64,000 nucleotides of DNA from Pectinatus haikarae (GTDB lineage: Bacteria > Bacillota > Negativicutes > Selenomonadales > Selenomonadaceae). The DNA lies in NCBI RefSeq assembly GCF_015732185.1, contig NZ_WIQM01000004.1:186001-250000 (forward strand), written 5' to 3'. Positions 1-64,000 of the stretch are shown one piece after another. The position numbers were made by a program, and so were the translations under genes. Position 1 is the first letter of the stretch. The number at the start of each line of letters is the position of its first letter. Below the pieces are notes generated by a model. It ran no database searches, was not told the origin of the DNA, and saw only the letters and a program-made list of their open reading frames with translations.

Positions 1-11
1 GGAGGGTTATT

Positions 12-1115
12 ATGAGCAGGATTGCTGAAATGACTCGTGAAAGCTGGATCATGGATACATTTCCCGAGTGGGGCACATGGCTGGTCGAAGACATTGAAAG
101 TTATGAAGTGCCCAGGGATCAGGTGGCGATGTGGTGGCTGGGATGTACCGGTACCTGGTTTAAGACACCGGGAGGAACAAATGTTACGGTGGATCTATGG
201 TGCGGCAACGGTAAACGAACACATGGCAGCGGCAGAATGAAGAGTGGTCATCAGATGGCCAATATGTGCGGCTGCCGCAATATGCAGCCGAATCTTCGCA
301 ACATTCCATTTGTTATTGACCCGTTTGCGTTTAAACGAGTGGATGCTGTACTGGCCACACATTATCACCAGGACCATATGTCGGCAGAGTGGGCCGCTCA
401 TGTCTTAAAGAGCGGGATGACGACTATTGACGAATACGGCAAAGAAATTCCGGTGCCGTTTATCGGTCCGCGAAAGTCTGTGGACACTTGGATAAAATGG
501 GGAGTCCCGGAAGAACGCTGCAGGGTCGTGAAACCCGGAGATATGGTCAAGATTAAAGATATAGAAATTGTTTGTCTGGACAGTTTTGACCGCACCTGTA
601 TTGTGACAACGGATTCCACAGGGGCGGATAGGGAAGAATTGGCCGGCAAATGTCCCGATGATATGGATGAGAAGGCAGTCAATTATCTGTTAAAAACACC
701 AGGGGGCAATATATATCACTCCGGTGATTCTCATTTTTCAATTTATTTTGCCAAGCATGGCAAGGATTACGATGTGGATGTGGCATTTGGTTCTTTTGGT
801 GAAAATCCGGTCGGCATGCAGGATAAAATGTCCTCGGTGGATATTCTGCGTATGGCTGAAAATCTAAAGTGCAAGGTTGTCATTCCTATACATTGGGATG
901 TTTGGACAAATTTTCAGGCAGATTGCGATGAAATAAAACTATTGTATGATTTTAAAAAAGAACGCAATGAATACAAATTCCATCCTTTCTTCTGGCAGGT
1001 TGGCGGCCGTTACGTTTATCCTATGGATAAGGATAAAATTTATTATCATCATCGCCGCGGATTCGAAGATTGTTTTGAACATCCGCAGAATATACCGTTT
1101 CGTTCATGTTTATAA
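12..1115 (+). CDS. ulaG: L-ascorbate-6-phosphate lactonase
   Basis: Opens the ring of L-ascorbate-6-phosphate to give 3-keto-L-gulonate-6-phosphate, the first cytoplasmic step after PTS uptake. The 367-residue protein is close to the usual UlaG length and carries the metallo-beta-lactamase-fold metal site HYHQDH at residues 117-122, plus later metal-ligand candidates in HSGDSHFS and IPIHWDV. The ATG at 12 has a GGAGG directly upstream (1-5), so the gene is complete although it sits at the window edge. It leads a run of ula genes on the same strand; the decarboxylase gene ulaD is not seen and may lie upstream of the window. Confidence 0.93.
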   Translation: MSRIAEMTRESWIMDTFPEWGTWLVEDIESYEVPRDQVAMWWLGCTGTWFKTPGGTNVTVDLWCGNGKRTHGSGRMKSGHQMANMCGCRNMQPNLRNIPFVIDPFAFKRVDAVLATHYHQDHMSAEWAAHVLKSGMTTIDEYGKEIPVPFIGPRKSVDTWIKWGVPEERCRVVKPGDMVKIKDIEIVCLDSFDRTCIVTTDSTGADREELAGKCPDDMDEKAVNYLLKTPGGNIYHSGDSHFSIYFAKHGKDYDVDVAFGSFGENPVGMQDKMSSVDILRMAENLKCKVVIPIHWDVWTNFQADCDEIKLLYDFKKERNEYKFHPFFWQVGGRYVYPMDKDKIYYHHRRGFEDCFEHPQNIPFRSCL

Positions 1116-1134
1116 TTGGAGGAGAGATGAAGTC

Positions 1135-1569
1135 ATGTTTAGAGAGCTTGTAGCGAAGAAGCATTATTCTTTTCATGAAAGTTTTTCTGATTGGCGTGAT
1201 GCTGTTCGTGCCGCCTGCCGGCCTTTGCTGGATGACGGCACTATTGAAGCAGAATATCCGGAAGCGATCATTGCGAAAGTAGAAGAACTTGGTCCTTATA
1301 TCGTTATTGCTCCGGATATTTGCATACCGCATGCTCAGGAAGGTGTCGGGGTAAACGATACGGCAGTATGTTTTATGAAGACTGAAGAAGCTGTCAGCTT
1401 TGGTGCGGACGGAGAACATGCTGCGCGCTTGTTTTTTGTTTTGGCATCTACGGACAATACCAAACATCTTGCCAATCTTTCCGAGCTGTCGGATGTATTA
1501 TCAGACGAAGGCTTCGTGACAAGGATACTGAGAACAAAAGGACCGGAAGACCTCAATAATCTTGAATAA
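1135..1569 (+). CDS. ulaC: PTS ascorbate-type EIIA (EIIA-2 fold)
   Basis: Cytoplasmic phosphocarrier passing phosphate from HPr to EIIB of the ascorbate PTS. It is a 144-residue mannitol/fructose-class EIIA with the phosphorylated histidine most likely H66, in CIPHAQ. The start is the ATG at 1135, 10 bases after GGAGG at 1118-1122. A longer in-frame reading from 946 lies inside ulaG and has no ribosome site. The gene follows ulaG by 19 bases, in one operon. Confidence 0.9.
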   Translation: MFRELVAKKHYSFHESFSDWRDAVRAACRPLLDDGTIEAEYPEAIIAKVEELGPYIVIAPDICIPHAQEGVGVNDTAVCFMKTEEAVSFGADGEHAARLFFVLASTDNTKHLANLSELSDVLSDEGFVTRILRTKGPEDLNNLE

Positions 1570-1615
1570 ATATTTGCTGAAATAAGATTCTGGATAGTTT
1601 AATGGGGGACAGAGA

Positions 1616-3103
1616 ATGATAATATTACTTACGATCTGGGAATTCTTTCAGAATAATGTTCTGACAAAACCACAGTTTTTTATCGGCTTTATAGTTTTCA
1701 TAGGATATGCTTTATTACGCAAACCGGTATATGAATGTTTGGCCGGATTTATTAAAGCAGTTGTCGGTTATATGATCTTAAATGTTGCGTCAGGCGGTCT
1801 GGTCGGAAATTTTCGTCCGGTGCTTGCCGGCTTAAAAGATCGTTTCCATCTGTCTGCGGCAGTTATCGACCCATATTTTGGCCAGGCCGCCGCGCAAATG
1901 TCGGTTGAGCATGTTGGACGTTCTTTTTCGTTGATGATGATAGTTTTGCTTATTGCGTTTACTATGAATATTCTCTTGGTATTATTCCGCAGATACACAA
2001 AAATTCGCACATTGTTTATAACAGGACATGTTATGGTTCAGCAATCATCCACAGCCCTCTGGCTTGTTTTATTTTGCTTCCCGAAGCTTCAGGATCCGGG
2101 GGTCGTAATTATGCTGGGTATACTTTTGGGCACTTACTGGGCGGTTGCTTCAAATCTCACGGTCGAACCGGTTGCGAAATTAACTGACGGCGGGGGATTT
2201 GCTACAGGCCATCAACAAATGTTCGGTATCTTTCTTGTTTCCAAATTGGCAAAAAAAATTGGTAATCCGAAAAACTCTCTGGATAATCTCAAATTGCCCG
2301 GTTTTTTATCCATCTTTAATGAAAACGTTGTTGCCACAGGAATACTGATGTTTATTTTCTTCGGTATTATTATCAGTATTCTGGGGCCGGAGCTTATGCA
2401 TACTATTGATAAGGAATTTGTCAAAAATCAGAATTTTGGTTTTTATATTTTGGAGAAATCTTTAAATTTTGCAGTTTATCTTACTATTCTGCAGCTCGGT
2501 GTTCGCATGTTTGTTTCGGAACTCACAAATTCTTTTCAGGGAATTTCAGAAAAGATTCTGCCTGGTTCGGTGCCAGCAGTTGATTGTGCGGCGGTATTTG
2601 GTTTTGGCAATCCAAACGCTGTGACATTCGGTTTTCTTTTTGGAGCGTTTGGTCAGTTCCTGGCGATTATCGGTCTGGTGATATTTCAAAGTCCTATTCT
2701 TATCATCAGTGGTTTTGTCCCGTTGTTTTTTGATAATGCAACTTTTGCCGTTTTTGCAAATCGTCTCGGCGGAATACGTGCGGCAGCTATTATTCCCTTT
2801 TTCAGCGGTATTATCCAAGTATTAGGCGGAGGCTTTGCCGCTTATTACTTTACTACCGGTAATTTTGGCGGCTGGCACGGCAATTTTGATTGGGATACTC
2901 TTTGGCCGATTATCGGTGTCATTATGAATAATTTTCAATATGCAGGTGTTGTGGTAGTAGTAGTTTGTCTGCTGGCTGTTCCGCAGATCATTTATAGGCG
3001 CAATAAAGACACATATTTTTTGATTGCTGAAGATTATGAGAAATATAAGGAAGTCGAAGCCAAGAAACAGGGAGTTACGGCAGACGAAGTTGTGATTGAG
3101 TGA
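1616..3103 (+). CDS. ulaA: PTS ascorbate transporter EIIC
   Basis: Membrane channel of the L-ascorbate PTS (SgaT/UlaA family). The 495-residue protein has many hydrophobic segments starting near residue 20 and a charged C-terminal tail. Internal sequence such as the LGTYWAVASNLTVEPV region and the GFGNPNAVTFGF region fits the family. GGGGGA at 1604-1609 precedes the ATG. It lies between EIIA and EIIB genes, which supports the substrate assignment. Vitamin C is the known substrate of close family members; a related sugar acid cannot be excluded. Confidence 0.93.
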   Translation: MIILLTIWEFFQNNVLTKPQFFIGFIVFIGYALLRKPVYECLAGFIKAVVGYMILNVASGGLVGNFRPVLAGLKDRFHLSAAVIDPYFGQAAAQMSVEHVGRSFSLMMIVLLIAFTMNILLVLFRRYTKIRTLFITGHVMVQQSSTALWLVLFCFPKLQDPGVVIMLGILLGTYWAVASNLTVEPVAKLTDGGGFATGHQQMFGIFLVSKLAKKIGNPKNSLDNLKLPGFLSIFNENVVATGILMFIFFGIIISILGPELMHTIDKEFVKNQNFGFYILEKSLNFAVYLTILQLGVRMFVSELTNSFQGISEKILPGSVPAVDCAAVFGFGNPNAVTFGFLFGAFGQFLAIIGLVIFQSPILIISGFVPLFFDNATFAVFANRLGGIRAAAIIPFFSGIIQVLGGGFAAYYFTTGNFGGWHGNFDWDTLWPIIGVIMNNFQYAGVVVVVVCLLAVPQIIYRRNKDTYFLIAEDYEKYKEVEAKKQGVTADEVVIE

Positions 3104-3189
3104 TTTATTGGAAAAGCCTTTACAAAATGGGAAATCAGCTGTGAGACAGAAATATTTCACAAATTGATATTGAAGGGGAGAATGTTGCT

Positions 3190-3471
3190 ATGTTAAAAGT
3201 TATTGCGGCATGCGGAAGCGGAATGGGATCTTCGCAGATCATTAAAATGAAGCTGCAGAAAGTATTTAAGAAGCTCAATATAGAAGCTGATATTTATCAT
3301 ACGAATGTTGGTGACGCAAAATCTCAAGCCAATAACTATGATGTTGTTTTTTGTTCTGAATCATTGGTCGGCAATTTTAACGGGACAAAATCCAAAGTCA
3401 TCGGTCTTAAGAATTTGCTGTCGGAAACAGAAATGACAGCAAAAATTCAGGCGGCAGGCTTGAATCAATAA
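3190..3471 (+). CDS. ulaB: PTS ascorbate EIIB
   Basis: 93-residue cytoplasmic EIIB that phosphorylates ascorbate during import. The phosphocysteine is C8 in the P-loop-like ACGSGMGSS near the N-terminus, as in the lactose/ascorbate EIIB fold. A ribosome site GGGGAG lies just upstream. It completes the C-A-B transporter set. An intrinsic terminator follows within about 10 bases, before ulaE. Confidence 0.93.
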   Translation: MLKVIAACGSGMGSSQIIKMKLQKVFKKLNIEADIYHTNVGDAKSQANNYDVVFCSESLVGNFNGTKSKVIGLKNLLSETEMTAKIQAAGLNQ

Positions 3472-3482
3472 TCAGTGTTTGA

Positions 3483-3522
3483 GGCAAGACTGCTGCAAAA
3501 TGCAGCAGCCTTGCCCTTTTTT
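3483..3522 (+). terminator. Intra-operon intrinsic terminator between ulaB and ulaE
   Basis: GGCAAG then ACTGCTGCA, a four-base loop, and TGCAGCAG then CTTGCC form a strong stem followed by six T. It sits between the transporter genes and the catabolic genes, so it probably lowers expression of ulaE-X-ulaF relative to the PTS genes rather than ending the operon. Confidence 0.85.
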
Positions 3523-3553
3523 AACATTCTTTGAGTCTTTAAGGGGAAAAGTC

Positions 3554-4396
3554 ATGAAAAAAGCATACTTATTAGGTCTTTATGAGAAATCCATGCCGGA
3601 AATGTTAACATGGGCAGAAAAGCTTCAAGCTGCTAAAAATTCCGGTTTTGATTATGTGGAAATGAGTATCGATGAAACTGAGGCAAAGTTATCCCGGCTG
3701 GATATGACGGACGGAGAATTGGATAAGATCCATGCGGCAATGCGGGCTACGGATTTATCTTTTAAGTCGATCTGCCTCAGCGGTCATCGTAAATATCCTC
3801 TGGGCTGTCCGAACAAACAAAAACAAACACGCGGTCTTGAGATAATGAAAAAAGCAATCCGTCTTGCGGCTGATTTGGGAGCACGGACGATTCAGCTGGC
3901 AGGATACGATGTTTATTATGAAAAAGAAAGTGAACAGACAAAAGCGGATTTTCTCAAAAATTTAAACATTGCCGCAGACATGGCAGCCGCGGAGGGGGTT
4001 CAGCTTGGCTTTGAAACGATGGAAACAGAATTTATGGACACAGTGGAAAAAGCAATGCGCTATGTGAATGATGTGAATTCACCATATCTTGGAGTCTATC
4101 CAGATGCCGGGAATATTACGAATGCCGCACTGCTTTATGGCGGTGATGTAGAATGTGATCTTGAATCCGGACGCGGGCACATTGTGGCAGTGCATCTCAA
4201 GGAAACCCTGCCGGGCAAATACAGAGAAATACCTTTTGGCACAGGACATGTAAATTTTAAGAAAATCATCGATAAAACATGGTCTCTTGGTGTGCGCCGC
4301 TATGTGGCGGAATTTTGGTATAAAGAGGGAGACGACTGGCGAAGAGAGTTGACGAAGGCTGGTAAATTCATCAGAGAATATCTGGACAAAGAATAA
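3554..4396 (+). CDS. ulaE: L-xylulose-5-phosphate 3-epimerase
   Basis: Converts L-xylulose-5-phosphate to L-ribulose-5-phosphate. The protein is 280 residues, matching E. coli UlaE (about 284), and has a TIM-barrel of the xylose-isomerase-like superfamily with acidic and histidine metal ligands suggested by GFETME, YPDAGN, HLKET and EFWY. The start is the ATG at 3554 with GGGGAA at 3543-3548; an upstream in-frame reading would begin inside the terminator and is rejected. Confidence 0.9.
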   Translation: MKKAYLLGLYEKSMPEMLTWAEKLQAAKNSGFDYVEMSIDETEAKLSRLDMTDGELDKIHAAMRATDLSFKSICLSGHRKYPLGCPNKQKQTRGLEIMKKAIRLAADLGARTIQLAGYDVYYEKESEQTKADFLKNLNIAADMAAAEGVQLGFETMETEFMDTVEKAMRYVNDVNSPYLGVYPDAGNITNAALLYGGDVECDLESGRGHIVAVHLKETLPGKYREIPFGTGHVNFKKIIDKTWSLGVRRYVAEFWYKEGDDWRRELTKAGKFIREYLDKE

Positions 4397-4410
4397 AGAA
4401 GGTGTGCATT

Positions 4411-5460
4411 ATGTTGAAAATTAGTAAGAAAATTGTGGGTAAATTAGAAAAATGTTATTCTCTTGCCATGCTGAAATATCAGGGGAAAGAACATTTTTTA
4501 TGTGCGGCGGAAAAAGTGGACGACTGCTATCTTGTCAGTCTTGATGGGACTATCGAAGAAACGGTATGGGAAGGGCCCGGCGGTGTTATGACTATGGTAC
4601 AGGTTCCCGGGACGGACGGACAGTTTTTGGCGACTCATAAATTTTATTCGCCAAATGATTCTAAAGAAGCTTCGATCGTCATTGTTACGCCAAAAGGAAA
4701 AAATGACTGGGAAGTACGTACGCTTTGCGATCTTCCGTTTGTTCATCGTTTTGATATTCTTCGGTCAGAAGGTAAAAATTATATTATTGCCTGTGCACTG
4801 AAAGCCGATCATGAATACAAAGATGATTGGCGGTTCCCCGGCAAAGTATTTGCAGCCGAACTGCCGGAGGATTTGTCCTCTTTTAATTCCGGTCATCAGC
4901 TGGTCCTTACAGTGCTGAAAGAAAATATGCTGAAGAATCATGGTTACTACAGACATCAGGAGCAGGACGGCAGTACGAGCGGCATTGTTTCCTGTGACAA
5001 TGGGGTATATCAGTTTTTTCCGCCTAAACAAGACGGCTGCGAGTGGAATATAAAAATGCTGACGGCAGACGCAGCCAGCGACGGACTTCTTTTGGATATC
5101 AACGATGACGGAGTGGAAGAACTTTGTACGATCGCACCGTTTCACGGTGACACTGTCAGAATTTATCAGAAAAAAGCCGGAAAGTATACAGCAGAATATA
5201 TTTATCCCGAAAAATTGGATTTCCTTCATGCCGTCTTCGGCGGAAAAATATGCGGTAAGCAAACATGGATCATCGGCAATCGTGAGGGCAGGCGCTTATT
5301 GCTGGCACTCACTTATGAAAACGGCAGCTATCAGGCGCAGGAAATAGACCGCGGCAAAGGGGCGGCAAATGTGCTTCATTACACATATGGAGGCAAAGAT
5401 ATTCTCATTGCTGCCAATCGTGAAATAAATGAGATCGTTCAATACGAGCTGACTGATTAA
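4411..5460 (+). CDS. Cytoplasmic FG-GAP/VCBS-like beta-propeller protein in the ula operon
   Basis: I do not recognise a characterised family. The 349-residue protein has no signal peptide and repeats short strands typical of a beta-propeller. One clear FG-GAP/EF-hand-like calcium loop is seen, DINDDGVEEL near residue 230. The ATG at 4411 has AAGAAGG at 4396-4402; a GTG at 4402 is too close to that site. It lies 14 bases after ulaE and 18 before ulaF, so it is co-expressed with ascorbate catabolism. Role unknown: a lactonase-like propeller or an enzyme scaffold are guesses. Confidence 0.75.
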   Translation: MLKISKKIVGKLEKCYSLAMLKYQGKEHFLCAAEKVDDCYLVSLDGTIEETVWEGPGGVMTMVQVPGTDGQFLATHKFYSPNDSKEASIVIVTPKGKNDWEVRTLCDLPFVHRFDILRSEGKNYIIACALKADHEYKDDWRFPGKVFAAELPEDLSSFNSGHQLVLTVLKENMLKNHGYYRHQEQDGSTSGIVSCDNGVYQFFPPKQDGCEWNIKMLTADAASDGLLLDINDDGVEELCTIAPFHGDTVRIYQKKAGKYTAEYIYPEKLDFLHAVFGGKICGKQTWIIGNREGRRLLLALTYENGSYQAQEIDRGKGAANVLHYTYGGKDILIAANREINEIVQYELTD

Positions 5461-5478
5461 AAGAAGGAGAGATATAAC

Positions 5479-6186
5479 ATGCTGGAAGAACTTAAAAGAA
5501 AAGTTTATGAAGCGAATATGCTGCTGCCAAAATATAACTTAATAACTTTTACATGGGGCAATGTTTCCGGGATAGACAGAAAGAACGGACTTTTTGTCAT
5601 TAAACCATCGGGAGTCGATTATGAGGTTATGAAGCCTGCGGATATGGTAGTAGTAGATTTAAAAGGCCATAAAGTGGAAGGAAAGCTAAATCCATCTTCA
5701 GATACAGAAACTCATCGCGTTTTTTATAATGAATTTCCCAATATAGGCGGAGTGGTGCATACCCATTCTCGCTGGGCAACAACGTTTGCTCAGGCCGGAC
5801 AAGGTGTTCGCGCATATGGTACGACGCAGGCAGATTATTTCTACGGAGAAATTCCCTGCACCAGAGATATGACAGCAGAAGAAATTCGGGAAGCGTATGA
5901 ATATAATACAGGTATAGTCGCAGTGGAGCAATTTAGAGAACGCGGCATCAGTCCTGATGATATTCCGGCTGTTCTGGTAAAAAACCATGGACCGTTTTCC
6001 TGGGGAAGAGATGCATTCAATGCAGTACATAATGCCGTGATATTAGAAGAGGTAGCCATGATGGCCTTTCACACACAGATGCTCACAGGAACTCATGATG
6101 ATATGCAGCAAGTATTGTTGGACAAGCATTTTCTGCGCAAGCATGGTCCGGATGCATACTATGGCCAGAGAAAAAAATGCGAATAA
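5479..6186 (+). CDS. ulaF: L-ribulose-5-phosphate 4-epimerase
   Basis: Class II aldolase-fold zinc enzyme that converts L-ribulose-5-phosphate to D-xylulose-5-phosphate, feeding the pentose phosphate pathway. 235 residues, near the usual 228-231. The metal site is visible as VVHTHSRWA (about residue 95) and the later histidine region [20 protein letters not shown] precedes the ATG. Paralogues AraD and SgbE do the same chemistry; the operon context favours UlaF. Confidence 0.92.
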
Positions 6187-6394
6187 ATTAAAGGTATCAA
6201 TGCCTGTATTGATGAAAAGTATATATAATTACAGATTTTTAATACGGATGCGGTATGAGTGCCGAAAATCTCCGGTACTGATGCTCAGTAATGAATATAT
6301 GCTTCAAAAGAGAGCTGATATGAGGTGAAATTTGAATCTGCGCACCGTATTATGGTAATATGATAAGACTGATAAATTTTTTTTCGGAAAAGAG

Positions 6395-8431
6395 ATGAGT
6401 GTCTTGGAATTTGCATCACGATCTGTGAAAACCAAACTGCTTATGGCTATTTTACCGGTGATAATTATAGGCTTGATAGTATTGTCGACTATAGCGTATA
6501 AGTACATGGAAAACGTTTTACAGGAAGAGTTGGTGGATAATGCCGCCAAAAGGGCAGTGGACATCAGCCAAAATATAGATGCGTGGCTTGACGCGCGTCT
6601 GCTGGAAACAGAATTGACGGCATCAAATCCTGTTTCGCGGAATATTGCGGCTGATCCGGGAGCTGCCAGACAAAACAATTTATATCGTCTGCAGCTTTTG
6701 CAGAAGAAATATTCTGATGTATACGATAGTGTGAGCTGGGGGTATTTTGACGGTTCCGGTGTGCTGTGGGGACAAACTTCAAACGGCGCAAAGGAACTAT
6801 ATAATCAGGATAAAGCATGGTATAAAGAAACTATGAGCGGAAATAAGGATTCTTTCATGTCTTCTCCTGTAATATCTCAGGCCACAGGTAAGATTATTGT
6901 CAATGCCATTTCTTTGATAAAGGATGACAGCAATAAAAATATAGGCATGGTTCTGGCCGCTATCTATGTCGATGCCGTCAGCAAAAAAATAGAGAATTTT
7001 AAGCTGGGGCAGGAAGGCTACAGTGTTCTTGTTGCTAAAGATGGTACTTATATAGTAAATCCTGATGAAAATATGATCATGAAAAAGAAAATTACCGACA
7101 GTGATAATAAAGAGATCAGTCAGCTCGGACAGAAGATGCTTGCCGGGGAGGAAGGCATCCATTATTTTACAGACGCATCGGGTGCGAAAAAAATAGTTTT
7201 TTATGAACCGATCCCGACAACCGGCTGGAGCATGGCTGCCGTAGCCGATGAAAATGAATTTTTTGCACCGGCAAGACAGGCTCTTAAAATAATGGCGGGA
7301 ATATCACTGGTGATCATTATTCTTGTTTCGGCATGCGTATTGTGGGCCATAAGAAAAATGCTCAGACCTCTTTCGCCGATGCTTGGCGAAGTGGATGCTT
7401 TGGCGCAGGGGGATTTTGGCAGACGTGAACCGCAGGTCCATACAGAAGATGAAATCGGCACTTTGGCCGAGGCTCTTTATCATATGCGTGACAAGGTGCG
7501 CAATGTACTGGTATCTGTATGTGATTCGACAGAAACTCTGGCAGCTTCCGTCGAAGAAATAAATGCCACGACCGAGCAATCTGTACAAGCCTCCAGTCAG
7601 GTGGCTGATTCTGTTACCAATATAGCAGTAAGTGCGGCAAATCAGCTGAAAACATTAAAAGATGTTGAGCAGTCGGCCGGCAATCTTTCCGATAAGATAC
7701 ATCAGATTTCAGGAAAGGCCGACGGTGCTGTCGCAAAAGGAAAAGAAGCGGAAAAGATAGTTACGGCGGGCAAGAATGAGATAGATGAGGCCGTATCAGA
7801 AATAAGGCATATTGAAGAAATAACGGAACAGTCAGCTGCCAATGTTAATTCTCTGGGAGAAAGATCAAAGGAAATCGGCAGCATAGTAGATACTATATCG
7901 GCAATTGCCGAACAAACCAATCTGCTGGCCCTGAATGCAGCTATTGAGGCGGCCCGTGCAGGAGAACAGGGGAAGGGATTCGCGGTAGTAGCAGAAGAAG
8001 TAAGAAAACTTGCGGAATCTTCTCAGGCGGCAGCCCAGCAGATAGCCGATATTGTAAAGGTTATACAGCTGGATACGGACACTGCCGTCGCCAGTATTCA
8101 GGACGGAAAAAATCAGGTCAAGATAGGCACTGAAAAAATAGTCAATACGGAAAAAACTTTTGAAAATATAGTGGGTTTCATCCAGGCCGTATCTGCGCAG
8201 ATACAGGACATATCCGGCGCGATAAGCGAAATGGACGAACACAGCAGGCTCATTGTCGAACATACACGTACTTTGGGCAGCGACAGCGAAAAAACAAGTG
8301 AGGCAGCGGAAAGTGTGTCGGCTGCTTCAGAAGAACAGTCCGCATCAATGAATGAAATTGCCAATGCCAGCAGATCTCTGGCTCAAATGGCGGAAAATTT
8401 ACAGACACAGGTTCAAAAATTTAAAGTCTGA
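6395..8431 (+). CDS. Methyl-accepting chemotaxis protein with dCache-type sensor
   Basis: 678-residue chemoreceptor. Order: TM1 at about 13-35, a periplasmic sensor of about 260 residues of double-Cache type (WYKETMSG and [12 protein letters not shown] are typical), TM2 at about 296-318, HAMP, then a long coiled signalling domain with the conserved tip [19 protein letters not shown] near residue 503. Start ATG 6395 gives a full TM1; the upstream GGAAAAGAG is a weak site. It follows ulaF by about 200 bases, so sensing a related carboxylate or sugar acid is possible but unproven. It shows the cell is probably motile. Confidence 0.92.
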
Positions 8432-8490
8432 GTTAATTTGAAACTAAAAAGAATATGATGAAGCTGTTCTGGTACTAATCTTAGGATGGA

Positions 8491-8551
8491 GACGGAAGCA
8501 TCTGCGTTTGTCTAGAGCAAATTGCTTCCGTCGGATGGGATTTTAATCCCA
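8491..8551 (+). other. Two adjacent hairpins downstream of the chemoreceptor gene
   Basis: GACGGAAGCA at 8491-8500 pairs perfectly with TGCTTCCGTC ending at 8532 across a loop of about 21 bases. Directly after comes TGGGATTTTAATCCCA (8536-8551). Neither stem has a good T run. They could be part of an RNA leader, a processed 3' end, or remnants of an insertion-element end. I do not recognise the family. Confidence 0.5.
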
Positions 8552-8573
8552 CCATTTATTTAAAATTGGGCAT

Positions 8574-8598
8574 AAAAAAGCACCCTTAAGGGTGTTTA
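8574..8598. terminator. Bidirectional intrinsic terminator
   Basis: GCACCCTTAAGGGTG flanked by six A on one side and TTT on the other. Read on the minus strand it has a proper T run and closes the zinc-ribbon gene that ends at 8596. Confidence 0.75.
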
Positions 8599-8805
8599 CT
8601 TTGATAAAGCTTTATTGCCAAATATCATTTTAATATTTAATGATCTTATGTTACCGCATTTTCTGCATGTAAGCTTCAAATTCCTACTTGTTTTAGTGGC
8701 CAATATATAACTATTACCACAAATAGAACAGGGGTTATCATTAAATCCTTTTTTGTATAGTGCTGCTAGGATTTCTCCAGTTTCTCTATTACTTTTTTCG
8801 TACAC
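8596..8805 (-). CDS. Small zinc-ribbon protein, unknown function
   Basis: 69 residues with two CxxC pairs, CSICG and CRKCG, spaced about 20 residues apart, which is a zinc ribbon. The start is a GTG at 8803-8805 with AAAGAAAGGA about 8 bases upstream on the minus strand, and a terminator follows the stop directly, so this looks like a real monocistronic gene. Family not recognised; the N-terminal EKSNRETGEILAALY could be a helical interaction segment. Confidence 0.6.
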   Translation of the reverse strand: MYEKSNRETGEILAALYKKGFNDNPCSICGNSYILATKTSRNLKLTCRKCGNIRSLNIKMIFGNKALSK

Positions 8806-8916
8806 AATATAATTCCTTTCTTTAATATATATTGATTATAGCATAAATCAAATAGTAAATATAGTATAATGTTTTTTTTAAAATAATTATTATTGAAAAA
8901 TAAAGGAAATAAATTT

Positions 8917-9170
8917 TATATAATAAACGATAAGAAACGGTGGATAGCCTTATCCGGTTACTTGAAAGAACCATAGCTGCCAGATAAAATTTTTGGGGAT
9001 TAATTCTAATTTGATACGGGTAAATGTATTTACCAGAACAGCTTGAACATTTATTGAATTGACTTAGTGTCAACTCTATGCTACACTTAGTTTACATAAA
9101 GAGTGTTTTATTCTGAAAATAAAGATAGCGGTGTCTGTGAAAAGCCCTTTTTGTTAAAGGGCTTTTTTTT
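8917..9170 (+). ncRNA. Candidate structured RNA of unknown class with promoter and terminator
   Basis: The gene-free stretch 8822-9364 has an AT-rich promoter-like region (TTGAAA at 8893, TATATA/TATAAT around 8917-8924) and then sequence with nested complementarity: GGTGGATAGCC with TTATCC, then GGTT and AACC around ACTTGAAAG, then CTGCC. It ends in a strong terminator at 9140-9170. It could be a small RNA or a leader for the gene at 9365. I tested it by eye against common riboswitch consensuses and found no match. Confidence 0.45.
9140..9170 (+). terminator. Strong intrinsic terminator ahead of the glycan gene cluster
   Basis: AAAAGCCCTTT, short loop, AAAGGGC then eight T. It lies 195 bases before the GH130 gene and no protein gene on the plus strand precedes it, so it ends an RNA or acts as an attenuator. 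The remaining stretch 9171-9364 holds only a CGATATATCG palindrome near 9232 and the ribosome site at about 9347. Confidence 0.85.
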
Positions 9171-9364
9171 GTACAAAAAATTATTGTAAAGAAAAAAGAA
9201 TAATATAAAAAATAGGAATTATTGTTACAGGCGATATATCGATTAATGTGGAGATTAATACCCACTAAAGCGTCAAATGTAGCCGTTTAATTTTTACTTA
9301 TCCGTGACCGTTGCGAAACAGCACTGGGGGAATTTTGTTTATTTTATAGGAGAAAACACAGCTG

Positions 9365-10369
9365 ATGAAGAAAATAGTTGAATCTTTATCAAAAGCAGAT
9401 AAAAATTTTTATCATGAACTTTTTCGAAGACCGCAAGCTAATCCTATTCTTTCTGCAGCTGATTGGCCATATGCTGTTAATAGTGTATTTAATCCGGCAG
9501 CAACTGTATATCAAAAAAAAATATTGCTTTTAGTGAGAGTGGAAGACAGAAGGGGATTTTCTCATCTGACGAAAGCAATCAGCCTCGATGGCATGCGGCA
9601 TTGGAAAATAGATCCAAGACCAACATTTGAATCAGATGCTGAGCACTATCCGGAAGAACAGTGGGGTATTGAGGATCCAAGGATCACTTGGCTGGACGAG
9701 ATAAAAAAATATGCTGTTGTTTATACCGCATATTCTAGCAGTGGACCCTTAGTTTCAATTGCGTTGACTGAAAATTTTATAAATTTTGAGCGCATAGGTG
9801 CTGTTACATTACCAGAAGATAAAGATGCCTCATTGTTTTCTAGAAAAATCAAAGGGAAATGGTGGCTTATCCATCGGCCTGTTATCCAGGGACATAATGG
9901 CGGAGCGCATATTTGGGTTTCACAATCAGATGATTTGATATTCTGGGGAAAACATAAGGTTTTATTATCTGCGAGATCTGGAGCTTGGTGGGATGCAAAT
10001 AAAATTGGGGCCAATACCCCGCCTATGGAAACTGAAGACGGATGGTTAGTTTTGTATCACGGTGTAAAAATAACAGCTGCTGGCAGCATCTATCGTTTGG
10101 GATTGGCTTTATTGGATATAGAAAATCCTCTGCATGTATTACGGCGTAGTGAAGAATGGATTCTTGGTCCAGAAAAAAAATATGAAAAGGAGGGGGATGT
10201 CGATGATGTAGTTTTTCCATGCGGTTGGATCTATAATGCGATTACAGATGAAATAAGAGTATATTATGGGGCTGCAGATACATCTATTGCAGTAGCGATA
10301 GCTAAGAGAAAAGATTTGCTTAATTATCTGCGAAATTGTCCTATTCCCGATAAAATTGACAAACGTTAA
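9365..10369 (+). CDS. GH130 family glycoside phosphorylase (beta-mannoside type)
   Basis: Reversible phosphorolysis of beta-mannosides, releasing alpha-mannose-1-phosphate, is the known activity of this family. The 334-residue protein shows family features: SVFNPAATV and LLVRVEDRRG early, the GIEDPRITW motif with the conserved acidic residue at about 103, and IHRP further on. No signal peptide, so it is cytosolic. It is first of four tightly spaced genes. The exact linkage (beta-1,2 or beta-1,4) cannot be read from sequence by eye. Confidence 0.85.
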   Translation: MKKIVESLSKADKNFYHELFRRPQANPILSAADWPYAVNSVFNPAATVYQKKILLLVRVEDRRGFSHLTKAISLDGMRHWKIDPRPTFESDAEHYPEEQWGIEDPRITWLDEIKKYAVVYTAYSSSGPLVSIALTENFINFERIGAVTLPEDKDASLFSRKIKGKWWLIHRPVIQGHNGGAHIWVSQSDDLIFWGKHKVLLSARSGAWWDANKIGANTPPMETEDGWLVLYHGVKITAAGSIYRLGLALLDIENPLHVLRRSEEWILGPEKKYEKEGDVDDVVFPCGWIYNAITDEIRVYYGAADTSIAVAIAKRKDLLNYLRNCPIPDKIDKR

Positions 10370-10389
10370 AATATAAGAAAGGTTATACA

Positions 10390-11430
10390 ATGAAAGCATT
10401 ATTTTTAGCTGGTGGACTGGGAAGCAGACTCAAAGAAATGACAAAGGAAATACCAAAACCTATGTTGCCTATTTTAGAACAGCCGTTATTGTCCCGAACG
10501 ATCGAAAAATTAAAAACATATGATATTAATGAAATTGTAGTGAGTATTTGTTATTTACCACAAAAGATTAAGGAGTATTTCGGTGATGGAAAACGTTATG
10601 CTATAAAAATATCCTATCAAAAAGAAAATAAACCTTTGGGAACAGGCGGAGCCATTAAAGCCGCGGAGAAATTTTTTTCAGAAACTTTTTTTGTTTTTAA
10701 TGCAGACATTGTAAGTGATATTGATCTGAAAGCAATGCTCTGCTTTCATCAGAAAAAAAAGGCTGCGGTCACCATTGCCGCAACGCATGTAAAAAATCCG
10801 GCAAATTACGGTGTTATTGAATATGATAAAAATGGATATATTACCGAGTTTAAGGAAAAACCCAGACCGGGAGAAACGCAATCACATCTTATTAATGCAG
10901 GTATATATATTTTTGAACCAAAGGTTTTCGAGGAAATAAAAATGGGTGTTTACAGTTCTGTAGAACAGGATATATACCCATTATTGCTGCAAAAAAAATA
11001 TAAATTAGCAGTTTATGATCATTGTGCATATTGGCGTGATTTAGGTACACCTCAAGATTATTTGATCTTTCATCAAGATATTCTTAATAATAAAGTTAAT
11101 TTTTTTATTCAAAATTTTTCCGGAGAGAATATTTTTGTTGGACAAAATACATGCATTGGTGATAAGGTGCAGCTCATAGCTCCTGTATATATAGGAGCAG
11201 GCGTTATTATTGAACCTTATAGCGTAATAGGACCATATACAGTACTCGGAAAAAATACTGTTGTAGGTAAAGGTGCCAGTTTGAAAAATTGTGTCACTTG
11301 GTCAAATGTAAAAATTGATAATTATGCAAAAATAGATGGAGCGGTTATGACACCTGGATGCATTATAAGTTCAAATAAAAATTCACCTTATGAGAAAATT
11401 CTTGATAAAAAAATCCAGAATTTTGTGTAA
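10390..11430 (+). CDS. Sugar-phosphate nucleotidyltransferase, likely mannose-1-phosphate guanylyltransferase
   Basis: Makes a nucleotide sugar from NTP and sugar-1-phosphate. N-terminal GT-A-like domain with the AGGLGSRLKEMT nucleotide loop and PKPMLPI (residues about 7-28), and a C-terminal left-handed beta-helix of hexapeptide-like repeats (VYIGAGVIIEPYSVIGPYT region). 346 residues. It follows GH130 by 20 bases. The product of GH130, mannose-1-phosphate, would be its natural substrate, so GDP-mannose is the best guess. Glucose-1-phosphate uridylyl or adenylyl activity is possible. Confidence 0.8.
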   Translation: MKALFLAGGLGSRLKEMTKEIPKPMLPILEQPLLSRTIEKLKTYDINEIVVSICYLPQKIKEYFGDGKRYAIKISYQKENKPLGTGGAIKAAEKFFSETFFVFNADIVSDIDLKAMLCFHQKKKAAVTIAATHVKNPANYGVIEYDKNGYITEFKEKPRPGETQSHLINAGIYIFEPKVFEEIKMGVYSSVEQDIYPLLLQKKYKLAVYDHCAYWRDLGTPQDYLIFHQDILNNKVNFFIQNFSGENIFVGQNTCIGDKVQLIAPVYIGAGVIIEPYSVIGPYTVLGKNTVVGKGASLKNCVTWSNVKIDNYAKIDGAVMTPGCIISSNKNSPYEKILDKKIQNFV

Positions 11431-11482
11431 AATAATTTTAATCTAGGATAATTTAGAAATTTTTTTGAAAGAAGGAATATTT

Positions 11483-12664
11483 ATGAATCATAATCAGATT
11501 GGTTTTCTTAGCACATATCCCCCAAAAGCATGCGGTATTGCCACATTTACACAAGATTTAGCCAAATCTTTAGATAAATATTTTCAAAATCCTCCAGTAG
11601 TAATTGCAATAAATAATAAAAATATAAAATATAATGATCGTGTAATTATGAAAATTCAACAGCAGGATCGATCAGCTTATAAGGAAACTGCGCACATATT
11701 AAATCACTCTTCACTGAAACTTATTATTTTAGAACATGAATATGGTATTTTTGGTGGGGATTGTGGTGAGTATATTCTTGATTTTGTTGATAACTTGAAG
11801 TTGCCACTGATAACAACACTACACACGGTATTGCCCTCCCCTTTGCCAAAACAATTATATATTTTAAAAAAACTTGGAGAAAAAAGTTCAATGATTATCA
11901 CAATGGCTAATATAACTAAAAAAATGCTGGAAGATATATATGACATTCCCGCAGATAAAATTGCAGTTATTCCACATGGAGTTACCTTACAGACGCAATG
12001 TCTTTCTTCAGATGAATTAAAAACCGCCTTTGGATTTAAAAATCGCTATATTATTAGTACCTTTGGATTATTAAGTCCGGGTAAAGGACTGGAATATGGC
12101 ATTGAGGCAATAGCAAAAATTGCACCTAAATATCCTAATGTATTATATCTTATATTGGGACAGACACATCCCTGCATCAAAGAAACCAGTGGAGAAACAT
12201 ATAGAAAAAAGTTAGAAGATTTAGTATATAAATTGAATCTAAAAAAAAATGTTAAATTTATCAATAGGTATTTGTTGAAAGGGGAAATTGCACAATACCT
12301 GTCTATTTCAGATATATATTTAACGCCCTATCTTGATCAGAATCAAGCGGTAAGTGGAACGCTTGCTTATGCAACTGGCTATGGAAAAGTGATCATTTCT
12401 ACGCCCTATTTATATGCACAGGAAATTTTGGCTGATGAGAAAGGCTTATTAGTTAATTTTGCAGATGCAGATAATATAGCTGAAATGATTGAGATTATTT
12501 TAATGAATCCAGCAAAAAGAAAATCATTAGAATCAAAAATGCTTGCATTTGGTAAAACAATGATGTGGGAAAATGTCGCAGATATATATGCTGCGCTGAT
12601 TCAAAAAATCATATCTAAAGTATGTAAAGAAAGTTTGGTAGATAATGGAAAAATGGAAAGATGA
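11483..12664 (+). CDS. GT4-family glycosyltransferase
   Basis: GT-B fold retaining transferase of 393 residues, using a nucleotide sugar. The N-terminus FLSTYPPKACGIATFT is typical of a GT4 subgroup, and the C-terminal half has FGLLSPGKGLEYGIEA and the ALTPY/ATGYGKVIIST donor-site region. The start is ATG 11483 with GAAAGAAGG about 7 bases upstream; an upstream TTG at 11465 has no site. It overlaps the next gene by 20 bases. No membrane segment is seen, so the glycan is probably made in the cytosol. Confidence 0.82.
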   Translation: MNHNQIGFLSTYPPKACGIATFTQDLAKSLDKYFQNPPVVIAINNKNIKYNDRVIMKIQQQDRSAYKETAHILNHSSLKLIILEHEYGIFGGDCGEYILDFVDNLKLPLITTLHTVLPSPLPKQLYILKKLGEKSSMIITMANITKKMLEDIYDIPADKIAVIPHGVTLQTQCLSSDELKTAFGFKNRYIISTFGLLSPGKGLEYGIEAIAKIAPKYPNVLYLILGQTHPCIKETSGETYRKKLEDLVYKLNLKKNVKFINRYLLKGEIAQYLSISDIYLTPYLDQNQAVSGTLAYATGYGKVIISTPYLYAQEILADEKGLLVNFADADNIAEMIEIILMNPAKRKSLESKMLAFGKTMMWENVADIYAALIQKIISKVCKESLVDNGKMER

Positions 12665-13685
12665 CTATTTATATTTAATGACAGATGATACGGGAATATT
12701 ACAGCATAGTAAATATACTATACCGGATCCCCGCTATGGCTATACAACTGATGATAATGCAAGAGCATTATTGCTTGCCATTCTATTGGTAAAAGAGTGG
12801 CCGCATAAAAACTATCATAAATTACTGTACCGATACACGTCGTTCTTGTTAAATGCACAAACTCAACAAGGTGAATTTAAAAATTTTATGTCGTATGAAC
12901 GTCACTGGCTGGAAGAGAAAGGGTCAGAAGATTGCCAGGGACGATGCGCGTGGGCAATTTGTACGGCAATTACTCATCCGGCTGTTCCTAATGGAATAAA
13001 GGCTGCGCTTTCTATTATGCTGGATGCTTTATTTCCTAATATTATGTCTTTAACTTCATTAAGAGCCAAAGCCTATGCAATAATTGGATTAGCCAATTTG
13101 CAGGATCTTGCTTCACAAAAATTGATAAGAGTATTGGGAAAAAGTTTGCTTGAAGAGTTTAATCGGGCCAGTAGTCGTAATTGGCAATGGTTTGAAGATA
13201 CGCTAACCTATAGCAATAGTATACTGCCTTGGGCAATGTTTGCTGCTTATAAAGTTACACGAAAGCCAGCTTTTTTAACAGTAGCAGAAAACAGTTTAGT
13301 TTTTCTGTTGGAAAAAGTATTTGTCAAAAACTATTTACAACCAATTGGTTGCAATGGGTGGTTGAAAAAAGGCGGAGTAGCTGCAGAATTTGATCAACAG
13401 CCAATTGAAGCCTGTGAGATGATTTTAACATTACAGGAAGCATTTAATATTACACATAAAAATTTTTATTTGGAAAAGGCAAAAAAATGTTATGCCTGGT
13501 ATGAAGGTGAAAACAGTGAACATTGTTGTTTGACAGATAGTATTACAGGAGGCTGCTTTGATGGTATTACACCAAATGGTGTAAATGGAAATTTAGGTGC
13601 TGAAAGTCAAATTTCATATGGAATAGCATATTTTACTATGATGAATCTGGACGGAATCAATAGCAATTCGCAAAATATAAGGTGA
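12645..13685 (+). CDS. Six-hairpin-like (alpha/alpha barrel) protein paired with GT4
   Basis: 346 residues, helical, with paired motifs such as YGYTTDDNARAL near residue 30 and ERHWLEEKGSEDCQGR near 85, and CNGWLKKGG/EFDQQPIEA later. These resemble the C-terminal half of long proteins in which a GT4 domain is fused to a six-hairpin glycosidase-like domain. The 20-base overlap with the GT4 gene supports a split version of that fusion. It could trim or hold the glycan made by its partner. Catalytic residues are not assigned. Confidence 0.65.
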   Translation: MEKWKDDYLYLMTDDTGILQHSKYTIPDPRYGYTTDDNARALLLAILLVKEWPHKNYHKLLYRYTSFLLNAQTQQGEFKNFMSYERHWLEEKGSEDCQGRCAWAICTAITHPAVPNGIKAALSIMLDALFPNIMSLTSLRAKAYAIIGLANLQDLASQKLIRVLGKSLLEEFNRASSRNWQWFEDTLTYSNSILPWAMFAAYKVTRKPAFLTVAENSLVFLLEKVFVKNYLQPIGCNGWLKKGGVAAEFDQQPIEACEMILTLQEAFNITHKNFYLEKAKKCYAWYEGENSEHCCLTDSITGGCFDGITPNGVNGNLGAESQISYGIAYFTMMNLDGINSNSQNIR

Positions 13686-13722
13686 TTAAAGAGATATTAG
13701 CCCCGATTTTTTCACAAAGATG

Positions 13723-15042
13723 CTAGTGAAATGATACCGCTGAAGTAAGCACCGATGCAAAACTTGTGCCACTGGAAACATTCAAAGAAAGGTCACTGAC
13801 CACCACGCGCAGGATACGCTGTTTTATTTTTTGCCCGCCGTTGTTTTCTGTATAGCTGCCCAATGCATGAATTATATACGGTGTATTGTTTAGTTCACCA
13901 AGATAAAGCATGACATGTCCGTCCATAAAAAATGCATCACCGGGGCGGCAATTTTGTGATATACTGCTGTAAATATCGCTTTCGTTAAGAGAAGTAAAGG
14001 GAAAATGCTGTCCGACAGCATTTTCCTGCTGATCGGCATTTCGCGGCAGGAAAATGCCGACAGTTCGATAAATATTGGCAATAAAGCTTGAACAATCCAC
14101 GCTGTTTCTGAGACCTCCCCAACCGTAGGGTTCGTCAAGATAGTAAAATGCTTCCTGTATAATATTGCTGCGTGTATAGGGAAGATATCCTTCGCTGAAG
14201 GATTTGCCGCCGGAGACAGACATTGCCAACTCAGTCAGATTCCCCTGCTCATTGCGCTGCGGTAAAATTATATTATAGGATGTTCCGTTTTTTTGCACAA
14301 AGAGAATACGACTGCCCATTTGATAAAAAATAGATTCATTATTGCTGTTAAGTTCATAAGATTTTTCTGTTACGACTAAAAATTTTTGCGGGTCTGCATA
14401 TCTGAGCCATTGGCCGCGATCAGCAGTGAGTGCTACATCTGCAGCAGATATCCAGCCGCTGTAATTGTACAATTGCACATAATAATATTGACCGTCAAGA
14501 CTGGTATATAAAACGAGCAACGCCTCCGACGGATCGACAGCGGTCTCCTGAAAAAGATCAAACATGCTCGGATAAGGTTCCTCAAATGCAGGCTCTGCGG
14601 TAGGTAAAGTCCTGATGCTGCTGCGGCGCACCGTTACTCCCATTCGTAGGGGAACGGCATCGGGCATGTTTTCCAGATTCATTTCGCGCAGTAAAGCATC
14701 TTTTACAGGCTGAGAATAAAGCTGACCGTTTTTATCATATGCGCCATCAGGTATGATGGAAGTAGCTTCAATAATTTTTTTGACAGCTTCGCCCTGTTCA
14801 GTATCGGGTGAAGCCGTTAAGTCAATCACATACGGAGTGTTCTGCTGTATAGAGCGATTGAAAGCTTTCCTTTGGGTCTGCGTCATGACAAGAGAGTCAC
14901 CCTCCGCAGTATTTTGCTGCCAAAATGCTGCGGTACGGAGCGCACCGTCTGTTATGAGACCGGAAGCTTCTGTCTGAGAAGAAGAGAAGCAGGAAAAACT
15001 TGTGAAAAAGAGCAGAAAGACTGCATAACTGATTATTTTCAT
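13723..15042 (-). CDS. Secreted SH3-NlpC/P60 cell-wall hydrolase
   Basis: Cysteine peptidase that cleaves peptidoglycan stem peptides. 439 residues: signal peptide at about 1-27, two bacterial SH3-like segments (around MGVTVRRSSIRTLPT and YNYSGWISAADVAL), and an NlpC/P60 domain with catalytic cysteine in NSVDCSSF (about 316), histidine in GHVMLYLG (about 375) and IIHA as the third element. Convergent with the glycan cluster and downstream of trpS, with a terminator in between, so it is probably transcribed separately. Confidence 0.88.
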   Translation of the reverse strand: MKIISYAVFLLFFTSFSCFSSSQTEASGLITDGALRTAAFWQQNTAEGDSLVMTQTQRKAFNRSIQQNTPYVIDLTASPDTEQGEAVKKIIEATSIIPDGAYDKNGQLYSQPVKDALLREMNLENMPDAVPLRMGVTVRRSSIRTLPTAEPAFEEPYPSMFDLFQETAVDPSEALLVLYTSLDGQYYYVQLYNYSGWISAADVALTADRGQWLRYADPQKFLVVTEKSYELNSNNESIFYQMGSRILFVQKNGTSYNIILPQRNEQGNLTELAMSVSGGKSFSEGYLPYTRSNIIQEAFYYLDEPYGWGGLRNSVDCSSFIANIYRTVGIFLPRNADQQENAVGQHFPFTSLNESDIYSSISQNCRPGDAFFMDGHVMLYLGELNNTPYIIHALGSYTENNGGQKIKQRILRVVVSDLSLNVSSGTSFASVLTSAVSFH

Positions 15043-15063
15043 ATTTGGCTTACCTCTGATTTA

Positions 15064-15108
15064 TGCAAAACAAAGGCAGGAACATTAAGCGTTCTGTTCC
15101 CGCCTTTG
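15064..15108 (-). terminator. Terminator after trpS
   Basis: On the minus strand CAAAGGCGGGAAC and GTTCCTGCCTTTG pair around an 11-base loop, followed by TTTTG. It lies 10 bases past the trpS stop and ahead of the NlpC/P60 gene. Confidence 0.7.
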
Positions 15109-15117
15109 CCGCGATTA

Positions 15118-16203
15118 CTATTTCTGGTAACGTTTGATTTGCCCATTGATTAAATCAATATCGTCAAAATAATTTATCCGCATAGCCTTTTTTACCGCCG
15201 CCAAAGTTTCGGCAGCAGCGGCTTCTGCTTTTTGACTGCCTTCACGCAGCATTTTGTATATGGCAGGGATATCTTTTTCAAATTCGGTACGGCGTTTTTT
15301 GATAGGCTCTAAATACTCCATCAGTACAGAGTATAAAAATTTTTTTACTTTGACATCACCCAGACCGCCCTGCCGGTAATGAGCCTTCAGTTCATCAAGA
15401 TTGCTGTAGTCCGGCAGATACCGTCCGAAATGTTCATCATTGCAAAAGGCATCAAGATAGGTAAAAACAGTATTTCCCTCTATTTTCCCGGGGTCAGACA
15501 TGCGTACATGATCAGGATCGGTATACATATTCATTACCTTTTTCTTTACTTCATCGGCGGTTTCTGATAAATAAATGCAGTTGCCGATCGATTTGCTCAT
15601 TTTTGCCTTGCCATCTATACCGGGCAGGCGCTGACAAACTTCATTGCCCGGCAGCAGAATTTCGGGTTCAGTGAGAGCTTCACTGTAAGTCGTATTGAAT
15701 TTGCGTACGATTTCTCTTGTCTGTTCGAGCATAGGCATCTGATCTTCACCGACGGGAACAGTGGTTGCCTGAAAAGCGGTTATATCAGCAGCCTGACTGA
15801 TCGGATAGGTAAAAAAACCGACGGGAATGCTTGCTTCGAAGTTTCTTGCCTGAATTTCCGATTTCACGGTGGGATTTCGCTGCAGACGGGAAACTGTGAC
15901 GAGATTCATATAATAAAATGACAGTTCACACAGCTGCGGGATCTGTGATTGGATAAAAATAACGGATTTTTCCGGATCAAGCCCGCAGGCCAGATAATCA
16001 AGGGCCACTTCAATAATATTTTGGCGGACCTTTTCGGGATTATCGGCATTATCCGTAAGTGCCTGAGCATCGGCGATCATAATGAATATTTTGTCATAAG
16101 TACCAGAATTTTGCAGTTTTACACGTTCCCGCAGGGAACCTACATAGTGTCCTATATGCAATTTCCCCGTTGGACGGTCACCAGTTAGAATAATTTTTGC
16201 CAT
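15118..16203 (-). CDS. trpS: Tryptophanyl-tRNA synthetase
   Basis: Charges tRNA-Trp. 361-residue class I synthetase with the HIGH signature in [10 protein letters not shown] (H16-H19) and KMSKS at about residue 202. Start ATG 16203 has TAGGAGAAAA just upstream on the minus strand. The upstream stretch 16204-16519 shows no T-box signature on the minus strand; it holds an ATTATA (minus TATAAT) at 16337-16342 with no clear -35. Confidence 0.96.
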
Positions 16204-16519
16204 GATTTTCTCCTATTGGAATAAGATTTTATATGTATGCAGGAAACTGACGGCCCAAGTAAAAAATTGTGAAGGCATAAATCGTCATTAAGCGGCAGCT
16301 TCATAAATCTGCTATATCTCAAAACTATATCTTCTTATTATAACAGTTTTTTTAGCATAGTTCATGGAATAATCATAAAATGAATGATAAATTATATCGT
16401 CGAGAAGATATCTAAATAATAATATTACAGGAGGGATTGCTTTTTTCCTGATGCATTGCTATCTTATAATTAAGAAGATAGATTGCATTTACATATAAAT
16501 ACAGGAGGAAGTATTGATA

Positions 16520-16918
16520 ATGGAAATTGTTGAAAAAATCAAGATCGGTTTAAAACAGGAAGCAAGTGACAGTGTCACCGAAAAAAATACAGCTATTGCA
16601 ATGAAAAGCGGTACGCTGTCTGTATATGCCACTCCGGCGATGACAGCACTTATGGAACGGGCGGCGTCACAACTTGCGCAGGAATATCTGCCGGAAGGAT
16701 GGACCTCAGTGGGGATATCAATATCGGTCGCTCATATAAGCGCATCGCCGATAGGCATGAAAGTACGCGCCGAAGCAGAAATAACTGCGTTTGACGGACG
16801 TAAAATTTCTTATAAAGTAACAGCCTTCGACGAAAGCGGTGAAATAGGAAAAGGAACGCATGAACGATTCGTGGTGGACGAAGTCAAATTTATGCAGAAG
16901 GCCGCCGGCAAAAAATAA
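16520..16918 (+). CDS. Hotdog-fold thioesterase of the FlK-like family
   Basis: 132-residue single-domain hotdog protein. The pattern TPAMTALMERAA, SVGISISVAHISASPIGM and FDGRKISYKVTAFD matches the thioesterase family that includes fluoroacetyl-CoA thioesterase FlK. Most members act on other acyl-CoA or are uncharacterised. Start ATG 16520 with AGGAGG at 16503-16508; a TTG at 16514 is too close to it. Its promoter region (16440-16500) holds an imperfect CTATCTTATAATTAAGAAGATAG hairpin. Any link to the fluoride genes 9 kb away is speculative. Confidence 0.75.
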   Translation: MEIVEKIKIGLKQEASDSVTEKNTAIAMKSGTLSVYATPAMTALMERAASQLAQEYLPEGWTSVGISISVAHISASPIGMKVRAEAEITAFDGRKISYKVTAFDESGEIGKGTHERFVVDEVKFMQKAAGKK

Positions 16919-17050
16919 TAACCAGCGATGGATAACGTATTTTGCAATGCTGAGATAAATAAAAGTCCGGTAAAATGTGCGGAAATAATAGAAAATCATT
17001 GCTAAAATTGTAAAGTTGTGCTATATTGTTATTCAATAAGATCATGCAAA

Positions 17051-17107
17051 GGCGCTTTGTCTGTTTCCGATCAGGAAGCAGACAGGCGTCTTTTGTGTTT
17101 TTTGAAG
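17051..17107 (+). terminator. Terminator after the thioesterase gene
   Basis: GTCTGTTTCC and GGAAGCAGAC pair across GATCA, extended by GGCGC/GCGTC, followed by TTTTGTGTTTTTT. Confidence 0.75.
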
Positions 17108-17184
17108 GATGCCTGGTTTTCCTGCATAAGGCATTAAAATAATGGGATCAACCAGAAACATATATAATTGGGAAGGTAGAGCAG

Positions 17185-17589
17185 ATGAAAAGATATCCGA
17201 TTGACAAAAATGAATTTGCTGAAAGGCATCATAGTGCGGTTATGTATCATCGGCGGGCACGGCAGTTTTTAGATGAAGGGCAGTCCCTGAATGTTGTTTT
17301 TGATGTAGCCTCGGTGGCAATTGAAAATTATCTTATAGCTGTGTGTGATTTCTATGGGGCCGATCCTGGAACACATAATTACCAGAGTCTTATGGAAACT
17401 GTGGAGATGCTGGCAGAACTTGAAGTGCCCAAAGCGGTGAGTAACCAAATTGAGGCTTTGGATGCAGCCTTTGGGATTTGTTCACTGGAAAATTATCAGA
17501 GAAAAACAGATTTCAGCCGTGAGGAAATTCTAAAAGTGTTTGGTCTATGCCAATATTTTGCTGATTTGTTGGAGAAAAAAATTGCCTAG
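17185..17589 (+). CDS. Small helical protein, HEPN-like
   Basis: 134 residues, predicted all-helical. The arrangement of RRARQFLDEGQSLNVVFDVA, an NYLIAV helix and a THNYQSLMETVEMLAEL segment resembles HEPN-domain proteins, but I do not see the RxxxxH ribonuclease motif that active HEPN toxins carry. A ribosome site GGAAGG lies at about 17170. It is 12 bases from the next flavoprotein gene, so the two are probably co-transcribed. Function unknown. Confidence 0.65.
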   Translation: MKRYPIDKNEFAERHHSAVMYHRRARQFLDEGQSLNVVFDVASVAIENYLIAVCDFYGADPGTHNYQSLMETVEMLAELEVPKAVSNQIEALDAAFGICSLENYQRKTDFSREEILKVFGLCQYFADLLEKKIA

Positions 17590-17601
17590 AGGAGGAGTTT
17601 G

Positions 17602-18126
17602 ATGGAAGAGATTCGTTATCAACAGCGTATTTGCCGCGATGAGGGAAGAGTGACAGAATTTCTTACAAGTATGCGTGTGGGGACACTGGCACTGTATAGT
17701 GAGGGAGAACCGTATGCTGTACCTTTGAATTACCTTTGGACAGAAGGTAAACTATATTTTCACGGACTGGCTTCCGGCAGAAAAGAGAAAATCCTGCAGG
17801 AAAATCCTCAGATATGTTTTAATGTGCATAAAGAATATGGAACAGTAAAAGATGACATGCCGTGTCATGCGGATACTGCTTATTTCAGTGTGACAATGTT
17901 TGGGAAAGCTGTCCCCGTTGATGATGCAGAGGAAAAAGCAGCGGCGATGCAGGCTTTTGTGGAAAAATATATGCCGGGATATTATAAAAAACCGTTGACG
18001 GCGGAGCTGATGAGAAATTATAAATCGGGACATGACGGCAGGACTGTGCAAGTTTATAAAATAGTTCCCGAAACGATTACCGCCAAGGAAAACAGCGCAA
18101 CTAAAGAGGAGCTTTTCAATAAATAA
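17602..18126 (+). CDS. NimA-like FMN-binding split-barrel protein (PNPOx family)
   Basis: 174 residues of the pyridoxamine-phosphate-oxidase-like split barrel, nitroimidazole-reductase-like subgroup: MRVGTLALYSEGEPYAVPLNYLW near residue 25-47, the FHGLASGRKEKIL flavin-phosphate region, and a conserved C-terminal VQVYKIVPE. Probably a flavin or haem-binding oxidoreductase; the substrate is unknown. Start ATG 17602 with GGAGGAG at 17591-17597. Confidence 0.82.
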   Translation: MEEIRYQQRICRDEGRVTEFLTSMRVGTLALYSEGEPYAVPLNYLWTEGKLYFHGLASGRKEKILQENPQICFNVHKEYGTVKDDMPCHADTAYFSVTMFGKAVPVDDAEEKAAAMQAFVEKYMPGYYKKPLTAELMRNYKSGHDGRTVQVYKIVPETITAKENSATKEELFNK

Positions 18127-18174
18127 GATATGTAGATTAAATTTGATACAGATATATCTGTTTTCATAATTAAG

Positions 18175-18222
18175 AAGGCTGCAGCAAGAAGGTCATCAGA
18201 CTGATATTGCTGCAGCCTTTTT
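18175..18222 (+). terminator. Terminator after the flavoprotein gene
   Basis: AAGGCTGCAGCAA and TTGCTGCAGCC pair, followed by five T. The rest of 18127-18495 holds a TATAAT at 18323-18328 without a clear -35, and a GCCGG/GCCGGC hairpin at about 18392-18413, upstream of the diguanylate cyclase gene. Confidence 0.85.
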
Positions 18223-18495
18223 CGATTAAAATTCTCTCCATATATGAAAAGATGTATAAAAACTACAATATGTATATCGGGAAAAAAGAAGTTACTTTTT
18301 AAGTTATATTGTAGTAAAATAGTATAATATAGTAAAAGTTATATGCAGATAGTAAAAATTTCAGGCAGAAACATATTATGAAGAAGATGTGCCGGTTAGT
18401 AAAAGGTGCCGGCGTAGCAAAAATAACTGTCTCTGCTGCATGGCTGTGATCACATACATAAGATTTAACTGGTTAATACGTTTTTAGGAGGAACT

Positions 18496-20007
18496 ATGAC
18501 CTTTGCACACAGATTGAGCTTAATGTTCATCTTTTTTATGCTGCTGGGCTGCGTAATTCAGTTTTGGATATTTGATAGAAGCTTTTTGTCGCATACCAAT
18601 TTTATGATGCTTGAGATAAGCAAGCAGACCGCCAAGCACGGCAGTGAACAGATCGAAAAAGATTTTGGCAGAATTTACAAGACTTTGGATAAAATATCGA
18701 CGGATGAAAAGATCAGGGATAATAAGGAACTGCTCGATGAAATAAATAAATTTATTCCTGAAGTGGATGCGCTGCTGATCCTGGACGAAAATGGCGAAAT
18801 TCTCGCTTTTTCAGGAACAAATAATGAGGCGGCAGCAGATTTTAAAGATACAAAATATTTTGAACAAGCAGTGCCTAAAAAGGCTTATACAAGTGATGTC
18901 CGTATAACTGAAACGGGAAAAAAAGTGATTTACATGTCTGTGCCTGTTTTAAAAAACGGGAGTATCAGCGGCGCAGTGGTCGGAATCATGGATCTATCTG
19001 ACAACGGGGAAAATTCTTTTGAAAATAGTATTTTCAGTGATGACGGATCTGTTTTTTTGCTTGATGCGGGCGGAGCGCTCATCTACGGAGCGGACAGCGG
19101 TCAGGTCGGTGAAAAAAATAAAGTGTTTGATAAACTGCGGGGAGAAAGCGGTTCAAGAATGACAAGCAACGCAGCCGGAGAAAAATGCTTCACAGGATAC
19201 AGCAAAGTCGACGGGACTGGCTGGCTCGTTGTAGTCAATACACCGGTCACGGATATCATAAAAAACAGGGATATCGTCATCGGTGAAATGCTTATGCTGT
19301 TTATTTTGGAAAATATAGTGTTTATTGCGATAGCGGTTTATATTATAAAGCGTTATACAAGATTGACAGAGCAGTTGATCACAGCTTTTAATTCTATAAA
19401 AGAAGGAAATTATAAAAAATTGAATGCCAGTGATTATAAAGCTGAATTTCGCAAAATAGTCGATGTATATAATGCCATGGTGAGAAAGGTGTATGCGGAG
19501 CACAGCAACCTTTCCCGGGAGGCAAATATAGATGTACTCACTCATGCTTATAATCGCCGTGCATTCGACAAGGTTCTGCATATTATTGACGACGAGGTCA
19601 ACAATAATGCTATAGAAAAAGTAGGATGTCTGCTGCTGGATTTGGATCATTTTAAGGAACAGAACGACAGCAGGGGACATCTTTCCGATGATAAGATTTT
19701 GCAGGAAGCGGTGAAAATAATGGAAGCTGTTATGGGCGAAAGAAGTGTTTTCCGTTTTGGCGGGGATGAGTTTGCAATATTAAAACGCAATATGGACGAA
19801 AAAGCTATGCTGCAAACGGCTGAAAATATACGGATAGAGGTGGCAGAAAAAATTGAAGGATGTACAATAAGCATTGGTGTGGCATCGCTGCCAGGAGATA
19901 CACAATCCGTATATGATCTTTTTCCGATGGCGGATAAGGCTCTTTACGCAAGTAAAATTCATAGAAATACAGTAACTGCTTATCGTGATGTTGATGACGG
20001 CAAATAA
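18496..20007 (+). CDS. Membrane diguanylate cyclase with Cache-type sensor
   Basis: Makes cyclic di-GMP. 503 residues: TM1 at about 5-27, an extracytoplasmic Cache-like sensor, TM2 at about 265-283, HAMP-like linker, and a C-terminal GGDEF domain. The catalytic loop FRFGGDEFAIL (about 421-431) is intact; the upstream LLDLDHFKEQND and RGH elements are present, but the usual GD after the GH is SDD. No RxxD inhibitory site stands out before GGDEF. AGGAGG precedes the ATG. Faces a haem-type chemoreceptor across a short convergent junction. Confidence 0.92.
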   Translation: MTFAHRLSLMFIFFMLLGCVIQFWIFDRSFLSHTNFMMLEISKQTAKHGSEQIEKDFGRIYKTLDKISTDEKIRDNKELLDEINKFIPEVDALLILDENGEILAFSGTNNEAAADFKDTKYFEQAVPKKAYTSDVRITETGKKVIYMSVPVLKNGSISGAVVGIMDLSDNGENSFENSIFSDDGSVFLLDAGGALIYGADSGQVGEKNKVFDKLRGESGSRMTSNAAGEKCFTGYSKVDGTGWLVVVNTPVTDIIKNRDIVIGEMLMLFILENIVFIAIAVYIIKRYTRLTEQLITAFNSIKEGNYKKLNASDYKAEFRKIVDVYNAMVRKVYAEHSNLSREANIDVLTHAYNRRAFDKVLHIIDDEVNNNAIEKVGCLLLDLDHFKEQNDSRGHLSDDKILQEAVKIMEAVMGERSVFRFGGDEFAILKRNMDEKAMLQTAENIRIEVAEKIEGCTISIGVASLPGDTQSVYDLFPMADKALYASKIHRNTVTAYRDVDDGK

Positions 20008-20027
20008 AAAAGCATAAAAGCTGCCGG

Positions 20028-21278
20028 CTATGAAACCTTGTTGAATAATGATGTAGCCGAACTGGCCACTTCTTGTGATACCTGTTTTACATCGCTGGCG
20101 GTGGCAGTAAGGACATTTAAAGACTGATCTATGGATTCGATCTGTTTATGATTTTCTTTTGTTGCCATGGTTATTTTGCCTATTTCCTGAACGCTTTTAT
20201 TTATAGAATTTATGATTTTAAACACAAGTTGATTTTGTTCTTCCATGTTTAAAACGACCGTATGGTTTGAAGCTGTATTGTGCTCGATAAGCTCTCTTAT
20301 CTTATTGGCAGAGGAACTGCTTTGTTCGGCTAGCTTGCGTACTTCATCAGCGACGACGGCAAAACCTTTGCCGGCTTCACCTGCTCTTGCAGCTTCGATA
20401 GCCGCATTCAGCGCCAGCAGATTTGTCTGCGATGCTATTTCTGTGATCGTATCGGTTATGTTGTTGACAGATGTAGTACTTCTGCTTAATTCATCAAGAT
20501 CTGTTTTCATCTGCTTTACCTGTGCCGATAGGCCATTTAGCTCGCTGATGATATTTTTTATCATAGATTCGCCATTTTGTGCCAGAGAGTACATTTGACC
20601 GGATTGTGTATTTAGATTATCCGCCGATGTTTTTATATATACAACACTTTCTGTCATGTTTTCTGAAGATGCAGACATTTCTTCGGATAAAGCGGATAAG
20701 GATTCCGACATTTCTTTTGTAAGTTTCAGCAGCTGTTCCTGCTTCTCGATCATAGTGCCTTCTTCGGCGACCTTATTTTTCAAATCGGCAACATAACTCT
20801 CTACGAACGTATGAATAACAAGAGCTTCTATGAATTGTATTTTATGCGATAAAGCTTTTATGATGCTATATATTTTGTTTGTATCTTTTTTATATTTCGA
20901 AAAAACATAAGATAAAATTATATCTTGCAATTCGGCAAAAGACATTACAAACCATTCAACGGGTAAATCAATGCATTTATGTGTATGGCCTATTTTGTAT
21001 ATTTTTTTAATATAATCGTCTGTAATATCTATTTGGCATAGCATTGATAAAAAAAGGTTGAAGGTATTTTTTAATTTTTCTACAGTTGTATGTTTTTCAA
21101 TAAAATCACGTATACCAGGAACTGCGTATATTTTATTATAAAAGGAATCAATAATGGATTTTGAATTCGCCTCTATCAATGGCTCAATTTCTTTTAAAGG
21201 GCCTATATCACTGCGATTTATCTGCAGCAATATTTTTGTAAGGCTGTCATTGATTTCGTAGCTGGCATAATGATTCAT
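20028..21278 (-). CDS. Globin-coupled chemotaxis transducer (HemAT-like)
   Basis: 416-residue soluble aerotaxis-type receptor. The N-terminal 170 residues fit a globin-coupled sensor; the probable proximal haem ligand is H100 in [15 protein letters not shown]. The C-terminal half is an MCP signalling domain with [20 protein letters not shown]. There is no TM segment. In HemAT the haem binds oxygen and steers the cell toward or away from it; for an anaerobe avoidance is the natural guess. Could also sense NO or CO. Confidence 0.9.
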
Positions 21279-21488
21279 TTCTTCCTTGACCTTTTTAGAA
21301 AATAATCATTAATCCTTTCTGAAAATAAAAAAACATATTATATAAAAATTTTTATTAACAAGTAGAGATAAAAATTCATAAAAATTTGCAATAGTGCATC
21401 ATTTAAATAAATATGAAAGTACGATTAGAAAAGCAGGAATATTAGACACTTGAAGGAAAGTATGTATAAAAGGAATTAAGGAGAAAAT

Positions 21489-22715
21489 ATGAAATTTGAC
21501 TTGAATAATTTTTTACTTGCAGTGTCATTTGCATTAGACTATATAGAAAAGGATGTTTTCGGGCTGGCGTTGAATCACGGCAAGCGAGTGGCTTATGACT
21601 CATTGATGCTGGGAAAAAGACTGGGGATGGATGAAGATGATCTGGCCGATCTGGTTTCTCTTGCAGTGCTGCATGATAACGGACTCAGCGAATACATATC
21701 TGCGCAGCATGCGAGAGCTTTGACGAAACCGACACAATTTGAAAATGTTAAGGATCATTGTATCATAGGTGAAAGGAACGTTGAAAACTATCCGTTTTTG
21801 CGCGAAGAAAAAACAATTATTCTGTATCATCATGAAAAACTTGATGGCTCAGGTCTTTTTCATCTCAGGGGCAGTGAGATACCGTTAAAAGCGCAGATAA
21901 TAAGTTTTGCCGATTATATAGATATCAGATTTGATTCGAGCAAAATGTATGGTGAATATAAAAACAGGGTCAAGGAACATATTGTCAAACTGCGTGATAA
22001 AAAATTTTCTCCGGCAATATGCGATGCATTTTTTGATGAGATAAACAGAGCAAGTTATCGTCTGGATCAGGAAGACGGAAATATTGTGAATGCGATAAAT
22101 CGTTATACTCCGCAAAAATACATGATAATGGATTACAAACGGGTCAGAGAAATATCAATGATTTTCTCCAGGATTATTGATGCCAAGTCTAAGTTTACGG
22201 GCAGGCATTCTAAGGGACTTTCTGAAAAAGCGGGTGCAATGGCGGCATTTTATCATTATAGTGAAGAAAAAACAATAAAGCTGCATATTGCCGCAGACTT
22301 GCATGATCTCGGAAAACTGCTTATTGCCAATGATATTTTGGAAGCTGAAAGAAAGCTTACAACGGATGAATTTGCCAAAATACAGTCTCATACATACTAT
22401 ACGAGAGTTGCTATGGAAAGAATCAGCGGATTTGAAGATATCACTGAGTGGGCAGCGAATCATCATGAAAAACTAAACGGAAAGGGATACCCATACGGTT
22501 TGGCGGCTAAGGATCTGGATTTTAATTCACGCCTGCTGGGGTGTCTTGATATATATCAGGCTTTGACGGAAGATAGGCCGTATCGTTCGGGGATGGGACA
22601 CTTGGAAGGCATGAAAATAATGACAGACATGGCAGACGGAGGATTTATAGACAAGGGAATTGTCAAGGATATAGGCGAAGTATTTGCTTACAGGGGAAAA
22701 GAAAAAATAAAATGA
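21489..22715 (+). CDS. Tandem HD-domain protein, HD-GYP-like
   Basis: 408 residues with two HD-type phosphohydrolase domains. The first has VLHDNGLSE (about 60) and YHHEKLDGSGLF (about 112); the second has AADLHDLGKLL (about 269) and NHHEKLNGKGYPYG (about 324), close to the HHExxxGxGYP signature of c-di-GMP phosphodiesterases. The first domain has HDNG in place of HD.GK, so it may bind metal differently. Its place near a diguanylate cyclase suggests the opposing c-di-GMP activity. AAGGAGAAA precedes the ATG. Confidence 0.88.
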   Translation: MKFDLNNFLLAVSFALDYIEKDVFGLALNHGKRVAYDSLMLGKRLGMDEDDLADLVSLAVLHDNGLSEYISAQHARALTKPTQFENVKDHCIIGERNVENYPFLREEKTIILYHHEKLDGSGLFHLRGSEIPLKAQIISFADYIDIRFDSSKMYGEYKNRVKEHIVKLRDKKFSPAICDAFFDEINRASYRLDQEDGNIVNAINRYTPQKYMIMDYKRVREISMIFSRIIDAKSKFTGRHSKGLSEKAGAMAAFYHYSEEKTIKLHIAADLHDLGKLLIANDILEAERKLTTDEFAKIQSHTYYTRVAMERISGFEDITEWAANHHEKLNGKGYPYGLAAKDLDFNSRLLGCLDIYQALTEDRPYRSGMGHLEGMKIMTDMADGGFIDKGIVKDIGEVFAYRGKEKIK

Positions 22716-22891
22716 TGTGATGTTTTTCTTTTCATTCGTCAGGAAAGAATGTATAATACAGGCATAGTTTTATTCTTTTATAAATAGAACTGCCTTACAG
22801 CCTGGTTTTGAGGTGTACATTGGAAAATTCTCAGAGGAAGTTTACCATGTACGGTTCAAGAACATGCAATCGATAACAGAGGTGTTGGCAA

Positions 22892-23572
22892 GTGCGTTTC
22901 AGAAAAGTTTTTTTTGTTTGCTCGATGGTATTTTTTTTAATGTCTCAGTCAGTATTTGCGTTTAGCTTTATTAGTGATGATGAGGAGCAGATCATTAAGG
23001 ATACATGGGATGCGCAGACCTTGGATCAGCTGAGCAGCGGTGTGGTTGCCGTGCCGCAGTCAGCGATCAATAATTATCTGGAGTCGGCGCTGGAAAATTA
23101 TCCGGAAATAAAAAATGCTGAAATTTCCGTTCATCCGGACAATCAAATAGAGGCTGATATAGATACGGCATCATCGGGAAAAGTCGTCTTAGACGGCACT
23201 ATTACGCGATTTGTGCAGAATGCTGACAGCTCTTCCATGACTATTCATATTGATAAGAAGGAATTGGCGGATCGGCCTGTGACATCATGGTTTTTTTCCC
23301 GTATGAGTGTCGGTCTTTTGACAAAATTATTTGGCAATCCGCTTAACGATAATGAATACGGTGTAAAAACGCACATTAATGGCAATAATATGACGATAGA
23401 TTTCAAACCTTTTGTCGAGCAGTCAGCTTTGAATAAAGTTCAGTTGATGGGAAGCAGTCTTGTCGATGCGGTAAATGTAGACAGCATATCCACCGATGAA
23501 GGCACATTGTATCTGCATACTTCATTTAATGCGGGCAGTACAATTTTCAATGCAATTAAAAGTTTTCTTTAG
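22892..23572 (+). CDS. Secreted protein, possibly lipid-binding (LmeA/DUF2993-like)
   Basis: 226 residues with a signal peptide (about 1-23, ending VFA). After it are alternating strands such as AEISVHPDNQIEADID and MTIHIDKKELADRP that resemble tubular lipid-binding DUF2993/LmeA proteins, though I am not certain. The start is GTG 22892 with GAGGTG about 9 bases upstream. A terminator follows. Monocistronic. Confidence 0.7.
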   Translation: MRFRKVFFVCSMVFFLMSQSVFAFSFISDDEEQIIKDTWDAQTLDQLSSGVVAVPQSAINNYLESALENYPEIKNAEISVHPDNQIEADIDTASSGKVVLDGTITRFVQNADSSSMTIHIDKKELADRPVTSWFFSRMSVGLLTKLFGNPLNDNEYGVKTHINGNNMTIDFKPFVEQSALNKVQLMGSSLVDAVNVDSISTDEGTLYLHTSFNAGSTIFNAIKSFL

Positions 23573-23580
23573 AAGTAGTG

Positions 23581-23622
23581 ATACCGGTATTCCGAACTGA
23601 ACGGGATGCCGGTATTTATTTT
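23581..23622 (+). terminator. Terminator after the secreted protein gene
   Basis: ATACCGGTATTCC and GGGATGCCGGTAT pair around a short loop, followed by TTATTTT. It separates this gene from the convergent AraC gene. Confidence 0.8.
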
Positions 23623-23643
23623 AAAAAAATAAAAAATCCCCGT

Positions 23644-24492
23644 CTATTGTTCTAAGAATAACTTCCGGCGATATTCGCGCGGGGTTTGTTTGAAAACATC
23701 CTTGAAGGCTCTGGAAAAAGTGGAATAATCATGAAAACCACAGTCAAAGCATATTTTTGTGAGGGGAATATCAGAATGAATCATGGCACGTGCCCGCAGA
23801 AGACGTTTGTTAGTAATATATTGATGTATACTGTAGCCGGTAGCTTTTTTGAAACGGCGCATCATATGAAATTTGCTTATAAAAAACTTTCCGGATAAAA
23901 TATCGATAGAAAGATCCGTAAAAAGGTTATCATTGATATGTTTTAAGATGGGCAAAACTTTTTTATCGTATACAGCGGCATGTATCTCGTCTATTTCGTG
24001 GCTTAACAGAGCGCGGTTGAGCAGAATCATGAATTCAACAAATAAAATTTCACTGTACAGATCATTGGCAAAGCCTTTTGCATAAAAATTTTGTTCTAAT
24101 TTTTTTACATGAAAAATAAGATCATGGCTCTTACCCGGAGGCAGATGCATAACACTTGAATGTTTTGCAGCAGATGTAAAACAAGCTGCTAAGTTTTCAT
24201 CAGAGTGAGAGTATTTTTGTAAAATTTCGGGTGATATATATATAACTATGCGCTCGTACAGTTCATTACCTGTCGGCAGAGGACGGTGTATCTCACCTGC
24301 GCTGACAAAAATGATATCACGCGGCATCAGCGGATAAGATTTGCCTTCGACGGTGTAAGTAACGCTGCCGCTGATAAACAGGATGATTTTGTGGAAAGCG
24401 TGATAATGAAATTTAAGCGGAACAAGATAATCCCGGATGCGAAATATTTTAAATTGCTGGGCAAGATACCCTCTTTTTTCGTAATTGCACAT
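23644..24492 (-). CDS. AraC-family transcriptional regulator with cupin sensor
   Basis: 282 residues: N-terminal cupin-like ligand domain (FHYHAFHKIILFISGSV and GEIHRPL are typical) and C-terminal double helix-turn-helix (about 180-280; CFDCGFHDYSTFSRAFK and TPREYRR are the family signature). Divergent from the gene at 24642, whose promoter it may control; the target and ligand are not evident. Ribosome site AGGAGAAA on the minus strand. Confidence 0.9.
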   Translation of the reverse strand: MCNYEKRGYLAQQFKIFRIRDYLVPLKFHYHAFHKIILFISGSVTYTVEGKSYPLMPRDIIFVSAGEIHRPLPTGNELYERIVIYISPEILQKYSHSDENLAACFTSAAKHSSVMHLPPGKSHDLIFHVKKLEQNFYAKGFANDLYSEILFVEFMILLNRALLSHEIDEIHAAVYDKKVLPILKHINDNLFTDLSIDILSGKFFISKFHMMRRFKKATGYSIHQYITNKRLLRARAMIHSDIPLTKICFDCGFHDYSTFSRAFKDVFKQTPREYRRKLFLEQ

Positions 24493-24641
24493 ATATATTT
24501 CTCCTGATCGATTTTTATTTAAGTTTTAAAATTATTAAATTCATTATAGAGCATTTTTTGCAATATAAAAAGCAGGTTAAGTATTTTATTTGTATAAGCT
24601 GCCTGATATACTGTATCTAATGAAATCGGAGGCGATATATA

Positions 24642-25058
24642 ATGCAGATTGTAATGAATTATGTATTCAGGGGAATTGAATATATGGTATATGAAGCGCA
24701 GGAGTATGTGCCGGGTGCCGCAGGAATAAGACTTCTCGGCAGCCGCAGGTATGGCATAGGTGCCGATCGCATATTGATTATGGAGAATCTCTCCCCCAAT
24801 TCTAATTTTCAGATATTCACCGCTGACGGAAATGAGATTGCGGCAACAGAGCAGGATTATTTAATCCTTAGATGTTACTTGCAACAGAATATTTCGAGTG
24901 AGAATTTCGCAGATACTGATTCTTTTAAGAAGGATATACTAAAAATGGTACGGCAAATAGGAGAAGAAGAAATTTGTAATGCTGAGATACATTTGACTGA
25001 TAATTTCATAGATAAGATGCGGGAAGAGGACAGACAACGTATGGTTTTCGCTTGTTAA
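24642..25058 (+). CDS. Half-length DapF-like protein lacking the catalytic cysteine
   Basis: 138 residues. The middle, RRYGIGADRILIMEN then FQIFTADGNEIA (about 34-70), resembles the N-terminal lobe of diaminopimelate epimerase (RHFGIGADG and FRIFNADGSEAEMCGNG). The MCGNG motif carrying the catalytic cysteine is replaced by an ATEQDYL segment, and the second lobe is missing. So it is unlikely to be an epimerase. It could be a pseudoenzyme or ligand-binding remnant. GGAGGCGA precedes the ATG, so it seems translated. Confidence 0.65.
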   Translation: MQIVMNYVFRGIEYMVYEAQEYVPGAAGIRLLGSRRYGIGADRILIMENLSPNSNFQIFTADGNEIAATEQDYLILRCYLQQNISSENFADTDSFKKDILKMVRQIGEEEICNAEIHLTDNFIDKMREEDRQRMVFAC

Positions 25059-25250
25059 AAGTGACGAGAATATTTTTGGAAAAGATATAGAAATGGCAAC
25101 AAGCATACATTGCACCTTTATCGGAGAATTATTCATAGAAAATTTGTTTGCATTTTTGCGGGATACCAGCATGAAAAACAGCATCATGAGCATTATAGTA
25201 AGATAAAGAGTATTATTGCAGGAAGGCAAAAAGAAGTACGATTTTTCCTT

Positions 25251-25445
25251 TTATTTCATAAAATACATTGCAACCGTTGCGATGGTACAAAATAAAGAGG
25301 CCTGCAGAGAAATCATAATTTTTTCTCTCTGGCTTATTATGCGGAAACGTGTTTTCAGAAAGAAATGTGTGAATAAATAAAAAAAAGGAATCCAGGAAAA
25401 CCAAATGAGCAGAAAACGACAGACAGGATAGACAATATCGGTCAA
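25251..25445 (-). CDS. 64-residue membrane protein downstream of a fluoride riboswitch
   Basis: Small hydrophobic protein with two predicted TM segments (about 10-31 and 45-62) separated by a positively charged loop (KTRFRIISQREK). The start is TTG 25443-25445 with AAAGGAG ten bases upstream on the minus strand. A complete fluoride riboswitch with promoter and terminator lies just upstream on the same strand, so expression should rise with fluoride. I do not recognise the family; it is too short for FluC (about 125 residues, four TM) or CLC-F. The start codon and reality of the ORF are supported by context only. Confidence 0.55.
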   Translation of the reverse strand: MTDIVYPVCRFLLIWFSWIPFFYLFTHFFLKTRFRIISQREKIMISLQASLFCTIATVAMYFMK

Positions 25446-25510
25446 TTGGTATCAACTCCTTTATAAAATATTGGTAAACACCAAAAAGCCTCAGTGGGGT
25501 AAGTGTTAAA

Positions 25511-25590
25511 AATAAAAAAACTCCTACTGTGAGTGATATTACAGTAGGAGTCATTAAAAACATTTTTAACGGCGAACTCCATCGCCTATA
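25511..25590 (-). promoter_or_regulatory. Fluoride riboswitch (crcB motif), minus strand
   Basis: On the minus strand GGCGATGGAGTTCGCC (25586-25571) then AATGACTCCTACTG gives the fluoride aptamer core with the TGACTCCTAC pseudoknot strand. That strand also forms the left arm of a terminator with CAGTAGGAG and a T run (25550-25511). The promoter lies upstream: minus TTGATT (25634-25629), 16 bases, TATACT (25612-25607). Confidence 0.9.
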
Positions 25591-25606
25591 TTCTTCTATT
25601 TTTATC

Positions 25607-25634
25607 AGTATATCATAAATTATTAAAAAATCAA
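25607..25634 (-). promoter_or_regulatory. Promoter of the minus-strand fluoride riboswitch
   Basis: TTGATT, 16-base spacer, TATACT on the minus strand, 20 bases ahead of the aptamer. Confidence 0.75.
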
Positions 25635-25761
25635 TTGATTTTGAGAAAATAGAATTAATGTTGTAACCTTGGTGGATAGTATGTTGGGAGTTGAGTGCGT
25701 ATCATATTTTTTGCTGACTATTATCCAGTTTATGAAATACCGATATATTTTTATGGTCATA

Positions 25762-25790
25762 TTGATAAGATGTCGATAAACTGATATAAT
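25762..25790 (+). promoter_or_regulatory. Promoter of the plus-strand fluoride operon
   Basis: TTGATA (25762-25767), 17-base spacer, TATAAT (25785-25790), about 22 bases ahead of the aptamer. Confidence 0.8.
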
Positions 25791-25810
25791 AAAATTATTA
25801 ATTTTATTGC

Positions 25811-25884
25811 ACGGCGATGGGGTTCGCCAGAAATCCTGTGAAAACAGTAATGACTCCTACCAACTATGGTAGGGGTCATTTTGT
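25811..25884 (+). promoter_or_regulatory. Fluoride riboswitch (crcB motif), plus strand
   Basis: GGCGATGGGGTTCGCC (25813-25828), a short variable hairpin, then AATGACTCCTACC closes the aptamer. The same strand pairs with GGTAGGGGTC and a T-rich tail as a terminator (25852-25884). Fluoride binding should stabilise the aptamer and let transcription reach the DUF190-fluC-HAD genes. Confidence 0.93.
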
Positions 25885-25972
25885 CGTGTGTAAATATTGG
25901 AGGAAGGTGAGGAGCTATAGATGCTTTTGTCAAATACTATGTTTAAATACAAAGAAGATGAGGAGAAATTTT

Positions 25973-26326
25973 ATGGCTAAAATTACCAGCAGGGCCAGGC
26001 GTTTAAGAATATATATAGGAGAGAGGGACAAGTGGCGGGGTAAATCATTATATACAGCGATTGTTGAAAAAGCAAAAGCTCTTGACATGGCAGGTGCAAC
26101 AGTAACCAGAGCTCTTATGGGATACGGTGCTCACAGTCGTATTCATACAGCCAACATCGTTGCACTATCAGGAGACTTGCCCATCATGATAGAGATTATA
26201 GACGGTGAAGAATATGTTGCAAGGCTTTTGCCTTTTCTGGATGAAATGATGGCAGAAGGAATGATCACCATTGATGACGCAGAAGTAATAAAATACGGAC
26301 ATAAGGAGCCATTAAAAGACGATTAA
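25973..26326 (+). CDS. DUF190 protein, FluC partner
   Basis: 117-residue PII-like DUF190 family protein, often encoded beside fluC. It shows the family pattern RLRIYIGERDKWRGKSLYTAIVE early, GATVTRALMGYGAH, and IMIEIIDGEEYV. Thought to be a regulatory or accessory subunit; its exact role is not established. Start ATG 25973 with GAGGAGAAA; the longer frame from 25817 runs through the riboswitch and is rejected. Its TAA overlaps the fluC ATG by one base, suggesting translational coupling. Confidence 0.9.
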   Translation: MAKITSRARRLRIYIGERDKWRGKSLYTAIVEKAKALDMAGATVTRALMGYGAHSRIHTANIVALSGDLPIMIEIIDGEEYVARLLPFLDEMMAEGMITIDDAEVIKYGHKEPLKDD

Positions 26327-26712
26327 TGAGGTGGAAAATTTTGGGAATTATTTTAGTGGCAATCGGAGGAGGAATAGGTTCGGTAGTACGCTATTTGGTA
26401 TCCAGATGGGCAGCGGAAAAAATTAGTTTTGATTTGCCTTATGGAACATTTATCGTGAATATAACAGGGTGTTTTATAATAGGATTTTTTATGGCACTGT
26501 TTACCGAGCGAATGGTAGCTAGCCCTTATTGGCGATTGTTTATTACAGTAGGATTTATCGGCGGGTTGACTACGTTTTCTTCTTTCAGTTACGAGTCATT
26601 ACAGCTGTTGTTAAAGGCTAATTTTCTGCAGGCTTTTTGCAATATAGGAGGAAACGTGATAATAGGAATTTTTGCTGCATGGCTTGGAGTCACTGTCGCT
26701 AGATTAATTTGA
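26326..26712 (+). CDS. crcB: Fluoride ion channel FluC/CrcB
   Basis: Dual-topology four-TM fluoride exporter channel, dimeric, in the inner membrane. 128 residues with GGGIGSVVRYLVSR, GTFIVNITG and the pore/Na+ motif GFIGGLTTFSSFS. Controlled by the fluoride riboswitch upstream. Confidence 0.96.
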   Translation: MRWKILGIILVAIGGGIGSVVRYLVSRWAAEKISFDLPYGTFIVNITGCFIIGFFMALFTERMVASPYWRLFITVGFIGGLTTFSSFSYESLQLLLKANFLQAFCNIGGNVIIGIFAAWLGVTVARLI

Positions 26713-26739
26713 TTACATTATAACAGTGGGGAGAATAAG

Positions 26740-27213
26740 ATGATATCTTTAAATTTATTTAATGATGAAGTATACAATCTCAACAATATTGTTTTCGATT
26801 TTAATGGTGTTTTAGCGGAAAATGGGCGTATAGCACCTGAGGTAAAAAAACTGTTGAAGCAGCTTGTCTCCACAATATCAATATCAGTAATAACGGCCGA
26901 TACATTCGGTACGGCACAAGAAGAACTCAGCGATATAGAGGGAGTGCGCTTGATAATTCTGCCCGCGGAGAGTAATGGAAATGAAAAGGCTCATTATGTA
27001 CAAAAGTGGGGAGCTGAAACGACTGCGGTAGTGGGAAATGGTGCTAATGATCAGCCGATGTTTTCTATTGCCAGATTGAAAGTGTGTGTGATAGGACATG
27101 AAGGAGCAAGTTCAGGAATTGTTGCTGCAGCCAATATTGTGGTAACGTCGCCGGAAGATGCCATTCGGCTGTTCATGAACGTCAAACGTCTTCAGGCTAC
27201 TTTGCGGTCATAA
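26740..27213 (+). CDS. Soluble P-type-ATPase-like HAD protein
   Basis: 157 residues resembling the free P domain of P-type ATPases (COG4087-like). The nucleophile loop is FDFNGVLAENG with D20; the usual +2 Asp is N22, as in several P-type-like members. The later ITAD (motif II) and VGNGANDQPMF (metal loop) are present. No membrane segments. It follows fluC by 27 bases with GGGGAG upstream and ends at a terminator, so it is in the fluoride-induced operon. Role in fluoride resistance is inference; phosphatases are fluoride-sensitive targets. Confidence 0.8.
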   Translation: MISLNLFNDEVYNLNNIVFDFNGVLAENGRIAPEVKKLLKQLVSTISISVITADTFGTAQEELSDIEGVRLIILPAESNGNEKAHYVQKWGAETTAVVGNGANDQPMFSIARLKVCVIGHEGASSGIVAAANIVVTSPEDAIRLFMNVKRLQATLRS

Positions 27214-27295
27214 TAATTTCCACCGGTATGCTTTTGTCTTATGCTGTGATAAGGCAGTGATGGGCTCTTGGATAATGGAATCAATACCGGATTGT

Positions 27296-27336
27296 AATAC
27301 CGGGATGGGCAGTATAAAGCCTGTCCCGGTATTTTT
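27296..27336 (+). terminator. Terminator of the fluoride operon
   Basis: AATACCGGGATGGGC and GCCTGTCCCGGTATT pair around AGTATAAA, followed by TTTTTGGGG. Confidence 0.8.
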
Positions 27337-27357
27337 GGGGTTATATGCTGAATTTTA

Positions 27358-27693
27358 TTATGCGGGAGGATGTAAAATGGAGCAAAATACAGGACATGAC
27401 AATAAAAAAATTTTGTCGATGCAGATTCCATATTTTGAAAAAATATAATGAAATACTGCAAGACCTCGTTTGGCGCTGTACTCTGGTGCACGGCCTCTAT
27501 AGCTTTTGCGCCGCGGTGTACCGCGGCGCAGCTCATAAAGGATAGTACTTGGCGAACAGTTAATTTCTCGGGCGATTGCCCGTAGAGAATATCCTTGCTT
27601 GTTTAGTTGTTGGATTGCTCCGCGGTCTTCCCGTCCCAAATGCTGACCACGTTTTCGTTCAGGAGCTACTGTGATATAATTATGGCAGTCCAT
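27358..27693 (-). pseudogene. IS30-family transposase remnant (N-terminal part)
   Basis: On the minus strand residues about 12-78 match the IS30 helix-turn-helix start: RGQHLGREDRGAIQQL, YSLRAIAREINCSPSTI and RAPEYSAKRG. After that the reading leaves the family and stops at 27358; the DDE catalytic domain is missing. This is a truncated, dead copy. The rest of 27214-28042 holds the terminator at 27296, then an AT-rich promoter region for sdaAB. Confidence 0.8.
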
Positions 27694-27980
27694 AGTGATT
27701 GTCTCCTCTTTGGTTAATGGTGCTGTGAGAACTCCATTTTACCATTTGAAGAAAAGTCACTGTGGACTTTTTGTTAACTGTTCATTTTCATTTTACAATG
27801 AACCGCAGAAATTTATATAATGGAAATGAAAGGGACGCATATTACAGGGCAGTTATTTATATGGGAGGTGAAAAATCTTTATTATAAGATGGTGCACGTA
27901 TTATATAAAAGTACCATTAAGTGGGTGGTTAGACGAAATAACCTGCAAAACAGAATATACAGAGCATCATATGCTAAATA

Positions 27981-27999
27981 TTATATCATATGATATAAT
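27981..27999 (+). promoter_or_regulatory. Palindromic operator overlapping the sdaAB -10 box
   Basis: TTATATCATATGATATAA at 27981-27998 is a perfect 18-base palindrome. It overlaps a TATAAT at 27994-27999. A second, related half-palindrome AGCATCATATGCT lies at 27962-27974. This looks like a repressor site for the serine dehydratase operon, 45 bases before the start codon. Confidence 0.55.
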
Positions 28000-28042
28000 A
28001 AAAATAATTTGTAATTAAGAACAAAACGGCGGGAGAGTGGAT

Positions 28043-28705
28043 ATGGGAGTATTTGACATAATCGGACCGGTGATGATTGGACCGTCCAGTTCGCATACGG
28101 CAGGAGCAGCCCGAATAGGTCTGCTGGCACATTACATATTAAAAGAAGAGCCGGTGAAGGCAGATATAGTTTTTTATGGATCGTTCGCGAAAACTTATCG
28201 CGGACATGGAACGGATAAGGCGGTTATTGCAGGTCTTTTAGGATTCGGCGCCGATGATCCGGCTATACGCAATGCTTTTGAACTTGCTGCCCAAAAAAAG
28301 TTTACCATAAATATAGGAACATCATCTGAAGAGGAGCAGCATCCTAACACGGTAAAAATAAAATTGCTTGGTAAATATGGCAAGACCATGGAAATCGTTG
28401 GAGTTTCCCTGGGCGGCGGCAAGGTATCAATACGCAGGATAAATGGTTTTGCCGCAGAAATAAGCGGAGAAACCTTTACTCTTTTGTCTGTTTATGATGA
28501 TCAAAGCGGAGTGGTGTCATTGGTTTCTTCTTTTCTGGCGGAGAAAAATATAAATATATCGCAGATGCGGGTTTTCCGTAAGGGAAAACATCAGCAGGCA
28601 GTGATGATTATAGATACAGACAGCAGAGTACCGGATACTGTTGTGGAGAAGATAAGCTCATTGGAAATTATGAAATCAGTAATAGCGATTGATCCGTTGC
28701 GCTGA
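28043..28705 (+). CDS. sdaAB: L-serine dehydratase, beta subunit
   Basis: Part of the oxygen-sensitive Fe-S enzyme turning L-serine to pyruvate and ammonia. 220 residues: MIGPSSSHTAGAARIG at the start is the family signature, and the C-terminal 75 residues form an ACT domain (SVYDDQSGVVSLVSSFL onward). Start ATG 28043 with GCGGGAGAG; a GTG six bases earlier overlaps that site. Followed by the alpha subunit after 26 bases. Confidence 0.94.
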   Translation: MGVFDIIGPVMIGPSSSHTAGAARIGLLAHYILKEEPVKADIVFYGSFAKTYRGHGTDKAVIAGLLGFGADDPAIRNAFELAAQKKFTINIGTSSEEEQHPNTVKIKLLGKYGKTMEIVGVSLGGGKVSIRRINGFAAEISGETFTLLSVYDDQSGVVSLVSSFLAEKNINISQMRVFRKGKHQQAVMIIDTDSRVPDTVVEKISSLEIMKSVIAIDPLR

Positions 28706-28731
28706 AAATAGAAAATATTGGGAGACATTTT

Positions 28732-29610
28732 ATGTTTGAATATGCTGCGGTGGCAGATCTGCTGAGCCTTGCCGAAAAATACAACACTTCTCTGGCGCAG
28801 ATAGTACTGCGCAGGGAAGCGGAAGAGTATGAGTTGACTGAACAGCAGGTAACCGAAAAGATGGGGCAGCGGCTGACGATTTTTGCCGATTCTATAAAAG
28901 AAGGTTTATATGATGATCGTTTGTCATTGAGCGGCATGGTGGGCCGTGATGCTGGCAGGATAGAAAAAATGGAGCCTGTTTTACTGGGCAATATCGCCCA
29001 TAGAGCGCTGCTTTATGCGTTGGCTGTGAGTGAGGGCAATGCGAAAATGCATAAAATAGTGGCGTGTCCCACCGCCGGTTCATGCGGGATAGTCCCGGCG
29101 GCTGTTTTTGCCGTCGGCGAGGCTAAGGGAGCCGACAGAGAAAGATACTGCAGCGCGTTTTTTACGGCGGCCGGTATTGGGAATGTTATAGCGAGGAATG
29201 CATGTGTAGCGGGAGCAGTAGGCGGCTGTCAGGCAGAATGCGGAACGGCTGCTGCTATGGCTGCTGCGGCTGTTGTTGATATTCTGAGAGGGACAAGCGA
29301 ACAGATCGCGCAGGCTGCGACACTGGCCCTGAAAAATGTCCTTGGTCTTGTTTGTGATCCAGTGGCCGAGCTGGTGGAAGTGCCGTGTGTAAAAAGAAAC
29401 GGATTTTATGCTGTACATGCGCTGACTGCGGCAGAGATGGCTATGGCAGGTGTGAAAAGTGTCATTCCTCCTGATGAAGTGATAGCTGCCATGTATGAAA
29501 TAGGAAAGATGATGCCTGTTGCTTTGCGTGAAACATCAGAAGGAGGCCTGGCCAGGACACCGGCAGCGAGAACTGTGCAGAACAGACTGCAAAATCAACA
29601 GGGACACTGA
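28732..29610 (+). CDS. sdaAA: L-serine dehydratase, alpha subunit
   Basis: Catalytic Fe-S subunit, 292 residues, usual length. Cluster cysteines are visible in CPTAGSCGIVPAA (about 110-120), GLVCDPVAEL and VPCVKRN. The TSEGGLARTPAA tail is typical. It works with the beta subunit upstream. Its 4Fe-4S cluster fits an anaerobe. Confidence 0.95.
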   Translation: MFEYAAVADLLSLAEKYNTSLAQIVLRREAEEYELTEQQVTEKMGQRLTIFADSIKEGLYDDRLSLSGMVGRDAGRIEKMEPVLLGNIAHRALLYALAVSEGNAKMHKIVACPTAGSCGIVPAAVFAVGEAKGADRERYCSAFFTAAGIGNVIARNACVAGAVGGCQAECGTAAAMAAAAVVDILRGTSEQIAQAATLALKNVLGLVCDPVAELVEVPCVKRNGFYAVHALTAAEMAMAGVKSVIPPDEVIAAMYEIGKMMPVALRETSEGGLARTPAARTVQNRLQNQQGH

Positions 29611-29646
29611 GTTTAGCAAATGCTGTAAATGGAGATAAATGATACT

Positions 29647-30627
29647 ATGACACCAGCGATAATTGCTGTTTGTGCTTTTGTAATAGATACGATCGTAGGT
29701 GATCCACAGAGCAGGCTGCATCCTGTGGCACTGATGGGAAGATTTGTAAACATCGTGGAGAACATTTTAAGACGGGATCGGCATAAAAAATATCTGCAGA
29801 TTGCAGCAGGCGGGATTTTTGCTGTTTTTTTACTTTTTTGCGCTTATATGTCGGGCTGGGTTATTATGTGGGGAATGAGGCAGCTTGAAGTTATCTGGTG
29901 GGGGAAGCTGTTCGCCGAATCACTGATACTGAGTTTTATGATCTCACCAAAATCACTTATGCAGGCAGGGCAGAGGGTCATAAATAGTCTGCGGCACGGT
30001 GATTTGCCGGAAGCCAGGCAGATGGTACACTATATAGTAGGCCGTGATGTTGATAATATGAGTGAACAGGAAATGGTACGGGCGACAGTCGAAACCATTG
30101 CGGAAAACACTACAGATGGGATAATTTCTCCCTTGTTCTATTTTTTTGTCGGGGGACTTCCCCTGGCAATTTTATATCGCATGGCTAATACACTGGATTC
30201 AATGGTCGGCTATAAAAATGAAAAATATTTTTATTTCGGCAGGGTGTCAGCACGTATTGACGACATCTTGAACTTGGCACCTGCGCGTATAACCGGAATA
30301 TTACTGGTTGTTGCTGCAGCCATCCTGCACTTTGATTACAGAACAGCATGGAAAATGATTCTGAGGGATGCAAAAAAACATCCGAGCCCTAACGGCGGTT
30401 TTACGGAGGCTGCCGTGGCAGGTGCGCTCAATATAAGATTGGGCGGTCAAAATTTTTATTTTGGCACAGCCCATTTTCGGGCTTATATGGGAGATGCAGT
30501 GCAGCAATTATGCCCGCGTCATGTCGTTGCCGCTATTCAATTAATGTATACAGCGACAGTATTGTTCATTGCCCTTGCAACGGTGCTCATCCCGACTGTA
30601 CCGACATGGTGGCCCGGCGGATTTTAA
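29647..30627 (+). CDS. cbiB: Adenosylcobinamide-phosphate synthase
   Basis: Attaches aminopropanol phosphate to adenosylcobyric acid in cobalamin assembly. 326-residue inner-membrane protein with DTIVGDPQSRLHPVALMGR at the N-terminus, several TM helices, and ENTTDGIISPLFYFF and NTLDSMVGYKNEKY, all family hallmarks. ATG 29647 is preferred to the ATG at 29629 because GGAG lies between them at 29631-29634. It precedes the corrinoid adenosyltransferase gene. Confidence 0.93.
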   Translation: MTPAIIAVCAFVIDTIVGDPQSRLHPVALMGRFVNIVENILRRDRHKKYLQIAAGGIFAVFLLFCAYMSGWVIMWGMRQLEVIWWGKLFAESLILSFMISPKSLMQAGQRVINSLRHGDLPEARQMVHYIVGRDVDNMSEQEMVRATVETIAENTTDGIISPLFYFFVGGLPLAILYRMANTLDSMVGYKNEKYFYFGRVSARIDDILNLAPARITGILLVVAAAILHFDYRTAWKMILRDAKKHPSPNGGFTEAAVAGALNIRLGGQNFYFGTAHFRAYMGDAVQQLCPRHVVAAIQLMYTATVLFIALATVLIPTVPTWWPGGF

Positions 30628-30645
30628 GGACGGAGAGGAATAAAG

Positions 30646-31179
30646 ATGCAGACAAAAGGTTTGGTCATAGTCAATACAGGAAACGGCAAGGGTAAGACAA
30701 CAGCGGCTTTGGGACTGGCTTTGCGGGCATGGGGGCAGCATTTGCGAGTGTTGATAATCCAATTTATCAAGGGCGGCAGTAAGTACGGAGAATTGGAAGC
30801 GTTGCGTTCACTGCCGGGGAATCGTATCGAAATTGTTCAGATGGGCGAAGGGTTTACCAGAAAAGATACAGGAATAAGCAGGGAAGAACATATAAAAGCA
30901 GCTCGGGATGCATTGAATAAAGCCAGAGACGCGGAAAAAAGCGGTCTTTGGGATATGCTGATATTGGATGAAATAAATTATGCGGTGAAATTTGGTCTTT
31001 TAGACGAACAGGCAGTATTGTGTTTACTGGCGGATAAACCGGAAACAATGCACCTTGTACTGACGGGCCGTGACGCTGCTGAAGCTGTAACGGCAAAAGC
31101 TGATCTGGTCACAGAAATGAGAGAAATAAAACATCCGTATAAGGCCGGCATTAAAGCCCAAAAAGGAATAGAATTTTAG
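30646..31179 (+). CDS. cobO: Cob(I)yrinic acid a,c-diamide adenosyltransferase
   Basis: CobA/BtuR/CobO-type ATP:corrinoid adenosyltransferase, 177 residues. P-loop NTGNGKGKTTAALGLALRA at about 10-28, and WDMLILDEINYAV as the Walker B region. Adenosylates corrinoids, either made de novo or salvaged. 18 bases after cbiB, with GGAGAGGAA upstream. Only these two cobalamin genes are in the window. Confidence 0.93.
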   Translation: MQTKGLVIVNTGNGKGKTTAALGLALRAWGQHLRVLIIQFIKGGSKYGELEALRSLPGNRIEIVQMGEGFTRKDTGISREEHIKAARDALNKARDAEKSGLWDMLILDEINYAVKFGLLDEQAVLCLLADKPETMHLVLTGRDAAEAVTAKADLVTEMREIKHPYKAGIKAQKGIEF

Positions 31180-31252
31180 AAATGAGCTCAGGTATGATTG
31201 TCTTGACCAGAACAATAATTGACGGCAGAAAAACAGGATGGAGGAAGATAGT

Positions 31253-32125
31253 GTGCTTCGGCTTGAGGGTGTGAAAAAGCTTTTTTCGTATAAAAATGCT
31301 CAGGGAGGAAAAGCCGCTAAAGTTGCGGTGGATGATATAAGTCTGGAGATAAAGGACGGAGAGATATTCGGACTCTTAGGGCCAAACGGAGCGGGAAAAA
31401 CAACAATTATAAGAATGCTTACTATGCTGGCGAAACCGTCGGCAGGAAATATATATTATGGTCAGCTGAATATCCGTGATGACTCGCAAAAAATCAAGGA
31501 ACTTATCGGTGTTGTACCGCAGCATATAAATTTTGATCAGGATCTGACAGTCGGAGAAAATATGCATCTGCACGGAAGACTTCATCATATGCCGGAAAAA
31601 GAAAGAGTAAAATGTATCGGGGAAATGCTGGAATTTGTGGAGTTGTCAGGGCGTATAAATGACAGCGTACGAGCTTTGTCAGGCGGTATGAAGCGCCGGC
31701 TTTTAATAGTGCGTGCGTTGATGCATAAACCGTCTATACTGTTTCTTGACGAACCGACTGTGGCACTGGATCCGCAGGTGCGCCGCCGTATATGGGATCT
31801 TATCAGAAAAATGCACAGATCCGGCGTAACTGTTGTTTTGACCACACATTATATTGAGGAAGCAGAAAATTTGTGTGACAGAGTGGCTATAATCAACAGC
31901 GGTAAACTTATAGCCCTGGATACGCCTAAGGCGTTACAGGAAAAAATCGGCAGCTATGCGGTGGAATGGGACAATGAAAAGGCTGAGCGAGAATTTAAGA
32001 TTTTTCGCAGCAAAGAAGCGGCAAAAGATTTTGCTGATGGTCTTGTGCAGCAAAATGTGCTGCGGCGCCGTTCAAACCTGGAAGATGTTTTTGTTGAATT
32101 GACGGGGAGAAAGGTGAATGGATGA
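31253..32125 (+). CDS. ABC-2 exporter ATP-binding protein
   Basis: 290-residue ATPase with Walker A GLLGPNGAGKTT, signature ALSGGMKRRL, Walker B SILFLDEPT and H-loop TTHYIEEAE. The C-terminal extension is typical of daunorubicin-resistance-type (DrrA-like) exporters. The start is GTG 31253 with GGAGG at 31240-31244 eight bases before; the ATG at 31238 overlaps that site. It overlaps the permease gene by four bases (ATGA). Substrate not evident. Confidence 0.9.
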   Translation: MLRLEGVKKLFSYKNAQGGKAAKVAVDDISLEIKDGEIFGLLGPNGAGKTTIIRMLTMLAKPSAGNIYYGQLNIRDDSQKIKELIGVVPQHINFDQDLTVGENMHLHGRLHHMPEKERVKCIGEMLEFVELSGRINDSVRALSGGMKRRLLIVRALMHKPSILFLDEPTVALDPQVRRRIWDLIRKMHRSGVTVVLTTHYIEEAENLCDRVAIINSGKLIALDTPKALQEKIGSYAVEWDNEKAEREFKIFRSKEAAKDFADGLVQQNVLRRRSNLEDVFVELTGRKVNG

Positions 32126-32862
32126 TGCTGTATGATATAATTACGGCTTTCTGGCGTGACTGGGTAGTCCTTAAGCATCGTATGATAAAATTTATTTTGA
32201 GCCGTATGGTGGCTCCCATCCTTTATCTGGTGGCTTTTGGCTGGGGACTGGGCAAAAGTATAAACGCAGGCGGCGGTTCATATTTGGATTTTCTTGTGCC
32301 CGGAATACTGGCGCTGAATTCAATGAATATAGCTTTTAATAGTTTGTCACCGCTGCATGGTGAACGTGTTTATCATAAAAGTATTGAGGAATATTTTACT
32401 GCGCCGATAAACCCGTTATCATTTGCCATAGGTAAAATTTTGGCAGCAATATTGAGAGGTATGATTTCTTCGGCGATCATTATCGTGCTTGCCCGCATAT
32501 TTGGGGCTGATTTTTCGATAACACCGTTATTTTTACTTGTTCTTGCGCTAAACAGCGCTATTTTTGCGGAAATTGGTTTTTACGCCGCAATGACTATCGA
32601 CTCTTATGAAGATATGGGGCGATTCAACACCTATATATTGATGCCGATGTCATTTCTGTGCGGTACATTTTTTTCGCCTGATAAATTGCCTTTGGTCTTT
32701 TATTATTTTATACATGTCCTGCCCCTGACGCATACGAGTCTTTTATTAAGAGAAATAAGCAGGGGAGCCGTGCCGAGCATGGTATCATTCGGCGTACTGC
32801 TTTTATATATGGCGGGATGTTTTTTATTGTGTGCGCGAGTTACAAAAAAAGCTCAGGAATAA
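32122..32862 (+). CDS. ABC-2 exporter permease
   Basis: 246 residues with about six TM segments, NodJ/DrrB-type ABC-2 permease (SRMVAPILYLVAFGWGLG and PMSFLCGTFFSPDKLP are typical). Forms a half-transporter dimer with the upstream ATPase, from which it is translated by a stop-start overlap. Substrate unknown. Confidence 0.88.
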   Translation: MMLYDIITAFWRDWVVLKHRMIKFILSRMVAPILYLVAFGWGLGKSINAGGGSYLDFLVPGILALNSMNIAFNSLSPLHGERVYHKSIEEYFTAPINPLSFAIGKILAAILRGMISSAIIIVLARIFGADFSITPLFLLVLALNSAIFAEIGFYAAMTIDSYEDMGRFNTYILMPMSFLCGTFFSPDKLPLVFYYFIHVLPLTHTSLLLREISRGAVPSMVSFGVLLLYMAGCFLLCARVTKKAQE

Positions 32863-32953
32863 ATAGAGACTTAATTCAGACGAGGACTTAGCCGCTCTTT
32901 ACCCACCGCTTGCAGAAGCGGGAGTATCAGAGCAGGTTAGTCATCGGATAAAT
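32859..32953 (+). repeat. Hairpin repeat element, copy 1
   Basis: Starts ATAAATAGAGACTTA, contains GGACTTAGCCGCTC, a CCGCTTGCAGAAGCGG hairpin, then GAGCAGGTTAGTC and ATCGGATAAA. The ends are imperfect inverted repeats. A close copy lies at 63676-63752 and a diverged one at 36130-36225. Located between the exporter gene and tgt. Confidence 0.75.
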
Positions 32954-32966
32954 ACAGAAATATTGA

Positions 32967-34097
<1,131 letters not shown>

Positions 34098-34195
34098 AGG
34101 AGTAATTTTTCTTCTTGTCGAAGTAATTTCTATGAGTTTTTAGACAGCTCTGTACTGCAGACGATGAATAATAATATTTAAGGAGTGTTTTATTA

Positions 34196-34489
34196 ATGGA
34201 TCTTGAACAGTTGCAGTCTTTTGCTTTTCCAGTGCTTTTAGTGGTAATTTTTTACTTTCTGCTGTATCGCCCGCAGAAAAAGCAGCAAAAAAAACGTCAA
34301 ACTATGCTTGAAGCGGTAAAAGTAGGCAGCCGGGTCATTACCGTTGGCGGTATTTACGGCGAAATAATGGCAATCAATGAAGAACGTGTCCGGCTTAGAA
34401 TAGCGGATAATGTAGAAATTGAAGTTTCACGCAGTGCCATAGGCAGCAGCATCACTCAGGAAAAAAATGAAGCGGCAAATGCAAAATAA
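34196..34489 (+). CDS. yajC: Preprotein translocase accessory subunit YajC
   Basis: 97 residues: one N-terminal TM segment (about 9-24), then YRPQKKQQKKRQTML and GSRVITVGGIYGEI, the family signature. Works with SecDF. AAGGAG precedes the ATG. Overlaps the next gene by 23 bases. Confidence 0.94.
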   Translation: MDLEQLQSFAFPVLLVVIFYFLLYRPQKKQQKKRQTMLEAVKVGSRVITVGGIYGEIMAINEERVRLRIADNVEIEVSRSAIGSSITQEKNEAANAK

Positions 34490-35057
34490 AAAAGAAGTTC
34501 GCCGTAAAAGTCTTATGCTGCGGCGAAGTCTGTCTCAGTCACAGGTGAAACAAAAAAGTGATGCAATATGTGAGCTTATATTGTCATCAAAAGAATATGA
34601 GAATGCATCCTGCGTTATGGCTTTTGCATCTATGCCGGATGAAGTACAGACAATGCGGCTTTTGCGGGCAGTGCTGGCAGACGGGAAACAGCTGTGTCTG
34701 CCGTATATAGATGATTTGGCAAAAGGTATAATGCGGGCTGTTTTTATTGCCAGTCTGGAAAATTTGAGTTTGGGCAAGGCGGGAATACTGACAGCCGCGG
34801 AAAATGGGCTGTGCTTTGCAGATCCAGAAAAGATAGATCTGGTAATTGTTCCGGGAGTGGCTTTTGACCAGAATAAATACAGACTGGGAATGGGCGGCGG
34901 TTTTTATGACAGATTTCTGCCGAAAGCTAAAAATGCTGTGAAAATCGGCATATATTTCTCTGTTCAGCAGATCATCAGTGTTCCTGCGGAGAAATATGAT
35001 TTCCCGCTTGAAATGATCATTACAGAAAATGGCCGTGTGGGAGAGTATCAGTACTGA
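34467..35057 (+). CDS. fau: 5-formyltetrahydrofolate cyclo-ligase
   Basis: Converts 5-formyl-THF to 5,10-methenyl-THF with ATP. 196 residues; the conserved VPGVAFDQNKYRLGMGGGFYDRFL segment (about 130-153) defines the family. The ATG at 34467 lies inside yajC with GGAAAA ahead; a second ATG at 34479 is possible. Confidence 0.9.
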   Translation: MKRQMQNKKEVRRKSLMLRRSLSQSQVKQKSDAICELILSSKEYENASCVMAFASMPDEVQTMRLLRAVLADGKQLCLPYIDDLAKGIMRAVFIASLENLSLGKAGILTAAENGLCFADPEKIDLVIVPGVAFDQNKYRLGMGGGFYDRFLPKAKNAVKIGIYFSVQQIISVPAEKYDFPLEMIITENGRVGEYQY

Positions 35058-35089
35058 CTATTTAAATTTTTGCAAGGAAGTTCATTATC

Positions 35090-35800
35090 ATGGAAATAAA
35101 AGTAGCTGTTGCCAAAACTACGCGCTATGCTATGGAATTCTGCGGTGATACATGCGACATAGCGGAAAGACCGCAGGGCGGGCTTTCTCTTATATTGGCT
35201 GACGGCCAGGGACACGGACTTTCCGCGCACCATACCAGCAGTCTTGTCGTCAATAAGGCAGTTTCATTGATAGGCGACGGGACCCGTGACGGTGCGGTAG
35301 CGCGTGCTGTGCATGATTATTTATATGCTGTAAAGGATAAAAAAGTTTCCTGTACGCTTACCGTTGTGAGTGCCGATCTCGACACTCAGACGATGGTGAT
35401 CAGCCGCAATTCCAACTGTCCGGTAATTATCAAAACCGACGAATACACCTGCGTGTATGATGAAAGTGTTAATCCGATCGGGGTGCATCATCATACAAAA
35501 CCTGTTATGTATGAAGTGCCCATGGAAGAAGGCATGGTGATAATTTCCTACACGGACGGAATTCAGTCGGCAGGCAGGAAAACTAACGGAAAAACCGCAG
35601 ATTTTAAAAAAATATTGGCTATCGCAGAGCACAGCCGAGCGGAAGACGCAGAATTTATAGCCGACAGTATCATGGCGTATGCTTTGAAGCTTGACGAAAA
35701 TAAAGCAGGAGACGATATGACTGTTGTTGTCATGGGAGTATGCGGAAGTAATGACGCAGCGGTGAAAATCCGTAAAGTCAACGTGAATTTTCCATTGTGA
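35090..35800 (+). CDS. SpoIIE/PP2C-like serine phosphatase
   Basis: 236-residue single PP2C-type phosphatase domain of the SpoIIE/RsbU class. Metal-site aspartates appear in ILADGQGHGLSAHHTS (about 36-51), SYTDGIQS and GDDMTVVVMG. No sensor domain is attached. RsbU-like proteins act in partner-switching control; no anti-sigma partner gene is near, so the target is unknown. Confidence 0.85.
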   Translation: MEIKVAVAKTTRYAMEFCGDTCDIAERPQGGLSLILADGQGHGLSAHHTSSLVVNKAVSLIGDGTRDGAVARAVHDYLYAVKDKKVSCTLTVVSADLDTQTMVISRNSNCPVIIKTDEYTCVYDESVNPIGVHHHTKPVMYEVPMEEGMVIISYTDGIQSAGRKTNGKTADFKKILAIAEHSRAEDAEFIADSIMAYALKLDENKAGDDMTVVVMGVCGSNDAAVKIRKVNVNFPL

Positions 35801-35811
35801 TAGGAGCTGCT

Positions 35812-36141
35812 ATGAAAATTGCTGTTGTCGGTATTTGTGCTTCGGGTAAATCTACATTGGTTGAGGGGCTCAGGGCTGAAGGATATGATGCATATAATAT
35901 GGCACAGGAACACTCATGCGTGCCCGGCTTATGGGCAAAAAAAGGCCCGGATATTCTGATAATGCTGGATGCCGAGCTGCCTGCAGTGAGGAAGCGCCGC
36001 CGTGTTTCCTGGACACAGGAGCGAATAGATGTGCAGCATGCACGTTTGGCTAATGCCAGAGAAAATGCCGACTTTTATCTTTGTACTGATAACTTGACCA
36101 TTCAGGATGTTTTGGCAGAGGTATTGAACTTTATCCGATGA
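35812..36141 (+). CDS. Small P-loop NTPase
   Basis: 109 residues with Walker A GICASGKSTL near the N-terminus and no clear partner domain. Kinase-like fold; substrate unknown. The start is ATG 35812 with TAGGAG. Its last codons and stop lie within a copy of the repeat element that starts at 36130, so the C-terminus may have been changed by repeat insertion. Follows the phosphatase gene by 11 bases. Confidence 0.75.
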   Translation: MKIAVVGICASGKSTLVEGLRAEGYDAYNMAQEHSCVPGLWAKKGPDILIMLDAELPAVRKRRRVSWTQERIDVQHARLANARENADFYLCTDNLTIQDVLAEVLNFIR

Positions 36142-36225
36142 CCAACCCGCTCTAATACTCCCTGGATAATTTCGGCTACTATTCAGGCGGAGTCAAAACA
36201 CTGTCTGAATTAAGTCTTCATTTAT
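36130..36225 (-). repeat. Hairpin repeat element, diverged copy 3
   Basis: On the minus strand it reads ATAAATGAAGACTTAATTC at the left end and GGGAGTATTAGAGCGG, GGTTGGTCATCGGATAAA at the right end, matching copy 1 at both ends with a different middle. It overlaps the end of the P-loop gene. The rest of 36226-36378 shows no gene; it holds a GGCGGCATTTTTGCCGCC hairpin at about 36306-36323 ahead of secD. Confidence 0.7.
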
Positions 36226-36378
36226 ACGCTGAATTGACATTGTTTGTCAGATACAGCTATAATGGAAAAAGATTTGCCTGGGTTTATAATGTGATACAGC
36301 TTACAGGCGGCATTTTTGCCGCCGTGTTTTATTTCTTGCCTTTAACGGCAGGGGAATTTATTTTTTGGAGGGATATTT

Positions 36379-37614
36379 TTGAGGCGGGACAGTTTTATTA
36401 AACTCGCTGTCGTAGTCGTTGCTGTTGTAACGGTTTTTATTTTTTTCATAAAACCTTTAGCATATTCGATACGGCAAGGGCTTGATCTGCAGGGCGGTAC
36501 GCATGTTGTACTTGAAGGAGTCGATACTCCGCAGGCACAGGTTACTGATGATGCAATGAATCGCGTAGTGAAAATACTGGAAAACAGAGTCAATGCTATG
36601 GGACTCACGGAACCGGTCATTCAGCGCGAAGGACAGCGCCGTATAATAGTTGAGCTGCCGGGGGTCAAGGATCCGGATAAGGCTATTGAGGTTTTGGGAA
36701 AGACGGCAATGATGGAATTCAAGGATGAAGATGGCAATACAGTACTTACCGGTACAGATTTGAAAGATGCGCGTGAAGAGACAGATCAGCAGGGACAAAA
36801 TCTTGTTGCTTTGGAATTTACCGAAGACGGTGCACAAAAATTTGCCGAGCTCACAGCGGAAAATGTTGGCAGAACGATTTCTATACTGCTGGACGGCAGT
36901 GTTTTGACTGCACCAAATGTAAAAGAACCCATAACAGGAGGCAAGGCTGTTATAACAGGAAACCGTTCTTTGGAAGAAGCTCATAATCTGGCGCTGCTGC
37001 TTCGTTCCGGCGCACTGCCGGTAAAGGTGCAGATAGTGGAAACACGCACAGTAGGTCCTACTCTCGGACAGGATTCAAAGGATAAGAGTGAATTTGCCTT
37101 TACCATAGGTGTCGGTGCAGTTGTTTTGTTTATGCTTTTATTCTACAGAGTTTCCGGTCTTGTTGCCGATATAAGTCTGATGGCATATGTACTTGTCCTG
37201 TTATTTGCTTTGAAAATGCTTGATGCGACGCTGACACTGCCCGGAATAGCAGGTATAATATTGTCGGTGGGCATGGCAGTTGATGCTAATGTGCTTATTT
37301 TCGAACATTTTAAAGAGGAAATGAGATTAGGAAAGACTATTCGTTCCTCAATGGATTCAGGATTTAAAAGAGCATTTGTCACAATTCTTGATTCGCATTT
37401 GACGACGATATTAGCTTCTATTGTTCTTTTCTTTTTTGGTACAGGCCCTATTAAAGGATTTGCTATAACTCTCGGTCTCGGTGCTGTGCTGAGTCTGTTC
37501 ACCGCTACAACGATGACCCAGTATCAGTTGAAATGGCTTATTGCATCCGATATAATACATGATCACCGCTTATTGGGATCGTCTTTATTTGAAGAAAAGG
37601 CGGTGAAGAAATGA
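36379..37614 (+). CDS. secD: Protein translocase subunit SecD
   Basis: Drives late steps of Sec export using proton motive force. 411 residues, short Firmicute type. N-terminal TM (about 8-28), GLDLQGGTHVVLEG, periplasmic P1 domain, and a C-terminal RND-like bundle with GIAGIILSVGMAVDANVLIFE. The start is TTG 36379 with TGGAGGGA upstream. It overlaps secF by four bases. Confidence 0.96.
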   Translation: MRRDSFIKLAVVVVAVVTVFIFFIKPLAYSIRQGLDLQGGTHVVLEGVDTPQAQVTDDAMNRVVKILENRVNAMGLTEPVIQREGQRRIIVELPGVKDPDKAIEVLGKTAMMEFKDEDGNTVLTGTDLKDAREETDQQGQNLVALEFTEDGAQKFAELTAENVGRTISILLDGSVLTAPNVKEPITGGKAVITGNRSLEEAHNLALLLRSGALPVKVQIVETRTVGPTLGQDSKDKSEFAFTIGVGAVVLFMLLFYRVSGLVADISLMAYVLVLLFALKMLDATLTLPGIAGIILSVGMAVDANVLIFEHFKEEMRLGKTIRSSMDSGFKRAFVTILDSHLTTILASIVLFFFGTGPIKGFAITLGLGAVLSLFTATTMTQYQLKWLIASDIIHDHRLLGSSLFEEKAVKK

Positions 37615-38534
37615 ATCGCTTTGATATTGTAGGGCATCGCAGGATATGGTATGCTTTTTCGTCATTGATAATTATTGCCGGACTCATCTGTATGTTTACT
37701 AAAGGCTTTAATTTGGGAATAGATTTTACGGGCGGTACATTGCTTAATCTGGAATTTGAAAAACCTGCCGATATAAATGATATCCGCACTATCATGAATG
37801 ATTATGTGGCGGGAAATACGCAGATCCAAATGGCAGGCGAGCAAAATGATTCTGTAGAGGCCCAGAATGTCATGATCAGAACGAGAGATCTGTCTCAGCA
37901 GGAACGCGAAAATATACTCAGCGGATTCAAAGAAAAGCTGGGTGATTACAAAGTACTGCGTGAAGAAAAAGTCGGTGCAACGATTGGCAGTGAATTAATC
38001 ATGAATGCGGTCTGGGCAACTGTTATTTCATGGCTGCTGATCATTGCATATATTTCTTACAGATTTGAATTTAAATTCGGCTTAGCGGCAGTAATGGCGC
38101 TGATTCATGATACATTAGTGGTATTAAGTATCTTTTCCCTGACGCAAAAGGAGATAGATTCTTCTTTTATTGCAGCTATATTGACTGTGGTTGGCTATTC
38201 GGTAACTGATACGATAGTCATTTTTGATCGTATACGTGAAAATCTCAAGCTGCATTTTAAACGCGGCGGCGATATAGAGGAACTGGCAAACCGCAGCATC
38301 TATCAAACTTTGACGCGCTCCATCTATACGGTTACGACTGTTTTGGTTACTACGGTCGCCTTGTATATTTTTGGCGGAGCTACAACAAAAGATTTTGCTT
38401 TCGCATTGATGGTTGGTTTTGCTTTCGGTTCTTATTCATCTATTTTCACAGCAACACCTTTATGGATAACGTTCCGTGAATATAGTGAAAAAAGACAGGC
38501 CAAAAAACGTGTAAATCCTCGTACGGAAAAATAA
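37611..38534 (+). CDS. secF: Protein translocase subunit SecF
   Basis: 307 residues with GIDFTGGTLLNLEF near residue 37-50, then a five-TM bundle with ILTVVGYSVTDTIVIFDRIREN and the TLTRSIYTVTTVLVTT segment. Stop-start overlap with secD, its partner. Confidence 0.96.
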   Translation: MNRFDIVGHRRIWYAFSSLIIIAGLICMFTKGFNLGIDFTGGTLLNLEFEKPADINDIRTIMNDYVAGNTQIQMAGEQNDSVEAQNVMIRTRDLSQQERENILSGFKEKLGDYKVLREEKVGATIGSELIMNAVWATVISWLLIIAYISYRFEFKFGLAAVMALIHDTLVVLSIFSLTQKEIDSSFIAAILTVVGYSVTDTIVIFDRIRENLKLHFKRGGDIEELANRSIYQTLTRSIYTVTTVLVTTVALYIFGGATTKDFAFALMVGFAFGSYSSIFTATPLWITFREYSEKRQAKKRVNPRTEK

Positions 38535-38685
38535 ATTATTTTTTAGGAAATACTGATTTAATGAGTCTGTCGGCCAAGCACCAAAAGATCCGCATGGGCG
38601 CGCAGCGCGAATTAATCAGGGGTTTCTTTATTCCTGCAATGAGTAATTTTTTCTGATAGTGAAGGAACTTGATCGAATTATGTTA

Positions 38686-38722
38686 AAAACTCCGCAGGTG
38701 TAATTGTTCTGCGGAGTTTTTG
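38686..38722 (+). terminator. Terminator after secF
   Basis: AAAAACTCCGCA and TGCGGAGTTTTT pair around a 12-base loop. It closes the tgt-secF block and lies 63 bases before the next start. Confidence 0.85.
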
Positions 38723-38784
38723 GCGCCGTTGATTTTCTGTGAAGGCTGGCTCAGTTGAATTTTAATAATAATTACGGAGTAAAA

Positions 38785-39642
38785 ATGAAACAGCAAAGAA
38801 TGGCAATTGTCAATGATATTACGGGTTTTGGACGATGTTCGACAACAGTCGAGCTGCCACTGGTTTCTGCAATGAAAATACAGGTATGTCCTCTGCCAAC
38901 AGCTATTTTATCGGCTCATACAGGGTTTAATGATTACTATATGGATGATTATACAGCACATATGCGTCCTTATATAGAGAATTGGCAAAGACTCAATTTG
39001 TACTTTGACGGTATTTTAACAGGCTTTTTGGGGTCGGAAGGGCAAATCGATATTGTTCTGGAATTTATAAAAAAATTTAAAAAACCGGCAATGGACGAAA
39101 AAAAAGAAACCCTGCTGATCGTTGATCCTGTTATGGGCGACGGTGGAAGATTGTATTCGTCATATACTTATCAATTGTGTCGAAGAATGAAGGAATTGGT
39201 CGCTTATGCTGATGTTTTGACGCCAAATCTGACAGAAGCCTGCAATCTTCTTGATGTTCCTTATCCGCATGGAGGCAGCATCAATAATGAAGACCTTCTT
39301 TCCATGTGCGGTAAATTGGCGGCACTTAGGGAAAATGCAGATAAAAATGCAATGAAGATAATAATTACAGGCATTGAACGCGGAAAAAACATAGGCAACT
39401 TTATTTATGAAAATGGCAGAAGCCGTATGCTGGAGTTTGCAAAAATAGGCAGTGAGCATTCAGGAACGGGAGATGTATTTGTAGCGATAGTTGCCGCATC
39501 ATTACTTAAGAATGAAACAACAAAACAAGCTGTTGCAAAAGCTGCCGAGTTTGTAAGCAAATGCCTGATATTTACGGAAACACAAGGTATCCCGCGCAAT
39601 GAGGGAATCTGCTTTGAAGAGTATCTGACAGAGCTGAAATAA
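38785..39642 (+). CDS. Pyridoxal/pyridoxamine kinase (PdxK/PdxY-like)
   Basis: Phosphorylates B6 vitamers. 285-residue ribokinase-fold protein with NDITGFGRCSTT at about 11-22, VDPVMGDGGRLY, LTPNLTEACNLL and the catalytic SGTGDVFVAIVAA near 225-237. Start ATG 38785 with ACGGAG; an upstream TTG at 38755 lacks a site. Confidence 0.88.
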   Translation: MKQQRMAIVNDITGFGRCSTTVELPLVSAMKIQVCPLPTAILSAHTGFNDYYMDDYTAHMRPYIENWQRLNLYFDGILTGFLGSEGQIDIVLEFIKKFKKPAMDEKKETLLIVDPVMGDGGRLYSSYTYQLCRRMKELVAYADVLTPNLTEACNLLDVPYPHGGSINNEDLLSMCGKLAALRENADKNAMKIIITGIERGKNIGNFIYENGRSRMLEFAKIGSEHSGTGDVFVAIVAASLLKNETTKQAVAKAAEFVSKCLIFTETQGIPRNEGICFEEYLTELK

Positions 39643-39686
39643 AATTTATTATAGAACTATAATCAGCATATAGGGGAGATAGGGCA

Positions 39687-40340
39687 ATGATTTTGTATGC
39701 GGCTGAAAAAGGGAAATTTACAGAATTTGCCGATGCGGTGAAAAGAAAGTCGGGAGAGAAATGCAATATTTATGTCAATATCACGAATAAGTGCAATTGC
39801 TCATGTGTATTTTGTCTCAGAAGTCTGAAAAAGATGCAGGAAGAACATTCCCTTTGGCTCAAAGAAGAACCGACTATAGAAAAAATAAGGCAGGCATTTG
39901 CGTCTATAAATAGGGCTGATGTAAATGAAGTGGTTTTCTGCGGCTTTGGCGAACCGACTATGCGCATGGAGATATTGCTTGACAGCCTGCGCTGTGTGCG
40001 CACTATGTGGCCGGAAAAAAAGATAAGACTTAATACAAATGGGCTGTCATCCCTGTATTATGAAAAAAATACGGCACCTTTGTTCAAAAACCTGCTGGAT
40101 GTTATTTCAATAAGTTTGAACGCGTCAAATGCACAGGAATATCACTCTGTCACAAGGACTCAGCTTGGAACCGGGGCGTATGAAGCGATGCTGAATTTCG
40201 CGGCAGAATGCATGAGATATATACCGGAAGTTGTTATGACGATAGTGGACTCGATAGGCGCCGAAGAGATAGAAGCGTGTAAAAAAATATGCAGGGAAAG
40301 AGGACTTAAGCTGCGTATCCGTCCATATGAAGCTGATTAA
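39687..40340 (+). CDS. Radical SAM protein (TatD-associated type)
   Basis: 217 residues with a radical-SAM cluster motif CNCSCVFC (Cys at about 36, 40 and 43 as CxxxCxxC) and the GFGEPTMR SAM-binding motif near residue 88. Compact, resembling the subfamily found next to tatD; no tatD is here. Substrate unknown. GGGGAGA precedes the ATG. Confidence 0.85.
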   Translation: MILYAAEKGKFTEFADAVKRKSGEKCNIYVNITNKCNCSCVFCLRSLKKMQEEHSLWLKEEPTIEKIRQAFASINRADVNEVVFCGFGEPTMRMEILLDSLRCVRTMWPEKKIRLNTNGLSSLYYEKNTAPLFKNLLDVISISLNASNAQEYHSVTRTQLGTGAYEAMLNFAAECMRYIPEVVMTIVDSIGAEEIEACKKICRERGLKLRIRPYEAD

Positions 40341-40344
40341 AATC

Positions 40345-40373
40345 TTGTAAAATGTGATGAATTATGCTATACT
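40345..40373 (+). promoter_or_regulatory. Promoter of the Mn2+ riboswitch transcript
   Basis: TTGTAA (40345-40350), 17-base spacer ending in an extended -10 TGC, TATACT (40368-40373). Confidence 0.75.
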
Positions 40374-40400
40374 ATGCATACAGACAATGTTGTGTTGTCA

Positions 40401-40525
40401 TTTATAGGGGAGTAGCTGAACGGCCGATGATCGTCATTACGAGCATTTTGCTCCGGTGCGGCCGACGTTATTGTAAGCGAGACCTTGTTTTATAGAATAT
40501 TCTTCTGTAAAGCAAGGTCTTTTTG
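40401..40525 (+). promoter_or_regulatory. Manganese riboswitch (yybP-ykoY) with terminator
   Basis: AGGGGAGTAGC at 40406-40416 and GCGAGACCTTG at 40477-40487 are the two conserved loops of the yybP-ykoY aptamer, with CGTCATTACGAG between. AGACCTTG then pairs with CAAGGTCT and a T run (terminator 40480-40525). Mn2+ binding should free transcription of the TerC-family gene downstream. Confidence 0.9.
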
Positions 40526-40633
40526 TATATAGATATTTTAACTGTCGGGTCGCAGGCTGCAGTTTATTGCCGGCTATATATAGAAAAATTGAAAAAATTT
40601 GTATTAATCCTGAAAAAAGAAAGGCGTGCTGGC

Positions 40634-41305
40634 TTGGAAGAGTTTTTTTCGTTGGGATGGTTAACCGCGTTAGGAAGTATATTGGTGCTTGACTTGATAC
40701 TAAGCGGGGATAATGCAGTGTTGATAGCGCTCGCCTGTAAAAATCTGCCGGTGCATCATCGTTTGAAAGGTATGATCATAGGCTGCGCAGGAGCTGTCAT
40801 TATTCGTGTGATTTTGACTTTATTTGCCACAGAACTTTTATCAGTTGCTTATATTCAATTTATAGGCGGAATAGCATTATTTTATATTGCTTTGAAATTG
40901 CTTAAAAATGATGATAGTGAAAAAAAAATGCATGCGTCTGATAATTTGGCAGGAGCTGTAAAAACCATTATGCTGGCTGATTTTATAATGAGTCTTGATA
41001 ATGTTTTATCAATGGCAGGAGTGGCAAATACAGTACCGGATAGCAAATGGAGTCTCATTTTATGCGGTTTGCTCATAAGTCTGCCAATAGTTATCTGCGG
41101 TGCACAGCTGTTTTTGGTGATAATGAAAAAAATCCCCCTTATGGTTTATTTGGGAAGTGCCATCCTCGCATTCACATCTGCGAAAATGATCTTACTGGAT
41201 AAAGCAGTGGGAAGTGAGCTATTGTGGCTGAACGGCTGGCTGGAGGCGATTTTTATTATAGCTGTATTTTTATGGGGAGGGTATAAGGCAAAAATTTCCC
41301 GTTGA
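40634..41305 (+). CDS. TerC/YkoY-family membrane protein, probable Mn2+ exporter
   Basis: 223 residues, about seven TM helices. The acidic metal motifs LDLILSGDNAVLIALA (about 19-34) and MLADFIMSLDNVLSMAGVA are the TerC hallmarks. The best start is TTG 40634 with AAAGG upstream; the longer reading begins inside the riboswitch terminator. The Mn2+ riboswitch in front fits the YkoY/Alx (MeeY/MeeF) branch, which exports manganese. Confidence 0.88.
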   Translation: MEEFFSLGWLTALGSILVLDLILSGDNAVLIALACKNLPVHHRLKGMIIGCAGAVIIRVILTLFATELLSVAYIQFIGGIALFYIALKLLKNDDSEKKMHASDNLAGAVKTIMLADFIMSLDNVLSMAGVANTVPDSKWSLILCGLLISLPIVICGAQLFLVIMKKIPLMVYLGSAILAFTSAKMILLDKAVGSELLWLNGWLEAIFIIAVFLWGGYKAKISR

Positions 41306-41367
41306 ATACGGATCAAAAAAGTTTTATTGTTTATGAAGATGATATATTTGTAGAGGAGAAGTGGATT

Positions 41368-42231
41368 ATGAATATGGTAAAAACAACTGCATTAATGGCA
41401 TTGCTGATGGCATTGCTGATAGCTGTCGGGGGATTGGTCGGCGGTCAGCACGGTGCATTGATAATGTTTATGGTCGCGCTTGCCATGAATTTCTTTTCTT
41501 ATTGGTTTAGTGACTCCATTGTACTGAAAATGTCGGGAGCCCGTCAAGTAAATGAAGAAGACGCCCCCAGCCTGTATAAATTGGTGTCTGATCTCACAGA
41601 GCGTGCCGAACTGCCAATGCCTAAGGTTTATATCATTGATACCGATGTTCCCAATGCGTTTGCTACGGGGCGAAATCCTGATCATGCGGCCGTGGCTGTT
41701 ACGACAGGAATAATGGGAGCGCTTGAATATGAAGAACTTGCCGGTGTCCTCGGTCATGAACTTACTCATGTTAAAAACAGAGATATATTGATAGGTTCAA
41801 TTGCGGCCACTTTTGCGGCAGCAATTTCCATGCTGGCGAATATGGCCCAATGGGTTGCTATATTCGGCGGCAGCCGCAGCAATGATGAAGAAGACAGGGG
41901 CGGAATAATAGGACTTCTGGCAACTATAATAATTGCGCCTTTGGCGGCGTCGATCATTCAGATGGCGATTTCCCGTTCACGTGAATATGCAGCTGATAAA
42001 GGCGGCGGACAGATCTGCGGGGATCCATTGGCGCTGGCATCGGCACTGGAAAAAATAGAGTATTATGCAAAACATAAAACAATGCCGCAGGCATCGCAGG
42101 CAACAGAGCATATGTATATAATAAACCCGTTTTCAGGGAAAAACATGTCATTTGCCAGCTTGTTTTCAACACATCCCGCCACAGCTGACCGAATTGCCAG
42201 ACTGCGCGAACAGGCTGCCCAGAACAGATAA
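41368..42231 (+). CDS. htpX: Zinc metalloprotease HtpX
   Basis: Membrane protease for damaged membrane proteins. 287 residues with two N-terminal TM helices, the catalytic HEXXH as GHELTHVKN (about 130-138), two more TM segments, and EYAADKGGG carrying the third zinc ligand. Start ATG 41368 with GAGGAG at 41353-41358; the frame extends further up but overlaps the previous gene without a site. Confidence 0.93.
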   Translation: MNMVKTTALMALLMALLIAVGGLVGGQHGALIMFMVALAMNFFSYWFSDSIVLKMSGARQVNEEDAPSLYKLVSDLTERAELPMPKVYIIDTDVPNAFATGRNPDHAAVAVTTGIMGALEYEELAGVLGHELTHVKNRDILIGSIAATFAAAISMLANMAQWVAIFGGSRSNDEEDRGGIIGLLATIIIAPLAASIIQMAISRSREYAADKGGGQICGDPLALASALEKIEYYAKHKTMPQASQATEHMYIINPFSGKNMSFASLFSTHPATADRIARLREQAAQNR

Positions 42232-42255
42232 ATAAGTTGTTTTTTAAATTATAAT

Positions 42256-42342
42256 AAAACTCCTGCATAATGATTGAACATCGTGATTAGATTTGAAATC
42301 TAACTTAGAGATGCGTCTCATGATTTATGCCAGGAGTTTTTT
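42256..42342 (+). terminator. Long-armed terminator after htpX
   Basis: AAAACTCCTGCATAA (42256-42270) pairs with TTATGCCAGGAGTTTTTT (42325-42342), with an inner TTAGATTTGAAATCTAA palindrome at 42287-42303. Confidence 0.7.
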
Positions 42343-42437
42343 AGATGAATATAATATGTTTTGTTGCAAAGTATATACTGGATTTTTGCTGCCGTACGAG
42401 GCATTGCGGTCGAACGGGCGAACAGCTGCTATGACGC

Positions 42438-42896
42438 TTATTCATTTTCCATGAGTATCATAGCGATTTCATCACAATTGGGAAATTTGGGACAGTCAAT
42501 GCATTCTTTCCATATTTTTTGCGGAAGTTTATCTTTTGTAACTTCTCTAAAGCCCAGAGAGAAAAAAAATTCAGGCTGATAGGTAAGGGTAAAAAAAGTT
42601 TCAACGCCAATTTTTTTGCCTTCATCAATAAGGCGGGTGACTATTTCGGATCCTATGTGGTTTCGTGTGGCGTTTTTGGCTACAGCCAATGTCCGTACTT
42701 CAGCGATTGTATCCCAAACTATATGCAGACCGCCTACACCTGCAAGCTGACCGTCTTCTTCAGCCACGATCATATCGCGAATCGTTTCGTAAAGCTGATT
42801 ACGTGACCGGGCAAGCATCAGACCGTCCTGCGCGTAATCATAAACTAATCGATGTATTGATTCGACATCCGGTAAAATGGCATTGCGGTAAATAAT
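42438..42896 (-). CDS. ArgA-like GNAT N-acetyltransferase with unusual start
   Basis: GNAT acyl-CoA transferase resembling the short bacterial ArgA-like N-acetyltransferases: VAEEDGQLAGVGGLHI, VRTLAVAKNATRNHIGSEIV (acetyl-CoA loop) and the GFREVTKDKLPQKIW tail with cysteines CIDCPKFPNC. The first ATG in frame is at 42818, but the 26 codons before it translate to YRNAILPDVESIHRLVYDYA, a typical GNAT N-terminus, and no ATG, GTG or TTG lies among them. An ATT at 42896 or 42893 preceded by AAAGAAAGAG is the likely start, or a base is missing. Confidence 0.75.
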   Translation of the reverse strand: MIYRNAILPDVESIHRLVYDYAQDGLMLARSRNQLYETIRDMIVAEEDGQLAGVGGLHIVWDTIAEVRTLAVAKNATRNHIGSEIVTRLIDEGKKIGVETFFTLTYQPEFFFSLGFREVTKDKLPQKIWKECIDCPKFPNCDEIAMILMENE

Positions 42897-42934
42897 ATGA
42901 AATCACTCTTTCTTTATTATATAATGCGGTAATA

Positions 42935-43579
42935 CTATTTTGCGTCCATGGTAAGCGCACAAGGACATAAATCATTAAGCGGACAGTTTTGACACAGTGG
43001 CTGGCGCGCTTTGCAGACTTTTCTGCCATGCCATATAAGCCAGTGATGTGCTTCAGACCATTTTTCCATGGGAATTGCCTTTTGAAGCTTTTCTTCAACT
43101 TCATCGGGAGTTTTGCCGACAGCCAGCTTTAAACGATTGGCAACACGAAATACGTGAGTATCAACAGCTATTGCCGGTCTGCCAAAGGCTATGCTCGCAA
43201 CAACATTGGCCGTTTTTCTTCCTACGCCTGGCAAAGATAATAATGACTCATAATTGCTCGGCACTTGTCCATTATAACTCTTTGCAAGTATGCTGCAAGT
43301 ATTGAAGATATTTTTTGCCTTATTTCGGAAAAGGCCGCAATCACGAATCTCGTTTTCAAGTCTTTCAAGACCAAGACTTATTATTTTCTCGGGTGTATCT
43401 GCCTTTGCAAAAAGCCGCTGCGTTGTTATATTGACACGCGCATCAGTACATTGCGCCGATAAAATGACGGCTATCAATAATTCGAAGGGATTCGAAAAAT
43501 TTAAAGCAGATTTTGAACCATGATAAGTTTTTTCCAAACGGCGGAGCATTTCTGATTTTATTTTTTGCGTAATACGCAT
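42935..43579 (-). CDS. nth: Endonuclease III
   Basis: DNA glycosylase/AP lyase for oxidised pyrimidines. 214 residues; helix-hairpin-helix LPGVGRKTANVVA with the catalytic lysine, VDTHVFRVANRL with the catalytic Asp, and the C-terminal 4Fe-4S site CKARQPLCQNCPLNDLC with C-x6-C-x2-C-x5-C spacing. Confidence 0.96.
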   Translation of the reverse strand: MRITQKIKSEMLRRLEKTYHGSKSALNFSNPFELLIAVILSAQCTDARVNITTQRLFAKADTPEKIISLGLERLENEIRDCGLFRNKAKNIFNTCSILAKSYNGQVPSNYESLLSLPGVGRKTANVVASIAFGRPAIAVDTHVFRVANRLKLAVGKTPDEVEEKLQKAIPMEKWSEAHHWLIWHGRKVCKARQPLCQNCPLNDLCPCALTMDAK

Positions 43580-43593
43580 ATGTTAATTCCTGC

Positions 43594-43875
43594 TTATTTT
43601 TTTATAGTGTGATGAGGATTTTGACTGACAACTTCTATAGCCTGTGCTATTATTTTTATTATGTGGGCATAATGCTCCTGTTTATAAATATCCAGCCTGG
43701 TGTATGCATCACCTATATCGGTACCGACATATCTTGCCGGAAGATGATTCAATGCCCACGCAGCTATATCGCTGAGACATTGGTCACAGGTGCATATGTT
43801 TGGGTATGATTTTATCACCTGCTGAAGCAGATCCGTTACGAAATCTTCCATACAATTTTTTACTTGTATTGCCAT
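43594..43875 (-). CDS. ComFB-like late competence protein
   Basis: 93 residues, ComFB family: NCMEDFVTDLLQQVI, CTCDQCLSDIAAWALNHLPARYV. The family is helical with a metal-binding cysteine pair and, in some bacteria, is linked to competence or c-di-nucleotide binding. Start ATG 43875 with GAGGTGA seven bases upstream; a GTG at 43887 overlaps that site. Just upstream of nth on the same strand. Confidence 0.85.
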   Translation of the reverse strand: MAIQVKNCMEDFVTDLLQQVIKSYPNICTCDQCLSDIAAWALNHLPARYVGTDIGDAYTRLDIYKQEHYAHIIKIIAQAIEVVSQNPHHTIKK

Positions 43876-43944
43876 TTCAGCACTCACCTCATAAATTTTT
43901 GATACACTTTTTAATTATAACACAGCTGAGAAGTTTTTGCCTAA

Positions 43945-43987
43945 TAAAAAAACACCTGAAGTGTAGTTAAACAGCTTTAGGTGTTTA
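43945..43987 (-). terminator. Terminator after rubredoxin gene
   Basis: On the minus strand AAACACCTAAAGC and CTTCAGGTGTTT pair, followed by a run of T. It separates the rubredoxin gene from comFB. Confidence 0.8.
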
Positions 43988-44014
43988 TATAAGAATGATA
44001 CGTTGCAGATAGTG

Positions 44015-44176
44015 TTATTGTTCTTCCTCAAACTGATCCTTGCCTACACCGCATAACGGGCAGACAAAATCATCGGGCAAATCAGCAAACAGAACACCAG
44101 GTGCCAAATCATAATCAGGATCGCCCTTTTCTTCGTCATAAATCCATCCGCAAACGGAACAAATCCATTTTTTCAT
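44015..44176 (-). CDS. Rubredoxin
   Basis: 53-residue electron carrier with one Fe(Cys)4 centre. Both iron-binding pairs are visible: [13 protein letters not shown] at about 4-16 and [15 protein letters not shown] near the end, with the [10 protein letters not shown] and DLPDDFVCP elements between. ATG at 44174-44176 with GGGGAGGTTTT upstream on the minus strand. It lies below the size cut-off of most ORF lists. Typical of anaerobes, supplying electrons for oxygen and peroxide detoxification or other reductases. Confidence 0.95.
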
Positions 44177-44323
44177 AATAAAACCTCCCCAATAATATAT
44201 GGTCTTTTTACAGCTCCTTATATTTTAGTATATTGATATTGATTTTGCAATAATAGGTTGAAATATAAAAAAATAAACATAAAAAAAACCGAAATCATAA
44301 GATTTCAGTGTATAGTCAAATAT

Positions 44324-44409
44324 TGGTGCGGTCGATGGGACTTGAACCCATATGACTTGTGATCACTACCCCCTCAAAGTAGCGCGTCTGCCAATTCCGC
44401 CACGACCGC
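44324..44409 (-). tRNA. tRNA-Leu (GAG), CCA encoded
   Basis: Acceptor GCGGTCG pairs with CGACCGC; long variable arm; anticodon stem CTACT/GGTAG with loop TTGAGGG. T-loop GTTCAAGTC present; CCA is at 44324-44326 in genomic sense TGG. Confidence 0.95.
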
Positions 44410-44445
44410 ATATAAAACAAAAGTGGAAAGGGTATAAAATATTAT

Positions 44446-44531
44446 TGGTGCGGCCGAGTGGATTTGAACCACCATAGAGTTGCCCCTACTAGCACCTGAA
44501 GCTAGCGCGTCTGCCGTTTCGCCACGGCCGC
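44446..44531 (-). tRNA. tRNA-Leu (CAG), CCA encoded
   Basis: Acceptor GCGGCCG; anticodon stem CTAGC/GCTAG with loop TTCAGGT; long variable arm; GTTCAAATC T-loop; encoded CCA. Confidence 0.95.
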
Positions 44532-44547
44532 ATATTAAAGTAAAAGA

Positions 44548-44636
44548 TGGTGCCGAGGACCGGAATCGAACCGGTACGAATATTACTATTCGCGGGATTT
44601 TAAGTCCCGTGCGTCTGCCAGTTCCGCCACCCCGGC
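44548..44636 (-). tRNA. tRNA-Leu (TAA), CCA encoded
   Basis: Acceptor GCCGGGG pairs with CCTCGGC (one G-T); anticodon stem CGGGA/TCCCG with loop CTTAAAA; long variable arm; encoded CCA. Confidence 0.95.
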
Positions 44637-44649
44637 GAATATCTTTATA

Positions 44650-44723
44650 TGGAGCGGGTGATGGGAATCGGACCCACGTGACTAGCTTGGAAGGCTAGGG
44701 CTCTACCATTGAGCTACACCCGC
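44650..44723 (-). tRNA. tRNA-Gly (TCC), CCA encoded
   Basis: Acceptor GCGGGTG; anticodon stem CTAGC/GCTAG with loop CTTCCAA; GTCCGATTC T-loop; encoded CCA with U discriminator. Confidence 0.95.
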
Positions 44724-44771
44724 ATGTTGATCAAATCAGATAAAATTGATTTTAAAACACCAAAATAAAAA

Positions 44772-44847
44772 TGGTGCCTCAGAGCGGAATCGAACCACTG
44801 ACACGGGGATTTTCAGTCCCCTGCTCTACCGACTGAGCTACCGAGGC
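44772..44847 (-). tRNA. tRNA-Phe (GAA), CCA encoded
   Basis: Acceptor GCCTCGG pairs with CTGAGGC; anticodon stem GGGGA/TCCCC with loop CTGAAAA; GTTCGATTC T-loop; encoded CCA. Confidence 0.95.
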
Positions 44848-44898
44848 ATCCTATATATCTGCTTTAAGCTTTTTAGCTTAAAAGGGGATAACAAAAAA

Positions 44899-44975
44899 TG
44901 GCGACCCGAAGGGGATTTGAACCCCTGACCTCCGCCGTGACAGGGCGGCATTCTAACCAGCTAAACTACCGGGCC
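44899..44975 (-). tRNA. tRNA-Asp (GTC), CCA encoded
   Basis: Acceptor GGCCCGG with TCGGGTC (two G-T pairs); anticodon stem CCGCC/GGCGG with loop CTGTCAC; GTTCAAATC T-loop; G discriminator and encoded CCA. Confidence 0.95.
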
Positions 44976-44977
44976 GT

Positions 44978-45053
44978 TGGTGGGCGATAACAGGATCGAA
45001 CTGCTGACATCTTGCTTGTAAGGCAAGCGCTCTCCCAGCTGAGCTAATCGCCC
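44978..45053 (-). tRNA. tRNA-Val (TAC), CCA encoded
   Basis: Acceptor GGGCGAT; anticodon stem CTTGC/GCAAG with loop CTTACAA; GTTCGATCC T-loop; encoded CCA. Confidence 0.95.
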
Positions 45054-45060
45054 ATATTAT

Positions 45061-45135
45061 TGGTGACGCCTATGGGATTCGAACCCATGAACCCGCCGTG
45101 AAAGGGCGGTGTCTTAACCGCTTGACGAAGGCGCC
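45061..45135 (-). tRNA. tRNA-Glu (TTC), CCA encoded
   Basis: Acceptor GGCGCCT with AGGCGTC; anticodon stem CCGCC/GGCGG with loop CTTTCAC; GTTCGAATC T-loop; encoded CCA. First tRNA of the minus-strand cluster of eight, ending with rubredoxin. Confidence 0.95.
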
Positions 45136-45210
45136 ACTATACTGTATACTTGCCCCATAAAACCTATATGCATTTCACATAATGCAGGGTCAGCATCAGC
45201 AACGGATATT

Positions 45211-45239
45211 ATAATAACATATAGATGACTATATTGCAA
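45211..45239 (-). promoter_or_regulatory. Probable tRNA cluster promoter
   Basis: On the minus strand TTGCAA, 17-base spacer, TATTAT, about 75 bases ahead of tRNA-Glu. The rest of 45136-45357 shows nothing else clear. Confidence 0.5.
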
Positions 45240-45357
45240 TACTTTTTAAGAAAAAATATTTATTTTAGAAGAAATTAATAAACTGAAAGTGTTATTTTAA
45301 CGAATATATCGGCAGCTATTCGGCTTTTGATGATGCTTTCGGAGCCGAGGTGGGTTT

Positions 45358-45939
45358 ATGAAAAAATGTATGGTTGTTGTTACATTACCGATTCTTTTAA
45401 TATTGATCCTGTTTTGGCGGGGAGATGCATCGGCAGAAGAAAAGCCGCCGGTGAGAATAGCTGTTATGCCTGCATTCGGTGATATCAGCGAATATCAGGA
45501 AAGCAGCAGGTATATTTATAAAAGCATTAATAATGCTTTGCATATTCCGCTTAATGGTATTCTGAAAAAGGCGGTGTACCTCAATGTGAACGAAATTGCC
45601 GGTGCTCTTCAGGAAATGCCGGAAACGAGATCGGATGCGCTGCAGAAGCAGGGGATGATACAGCTGTCCAATATACTGGATGCTGACGTTTTAATCGGCG
45701 CCAGAGTAAATTTTATTTCTCAGGACACAACGTATTTCTTTGAAGACGGTCCTTATCTGATGAGCCGTGTGGGAGTGCAGCTTTTTATTTATGATCGGCA
45801 GACCGACAGATATATCAAGTACAGCGGGCAGAAGTTTTATAATGATACTTATTCACTGCAGGGAACAGTGGATGCATTGACGAAAGATCTAATGGCTTCC
45901 CTGTTGGCAAAGGCTGATTTAAAGCAATATGTGCAATAA
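45358..45939 (+). CDS. Exported protein of unknown function
   Basis: 193 residues with an N-terminal signal peptide or anchor (about 1-26, ending ASA). After it, RIAVMPAFGDISEYQ and a domain with ADVLIGARVNFISQ resemble extracytoplasmic nucleotide-free lipoprotein-like folds (CsgG/LpoB-like style), but no firm family. The stop codon overlaps the left end of the IS1182 element, so the 3' flank has been changed by insertion. Confidence 0.65.
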   Translation: MKKCMVVVTLPILLILILFWRGDASAEEKPPVRIAVMPAFGDISEYQESSRYIYKSINNALHIPLNGILKKAVYLNVNEIAGALQEMPETRSDALQKQGMIQLSNILDADVLIGARVNFISQDTTYFFEDGPYLMSRVGVQLFIYDRQTDRYIKYSGQKFYNDTYSLQGTVDALTKDLMASLLAKADLKQYVQ

Positions 45940-45974
45940 AAAAGGGGCTGTGAAATAACACTCCTATAAAAACA

Positions 45975-46015
45975 AAAGAGGATCGCTGGCTCGAAAGAGC
46001 CGGTGATCCTCTTTT
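45975..46015 (+). terminator. Terminator hairpin in the IS leader
   Basis: AAGAGGATC, CTGGCTC, loop GAAA, GAGCCGG, GATCCTCTTTTT: a strong stem with T run between the left end and the transposase start. It would block read-through transcription from the gene outside. Confidence 0.85.
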
Positions 46016-46038
46016 TGTGGTAAAATTTTACGTGTCTA

Positions 46039-47613
46039 ATGAAAAATTCAACCATCAATTATTTTAAAACAAAACAGGCAGTTTTGCCACTATTTATTTC
46101 GGATTTTCTGGATATTTGTGATCCTGTGCTGGTTTTCGACAGATTCATGGAGGGAATCGACTTGGAGAAGTACCTGAAAAATGTTCCGGAACACGTTACC
46201 GGACGCATCAGGTACAACCCGACCAGCATGTTGAAAACAATCTTATTTGGATTTATGACAAATGGATATATCTCGCTTCGCGAACTCGAAGATTGCTGTA
46301 AAGTCAATCTTCGCTTTATGTATCTCATGGAACACGAGACTCCATCTTATCGCACGTTCGGCTATTTTATCGAAACTATGCTCAAACCATCGGTTGAGGA
46401 ATTGTTCAGCGAGATCAACAATAAAATTTTTGCCAAAGATCATGTGGATTTGAGCCATCTGTATATTGACGGTTCGAAATTTGAGGCAAATGCTAATAAA
46501 TATAGCTGGGTATGGAAGAAAGCGACTGAAAAATCTAGATATAGACTTTTTGAAAAAGTCACGGGATTACTCGATGAAATCAACGACGATCTTGCCAGCT
46601 TTGGCATCAAAATTGATACGAATTCCGAATACGTTCCTGAGTACCTAAGTGAAGTAACGGATCGGTATGCCAAAATCTATGAAATAGATGAAACAAAATT
46701 TGTCCATGGAAAAGGCCATCGAAAAACACCCCAGCAGAGCTATTACGAACGGCTTCAGGAATATACAGCGAAACTCAAAGAATATGTTGAAAAGATAACC
46801 ATTTGTGGTCCAGACCGGAACAGTTATTCCAAAACAGATCACTGTGCGACATTCATGCGGATCAAGACAGATTATATGGGCAACGACCAGCTCCTGCCAG
46901 CCTACAACATTCAATTTGGTATTGCAGATGAATACATAGCTGTAGCTGATGTAAATCAATACCGTGCAGACATGGATTGTTTTGTTCCCTTACTGGAGAA
47001 ATTTCATAATACCTACGGATTTTATCCAAAGTATCCAGTTGCTGATGCAGGATATGGTTCATACAACAATTATATTTACTGTGAGCAACACGGTATGGAA
47101 AAGTATATGAAATTTACTATGTACAAGAAAGAAACTACTGACGCAAAGTATCGAGATAATCCGTTTCGGGCAGTGAATTTCAAGATTGACGAAAAAGGCA
47201 CACTGCGTTGTCCGGCCGGACAGGCATTTCATCTGCAATACAGACAAAATGTAAAAGGGAATCGATACGGACGTCAGGAAGAAGTTTACCAGTGTGAAAA
47301 TTGCAGGGACTGTCCGTATGCCTCCGAGTGCAAGAAGACAGATAAAAATAGGACGATACGAGTTAATCAGGAACTAACTTCTATACACCAAGAAGTTGTG
47401 GATAACCTAGAAAGCATTCAAGGCGCGCTTCTTCGAATGAATCGCTCGATTCAATCTGAAGGCACTTTTGGCATCATGAAAAATAACCGCTGGTATAAAA
47501 GAATCGTTCGAAAAGGCATGAAACAAGTACGTTTAGAGATTTTCCTGGTTTCCATCGGGCACAATCTTTATAAATACCACAATAAAAGACTACGTTTGAA
47601 GAAAGCCGCATAA
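46039..47613 (+). CDS. IS1182-family transposase
   Basis: 524 residues, full length. N-terminal DUF772-type domain (RYNPTSMLKTILFGFMTNGY, MEHETPSYRTFGYFI), then the DDE domain with YIDGSKFEANANKYSW, VADAGYGSYNNYIYCE and a cysteine-rich zinc insertion (CRDCPYASEC). The C-terminal EGTFGIMKNNRWYKRI carries the last acidic residue. No ribosome site precedes the ATG, as is common for transposases. Confidence 0.93.
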   Translation: MKNSTINYFKTKQAVLPLFISDFLDICDPVLVFDRFMEGIDLEKYLKNVPEHVTGRIRYNPTSMLKTILFGFMTNGYISLRELEDCCKVNLRFMYLMEHETPSYRTFGYFIETMLKPSVEELFSEINNKIFAKDHVDLSHLYIDGSKFEANANKYSWVWKKATEKSRYRLFEKVTGLLDEINDDLASFGIKIDTNSEYVPEYLSEVTDRYAKIYEIDETKFVHGKGHRKTPQQSYYERLQEYTAKLKEYVEKITICGPDRNSYSKTDHCATFMRIKTDYMGNDQLLPAYNIQFGIADEYIAVADVNQYRADMDCFVPLLEKFHNTYGFYPKYPVADAGYGSYNNYIYCEQHGMEKYMKFTMYKKETTDAKYRDNPFRAVNFKIDEKGTLRCPAGQAFHLQYRQNVKGNRYGRQEEVYQCENCRDCPYASECKKTDKNRTIRVNQELTSIHQEVVDNLESIQGALLRMNRSIQSEGTFGIMKNNRWYKRIVRKGMKQVRLEIFLVSIGHNLYKYHNKRLRLKKAA

Positions 47614-47705
47614 ACTGTAGAAAAGCAGTTTTTATGGGGAAAGGGGTTGTATGCCCTTTTTTCAGTAATTGCCCGCTTGTTGCCTCAAACTGTGTAGAAA
47701 AAGAG

Positions 47706-47749
47706 GCTGTGGACAAAATGATTTCTCATTTTGTCACAGCCCCTTTTTT
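47706..47749. terminator. Hairpin at the right end of the IS, serving lysS
   Basis: GGCTGTGGACAAAATGA and TCATTTTGTCACAGCC pair around a four-base loop with six T on the plus side. It lies 2 bases beyond the lysS stop. On the minus strand the A-rich tail gives no T run after lysS, so termination of lysS by it is uncertain. Confidence 0.65.
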
Positions 47750-47751
47750 AT

Positions 47752-49245
47752 TTATTGTTCTGACGGCTTAGTTTTCATATGAGGAAATAAGATAACATCA
47801 CGTATTGAAGGACTGTCGGTAAGCAGCATCACCAGACGGTCAATGCCGATGCCGAGTCCACCGGTAGGAGCAAGTCCGTATTCCAGTGCGGTAATGAAGT
47901 CTTCATCCATCATATGTGCTTCATCATCACCATGTTCGCGCTGATTCTGCTGGTCGACAAAACGTTTTTTCTGATCGATGGGATCATTTAGTTCGGAGAA
48001 CCCATTGGCAAGTTCACGTCCGCAGATAAACAGCTCAAAACGATCGACGAAGTCGGGATTTTCTTTATTGCGTTTGGAAAGCGGAGATACAGCGGTCGGA
48101 TATTGAGTGACAAATGTAGGAGCAATCAGTGTTTCCTCAACCTTTTCATCAAATATTTGATACATTATTTCACCGATACCATGATGCTGTTCATACGGAA
48201 CTTTTAATTCTTCCGCGAAGGAACGTGCCTGTTCGATGGCAGTTACTGATGAAAAGTCTTTGCCGGTAGCCTCTTTGACCACATCTGCCATAGTAACGCG
48301 GCGAATACTGCTAAGATCAATTTCAGCCCCCTGATATGTAATTGATGTCGTGCCAAGTACATCTTCTGCTACCTTTGCAATCAAAGCTTCGGTCATATCC
48401 ATAACTTCATTGTAATCAGCGAAGGACTGATATGTTTCAACAGTGGTAAATTCAGGACTGTGGCGATTGTCAACACCTTCATTCCTGAATATGCGGCCGA
48501 TTTCGTATACTCTTTCAAGACCGCCGACAATGAGCCTCTTAAGATATAGTTCCGTTGCGATGCGAAGATACATATCCATGTCCAAAGCATTATGATGCGT
48601 TATGAAAGGGCGCGCATTGGCACCGCCTGCAATAGAATTCATAACGGGTGTTTCCACTTCAAGAAAGTTTCTGCTGTCAAGAAAACGGCGTACTGCCTGA
48701 ATGATTTTTGTTCGGCATATAAAAGTACGTTTTACATCCGGGTTTACGATCAGATCGAGATATCGTTGGCGATAGCGTGTTTCAACATCTTTCAGACCGT
48801 GAAATTTTTCGGGCAGAGGACGAAGTGATTTTGCCTCTATGCTGAAGCCGGTAACTTTTACTGTGGTTTCACCGCGGTGCGTCTTAAATACAGTTCCTTC
48901 TATACCGATAATATCGCCTATATCAAGCAGTCTGAAATTGGCATACTGATCTTCACCAAGAACATCAAGCTTAAAGTACACTTGTATATCGCCGGTAATA
49001 TCAGCAAGTACGGCAAAACTGGCTTTGCCGTGTCCGCGTATAGCAGTGAGCCGTCCGGCGATGTGTACGGTTTTTTCTTCTAGTGCATCAAAATTGGCCA
49101 ATATATCTTGGGCATGGTGTGTAACGGAATATTTGCGGCCGAATGGTTCTATGCCTTTATCAATAAACGCCTGCATTTTATCGCGGCGCACTTTTACAAG
49201 TTCATTTATATCCTGTGGTGTTTCTGGTGTCTGCTGTCTAGCCAA
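47752..49245 (-). CDS. lysS: Lysyl-tRNA synthetase, class II
   Basis: 497 residues: N-terminal OB-fold anticodon domain (HIAGRLTAIRGHGKASF) and class II catalytic domain with motif 2 RNEGVDNRHSPEFTTVE and motif 3 GLGIGIDRLVMLL near the C-terminus. Follows greA with 15 bases between, as in many Firmicutes. Confidence 0.97.
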   Translation of the reverse strand: MARQQTPETPQDINELVKVRRDKMQAFIDKGIEPFGRKYSVTHHAQDILANFDALEEKTVHIAGRLTAIRGHGKASFAVLADITGDIQVYFKLDVLGEDQYANFRLLDIGDIIGIEGTVFKTHRGETTVKVTGFSIEAKSLRPLPEKFHGLKDVETRYRQRYLDLIVNPDVKRTFICRTKIIQAVRRFLDSRNFLEVETPVMNSIAGGANARPFITHHNALDMDMYLRIATELYLKRLIVGGLERVYEIGRIFRNEGVDNRHSPEFTTVETYQSFADYNEVMDMTEALIAKVAEDVLGTTSITYQGAEIDLSSIRRVTMADVVKEATGKDFSSVTAIEQARSFAEELKVPYEQHHGIGEIMYQIFDEKVEETLIAPTFVTQYPTAVSPLSKRNKENPDFVDRFELFICGRELANGFSELNDPIDQKKRFVDQQNQREHGDDEAHMMDEDFITALEYGLAPTGGLGIGIDRLVMLLTDSPSIRDVILFPHMKTKPSEQ

Positions 49246-49260
49246 TTTATAGCCTCCATT

Positions 49261-49737
49261 TTATTTTACTTCAATTATTTTGTATCTCAGCACTCCGGCG
49301 GGAACATTTACATTTACGGTATCGCCGATTTTGTGCCCCAAAATAGATGATCCAACAGGTGATTCATTGGATATTTTGCCGTCGGTTACATCAGCTTCGG
49401 CCGAACCGACTATAGTGTATGTTTCATCTTCATCAAATTCGAGATCACGAATGACGACTTTATTGCCAAGACGGATAATGCCGCTGCCATCTCCCCGGGT
49501 TTCATGGATTACATCGCTTTCACGAAGAACTTTTCTCAAACGGAGTATTTCGCCCTCTATGAAAGCCTGCTCATTTTTTGCATCATCATATTCCGAGTTT
49601 TCACTTATATCACCAAAATCAATGGCTTGTTTTATACGCTGAGCTACTTCAATACGCCGGACGCTTTTTAAGTTCTCCAGCTGTTGTTCAATTTTTTTTA
49701 AGCCTTCTTCAGTTAAGATACTGCGTTTTTCTGCCAT
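49261..49737 (-). CDS. greA: Transcription elongation factor GreA
   Basis: 158 residues: N-terminal coiled coil with the acidic tip DFGDISENSEYDDAK that stimulates RNA cleavage in backtracked polymerase, then the FKBP-like domain (ESPVGSSILGHKIGD). The ATG at 49737 is seven bases from GGGAGAG; an ATG at 49743 is too close. Confidence 0.96.
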   Translation of the reverse strand: MAEKRSILTEEGLKKIEQQLENLKSVRRIEVAQRIKQAIDFGDISENSEYDDAKNEQAFIEGEILRLRKVLRESDVIHETRGDGSGIIRLGNKVVIRDLEFDEDETYTIVGSAEADVTDGKISNESPVGSSILGHKIGDTVNVNVPAGVLRYKIIEVK

Positions 49738-49820
49738 AATCATGCTCTCCCTTATGAATAAATCAGGTGTTTCCCTACCGGGTTTTCAAATTGTAAATAT
49801 TGTCGGGTGGAATATAAGAC

Positions 49821-49853
49821 AAGGAGTGTCAAGATGCCTTGACACTCCTTTTG
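49821..49853. terminator. Intrinsic terminator, possibly bidirectional
   Basis: AAGGAGTGTCAAG and CTTGACACTCCTT pair around a short loop. Lies between the Cof hydrolase gene (ends 49908, minus) and the greA promoter region. Confidence 0.75.
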
Positions 49854-49907
49854 ATTATATGTGGTTTTTTTATGTTTGTCAATTTCAATGACTTGCGGCG
49901 CATTCGA

Positions 49908-50717
49908 TCAGACGGATAAAAATCCGAGTTCCTGCAAGGCATTATAGATGCCGTCATCATCGTTGGATGCTGTTGTTTTTGCGGCTGCATCCTTTATTTC
50001 CTGCGGTGCATTGCCCATTGCAATTCCTGTGCCGACGGAAGCCAGCATGCCAAGGTCATTGTAATTGTCGCCGAACGCTATAGACTCATCGGCAGAAACA
50101 CCGCACAGTTTCAGAAAGAAATTTACCGCATGCGCCTTGGAAATAGATTGATCGATTATTTCCAGTAAAGTAGGAGATGAGCGGATAATGGTAAGCTGTT
50201 CGTAAGCGGCAGAAAGAACAGTTTCCATCTGACTGCAGACGGCGGGAGGACACATACACAAAAGCTTATGAGGAAGAATGCCGCCTGTCAGCAGATCAGT
50301 AAATGACATTTCAAGAGGTATGGCACCGGTAATACTTATTTCTGCTTTGACGGGGGCTGCGGTTATATCTTCTACATACCAATCATCGTCACAATAATAA
50401 TTGACAATGGTTTGAGGCCACAGGGAATGTATTTTTCTGAGAATAGACCGGCAGTCTTGTCCCGATAATTTTTTGCTGAAAAGAACATTGCGATCGGCAG
50501 AAAGTATCAGGGCGCCATTATAACTGATAATGGGTGCTGCGATTCTCAGATCGTCTATCAGCGGTGCAATGGCTTTGGGCATCCGTGCAGAAACAGGTAC
50601 AAAGATAATGCCGTTATTGTACAGCTGCCGGACTGCCTCTATCGTAGAAGAAAGCAATTTATGCTGTGAGTTCAGAAGCGTTCCGTCGATATCAGAAAAA
50701 ACAATTTTAAATGACAT
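49908..50717 (-). CDS. Cof-type HAD-IIB sugar phosphatase
   Basis: 269 residues: nucleophile SDIDGTLLNS (D9, D11), C2-type cap, and AFGDNYNDLGMLASVGTGIAMGNA near the C-terminus. Promiscuous phosphatases of this class act on sugar phosphates. It lies 38 bases downstream of the solute-binding protein gene on the same strand, so it may belong to the sensory/PTS cluster. Confidence 0.88.
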   Translation of the reverse strand: MSFKIVFSDIDGTLLNSQHKLLSSTIEAVRQLYNNGIIFVPVSARMPKAIAPLIDDLRIAAPIISYNGALILSADRNVLFSKKLSGQDCRSILRKIHSLWPQTIVNYYCDDDWYVEDITAAPVKAEISITGAIPLEMSFTDLLTGGILPHKLLCMCPPAVCSQMETVLSAAYEQLTIIRSSPTLLEIIDQSISKAHAVNFFLKLCGVSADESIAFGDNYNDLGMLASVGTGIAMGNAPQEIKDAAAKTTASNDDDGIYNALQELGFLSV

Positions 50718-50755
50718 GCTGCATATCTCCTTTTTAAATTTAGACTGACAATATA

Positions 50756-52084
50756 TTAATTTTGCAGAAAATCGTTTATTTTTTTCTGTATTTTATTCAA
50801 GGCATTATTAAAAGGAATTATTTCATCGATAATTTTTTTTATTTCACTGTCAGCCATAAGCATTGCCAGCGAATATTTTTGGAATTTGGGTGGTGAAACT
50901 GCCGACTGCATGATGTTGCTTATGATGGAAAGGTTCATCTTTTCATCTCCGGGAGCATCATACAGAAGCGCCTGTCTGGCTTCATCTGATTCTGCCGCTG
51001 CTTTTATTACGGGAACTCCCTGAGATACACTGGGTAAAAAACGCTGTGTTTTGCCGCTGTAACAGAGCTCCTTAAGAAATTCCCAGGCCATCTTTTTATG
51101 GGAGCTGCGGCTGCTCATTCCTATCAGCAGAGTGTTAAGCTCTGAAGTGTTGCTGCCGGAAGGACCGGCGGGCATCTCAATGCAGTCCCATTCAAAGGAT
51201 GAATATTTTTTTATGCGCCAGGGATATGGCTTATAAGTGCGGTATTCAGCAAAAGTGAAAGGTCTGAAGGCTACATTGCCCATATCGAAATCCTTGGCGG
51301 TGACGGTATGTCCCATGTTGGTCTTTTTTAGATCGATCATAAATTTCAAAGTTTCAGCCATTTTGCTGTCGGCAAAGTAGGAAAATTTTCCGTCATCGCG
51401 AAATAATTGCAGACCATTGCTGGCAGCGGCCTGCTGCCACGTATAATCATAATAGCCAAATTGATCGGGAACACCGTCATCGTCAGTATCCTTAGTGACA
51501 CGGCGGCATATGTCGATAAAATCCTGCCAGGTCCACCCGTTTTCGGGAATAGCTATATTTTCCCGTGCCAATAAAGTTTTATTTACAAACATCAGAGTGG
51601 GAACACTTTCAAAAGGCAGAGCATACTGACGGTGCTTATATTGTCCGTAATCAAGAGACGCCGGATAATAGGCGTCTGTATCAAAAGAAGGATCACTTTC
51701 GGCCAGAGTATCAAGATTCTGCAAAAGGCCCATGGTACTGTAAAGATTAAAATCATCGGACAGTACCATAAAAATATCGGGCTCGCTGCCGTCAAGAACT
51801 TTTTCTGCGAGCCATTCGGCGTAATCCTGTTTCCTTATACCGCTGACATATGTGATTTTTACATTGGGATGAATATTTTCAAAATTTTTTATTGCATTAT
51901 CTATAGCTGCGTAGGAATCACCGGAAGGAACATTCCAATTGCTGCCGGAGAAAAGACCGAGGCGGATGACAAGCTGCTCCTGTTTTTGAGCATATATATT
52001 GTAAAAAAAGAGAGCTGACAGTATTAGGAGAGCAGCAATGCATAATAAAAGTTTTACGTTTTTCTGCTGTATATTGCGAAACAT
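50756..52084 (-). CDS. Membrane-anchored extracellular solute-binding protein (family 1)
   Basis: 442 residues: signal anchor at about 10-32 with no lipobox cysteine, then a periplasmic type II binding fold (LVIRLGLFSGSNWNVP, PDIFMVLSDD, YALPFESVPTLMFVN are typical of sugar-binding SBP_bac). The DTDDDGVPDQFGYYDY segment resembles a calcium-type insertion. Start ATG 52084 with GAGGCGA; the earlier ATG at 52111 overlaps the regulator gene. No ABC permease is near, so sensing is more likely than transport. Confidence 0.82.
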   Translation of the reverse strand: MFRNIQQKNVKLLLCIAALLILSALFFYNIYAQKQEQLVIRLGLFSGSNWNVPSGDSYAAIDNAIKNFENIHPNVKITYVSGIRKQDYAEWLAEKVLDGSEPDIFMVLSDDFNLYSTMGLLQNLDTLAESDPSFDTDAYYPASLDYGQYKHRQYALPFESVPTLMFVNKTLLARENIAIPENGWTWQDFIDICRRVTKDTDDDGVPDQFGYYDYTWQQAAASNGLQLFRDDGKFSYFADSKMAETLKFMIDLKKTNMGHTVTAKDFDMGNVAFRPFTFAEYRTYKPYPWRIKKYSSFEWDCIEMPAGPSGSNTSELNTLLIGMSSRSSHKKMAWEFLKELCYSGKTQRFLPSVSQGVPVIKAAAESDEARQALLYDAPGDEKMNLSIISNIMQSAVSPPKFQKYSLAMLMADSEIKKIIDEIIPFNNALNKIQKKINDFLQN

Positions 52085-52094
52085 GCTTATCGCC

Positions 52095-52769
52095 TCATTT
52101 TTCCGTATCAAGCTGTTGGCTCATACCGGTTTGTACTGCCCAGATGGCAAGCTGGGTACGATCCCGCAAATTAAGTTTGCTGAGAACAAAACTAAGGTTA
52201 TTGCGGACAGTGCCTTCAGATAAATTGAGCTTTTCTGCTATTTCCCTGTTGGACAAACCGCGGCCGACGAGGCATACTACCTTTTTTTCAGTGCGGGTCA
52301 AAATTTTTGTGCCGTTTTCTTCTACCTGTACGGCAAAATTACTCTGCGCCATTTCGGAAAATAATTTCACTACCTTGGCAATAAGATTGGGATTGATCAT
52401 GGCACCGCCGTTAACCACTGTGCGGACAGCATTTGCCAGCTCAACAACGGAAACGCCTTTTAAAAGATAACCGCTGGCACCGAATTTCAGTGCGTTATAA
52501 ATATATTCATCATCGTCAAAAGTTGTGAGAATGATAATTTTTATTTTCGGCCAGTGTTCTTTTATAAGATTAGTACACTGAACACCGTTTAACTTGGGCA
52601 TACGGACATCCATAAGTATGACGTCAGGCTGGCTTTTTTTGAGAAGTTCCATTACTTTGCAGCCGTTCTCTGCTGTGGCAGTGACATTCATGTCAGGATT
52701 CATATTCAAAACTATTTTTAGACTTTCCCGTATAAGTTCCTGATCATCGGCTATCATTATTTTTATCAT
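52095..52769 (-). CDS. NarL/LuxR-family response regulator
   Basis: 224 residues: receiver domain with phospho-acceptor D54 in ILMDVRMP, and LuxR-type helix-turn-helix at about 150-215 (LTRTEKKVVCLVGRGLSNREIAEKL, GTVRNNLSFVLSKL). Its start overlaps the end of the sensor kinase gene by about 25 bases, so the pair is co-translated. Confidence 0.92.
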   Translation of the reverse strand: MIKIMIADDQELIRESLKIVLNMNPDMNVTATAENGCKVMELLKKSQPDVILMDVRMPKLNGVQCTNLIKEHWPKIKIIILTTFDDDEYIYNALKFGASGYLLKGVSVVELANAVRTVVNGGAMINPNLIAKVVKLFSEMAQSNFAVQVEENGTKILTRTEKKVVCLVGRGLSNREIAEKLNLSEGTVRNNLSFVLSKLNLRDRTQLAIWAVQTGMSQQLDTEK

Positions 52770-54075
52770 TATAAATATCTCCTCGACTCAATGGAATATC
52801 TGCTTGTATTATAAATCCGCCGCAGCTTTTATATTTCAATGTGCCATGCAGCAGGGAAAGTCTTTCCTGCATATGACGCAGACCGAAGCCTTCAATGGGA
52901 TTCTCACAGCCGGTGCCGTCGTCCTTTATATGTATTTTCAGCAATCCATCAGTCTGAGAAAAAATGATTTCTATATGAGCGGCATGACCGTGGCGATTAG
53001 CATTAGTAATACTTTCCTGAATTACACGATAGATAACTTCTTCCTCATCGGCGCGGAGATTCTGCGGGCAGCAGTCATAATTGAGTGATATATGCATACC
53101 TGAAGCCGAGGCAAAATCCCCGATCATTTGGGAAAGGGCATTTTTTAGAGGAAGTTTTTCCAGATTGTCAGGACGAAGTCTGCGGACTGAGCGCCGGACG
53201 TCGTTTATACCGTGACGGGCGGTGTCGCTGATGACTTTCAGCTGTTTTTTTGTAAAGTCAGGAGCGGCGTCGATTGTGGCAAGACAGGCATCAAGGCCGG
53301 CTATAATTGATGTCAAGGCATGCCCGAGTGTATCGTGGATCTCCCTTGCCAATCTGTTTCTCTCTCTGGTCTCCGCCATATGCTCAGCCTCTATGGCATA
53401 ATTCCTGAGTTTTTCGTTAGCATCATTGAGCTGCTTGTTAAGTGACTGTATGCGTTCTTTTTCCTGGTGCTGGTTTTGTACCAGCAGCATCGTATATATA
53501 ACGAAAAGTATCATATTGAATGAAGTGAGAATATTACAGGCGGCTTTTAAAATCCCCTGTACGGATTGATTATAATAAGAAATATAAACATCAAAAGGGA
53601 TCATTTTAAGCTGCAGGTCGACCAGATTATAGCTGGCGATAAGATAAAGACTAAACATGGCTGCCGTTAAAATTATGCGCTGATTTTTGCCGCGGTAACC
53701 GCTTATGAGATCAGCGACCACCAGGAGAATGACCCCGTCATAGGCCATGTTGATGCTGCGCATTACAATAAGGCAGGAGCAGATTTCCAAGGCAAGAATG
53801 ATGTAGCGATATTTACTCTGCGTTAAAATACAGCGGCGGTATATAATGCTCAGCGAAAGTAAAAGAAGAAAGGCACAGATAGCGAATAGTATAATTTTGT
53901 TTGCCGACCATGGCACGGCAGAGACTGAATCAAGAAAAAGCCGTGCCGACATAGAAGTATTGATCTTCGTCTGGGTGATGCTCATAAATATGGCTAAAAG
54001 AAAAACTGAAGCTGCATTGAATGCATACAGAACATAATGCATGGCAGCAGCGGAGTATAATTTTGGCTGCGTCAT
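52744..54075 (-). CDS. NarL-type sensor histidine kinase with multi-TM domain
   Basis: 443 residues: six or so N-terminal TM segments, a coiled coil, HisKA_3 dimerisation domain with the phospho-acceptor histidine in REIHDTLGHALTSI (about 244), and HATPase (EEVIYRVIQESITNANRHG, DDGTGCENPIEGFGLRHM). No extracytoplasmic domain of its own, so input may come from a partner such as the binding proteins on either side. Start ATG 54075 with GGGTGGGA; a GTG at 54087 overlaps the upstream gene. Confidence 0.85.
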   Translation of the reverse strand: MTQPKLYSAAAMHYVLYAFNAASVFLLAIFMSITQTKINTSMSARLFLDSVSAVPWSANKIILFAICAFLLLLSLSIIYRRCILTQSKYRYIILALEICSCLIVMRSINMAYDGVILLVVADLISGYRGKNQRIILTAAMFSLYLIASYNLVDLQLKMIPFDVYISYYNQSVQGILKAACNILTSFNMILFVIYTMLLVQNQHQEKERIQSLNKQLNDANEKLRNYAIEAEHMAETRERNRLAREIHDTLGHALTSIIAGLDACLATIDAAPDFTKKQLKVISDTARHGINDVRRSVRRLRPDNLEKLPLKNALSQMIGDFASASGMHISLNYDCCPQNLRADEEEVIYRVIQESITNANRHGHAAHIEIIFSQTDGLLKIHIKDDGTGCENPIEGFGLRHMQERLSLLHGTLKYKSCGGFIIQADIPLSRGDIYNDKNNDSR

Positions 54076-54077
54076 AT

Positions 54078-55058
54078 TCAGTCCCACCCGTTAATATTAT
54101 TCTGTGAAATGTTTTCCGAGGTCAGCAATACTGTCGGCAGTTTAATATACCTTTGGTCGATGCGATTGCTCAGCAATTCATATGCTTTTTCTGCCGCGAG
54201 CTGTCCTATGCGGCGCGGTGATTGTGCTGCGGTTGCGGTCATATTGCCGCGAAGAATCATTTCTTTTGTTTCCGGCGCACCGTCAATGCCGTAAACATTC
54301 ACACGGGAAAGCTGCCCGGCATTTTTCAATGCGGCGAGAGCCCCCATGGCAGCAGGATCGTTCAACGCCATCACGACGTCGATATCATTGTGTTTTTTTA
54401 TAAGCGCTTCCATTGCCGGCATAGCCAGCTCCAGCTGTCCCTTGCATTCCGCGGAGTCAATGATTCTAAAAGAAGGATGGTTTCTGATCGTGTCGGTAAA
54501 ACCATTTATTCTGTCCACTGCGGATTTTGCCTGGGAGTGTTTAAGAAGGACGATATTGGCACCTGCCAGATTGGCCAGCATATGTTCGGCACAATCCACG
54601 CCGGCCTGATAATTATCAGAAACTATGGTCAGGGCAACAGAAGATTCATTCTTGTCATCGGCATTTGTGTCAACCGCTATTACAGGTACATTTGCTTTTT
54701 GGGCCATTTCAAGAATAGGATCTATTTGCTGCCAGTCAACAGCGTTAAGAAAAAGAACCTTTATGCCGTCATTTATAAGCTCCCGGACCTCTTCTGTCTG
54801 CCGATTGGTGCTGAGTGCCGCGTCACGGGTCAAAAGCGTGTCACCGTTTTTTTCAACCGCGGTGCGTATTTCATCGTCTATTATTTCATAAAAAGGATTA
54901 TTTAATGTCATATAAACTGCGCCGAATTTTCTGCGTTGTTCATTATGTGCGGCGGAATAATCGGCAGACAGAAATATATTTTCCCGCAGACAGAAAATTG
55001 ACAGCAGAATGATAAAAAGTAAAAAAACGGACGAATATAATTTGTATTTTTTTTTCAT
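54078..55058 (-). CDS. Periplasmic LacI-type sugar-binding protein
   Basis: 326 residues with an N-terminal membrane anchor or signal (about 8-24) and a Peripla_BP_4 fold (GAVYMTLNNPFYEII, AVDTNADDKNESSVAL, VMALNDPAAMGAL). Such proteins bind ribose, xylose or similar sugars. No transporter permease follows; the sensor kinase gene overlaps its end, giving the SBP-kinase-regulator layout of XylFII-LytS-like sensors. Start ATG 55058 with GAGGGAA upstream. Confidence 0.85.
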   Translation of the reverse strand: MKKKYKLYSSVFLLFIILLSIFCLRENIFLSADYSAAHNEQRRKFGAVYMTLNNPFYEIIDDEIRTAVEKNGDTLLTRDAALSTNRQTEEVRELINDGIKVLFLNAVDWQQIDPILEMAQKANVPVIAVDTNADDKNESSVALTIVSDNYQAGVDCAEHMLANLAGANIVLLKHSQAKSAVDRINGFTDTIRNHPSFRIIDSAECKGQLELAMPAMEALIKKHNDIDVVMALNDPAAMGALAALKNAGQLSRVNVYGIDGAPETKEMILRGNMTATAAQSPRRIGQLAAEKAYELLSNRIDQRYIKLPTVLLTSENISQNNINGWD

Positions 55059-55143
55059 AGTAATTCCCTCATAATGTATTATACTTGAAAAAAGCAAAAG
55101 GAACACTAATTTTAAGGGGAATGTGAGAGCAGCAGAAGATGCT

Positions 55144-55184
55144 TAAAAGGGCGCAGAAAAATCTGCCGCCCTTTAGTTTTAAAC
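55144..55184 (-). terminator. Terminator of the PTS operon
   Basis: On the minus strand AAAGGGCGGCAGA and CTGCGCCCTTTT pair around TTTTT, ahead of the sensory genes. Confidence 0.7.
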
Positions 55185-55222
55185 AAATCTGAATAGGAAA
55201 TAAAGATGATCCGGAGGATTGA

Positions 55223-56035
55223 TCAATAGGAAAGACCGGGGTCGAAGAAGCCGGCAAGAACGCCGACAAAGGCAATAACAACCAGAAGCAGCATTACCAT
55301 GGTCGGTGAAATATTTCTTTTGGTCATGAGCCACCAGCAGAACACTACTGCTGCACCGGAGAGCATCTTGGGATAAATGCCGTCAAGCGTCTTTTGCAAT
55401 TCACCGCCGCCCGGAAGAATGAGTGATGTGTGAATGTTTATCCATGAGGCGGCTACCGCACCTATGACAATAGTGCCGATCATGATGATGGAATCGCGGA
55501 TAGCCTGAGCTTTTTCACCCACCAATATTTCAACGGCTTTTCCGCCTAATTCATAGCCCTTGAAGTATGCAAATTTCATGCCGAACCACATCAAAAAATT
55601 CCATACTATTATATAAAAAATCGCACCGAGCGGATTGCCGCCGCTTGACAGTCCCAGGCCTATCCCCAAAAGGATCGGGATAAGTGTACCGACGATCATA
55701 GAATCGCCTATCCCTGCCAGCGGGCCCATGAGTCCGGCACGTATGCCGTTGATAGCCTCTCCGTCTATAGGCTGGCCGTTGGCTTTGGCTTCTTCCAGAC
55801 CGGCTGTCATGCCGACTACAAGTGTACCTATCTGCGGTTCGGTATTAAAGAATGCCGTGTAGGTATCCATGGCCTTTTTTTTATCTTCTTCTTTTTCATA
55901 AAGTTCTTCTACGATAGGCAGCATGGCACATAAGTACCCGAATGTCTGCATATGTTCCTGGGAAAAACAGGTGAGATTGCCATAAAACCAGGTAACAAAA
56001 GATTTATTCAAAGTTTTTTTCGATAAATTTTTCAT
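55223..56035 (-). CDS. PTS mannose-family EIID
   Basis: 270 residues, membrane subunit of a mannose/fructose/sorbose-type PTS. The LSKKTLNKSFVTWFYGNLTCFSQE N-terminus (partly shown here), GPLAGIGDSMIVGTLIPILLGIGL and NFLMWFGMKFAYFKGYE are family landmarks. Three bases after EIIC. Confidence 0.93.
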   Translation of the reverse strand: MKNLSKKTLNKSFVTWFYGNLTCFSQEHMQTFGYLCAMLPIVEELYEKEEDKKKAMDTYTAFFNTEPQIGTLVVGMTAGLEEAKANGQPIDGEAINGIRAGLMGPLAGIGDSMIVGTLIPILLGIGLGLSSGGNPLGAIFYIIVWNFLMWFGMKFAYFKGYELGGKAVEILVGEKAQAIRDSIIMIGTIVIGAVAASWINIHTSLILPGGGELQKTLDGIYPKMLSGAAVVFCWWLMTKRNISPTMVMLLLVVIAFVGVLAGFFDPGLSY

Positions 56036-56037
56036 GC

Positions 56038-56883
56038 TCAGATATCCTCCTCATCTTCGTCATCATTTGCAGGACCGGCAGGAGCTGTTTTTTTGCTCTG
56101 CAGCATCATTATTTTATAATTGATGACAGCGAAAAAAGAGCCGATAATAGCCGCGGCTATCAAATTCAGTCCCATACTTGCCGCTAAGGTAAAGCCAAAG
56201 AAAAAGGTAATGAAGTCGACGGCTTTTTTTACGACCTGTTTCAGCAGAATGGCGACCCCGACTGCGGGAAGAAGACTGCCGACAGTGAACAAGGTCTTCA
56301 TCGCAATACCGTCCATAGGCAGATATGACTTCATTATATCTACCATGCCTGCTCCGGCCATAGTAATGAGGACCGTCGGCAGAAAAGAGAAAATGAAGTG
56401 AGATATCCATGGCAGTCCCATATCAACAAGATATAATTTTTTGAATTCCCCGTTTTTAACAGCCTTCCAGCCGATGTGCTGCCAAATCAGATTCATTGTG
56501 GCTGTACCGTAGAATAAAACCGTTCCCAGTGTGCCGACTGCGGCTCCCAGAGCGGCAGCCATCGACTGAGCCTGAGCCGTATCAGGATCGAGCCCCATGC
56601 CTTTTACGGCACATATGGCAAGCGGTATGCCTATATAACTTATGGCCCGCACATCTGCGGAAACTGTTCCACCGGGGGTTACAAGCGCTATATAGATGAC
56701 TTGGATAGCGGCGCCGATGATGATGCCTGTCTTGACATCGCCGAGGATAAGTCCGACCACGAGACCTGCCACAAGAGGACGGCCGAGAGTGTAATTGCCG
56801 AAAGTAGTGCCTCCCAGTCCGGGCATGCTTGATAAACATGCGCAAATACCGAGCAGTACGGCTTGCAGAATATTAATTTCCAT
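56038..56883 (-). CDS. PTS mannose-family EIIC
   Basis: 281 residues with many TM helices; GRPLVAGLVVGLILGD and AIQVIYIALVTPGG are typical of this EIIC class. Charged C-terminus (DDEDEEDI). The substrate is a hexose or related sugar; not determined. Preceded by about 150 bases of AT-rich sequence after EIIB. Confidence 0.93.
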   Translation of the reverse strand: MEINILQAVLLGICACLSSMPGLGGTTFGNYTLGRPLVAGLVVGLILGDVKTGIIIGAAIQVIYIALVTPGGTVSADVRAISYIGIPLAICAVKGMGLDPDTAQAQSMAAALGAAVGTLGTVLFYGTATMNLIWQHIGWKAVKNGEFKKLYLVDMGLPWISHFIFSFLPTVLITMAGAGMVDIMKSYLPMDGIAMKTLFTVGSLLPAVGVAILLKQVVKKAVDFITFFFGFTLAASMGLNLIAAAIIGSFFAVINYKIMMLQSKKTAPAGPANDDEDEEDI

Positions 56884-57034
56884 TTTATTACCACACTTTC
56901 ATTTAAAAATATATAATTATTCCTTAAATGTGAAAATTTCAATAAAAGAAAAATAGAAAAGGAAACTGTCTTATTTTATGGATAGGAATGACGCTCAAAA
57001 TGATATTGACAGTATCGAAATAAAGATAAAGGTC

Positions 57035-57529
57035 TTATACAAAACCAAATTGCCCGCGGAATTTTTTCCAATTGCCTATGGCTTTTTCTTTTATCAGAGC
57101 AAATTCAACTTCATAACCTGCCTGCATGATATCTTCAAGCGCCTGCGCTTCTTCCTGCGTTATAGATTGATTGTTGCCGAGCTGAACTGCGCCGGGACGA
57201 TCATTGCACGGACCTATGATCAGGGTTTTTATACCCGGGTCAAATCCTTGATCTACCAGAATTTTTTTCATATCAACAGGATTTTTTGTAATTAAAAAAT
57301 AACGACTGTCACTGTCCAATACTTTTTGGCATTTTTTCTGCCAGTCCTGCATAGTCCAGACAAAAGTTTTTTTCCCCGAAGCACTTTTGTAAGCTGCCTT
57401 CAAAACAGGATTTGTGGCGGCGGCATCGTTTACTGCGACAAGACCGTCACATGGATATTCGAGAGCCCATCGTGTGCATGTTTGTCCGTGTATCATACGG
57501 TCATCGACTCTGATAAATGTTATCGACAT
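57035..57529 (-). CDS. PTS mannose-family EIIB
   Basis: 164 residues; the phosphohistidine is H14 in RVDDRMIHGQ, the family signature. Start ATG 57529 with AAGGAGGAA; an in-frame upstream extension overlaps EIIA. It passes phosphate from EIIA to the sugar at EIIC/EIID. Confidence 0.93.
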   Translation of the reverse strand: MSITFIRVDDRMIHGQTCTRWALEYPCDGLVAVNDAAATNPVLKAAYKSASGKKTFVWTMQDWQKKCQKVLDSDSRYFLITKNPVDMKKILVDQGFDPGIKTLIIGPCNDRPGAVQLGNNQSITQEEAQALEDIMQAGYEVEFALIKEKAIGNWKKFRGQFGFV

Positions 57530-57545
57530 ATTAGTAAGTTCCTCC

Positions 57546-57968
57546 TTAAATATCTTCATCTGCCTGATCAGTGTCCAGAATAAATTCCTGCAGGGAATCT
57601 TTAGCATCATTTAGAAGTGCCTGCGGATCTTCACTAAAAGCGTTTTCCCCGCTCAGGATCACTGTAAGAGCCAAAGGCAGGTTCATGCCGCCGAATGCCC
57701 TTGTGCTGCCGAGCAGCCCTCTGTCGGACAATGCTTTTAGTGCGATCGTCAGCGGAGAGCCTCCTATTATATCTGCCAGAATTATTATTTTGTCGGCCGG
57801 TGTGAGCGCTGAAATAAGATTTTTGAAATTATGAGTATATTCATCACCCGACATATCACTTTTTAAGCTGATCGAAAGAACATTATTCCGGTCACCGGCG
57901 ATCATTTTTGCGGCAGAGTGCAAACCGGAGGCAAAATTGCCGTGGCTTACTAGAATGACATAAAACAT
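57546..57968 (-). CDS. PTS mannose-family EIIA
   Basis: 140-residue cytoplasmic EIIA with phosphohistidine H9 in SHGNFASG and IILADIIGGSPLTIA. First gene of the PTS operon. The 57969-58325 upstream stretch holds a minus-strand AT-rich promoter region, an inverted repeat at 58057-58090, and the promoter of the divergent hydrolase gene. Confidence 0.93.
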   Translation of the reverse strand: MFYVILVSHGNFASGLHSAAKMIAGDRNNVLSISLKSDMSGDEYTHNFKNLISALTPADKIIILADIIGGSPLTIALKALSDRGLLGSTRAFGGMNLPLALTVILSGENAFSEDPQALLNDAKDSLQEFILDTDQADEDI

Positions 57969-58056
57969 TTATTCACTTCCCTTCTGATAAGTGCAACATT
58001 TATAATTTTTTTACAATTATAAATTTAACAAAATATTAAAAGAAATACAGCTGTAT

Positions 58057-58090
58057 AATGTCATTATTTTGCAAAAAAATAAATGACATT
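58057..58090. promoter_or_regulatory. Inverted repeat, candidate operator between divergent genes
   Basis: AATGTCATTATTT and AAATAAATGACATT form an imperfect palindrome around TGCAAAA, about 90 bases upstream of the PTS start and 236 before the plus-strand hydrolase. Could be a regulator site (for example for the response regulator of the sensory cluster). Confidence 0.5.
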
Positions 58091-58325
58091 TATCACTTTA
58101 AAAAAATTGCTGCTATCAAGCAGCGAATGATCTGATATGCAATTATGCCTATTTATCATAGCTTTCTAAATAAAAAACAGTATAAGCATGTGTTTTTTTT
58201 TCAAAATTATGATATACTGAACATTATTTTTGAGCTGGGGATTTTTTGTCAACTTTGCGTATAATTAAGAAAAAGATAACTTAAACTGAAATTATGGATG
58301 TAATGAGTGAAGGGAGCAGGATAAT

Positions 58326-59651
58326 ATGAGAAATACAGCAGATGAGAAAATTCTGGAGCTTGCAGATAAAATGCAAAAAGATATGGTGAAAATGCGCAGA
58401 GATATTCACCGTCATCCTGAAACTGGCTGGACTGAATTTCGCACGGCATCTCTGGTTGCTGAAAAACTGACTGAGCTTGGCTATGATGTACGAACTGGCA
58501 GTGAGGCTATCAATGAGGATTATATGATGGGGCGACCTTCTGAGAATGTATTGGCAGAAGCTGCCAAAAGAGCCGTTGCTCAGGGGGCTGCCGCCGAATG
58601 GGTGAAAAAAATGAAAGGAGGTATGACGGGAGTTATCGGGACAATGGTTTTTTCACAGGACGGACCGACAGTTGCTTTGCGCTTCGATATGGATGCAAAT
58701 GATGTTCTGGAGACAACAGAAGAAGGACACCGCCCTTATGAAGAAGGCTTCTCGTCTGTCAATGATAAGGCTATGCATGCCTGCGGACATGACGGACATA
58801 CAACAGTGGGACTTGCCGTAGCCGCAATACTTGCAGCATTAAGAGCTGATTTGAACGGAAAAATAAAGCTGATATTTCAGCCGGCGGAAGAGGGTGTTCG
58901 CGGAGCCAAAGCGATGGTGGAAAATGGCGATGTAGATGACGTTGATTACGTTTTAGGAGCTCATTTTGGCTTTAAGATGAAAAAGACAGGCAGTATAGCC
59001 TGCAATGTGAAAGGTTTTTTGGCAACAAGCAAGTATGATGCTCAATTCACCGGTATGCCGGCCCACGCAGGAGCAGCACCGGAAGAAGGGCGCAATGCTC
59101 TTCTGGCAGCAGCCTGTGCTGCGTTGAATCTGCATGCTATTTCCCGTCATTCAGCGGGAGCATCGCGTATTAATGTAGGGACTCTTAATGCGGGAAGCGG
59201 ACGTAATGTCATAGGTGACAAGGCTTTGATTCAATTTGAAACGCGCGGTGCGAACAGTGAAATAAATAATTATATGGAAAATGGAGCTCTGCGTATCCTT
59301 AAAGCAGCGGCGGACATGTATGATGTAAAGGTAGATATAAAAAAAATGGGAGGAGCTGCAGGAGCCGATAACTCGCAGAATTTGGCACAATACATAAAAA
59401 ATAAAGCTGATTCTCTGGGAATTTTTGATAATGTAGTCACTGATTGTGCATTTGGCGCCAGCGAAGATTTTTCATACTTTATGGAAAAAGTTCAGAAAAA
59501 TGGCGGAGAGGGTGCTTACATGATGGTAGGAGCAGATCTGGCGGCAGGCCATCATGATTCTCATTTTGATTTTGATGAAAAGGCGCTCGGTTATTCGGCG
59601 AAGATACTTGCTGTGTGTGCGGCAGGGCTTTTGCAAAAGAAGGACCTCTGA
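58326..59651 (+). CDS. M20 amidohydrolase, AbgA-like
   Basis: 441-residue metallopeptidase of the M20D class, closest in pattern to AbgA (p-aminobenzoyl-glutamate hydrolase subunit). Landmarks: DIHRHPETGWTEFRTA, an insert with QGAAAEWVKKMKGG typical of AbgA, HACGHDGHTT with metal-ligand histidines, FQPAEEG with the catalytic acid and AHFGF. AbgB and AbgT are not in the window. Preceded by GAAGGGAGC. Confidence 0.85.
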   Translation: MRNTADEKILELADKMQKDMVKMRRDIHRHPETGWTEFRTASLVAEKLTELGYDVRTGSEAINEDYMMGRPSENVLAEAAKRAVAQGAAAEWVKKMKGGMTGVIGTMVFSQDGPTVALRFDMDANDVLETTEEGHRPYEEGFSSVNDKAMHACGHDGHTTVGLAVAAILAALRADLNGKIKLIFQPAEEGVRGAKAMVENGDVDDVDYVLGAHFGFKMKKTGSIACNVKGFLATSKYDAQFTGMPAHAGAAPEEGRNALLAAACAALNLHAISRHSAGASRINVGTLNAGSGRNVIGDKALIQFETRGANSEINNYMENGALRILKAAADMYDVKVDIKKMGGAAGADNSQNLAQYIKNKADSLGIFDNVVTDCAFGASEDFSYFMEKVQKNGGEGAYMMVGADLAAGHHDSHFDFDEKALGYSAKILAVCAAGLLQKKDL

Positions 59652-59742
59652 TGATATGCGGGGAAATATGCAAAGCAATGAACTTGTTTTTTCCTTTGTT
59701 TATTGGAAAGCTGTAAATTTTTGCTAATGGGAGGCGGACAAC

Positions 59743-60975
59743 ATAATTTCAACTACTGTATTAGAAGCTTATTTTGCAGAAATGAGAAAATTTTCTTTGC
59801 CGGGTGAAGGTGTAACACGGATAGCTTTTTCTGACGAGGACTGGCAGGCCAGAGCGTTCATAATCGACCTGATGAAGCAGGAAAAGCTTGCCGTACGTGT
59901 TGACGGATTTGGCAATATTATCGGCAGAAGAGAGGGCCTGAATGCGGCTGCTCCCGCAGTGGTCTGCGGCTCGCATATAGATAGTGTCCCGAATGGCGGG
60001 AATTTTGACGGAGTACTGGGGGTATTGGGAGCAATAGAGGCCGTGAAGCTGATGGACAAAAGAGGTTTTAAAAATTATAACCCGTTGGAAATCGTTGTTT
60101 TCATGTGCGAAGAATCAAGCCGTTTCGGCGTCGCCACCCTCGGCAGCAGAGCAATATGCGGCGGTCTAGGCATAAACGCTATGAAACAGCTCAAAGATGC
60201 TGAAGGCATATCTCTGTATGAAATATTGCGGGCACGCGGTCTTGATCCGGAAAATATGAAAAACACGCTTGTACTGGATAAAATAAAAGCTTGTCTTGAG
60301 ATGCATATAGAGCAGGGAAAAGTTTTGGAATCAATGAAAAAATCTATAGGTATAGTGACGGGAATTGCAGCACCGACACGGTTGAAATTGAAGCTCACAG
60401 GCAAGGCTGACCATTCGGGAGCGACGCCTATGCATCTGCGCAATGATGCTTTGTGTGCCGCAGCAGAAATAATCCTGGAAGTGGAAAGAACGGCGGCAGC
60501 TTCTGTACAGCCTGTCGTAGGAACGGTAGGTATCGTGAGGGCTTTTCCCAATGTTATGAACGTGATCCCCGGACAGGTGGAGCTTGGCATAGATATACGC
60601 AGCATTTATATGGAGGCAAAAGATGCTGCGGTAAATCATATCAAAAAATATATAGAAAATACGGCAAAAAAACGAAACATCAAAACAAAGCTTGAACTTC
60701 TCACCGATGAAAAACCGGTGAAGCTGGACAGATCGGTAATCGATATCATTGAGGATTCCTGCAGAAGAAAAAATATTGAATATCATTTGATGTCAAGCGG
60801 TGCCGGACATGATATGATGCATCTGGCGCAGTTTGCTCCGACAGGAATGATTTTTGTACCCTGCCGTGACGGAATCAGCCATAATCCGGCAGAGTGGACA
60901 GAAATGGCATATATAGAACAGGGAATAGAGATTTTGTATGCTTCGCTTTGCAGGCTGTCAGAGCCAGAAGTTTGA
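59743..60975 (+). CDS. M20 hydantoinase/carbamoylase-family hydrolase (AllC-like) with non-canonical start
   Basis: Zn amidohydrolase similar to allantoate amidohydrolase and N-carbamoyl-amino-acid hydrolase: GSHIDSVPNGGNFDGVLGV, CEESSRFG, HIEQGKVLES and SGAGHDMMHLA. The first ATG (59782) would drop the family N-terminus; 13 codons upstream read ISTTVLEAYFAE, which aligns with AllC. No ATG, GTG or TTG is in that frame, but GGGAGG at 59729-59734 lies 8 bases from ATA 59743 and 11 from ATT 59746. Substrate not known; it follows the AbgA-like gene. Confidence 0.8.
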   Translation: MISTTVLEAYFAEMRKFSLPGEGVTRIAFSDEDWQARAFIIDLMKQEKLAVRVDGFGNIIGRREGLNAAAPAVVCGSHIDSVPNGGNFDGVLGVLGAIEAVKLMDKRGFKNYNPLEIVVFMCEESSRFGVATLGSRAICGGLGINAMKQLKDAEGISLYEILRARGLDPENMKNTLVLDKIKACLEMHIEQGKVLESMKKSIGIVTGIAAPTRLKLKLTGKADHSGATPMHLRNDALCAAAEIILEVERTAAASVQPVVGTVGIVRAFPNVMNVIPGQVELGIDIRSIYMEAKDAAVNHIKKYIENTAKKRNIKTKLELLTDEKPVKLDRSVIDIIEDSCRRKNIEYHLMSSGAGHDMMHLAQFAPTGMIFVPCRDGISHNPAEWTEMAYIEQGIEILYASLCRLSEPEV

Positions 60976-61040
60976 AAACGGCAGATATTTTGGCATGTAA
61001 AATGGCAATAGCTAACGGAAGAATAATTATATGAAATTTA

Positions 61041-61069
61041 TTGACAAACAAATTGTAATTATTTATTAT
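61041..61069 (+). promoter_or_regulatory. Promoter of the DcuC leader
   Basis: TTGACA (61041-61046), 17-base spacer, TATTAT (61064-61069). About 245 bases before the dcuC start. Confidence 0.75.
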
Positions 61070-61076
61070 ATAAAAT

Positions 61077-61194
61077 ACTGATATTATCATTACTGATTGT
61101 TCTGCTATCATCTGCAGGCATAAAATGCCTGCCCTGACAGTGGAATCAGTTATATATTACTGCTGACTGAAAGCACGTTGATGTTGCGATACTA
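61077..61194 (+). ncRNA. Structured leader RNA upstream of the DcuC-type gene
   Basis: ACTGATT (61092-61098) pairs with AATCAGT (61144-61150), enclosing the GCAGGCAT/ATGCCTGC hairpin (61114-61132). The terminator at 61194 follows before the gene. This has the layout of a regulated leader. No known riboswitch class matched by eye. Confidence 0.45.
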
Positions 61195-61246
61195 AAGGCA
61201 TATGCAATGACGCATATTGATCCGTGTCATTGCATATGCCTTTTTG
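61194..61246 (+). terminator. Strong terminator in the dcuC leader
   Basis: AAAGGCATATGCAATGAC pairs with GTCATTGCATATGCC around a 13-base loop, then five T. It is 69 bases before the gene start, so it may act as an attenuator or end the upstream transcript. Confidence 0.85.
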
Positions 61247-61314
61247 TGGAAGTGCTTGCTGTGCAGCACGCTTTTTATTTAGATGATGTTGTTGCGGTGA
61301 AAGGGAGTGTGGGA

Positions 61315-62577
61315 ATGGCGGCGTTTATGTCTATCCTCGGAATTATTATTGTTATTGCCGTTGTGTATTTGATCGTCAAGGGATACGATGCCCGCATCGT
61401 ATTGATCGGATCAGGAATTATTATGAGCGGTATAGGCGGTGTTCCCATGTCGGCGCTCAATGCGTTTGCAAAGAGCATGACTAATGCAGGGCTTATAGAG
61501 GCAGTCTGTTCAGTAATGGGGTTTGCCATGGCTGTACGCTTTACGGGATGTGACAAGCATTTGATAAATGCTATGGCGACAGTATTGAAAAATTTCAGAC
61601 CTCTTTTGATACCGGGAGTTGTTATCTGTACGTATTTAGTAAATATAGCACTGCCGAGTGCGGCAGGGACTGCGGCGGCAGCGGGAGCTATTTTTGTTCC
61701 TCTGCTTATGGCTGGCGGTGTTAATCCTGCGATGGCAGCCGCAGCTGTGAAATGCGGTACCTATGGCAGCATGCTCAATCCGGGATTGGCGCACAACCCA
61801 TTTGTAGCTAAAATTGCCGGGGTCGGAGTCATGGATGTTATAAGCTATCATTATAAGGCAAATCTGGCATCTTTAGCCGTGGCTACTATTATTATCACAG
61901 TGATCGCACATGTAATGAAAGAAGATAAAGGATATGTATCCGAAAATTTGACTATTGACAGCTCATTTAAAGTAAATCCTCTTTTTGCAGTTATGCCTAT
62001 AATACCAATCGTTATATTGATTCTTGGTGAAACACATGTTGTTCCTATTTTTAAAATGGGAGTTCCGCAGGCCATGATTATCGGCGCGATCCTGACCTTG
62101 ATCGTAACACGCACAAAGCCGTCAGATTTAGGGCAGGCATTTTTTGATGGAATGGGCAAGGCATATGGTTCCATCATAGGAATAATTATTTCGGCAGGAG
62201 TTTTTGTAGCAGGGCTTACATCTATAGGCTTGGTCAAACTGTTCATTGATGAAATGCTTAATAATCCGGCCATTGTAAAAATATGTGCCGCAATTGGTCC
62301 GTTTATTCTGGCTATTCTGGTGGGGTCGGGTGATGCTGCTACCTTTGCATTCAATGAAGCCATCACGCCGCATGCAGCCGACTTTGGCATGACACCGGTG
62401 CAGATGGGTAGTGCTGCAACTCTGGCTGGAACATTGGGACGCACAATGTCGCCTATAGCAGGTGCTACGATTATTGTAGCCGGTATAGCAGGTGTCAATC
62501 CGATAGAAATTGCCAAAAGAAATCTTTTGCCAATGCTTGGTGCCTTGATTATTGGCATGCTTATTTTATTTTTCTGA
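61315..62577 (+). CDS. dcuC: Anaerobic C4-dicarboxylate transporter DcuC
   Basis: 420-residue inner-membrane carrier with about 12 TM segments: LVNIALPSAAGTAAAAGAIF, GLAHNPFVAKIAGV and GSGDAATFAFNEAITPH are typical of DcuC. Imports or exchanges succinate, fumarate or similar acids. The ATG at 61315 has AGGGAG at 61301-61306; the longer frame starts in the terminator. Confidence 0.88.
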   Translation: MAAFMSILGIIIVIAVVYLIVKGYDARIVLIGSGIIMSGIGGVPMSALNAFAKSMTNAGLIEAVCSVMGFAMAVRFTGCDKHLINAMATVLKNFRPLLIPGVVICTYLVNIALPSAAGTAAAAGAIFVPLLMAGGVNPAMAAAAVKCGTYGSMLNPGLAHNPFVAKIAGVGVMDVISYHYKANLASLAVATIIITVIAHVMKEDKGYVSENLTIDSSFKVNPLFAVMPIIPIVILILGETHVVPIFKMGVPQAMIIGAILTLIVTRTKPSDLGQAFFDGMGKAYGSIIGIIISAGVFVAGLTSIGLVKLFIDEMLNNPAIVKICAAIGPFILAILVGSGDAATFAFNEAITPHAADFGMTPVQMGSAATLAGTLGRTMSPIAGATIIVAGIAGVNPIEIAKRNLLPMLGALIIGMLILFF

Positions 62578-62608
62578 GAAGCCGTGTGGTATTTTTATAG
62601 CACTTTTA

Positions 62609-62637
62609 ACGCCTGTCCGTGCGGACAGGCGTTTTTC
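62609..62637 (+). terminator. Terminator after dcuC
   Basis: AACGCCTGTCC and GGACAGGCG pair around GTGC with five T. Confidence 0.85.
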
Positions 62638-62656
62638 CTTATATCAATATAATTTT

Positions 62657-63652
62657 TTATATATGCGATTCAGGCCGGCGGTCATATTTTAGACTTTGCT
62701 CAGTATAAGAATAAAGTGTGAAGAAGGCATCCAGGAGAATTTTCATATGCAGCGCACCCTGTCCGAACTGCCGGGAAAAAATATTATCTCTTAGTAAAAG
62801 ACGTTCATGAGGAGACATTTTATCGTAAAGAGGTGCTATGTAACATGTGATTGATGAAAAAAAGAAGTTGGTTTCTATTTGAGAAATCATTTTCTCAGTA
62901 AGACTCTTTTGCTTTTGGGTAAATTCATCTAAAAAAATGAAAAAATCATAAATAGAGCTGAATACGCCGGCTTCAACGGGTTTATGACTGACAGAATCAC
63001 AATGCTGATAATAATAATACAGAGATTTTTTTGTGCAGGTATATTTTTTTGCAAGAAACATGGCCTCAAAGGAGAAAAGCCAATCCTCACCATAACAGGG
63101 AAGCCTGAAGGAAATATCATTTTTTTTGAGGAAGGAATGTTTGTAAATTTTATTCCAGATGACAAACTCAATAGTATTAAGCTTCTCTATGAACGCATTG
63201 CCGCCGCAATATATTCCGGCATCAGGTGCATACGAGCGCAAAAAAGCATCTGACGTAATTTTATCATAACCGCATACGGCAATGTCGGCATTATCCTGCA
63301 CAGCCATATTATAAAGTGTTTCCAAAAATTCTGTGGCGATAAAGTCGTCACTGTCAACAAAAGCAATAAATTCTCCTCTGGCATGGGACAGTCCTATATT
63401 GCGGCAGATGCCGGGTCCGCCGATACCTCTGTTATGATACAGGAATACATTATCGATGCCGTCATAATATTGCTTTACTATGTTTACGCTGCTGTCGTCG
63501 GAGTTATCATCTATGACAATTATTTCTATTTCCGGCAGACTCTGCACAATGATGCTGTCAATTGTTCTTAATATATATTTTTCTGCGTTTTTCATAGCGA
63601 TAATAACAGATATTTTAACGGGAAAATTATCTTTTGATTCATTAGAAAACAT
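62657..63652 (-). CDS. Family-2 glycosyltransferase
   Basis: 331 residues, GT-A fold: KISVIIAMKNAEKYI, IIVIDDNSDDSS and AFVDSDDFIATEFLE (DXD-type motif) in the first 130 residues, then a helical C-terminus. No TM segments. ATG 63652 is seven bases from AAAGGAG (63660-63666). The longer frame runs into the repeat element at 63676. Transfers sugar to a surface polymer or glycolipid; acceptor unknown. Confidence 0.88.
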   Translation of the reverse strand: MFSNESKDNFPVKISVIIAMKNAEKYILRTIDSIIVQSLPEIEIIVIDDNSDDSSVNIVKQYYDGIDNVFLYHNRGIGGPGICRNIGLSHARGEFIAFVDSDDFIATEFLETLYNMAVQDNADIAVCGYDKITSDAFLRSYAPDAGIYCGGNAFIEKLNTIEFVIWNKIYKHSFLKKNDISFRLPCYGEDWLFSFEAMFLAKKYTCTKKSLYYYYQHCDSVSHKPVEAGVFSSIYDFFIFLDEFTQKQKSLTEKMISQIETNFFFSSITCYIAPLYDKMSPHERLLLRDNIFSRQFGQGALHMKILLDAFFTLYSYTEQSLKYDRRPESHI

Positions 63653-63675
63653 CTTCATACTCCTTTGCCAGACCA

Positions 63676-63752
63676 ATAAATGGAGACTTAGCCGCTCTTT
63701 ACTCACCGCTTGCAGAAGCGGGAACATTAGAGCAGGTTAGTCATCGGATAAA
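63676..63752 (+). repeat. Hairpin repeat element, copy 2
   Basis: Starts ATAAATGGAGACTTAGCCG, contains CCGCTTGCAGAAGCGG, and ends GTTAGTCATCGGATAAA. Very close to copy 1 (32859-32953). It lies between the glycosyltransferase start and the next gene. Confidence 0.8.
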
Positions 63753-63819
63753 ATATTGACCGGTAACCTTATTTTAATTATACTGATTTTAGAAATGAAA
63801 TTATACGGAGGCAGATAAA

Positions 63820-64000
63820 ATGAAAATAAGGATCATATTGGCGGTAGTATTTTTGGCAGCGGCAGCTCTGCTGACAGGAATGAAGAGTATTCCCACCGAC
63901 ACGGAATTTTCCTGCAATGGACTGAAGCTGGGAGATTCTTATACGGCAATGGAGAATTCTTTCGGCAAGCCGTGGTACAGTGAAAACAGGCGTGTTTACG
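63820..64000 (+). CDS. Secreted protein, partial (runs off window)
   Basis: MKIRIILAVVFLAAAALLTG signal peptide followed by CNGLKLGDSYTAMENSFGKP. GGAGG precedes the ATG at 63820. The LGDS..AMENSFGKP pattern resembles outer-envelope assembly-like small beta proteins (SmpA style), but only 60 residues are seen. Confidence 0.6.
   Translation, partial: MKIRIILAVVFLAAAALLTGMKSIPTDTEFSCNGLKLGDSYTAMENSFGKPWYSENRRVY

Follow-up and report, generated by a model that had tools for sequence, protein, structure and literature searches.

In one intergenic region of Pectinatus haikarae, two fluoride riboswitches face away from each other, the plus-strand switch ahead of a fluoride exporter operon and the minus-strand switch ahead of a hydrophobic frame of 64 codons. 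The reading that we favour, at about even confidence, is that these are two separate fluoride-ON switches, of which the plus unit induces the exporter operon and the minus unit a lineage-specific, 64-residue accessory membrane hairpin. Positions are given for the window, the whole 64,000-nucleotide stretch of DNA that was analysed.

An Rfam covariance scan of the whole window returned two full-length, divergent matches to the fluoride aptamer family RF01734, each covering model positions 1–64 and both, the minus-strand aptamer included, exceeding the gathering cut-off of 34 bits (Table 1). The gap between the two aptamers is 208 nt, and no further Rfam match was found at E ≤ 1 between 25200 and 26000. 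A search of the whole genome returned this pair as its sole two fluoride aptamers. The initial annotation had called two fluoride aptamer–terminator units, pointing in opposite directions within 230 bases, and this call holds; judged by sequence and structure, both are genuine switches with a predicted function.

Table 1. Features of the divergent fluoride-switch region and copies of the A1 family. Positions refer to the window unless a locus (L number) is given; some A1 ranges run from stop to stop.
Feature	Position	Strand	Remarks
AraC-type regulator gene	23644-24492	-	
DapF-like ORF, 138 aa	24642-25058	+	faint diaminopimelate-epimerase signal, E 0.056; counterpart at same G003 locus
Candidate gene: hydrophobic 64-codon ORF starting with TTG, probable hairpin of two helices	25251-25445	-	
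Shine-Dalgarno AAAGGAG	25456-25462	-	10 nt before TTG of 64-codon ORF
Overlapping terminator hairpin with 11-bp stem and T-tract, minus unit	25513-25551	-	computed fold
Fluoride riboswitch aptamer RF01734, minus unit	25538-25595	-	44.2 bits, E 5.5e-9 (whole window)
Promoter-like site TTGATT-16-TATACT, minus unit	25607-25634	-	9/12; TG precedes second hexamer
Promoter-like site TTGATA-17-TATAAT, plus unit	25762-25790	+	11/12
Fluoride riboswitch aptamer RF01734, plus unit	25804-25866	+	43.1 bits, E 1.3e-8 (whole window)
Overlapping terminator hairpin, 14-bp stem, plus unit	25849-25880	+	computed fold
DUF190 (PF02641) protein	25973-26326	+	Pfam, E 3.8e-37
fluC/crcB fluoride channel	26326-26712	+	PF02537 108.8 bits (cut-off 32.9); TIGR00494 117.4 bits (cut-off 80.45)
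HAD-like protein, 157 aa	26740-27213	+	weak: Hydrolase_3 19.3 bits, Pfam cut-off 20.9
A1 copy	L082:802-1023	-	
A1 copy	L084:11220-11543	-	
A1 copy	L095:3565-3831	-	
A1 copy	L095:4039-4251	-	
A1 copy	L078:4959-5177	-	
A1 copy	L089:13271-13483	+	
A1 copy	L098:5160-5528	+	

Both leaders fold to energies far below those of shuffled sequences (z of −6.4 for the minus and −5.3 for the plus leader), and the terminator stems, of 11 bp and 14 bp respectively, absorb the CUCCUAC at the aptamer’s 3′ side. The minus-unit hairpin is missed by a simple terminator scan, whose loop limit of 8 makes it overlook long-loop terminators generally. Each unit had also been credited with its own sigma70-type promoter, in agreement with the promoter-like sites that end 11 nt (minus) and 13 nt (plus) upstream of the aptamers. 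Such sites number 8 in the region against 7.2 expected, a chance level, and it is therefore the placement of these two that carries weight.

In the fluoride riboswitch class, the leader RNA forms a terminator when fluoride is lacking, and the Mg–fluoride-bound aptamer withholds its 3′ strand from that terminator, so that transcription continues. The window layout is that predicted for a fluoride-ON transcriptional switch. Two transcriptional switches would fire in opposite directions from the one intergenic region; a terminator would form in each leader without fluoride, and with Mg–fluoride bound the aptamer would keep its CUCCUAC from the terminator and allow read-through. The plus unit would then induce DUF190–fluC–HAD, that is, a fluoride exporter operon, and the minus unit would most likely induce the 64-residue membrane hairpin, specific to this lineage and accessory to the fluoride response. 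An aptamer with an overlapping terminator, found here on both strands, is likewise what is described for the transcription-terminating type of the crcB motif in the excerpted text of PMC2864571.

The plus unit was identified directly as an exporter operon, and its predicted make-up, DUF190–fluC–HAD-like after the plus switch, is that of a standard fluoride-export operon. This was the operon originally assigned to the switch; DUF190 and FluC are confirmed by their profiles, and the HAD assignment is weak, lying below the Pfam cut-off. Other operons in the Negativicutes (for example, G182, G180, G255 and G304, with genes labelled by resemblance) have switch, DUF190 and fluC in the same order as the plus unit; the window differs from them in its additional switch, which points the other way, and in a small flanking ORF. 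In the literature searched, no paper mentions both a fluoride riboswitch and DUF190.

For the minus unit, the TTG start and the AAAGGAG of the initial annotation were borne out, whereas its two transmembrane segments are only borderline, the best Kyte–Doolittle windows of 19 residues reaching 1.68 and 1.66. A single-sequence AlphaFold2 model places helices at residues 5–32 and 34–63 (mean pLDDT 73.5), a model that might equally come from other hydrophobic sequences of like size. The product had been described as unlike FluC, and searches of Pfam, NCBIfam and PHROGs (E ≤ 1) and of PDB chains gave it no match. The homologues looked for among relatives were not found either: across 59 related genomes there was nothing beyond chance-like matches (28 of 60 genomes, its own included, gave some match at E ≤ 1), 177 pattern matches in genome contigs of close relatives yielded none that was confirmed, and plasmids gave no match. 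The best foreign match (G026, E 8e-5) was rejected as chance hydrophobic similarity because it contains a stop and lies antisense within a 970-aa frame.

A few hundred proteins from fluoride clusters, used as queries against positions 24600–25900, brought up no convincing relic of a degraded fluoride gene. The best matches were weak (E 0.005 over 11 residues), as was one on the minus strand at about 24946–25167 (E 0.006, 30% identity over 80 residues).

Coding potential was scored with a codon-phase model of second order, for which 53 genes of the window served as the training set. The 64-codon frame scores −0.016 bits per codon and falls among intergenic frames, whereas held-out 64-codon pieces of real genes have a mean of 0.244 and a 5th percentile of 0.031 (n = 212). 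Hydrophobic coding pieces, which overlap one another, have a mean of 0.249 and a 1st percentile of −0.052 (n = 105), and shadow ORFs under the same model a mean of −0.080 (s.d. 0.126, n = 137). Among 20,000 Markov sequences modelled on the region, 19.6% contained a frame of at least 64 codons, and 2.9% one that also had two hydrophobic segments; the strand that carries the frame is 40% T. Any frame of at least 64 codons together with a Shine–Dalgarno sequence, a feature picked post hoc, was present in 0.35% of simulated regions.

Fluoride switches lacking a gene candidate are rare, with one among the 7 closely inspected of 117. This sample comprises 118 rows (those above the cut-off and one at 33.9 bits) less one for which there was no sequence, and includes the two switches of the window. 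By a mechanical rule, with individual inspection confined to the failures, 110 of the 117 have a same-strand frame of at least 110 codons starting within 600 nt; the minus unit of the window satisfies the rule solely by virtue of an overlapping frame of 116 codons with its start within the aptamer. Three of the seven that fail lead to two-helix genes of the A1 family described below, two to a fluC that is displaced or has a broken neighbour, one to a short soluble frame and one to nothing.

The initial proposal, a minus switch driving a real small membrane protein, is plausible: the Shine–Dalgarno sequence and the rarity of gene-less switches speak for it, and the lack of a homologue and the coding score, below the 5th percentile of real gene pieces, speak against it. 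Translation of the frame we judge slightly more probable than its absence. Translation, membrane location and any role in fluoride tolerance are what we infer for the frame; the further proposal that it is a new fluoride-stress component is plausible and goes beyond what one genome supports.

The minus switch may, with tentative but real probability, be an orphan, genuine in itself, whose gene was lost or never translated, the 64-codon frame being a chance product of a T-rich strand. The low coding score and the frequency with which frames of this length arose in simulation both fit such a history, and there are precedents. In genome G191, an above-cut-off fluoride switch (L115, approximately 3531–3593) has no same-strand frame of at least 60 codons for more than 1 kb, and a riboswitch without known function is tabulated as an orphan in the excerpted part of a review on C. 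difficile (PMC11477304). A unit long dead would not, however, be expected to retain promoter-like site, aptamer and 11-bp terminator all together, and both the 0.35% frequency of frames with a Shine–Dalgarno sequence and the scarcity of gene-less switches count against an orphan.

The four congeners have one switch each, always before fluC; none has a minus switch, and none has a counterpart of the 64-codon frame. The nearest, G003, is syntenic with the window through an AraC-type regulator, a DapF-like ORF, a switch and fluC (78% identity), and the gene that follows fluC there we take, by recognition, to be a serine dehydratase. The G003 locus differs from the window in having its switch and fluC without the minus unit, DUF190 or the HAD-like gene. 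A global alignment of the two loci told little past the DapF-like gene, since it forced non-homologous parts together.

Of the 59 positions aligned between the plus aptamer and the G003 aptamer, 49 agree (score 29.0); between the minus and the plus aptamer it is 42 of 48, with long gaps (score 11.5). The plus aptamer is thus closer to that of G003 than to its minus neighbour, and this alignment, together with the differing terminators, disfavours an origin of the minus unit by recent duplication of the plus switch.

We consider it improbable that the product of the minus unit is the RNA itself, a transcript running antisense to the DapF-like ORF, or continuing in the direction of the AraC-type regulator gene, and controlling them. 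The AraC-type gene does share the minus strand, and the simple scan found no minus-strand terminator-like site between the 64-codon frame and 24450, but that scan overlooks long-loop terminators. Moreover, counterparts of both genes are present at the G003 locus, whose one switch precedes fluC; since G003 keeps the two genes without a minus switch, neither needs one.

An accessory membrane hairpin, our preferred product of the minus unit, would resemble in form a family of small proteins found in the fluoride clusters of Sporomusa-type bacteria. This family, which has no name and which we call A1, consists of two-helix proteins of 65–74 residues. In a profile search of 300 sampled genomes of the class, six held strong copies, seven in all, and in 2 of the 7 the matched stretch crosses a stop; at E ≤ 0.1, matches extend to 59 of the 300 genomes, those beyond the strong copies being weak and many of them embedded in proteins some 480 residues long. 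Each of the seven strong copies is located downstream of a fluoride switch on its own strand, the distance ranging from about 0.3 kb (G045, G176) to 7.5 kb with intervening genes (G258). Six are near DUF190 or fluC, with labels mostly by resemblance, and the G180 copy, which has a divergent C-terminus, follows enolase. Remnants of A1 genes were also seen in G045 and G176.

None of the five members scanned against Pfam gave a match above cut-off (the strongest, Wzy_C_2, reached 21.6 against 28.5 bits), and none of six matched NCBIfam. In a sample of 398 genomes of the phylum, evidently without the six A1 genomes, four gave matches, all of them weak.

A1 proteins and the 64-residue ORF are alike in size, hairpin layout, loop charge and position near DUF190 and fluC, with no detectable sequence relationship between them. 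That the ORF is a far-diverged A1 member is very unlikely: similar length, an adjoining DUF190–fluC and a hairpin with a basic loop, with K31, R33 and R40 at ungapped family positions, would suit membership, but the family profile gives the ORF −0.6 bits and no match in G000. Its semi-global profile score of 2.65 is below the mean for shuffled sequences (4.69, s.d. 2.64), and 239 of 300 segment-shuffled controls score at least as high. Profile and shuffle control together thus disfavour it as a family member.

More speculatively, and we think this rather unlikely, two-helix tiny membrane proteins may have been invented repeatedly as fluoride-induced proteins, a class that has been overlooked, with the window ORF as an independent solution that perhaps tunes FluC or the leak of HF and protons across the membrane. 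Genes under fluoride switches amount to a guilt-by-association catalogue of the parts of fluoride tolerance, and a switch dedicated to one tiny membrane protein would, if true, contribute a component that belongs to neither export nor metabolism. The recurrent A1 family is a better first target than the window ORF.

Genes associated with fluoride switches in the excerpted text of PMC2864571 and PMC11139923 include exporters, Na+/H+ antiporters, enolase, pyrophosphatase, mutS, HAD proteins and formate hydrogen lyase; it is the former paper, of 2010, that counts mutS among the genes of the crcB motif. The minus-unit frame matches none of the genes named for fluoride switches in those excerpts. 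At the level of titles and abstracts, the literature searched held nothing on a fluoride switch with a tiny membrane protein, nor on divergent pairs.

The divergent arrangement itself is not new. Among 125 listed hits in 68 genomes (118 rows plus 7 selected rows below the cut-off), such pairs occur in five genomes: that of the window, G026, G195, G228 and G258. In the other four, which belong to the same class, two RF01734 aptamers stand back to back as in the window, here 95–174 nt apart, but long genes stand on both sides, whereas in the window one side has only a tiny unassigned frame. A MutS-like protein lies on one side of all four (Pfam MutS_V in G026 and G228, by resemblance in G195 and G258). 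On the opposite sides are a dynamin-like GTPase, a glutamine synthetase, a 287-aa protein that matches nothing in Pfam, and an enolase, named by its sequence. At other loci, sequence resemblance, as opposed to a profile match, underlies the names enolase, antiporter and serine dehydratase and most DUF190 and fluC labels.

Tandem fluoride switches on one strand, 31–173 nt apart, were seen in G045, G047, G176, G187, G203 and G258, with three switches in a row in G258; one tandem partner each in G203 and G258 falls below the Rfam cut-off. Right after tandem switches stands an aquaporin-type MIP channel gene in G176 (L084:12135-12965, minus strand) and in G045 (L082:1720-2550, minus strand), the MIP identity being a Pfam match to the G176 copy. 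A 287-aa protein with the motif SPPDxWG and no Pfam match (L078:14783-15646, minus strand) is encoded directly under a fluoride switch, and look-alikes of it follow switches in G045, G176, G182 and G192.
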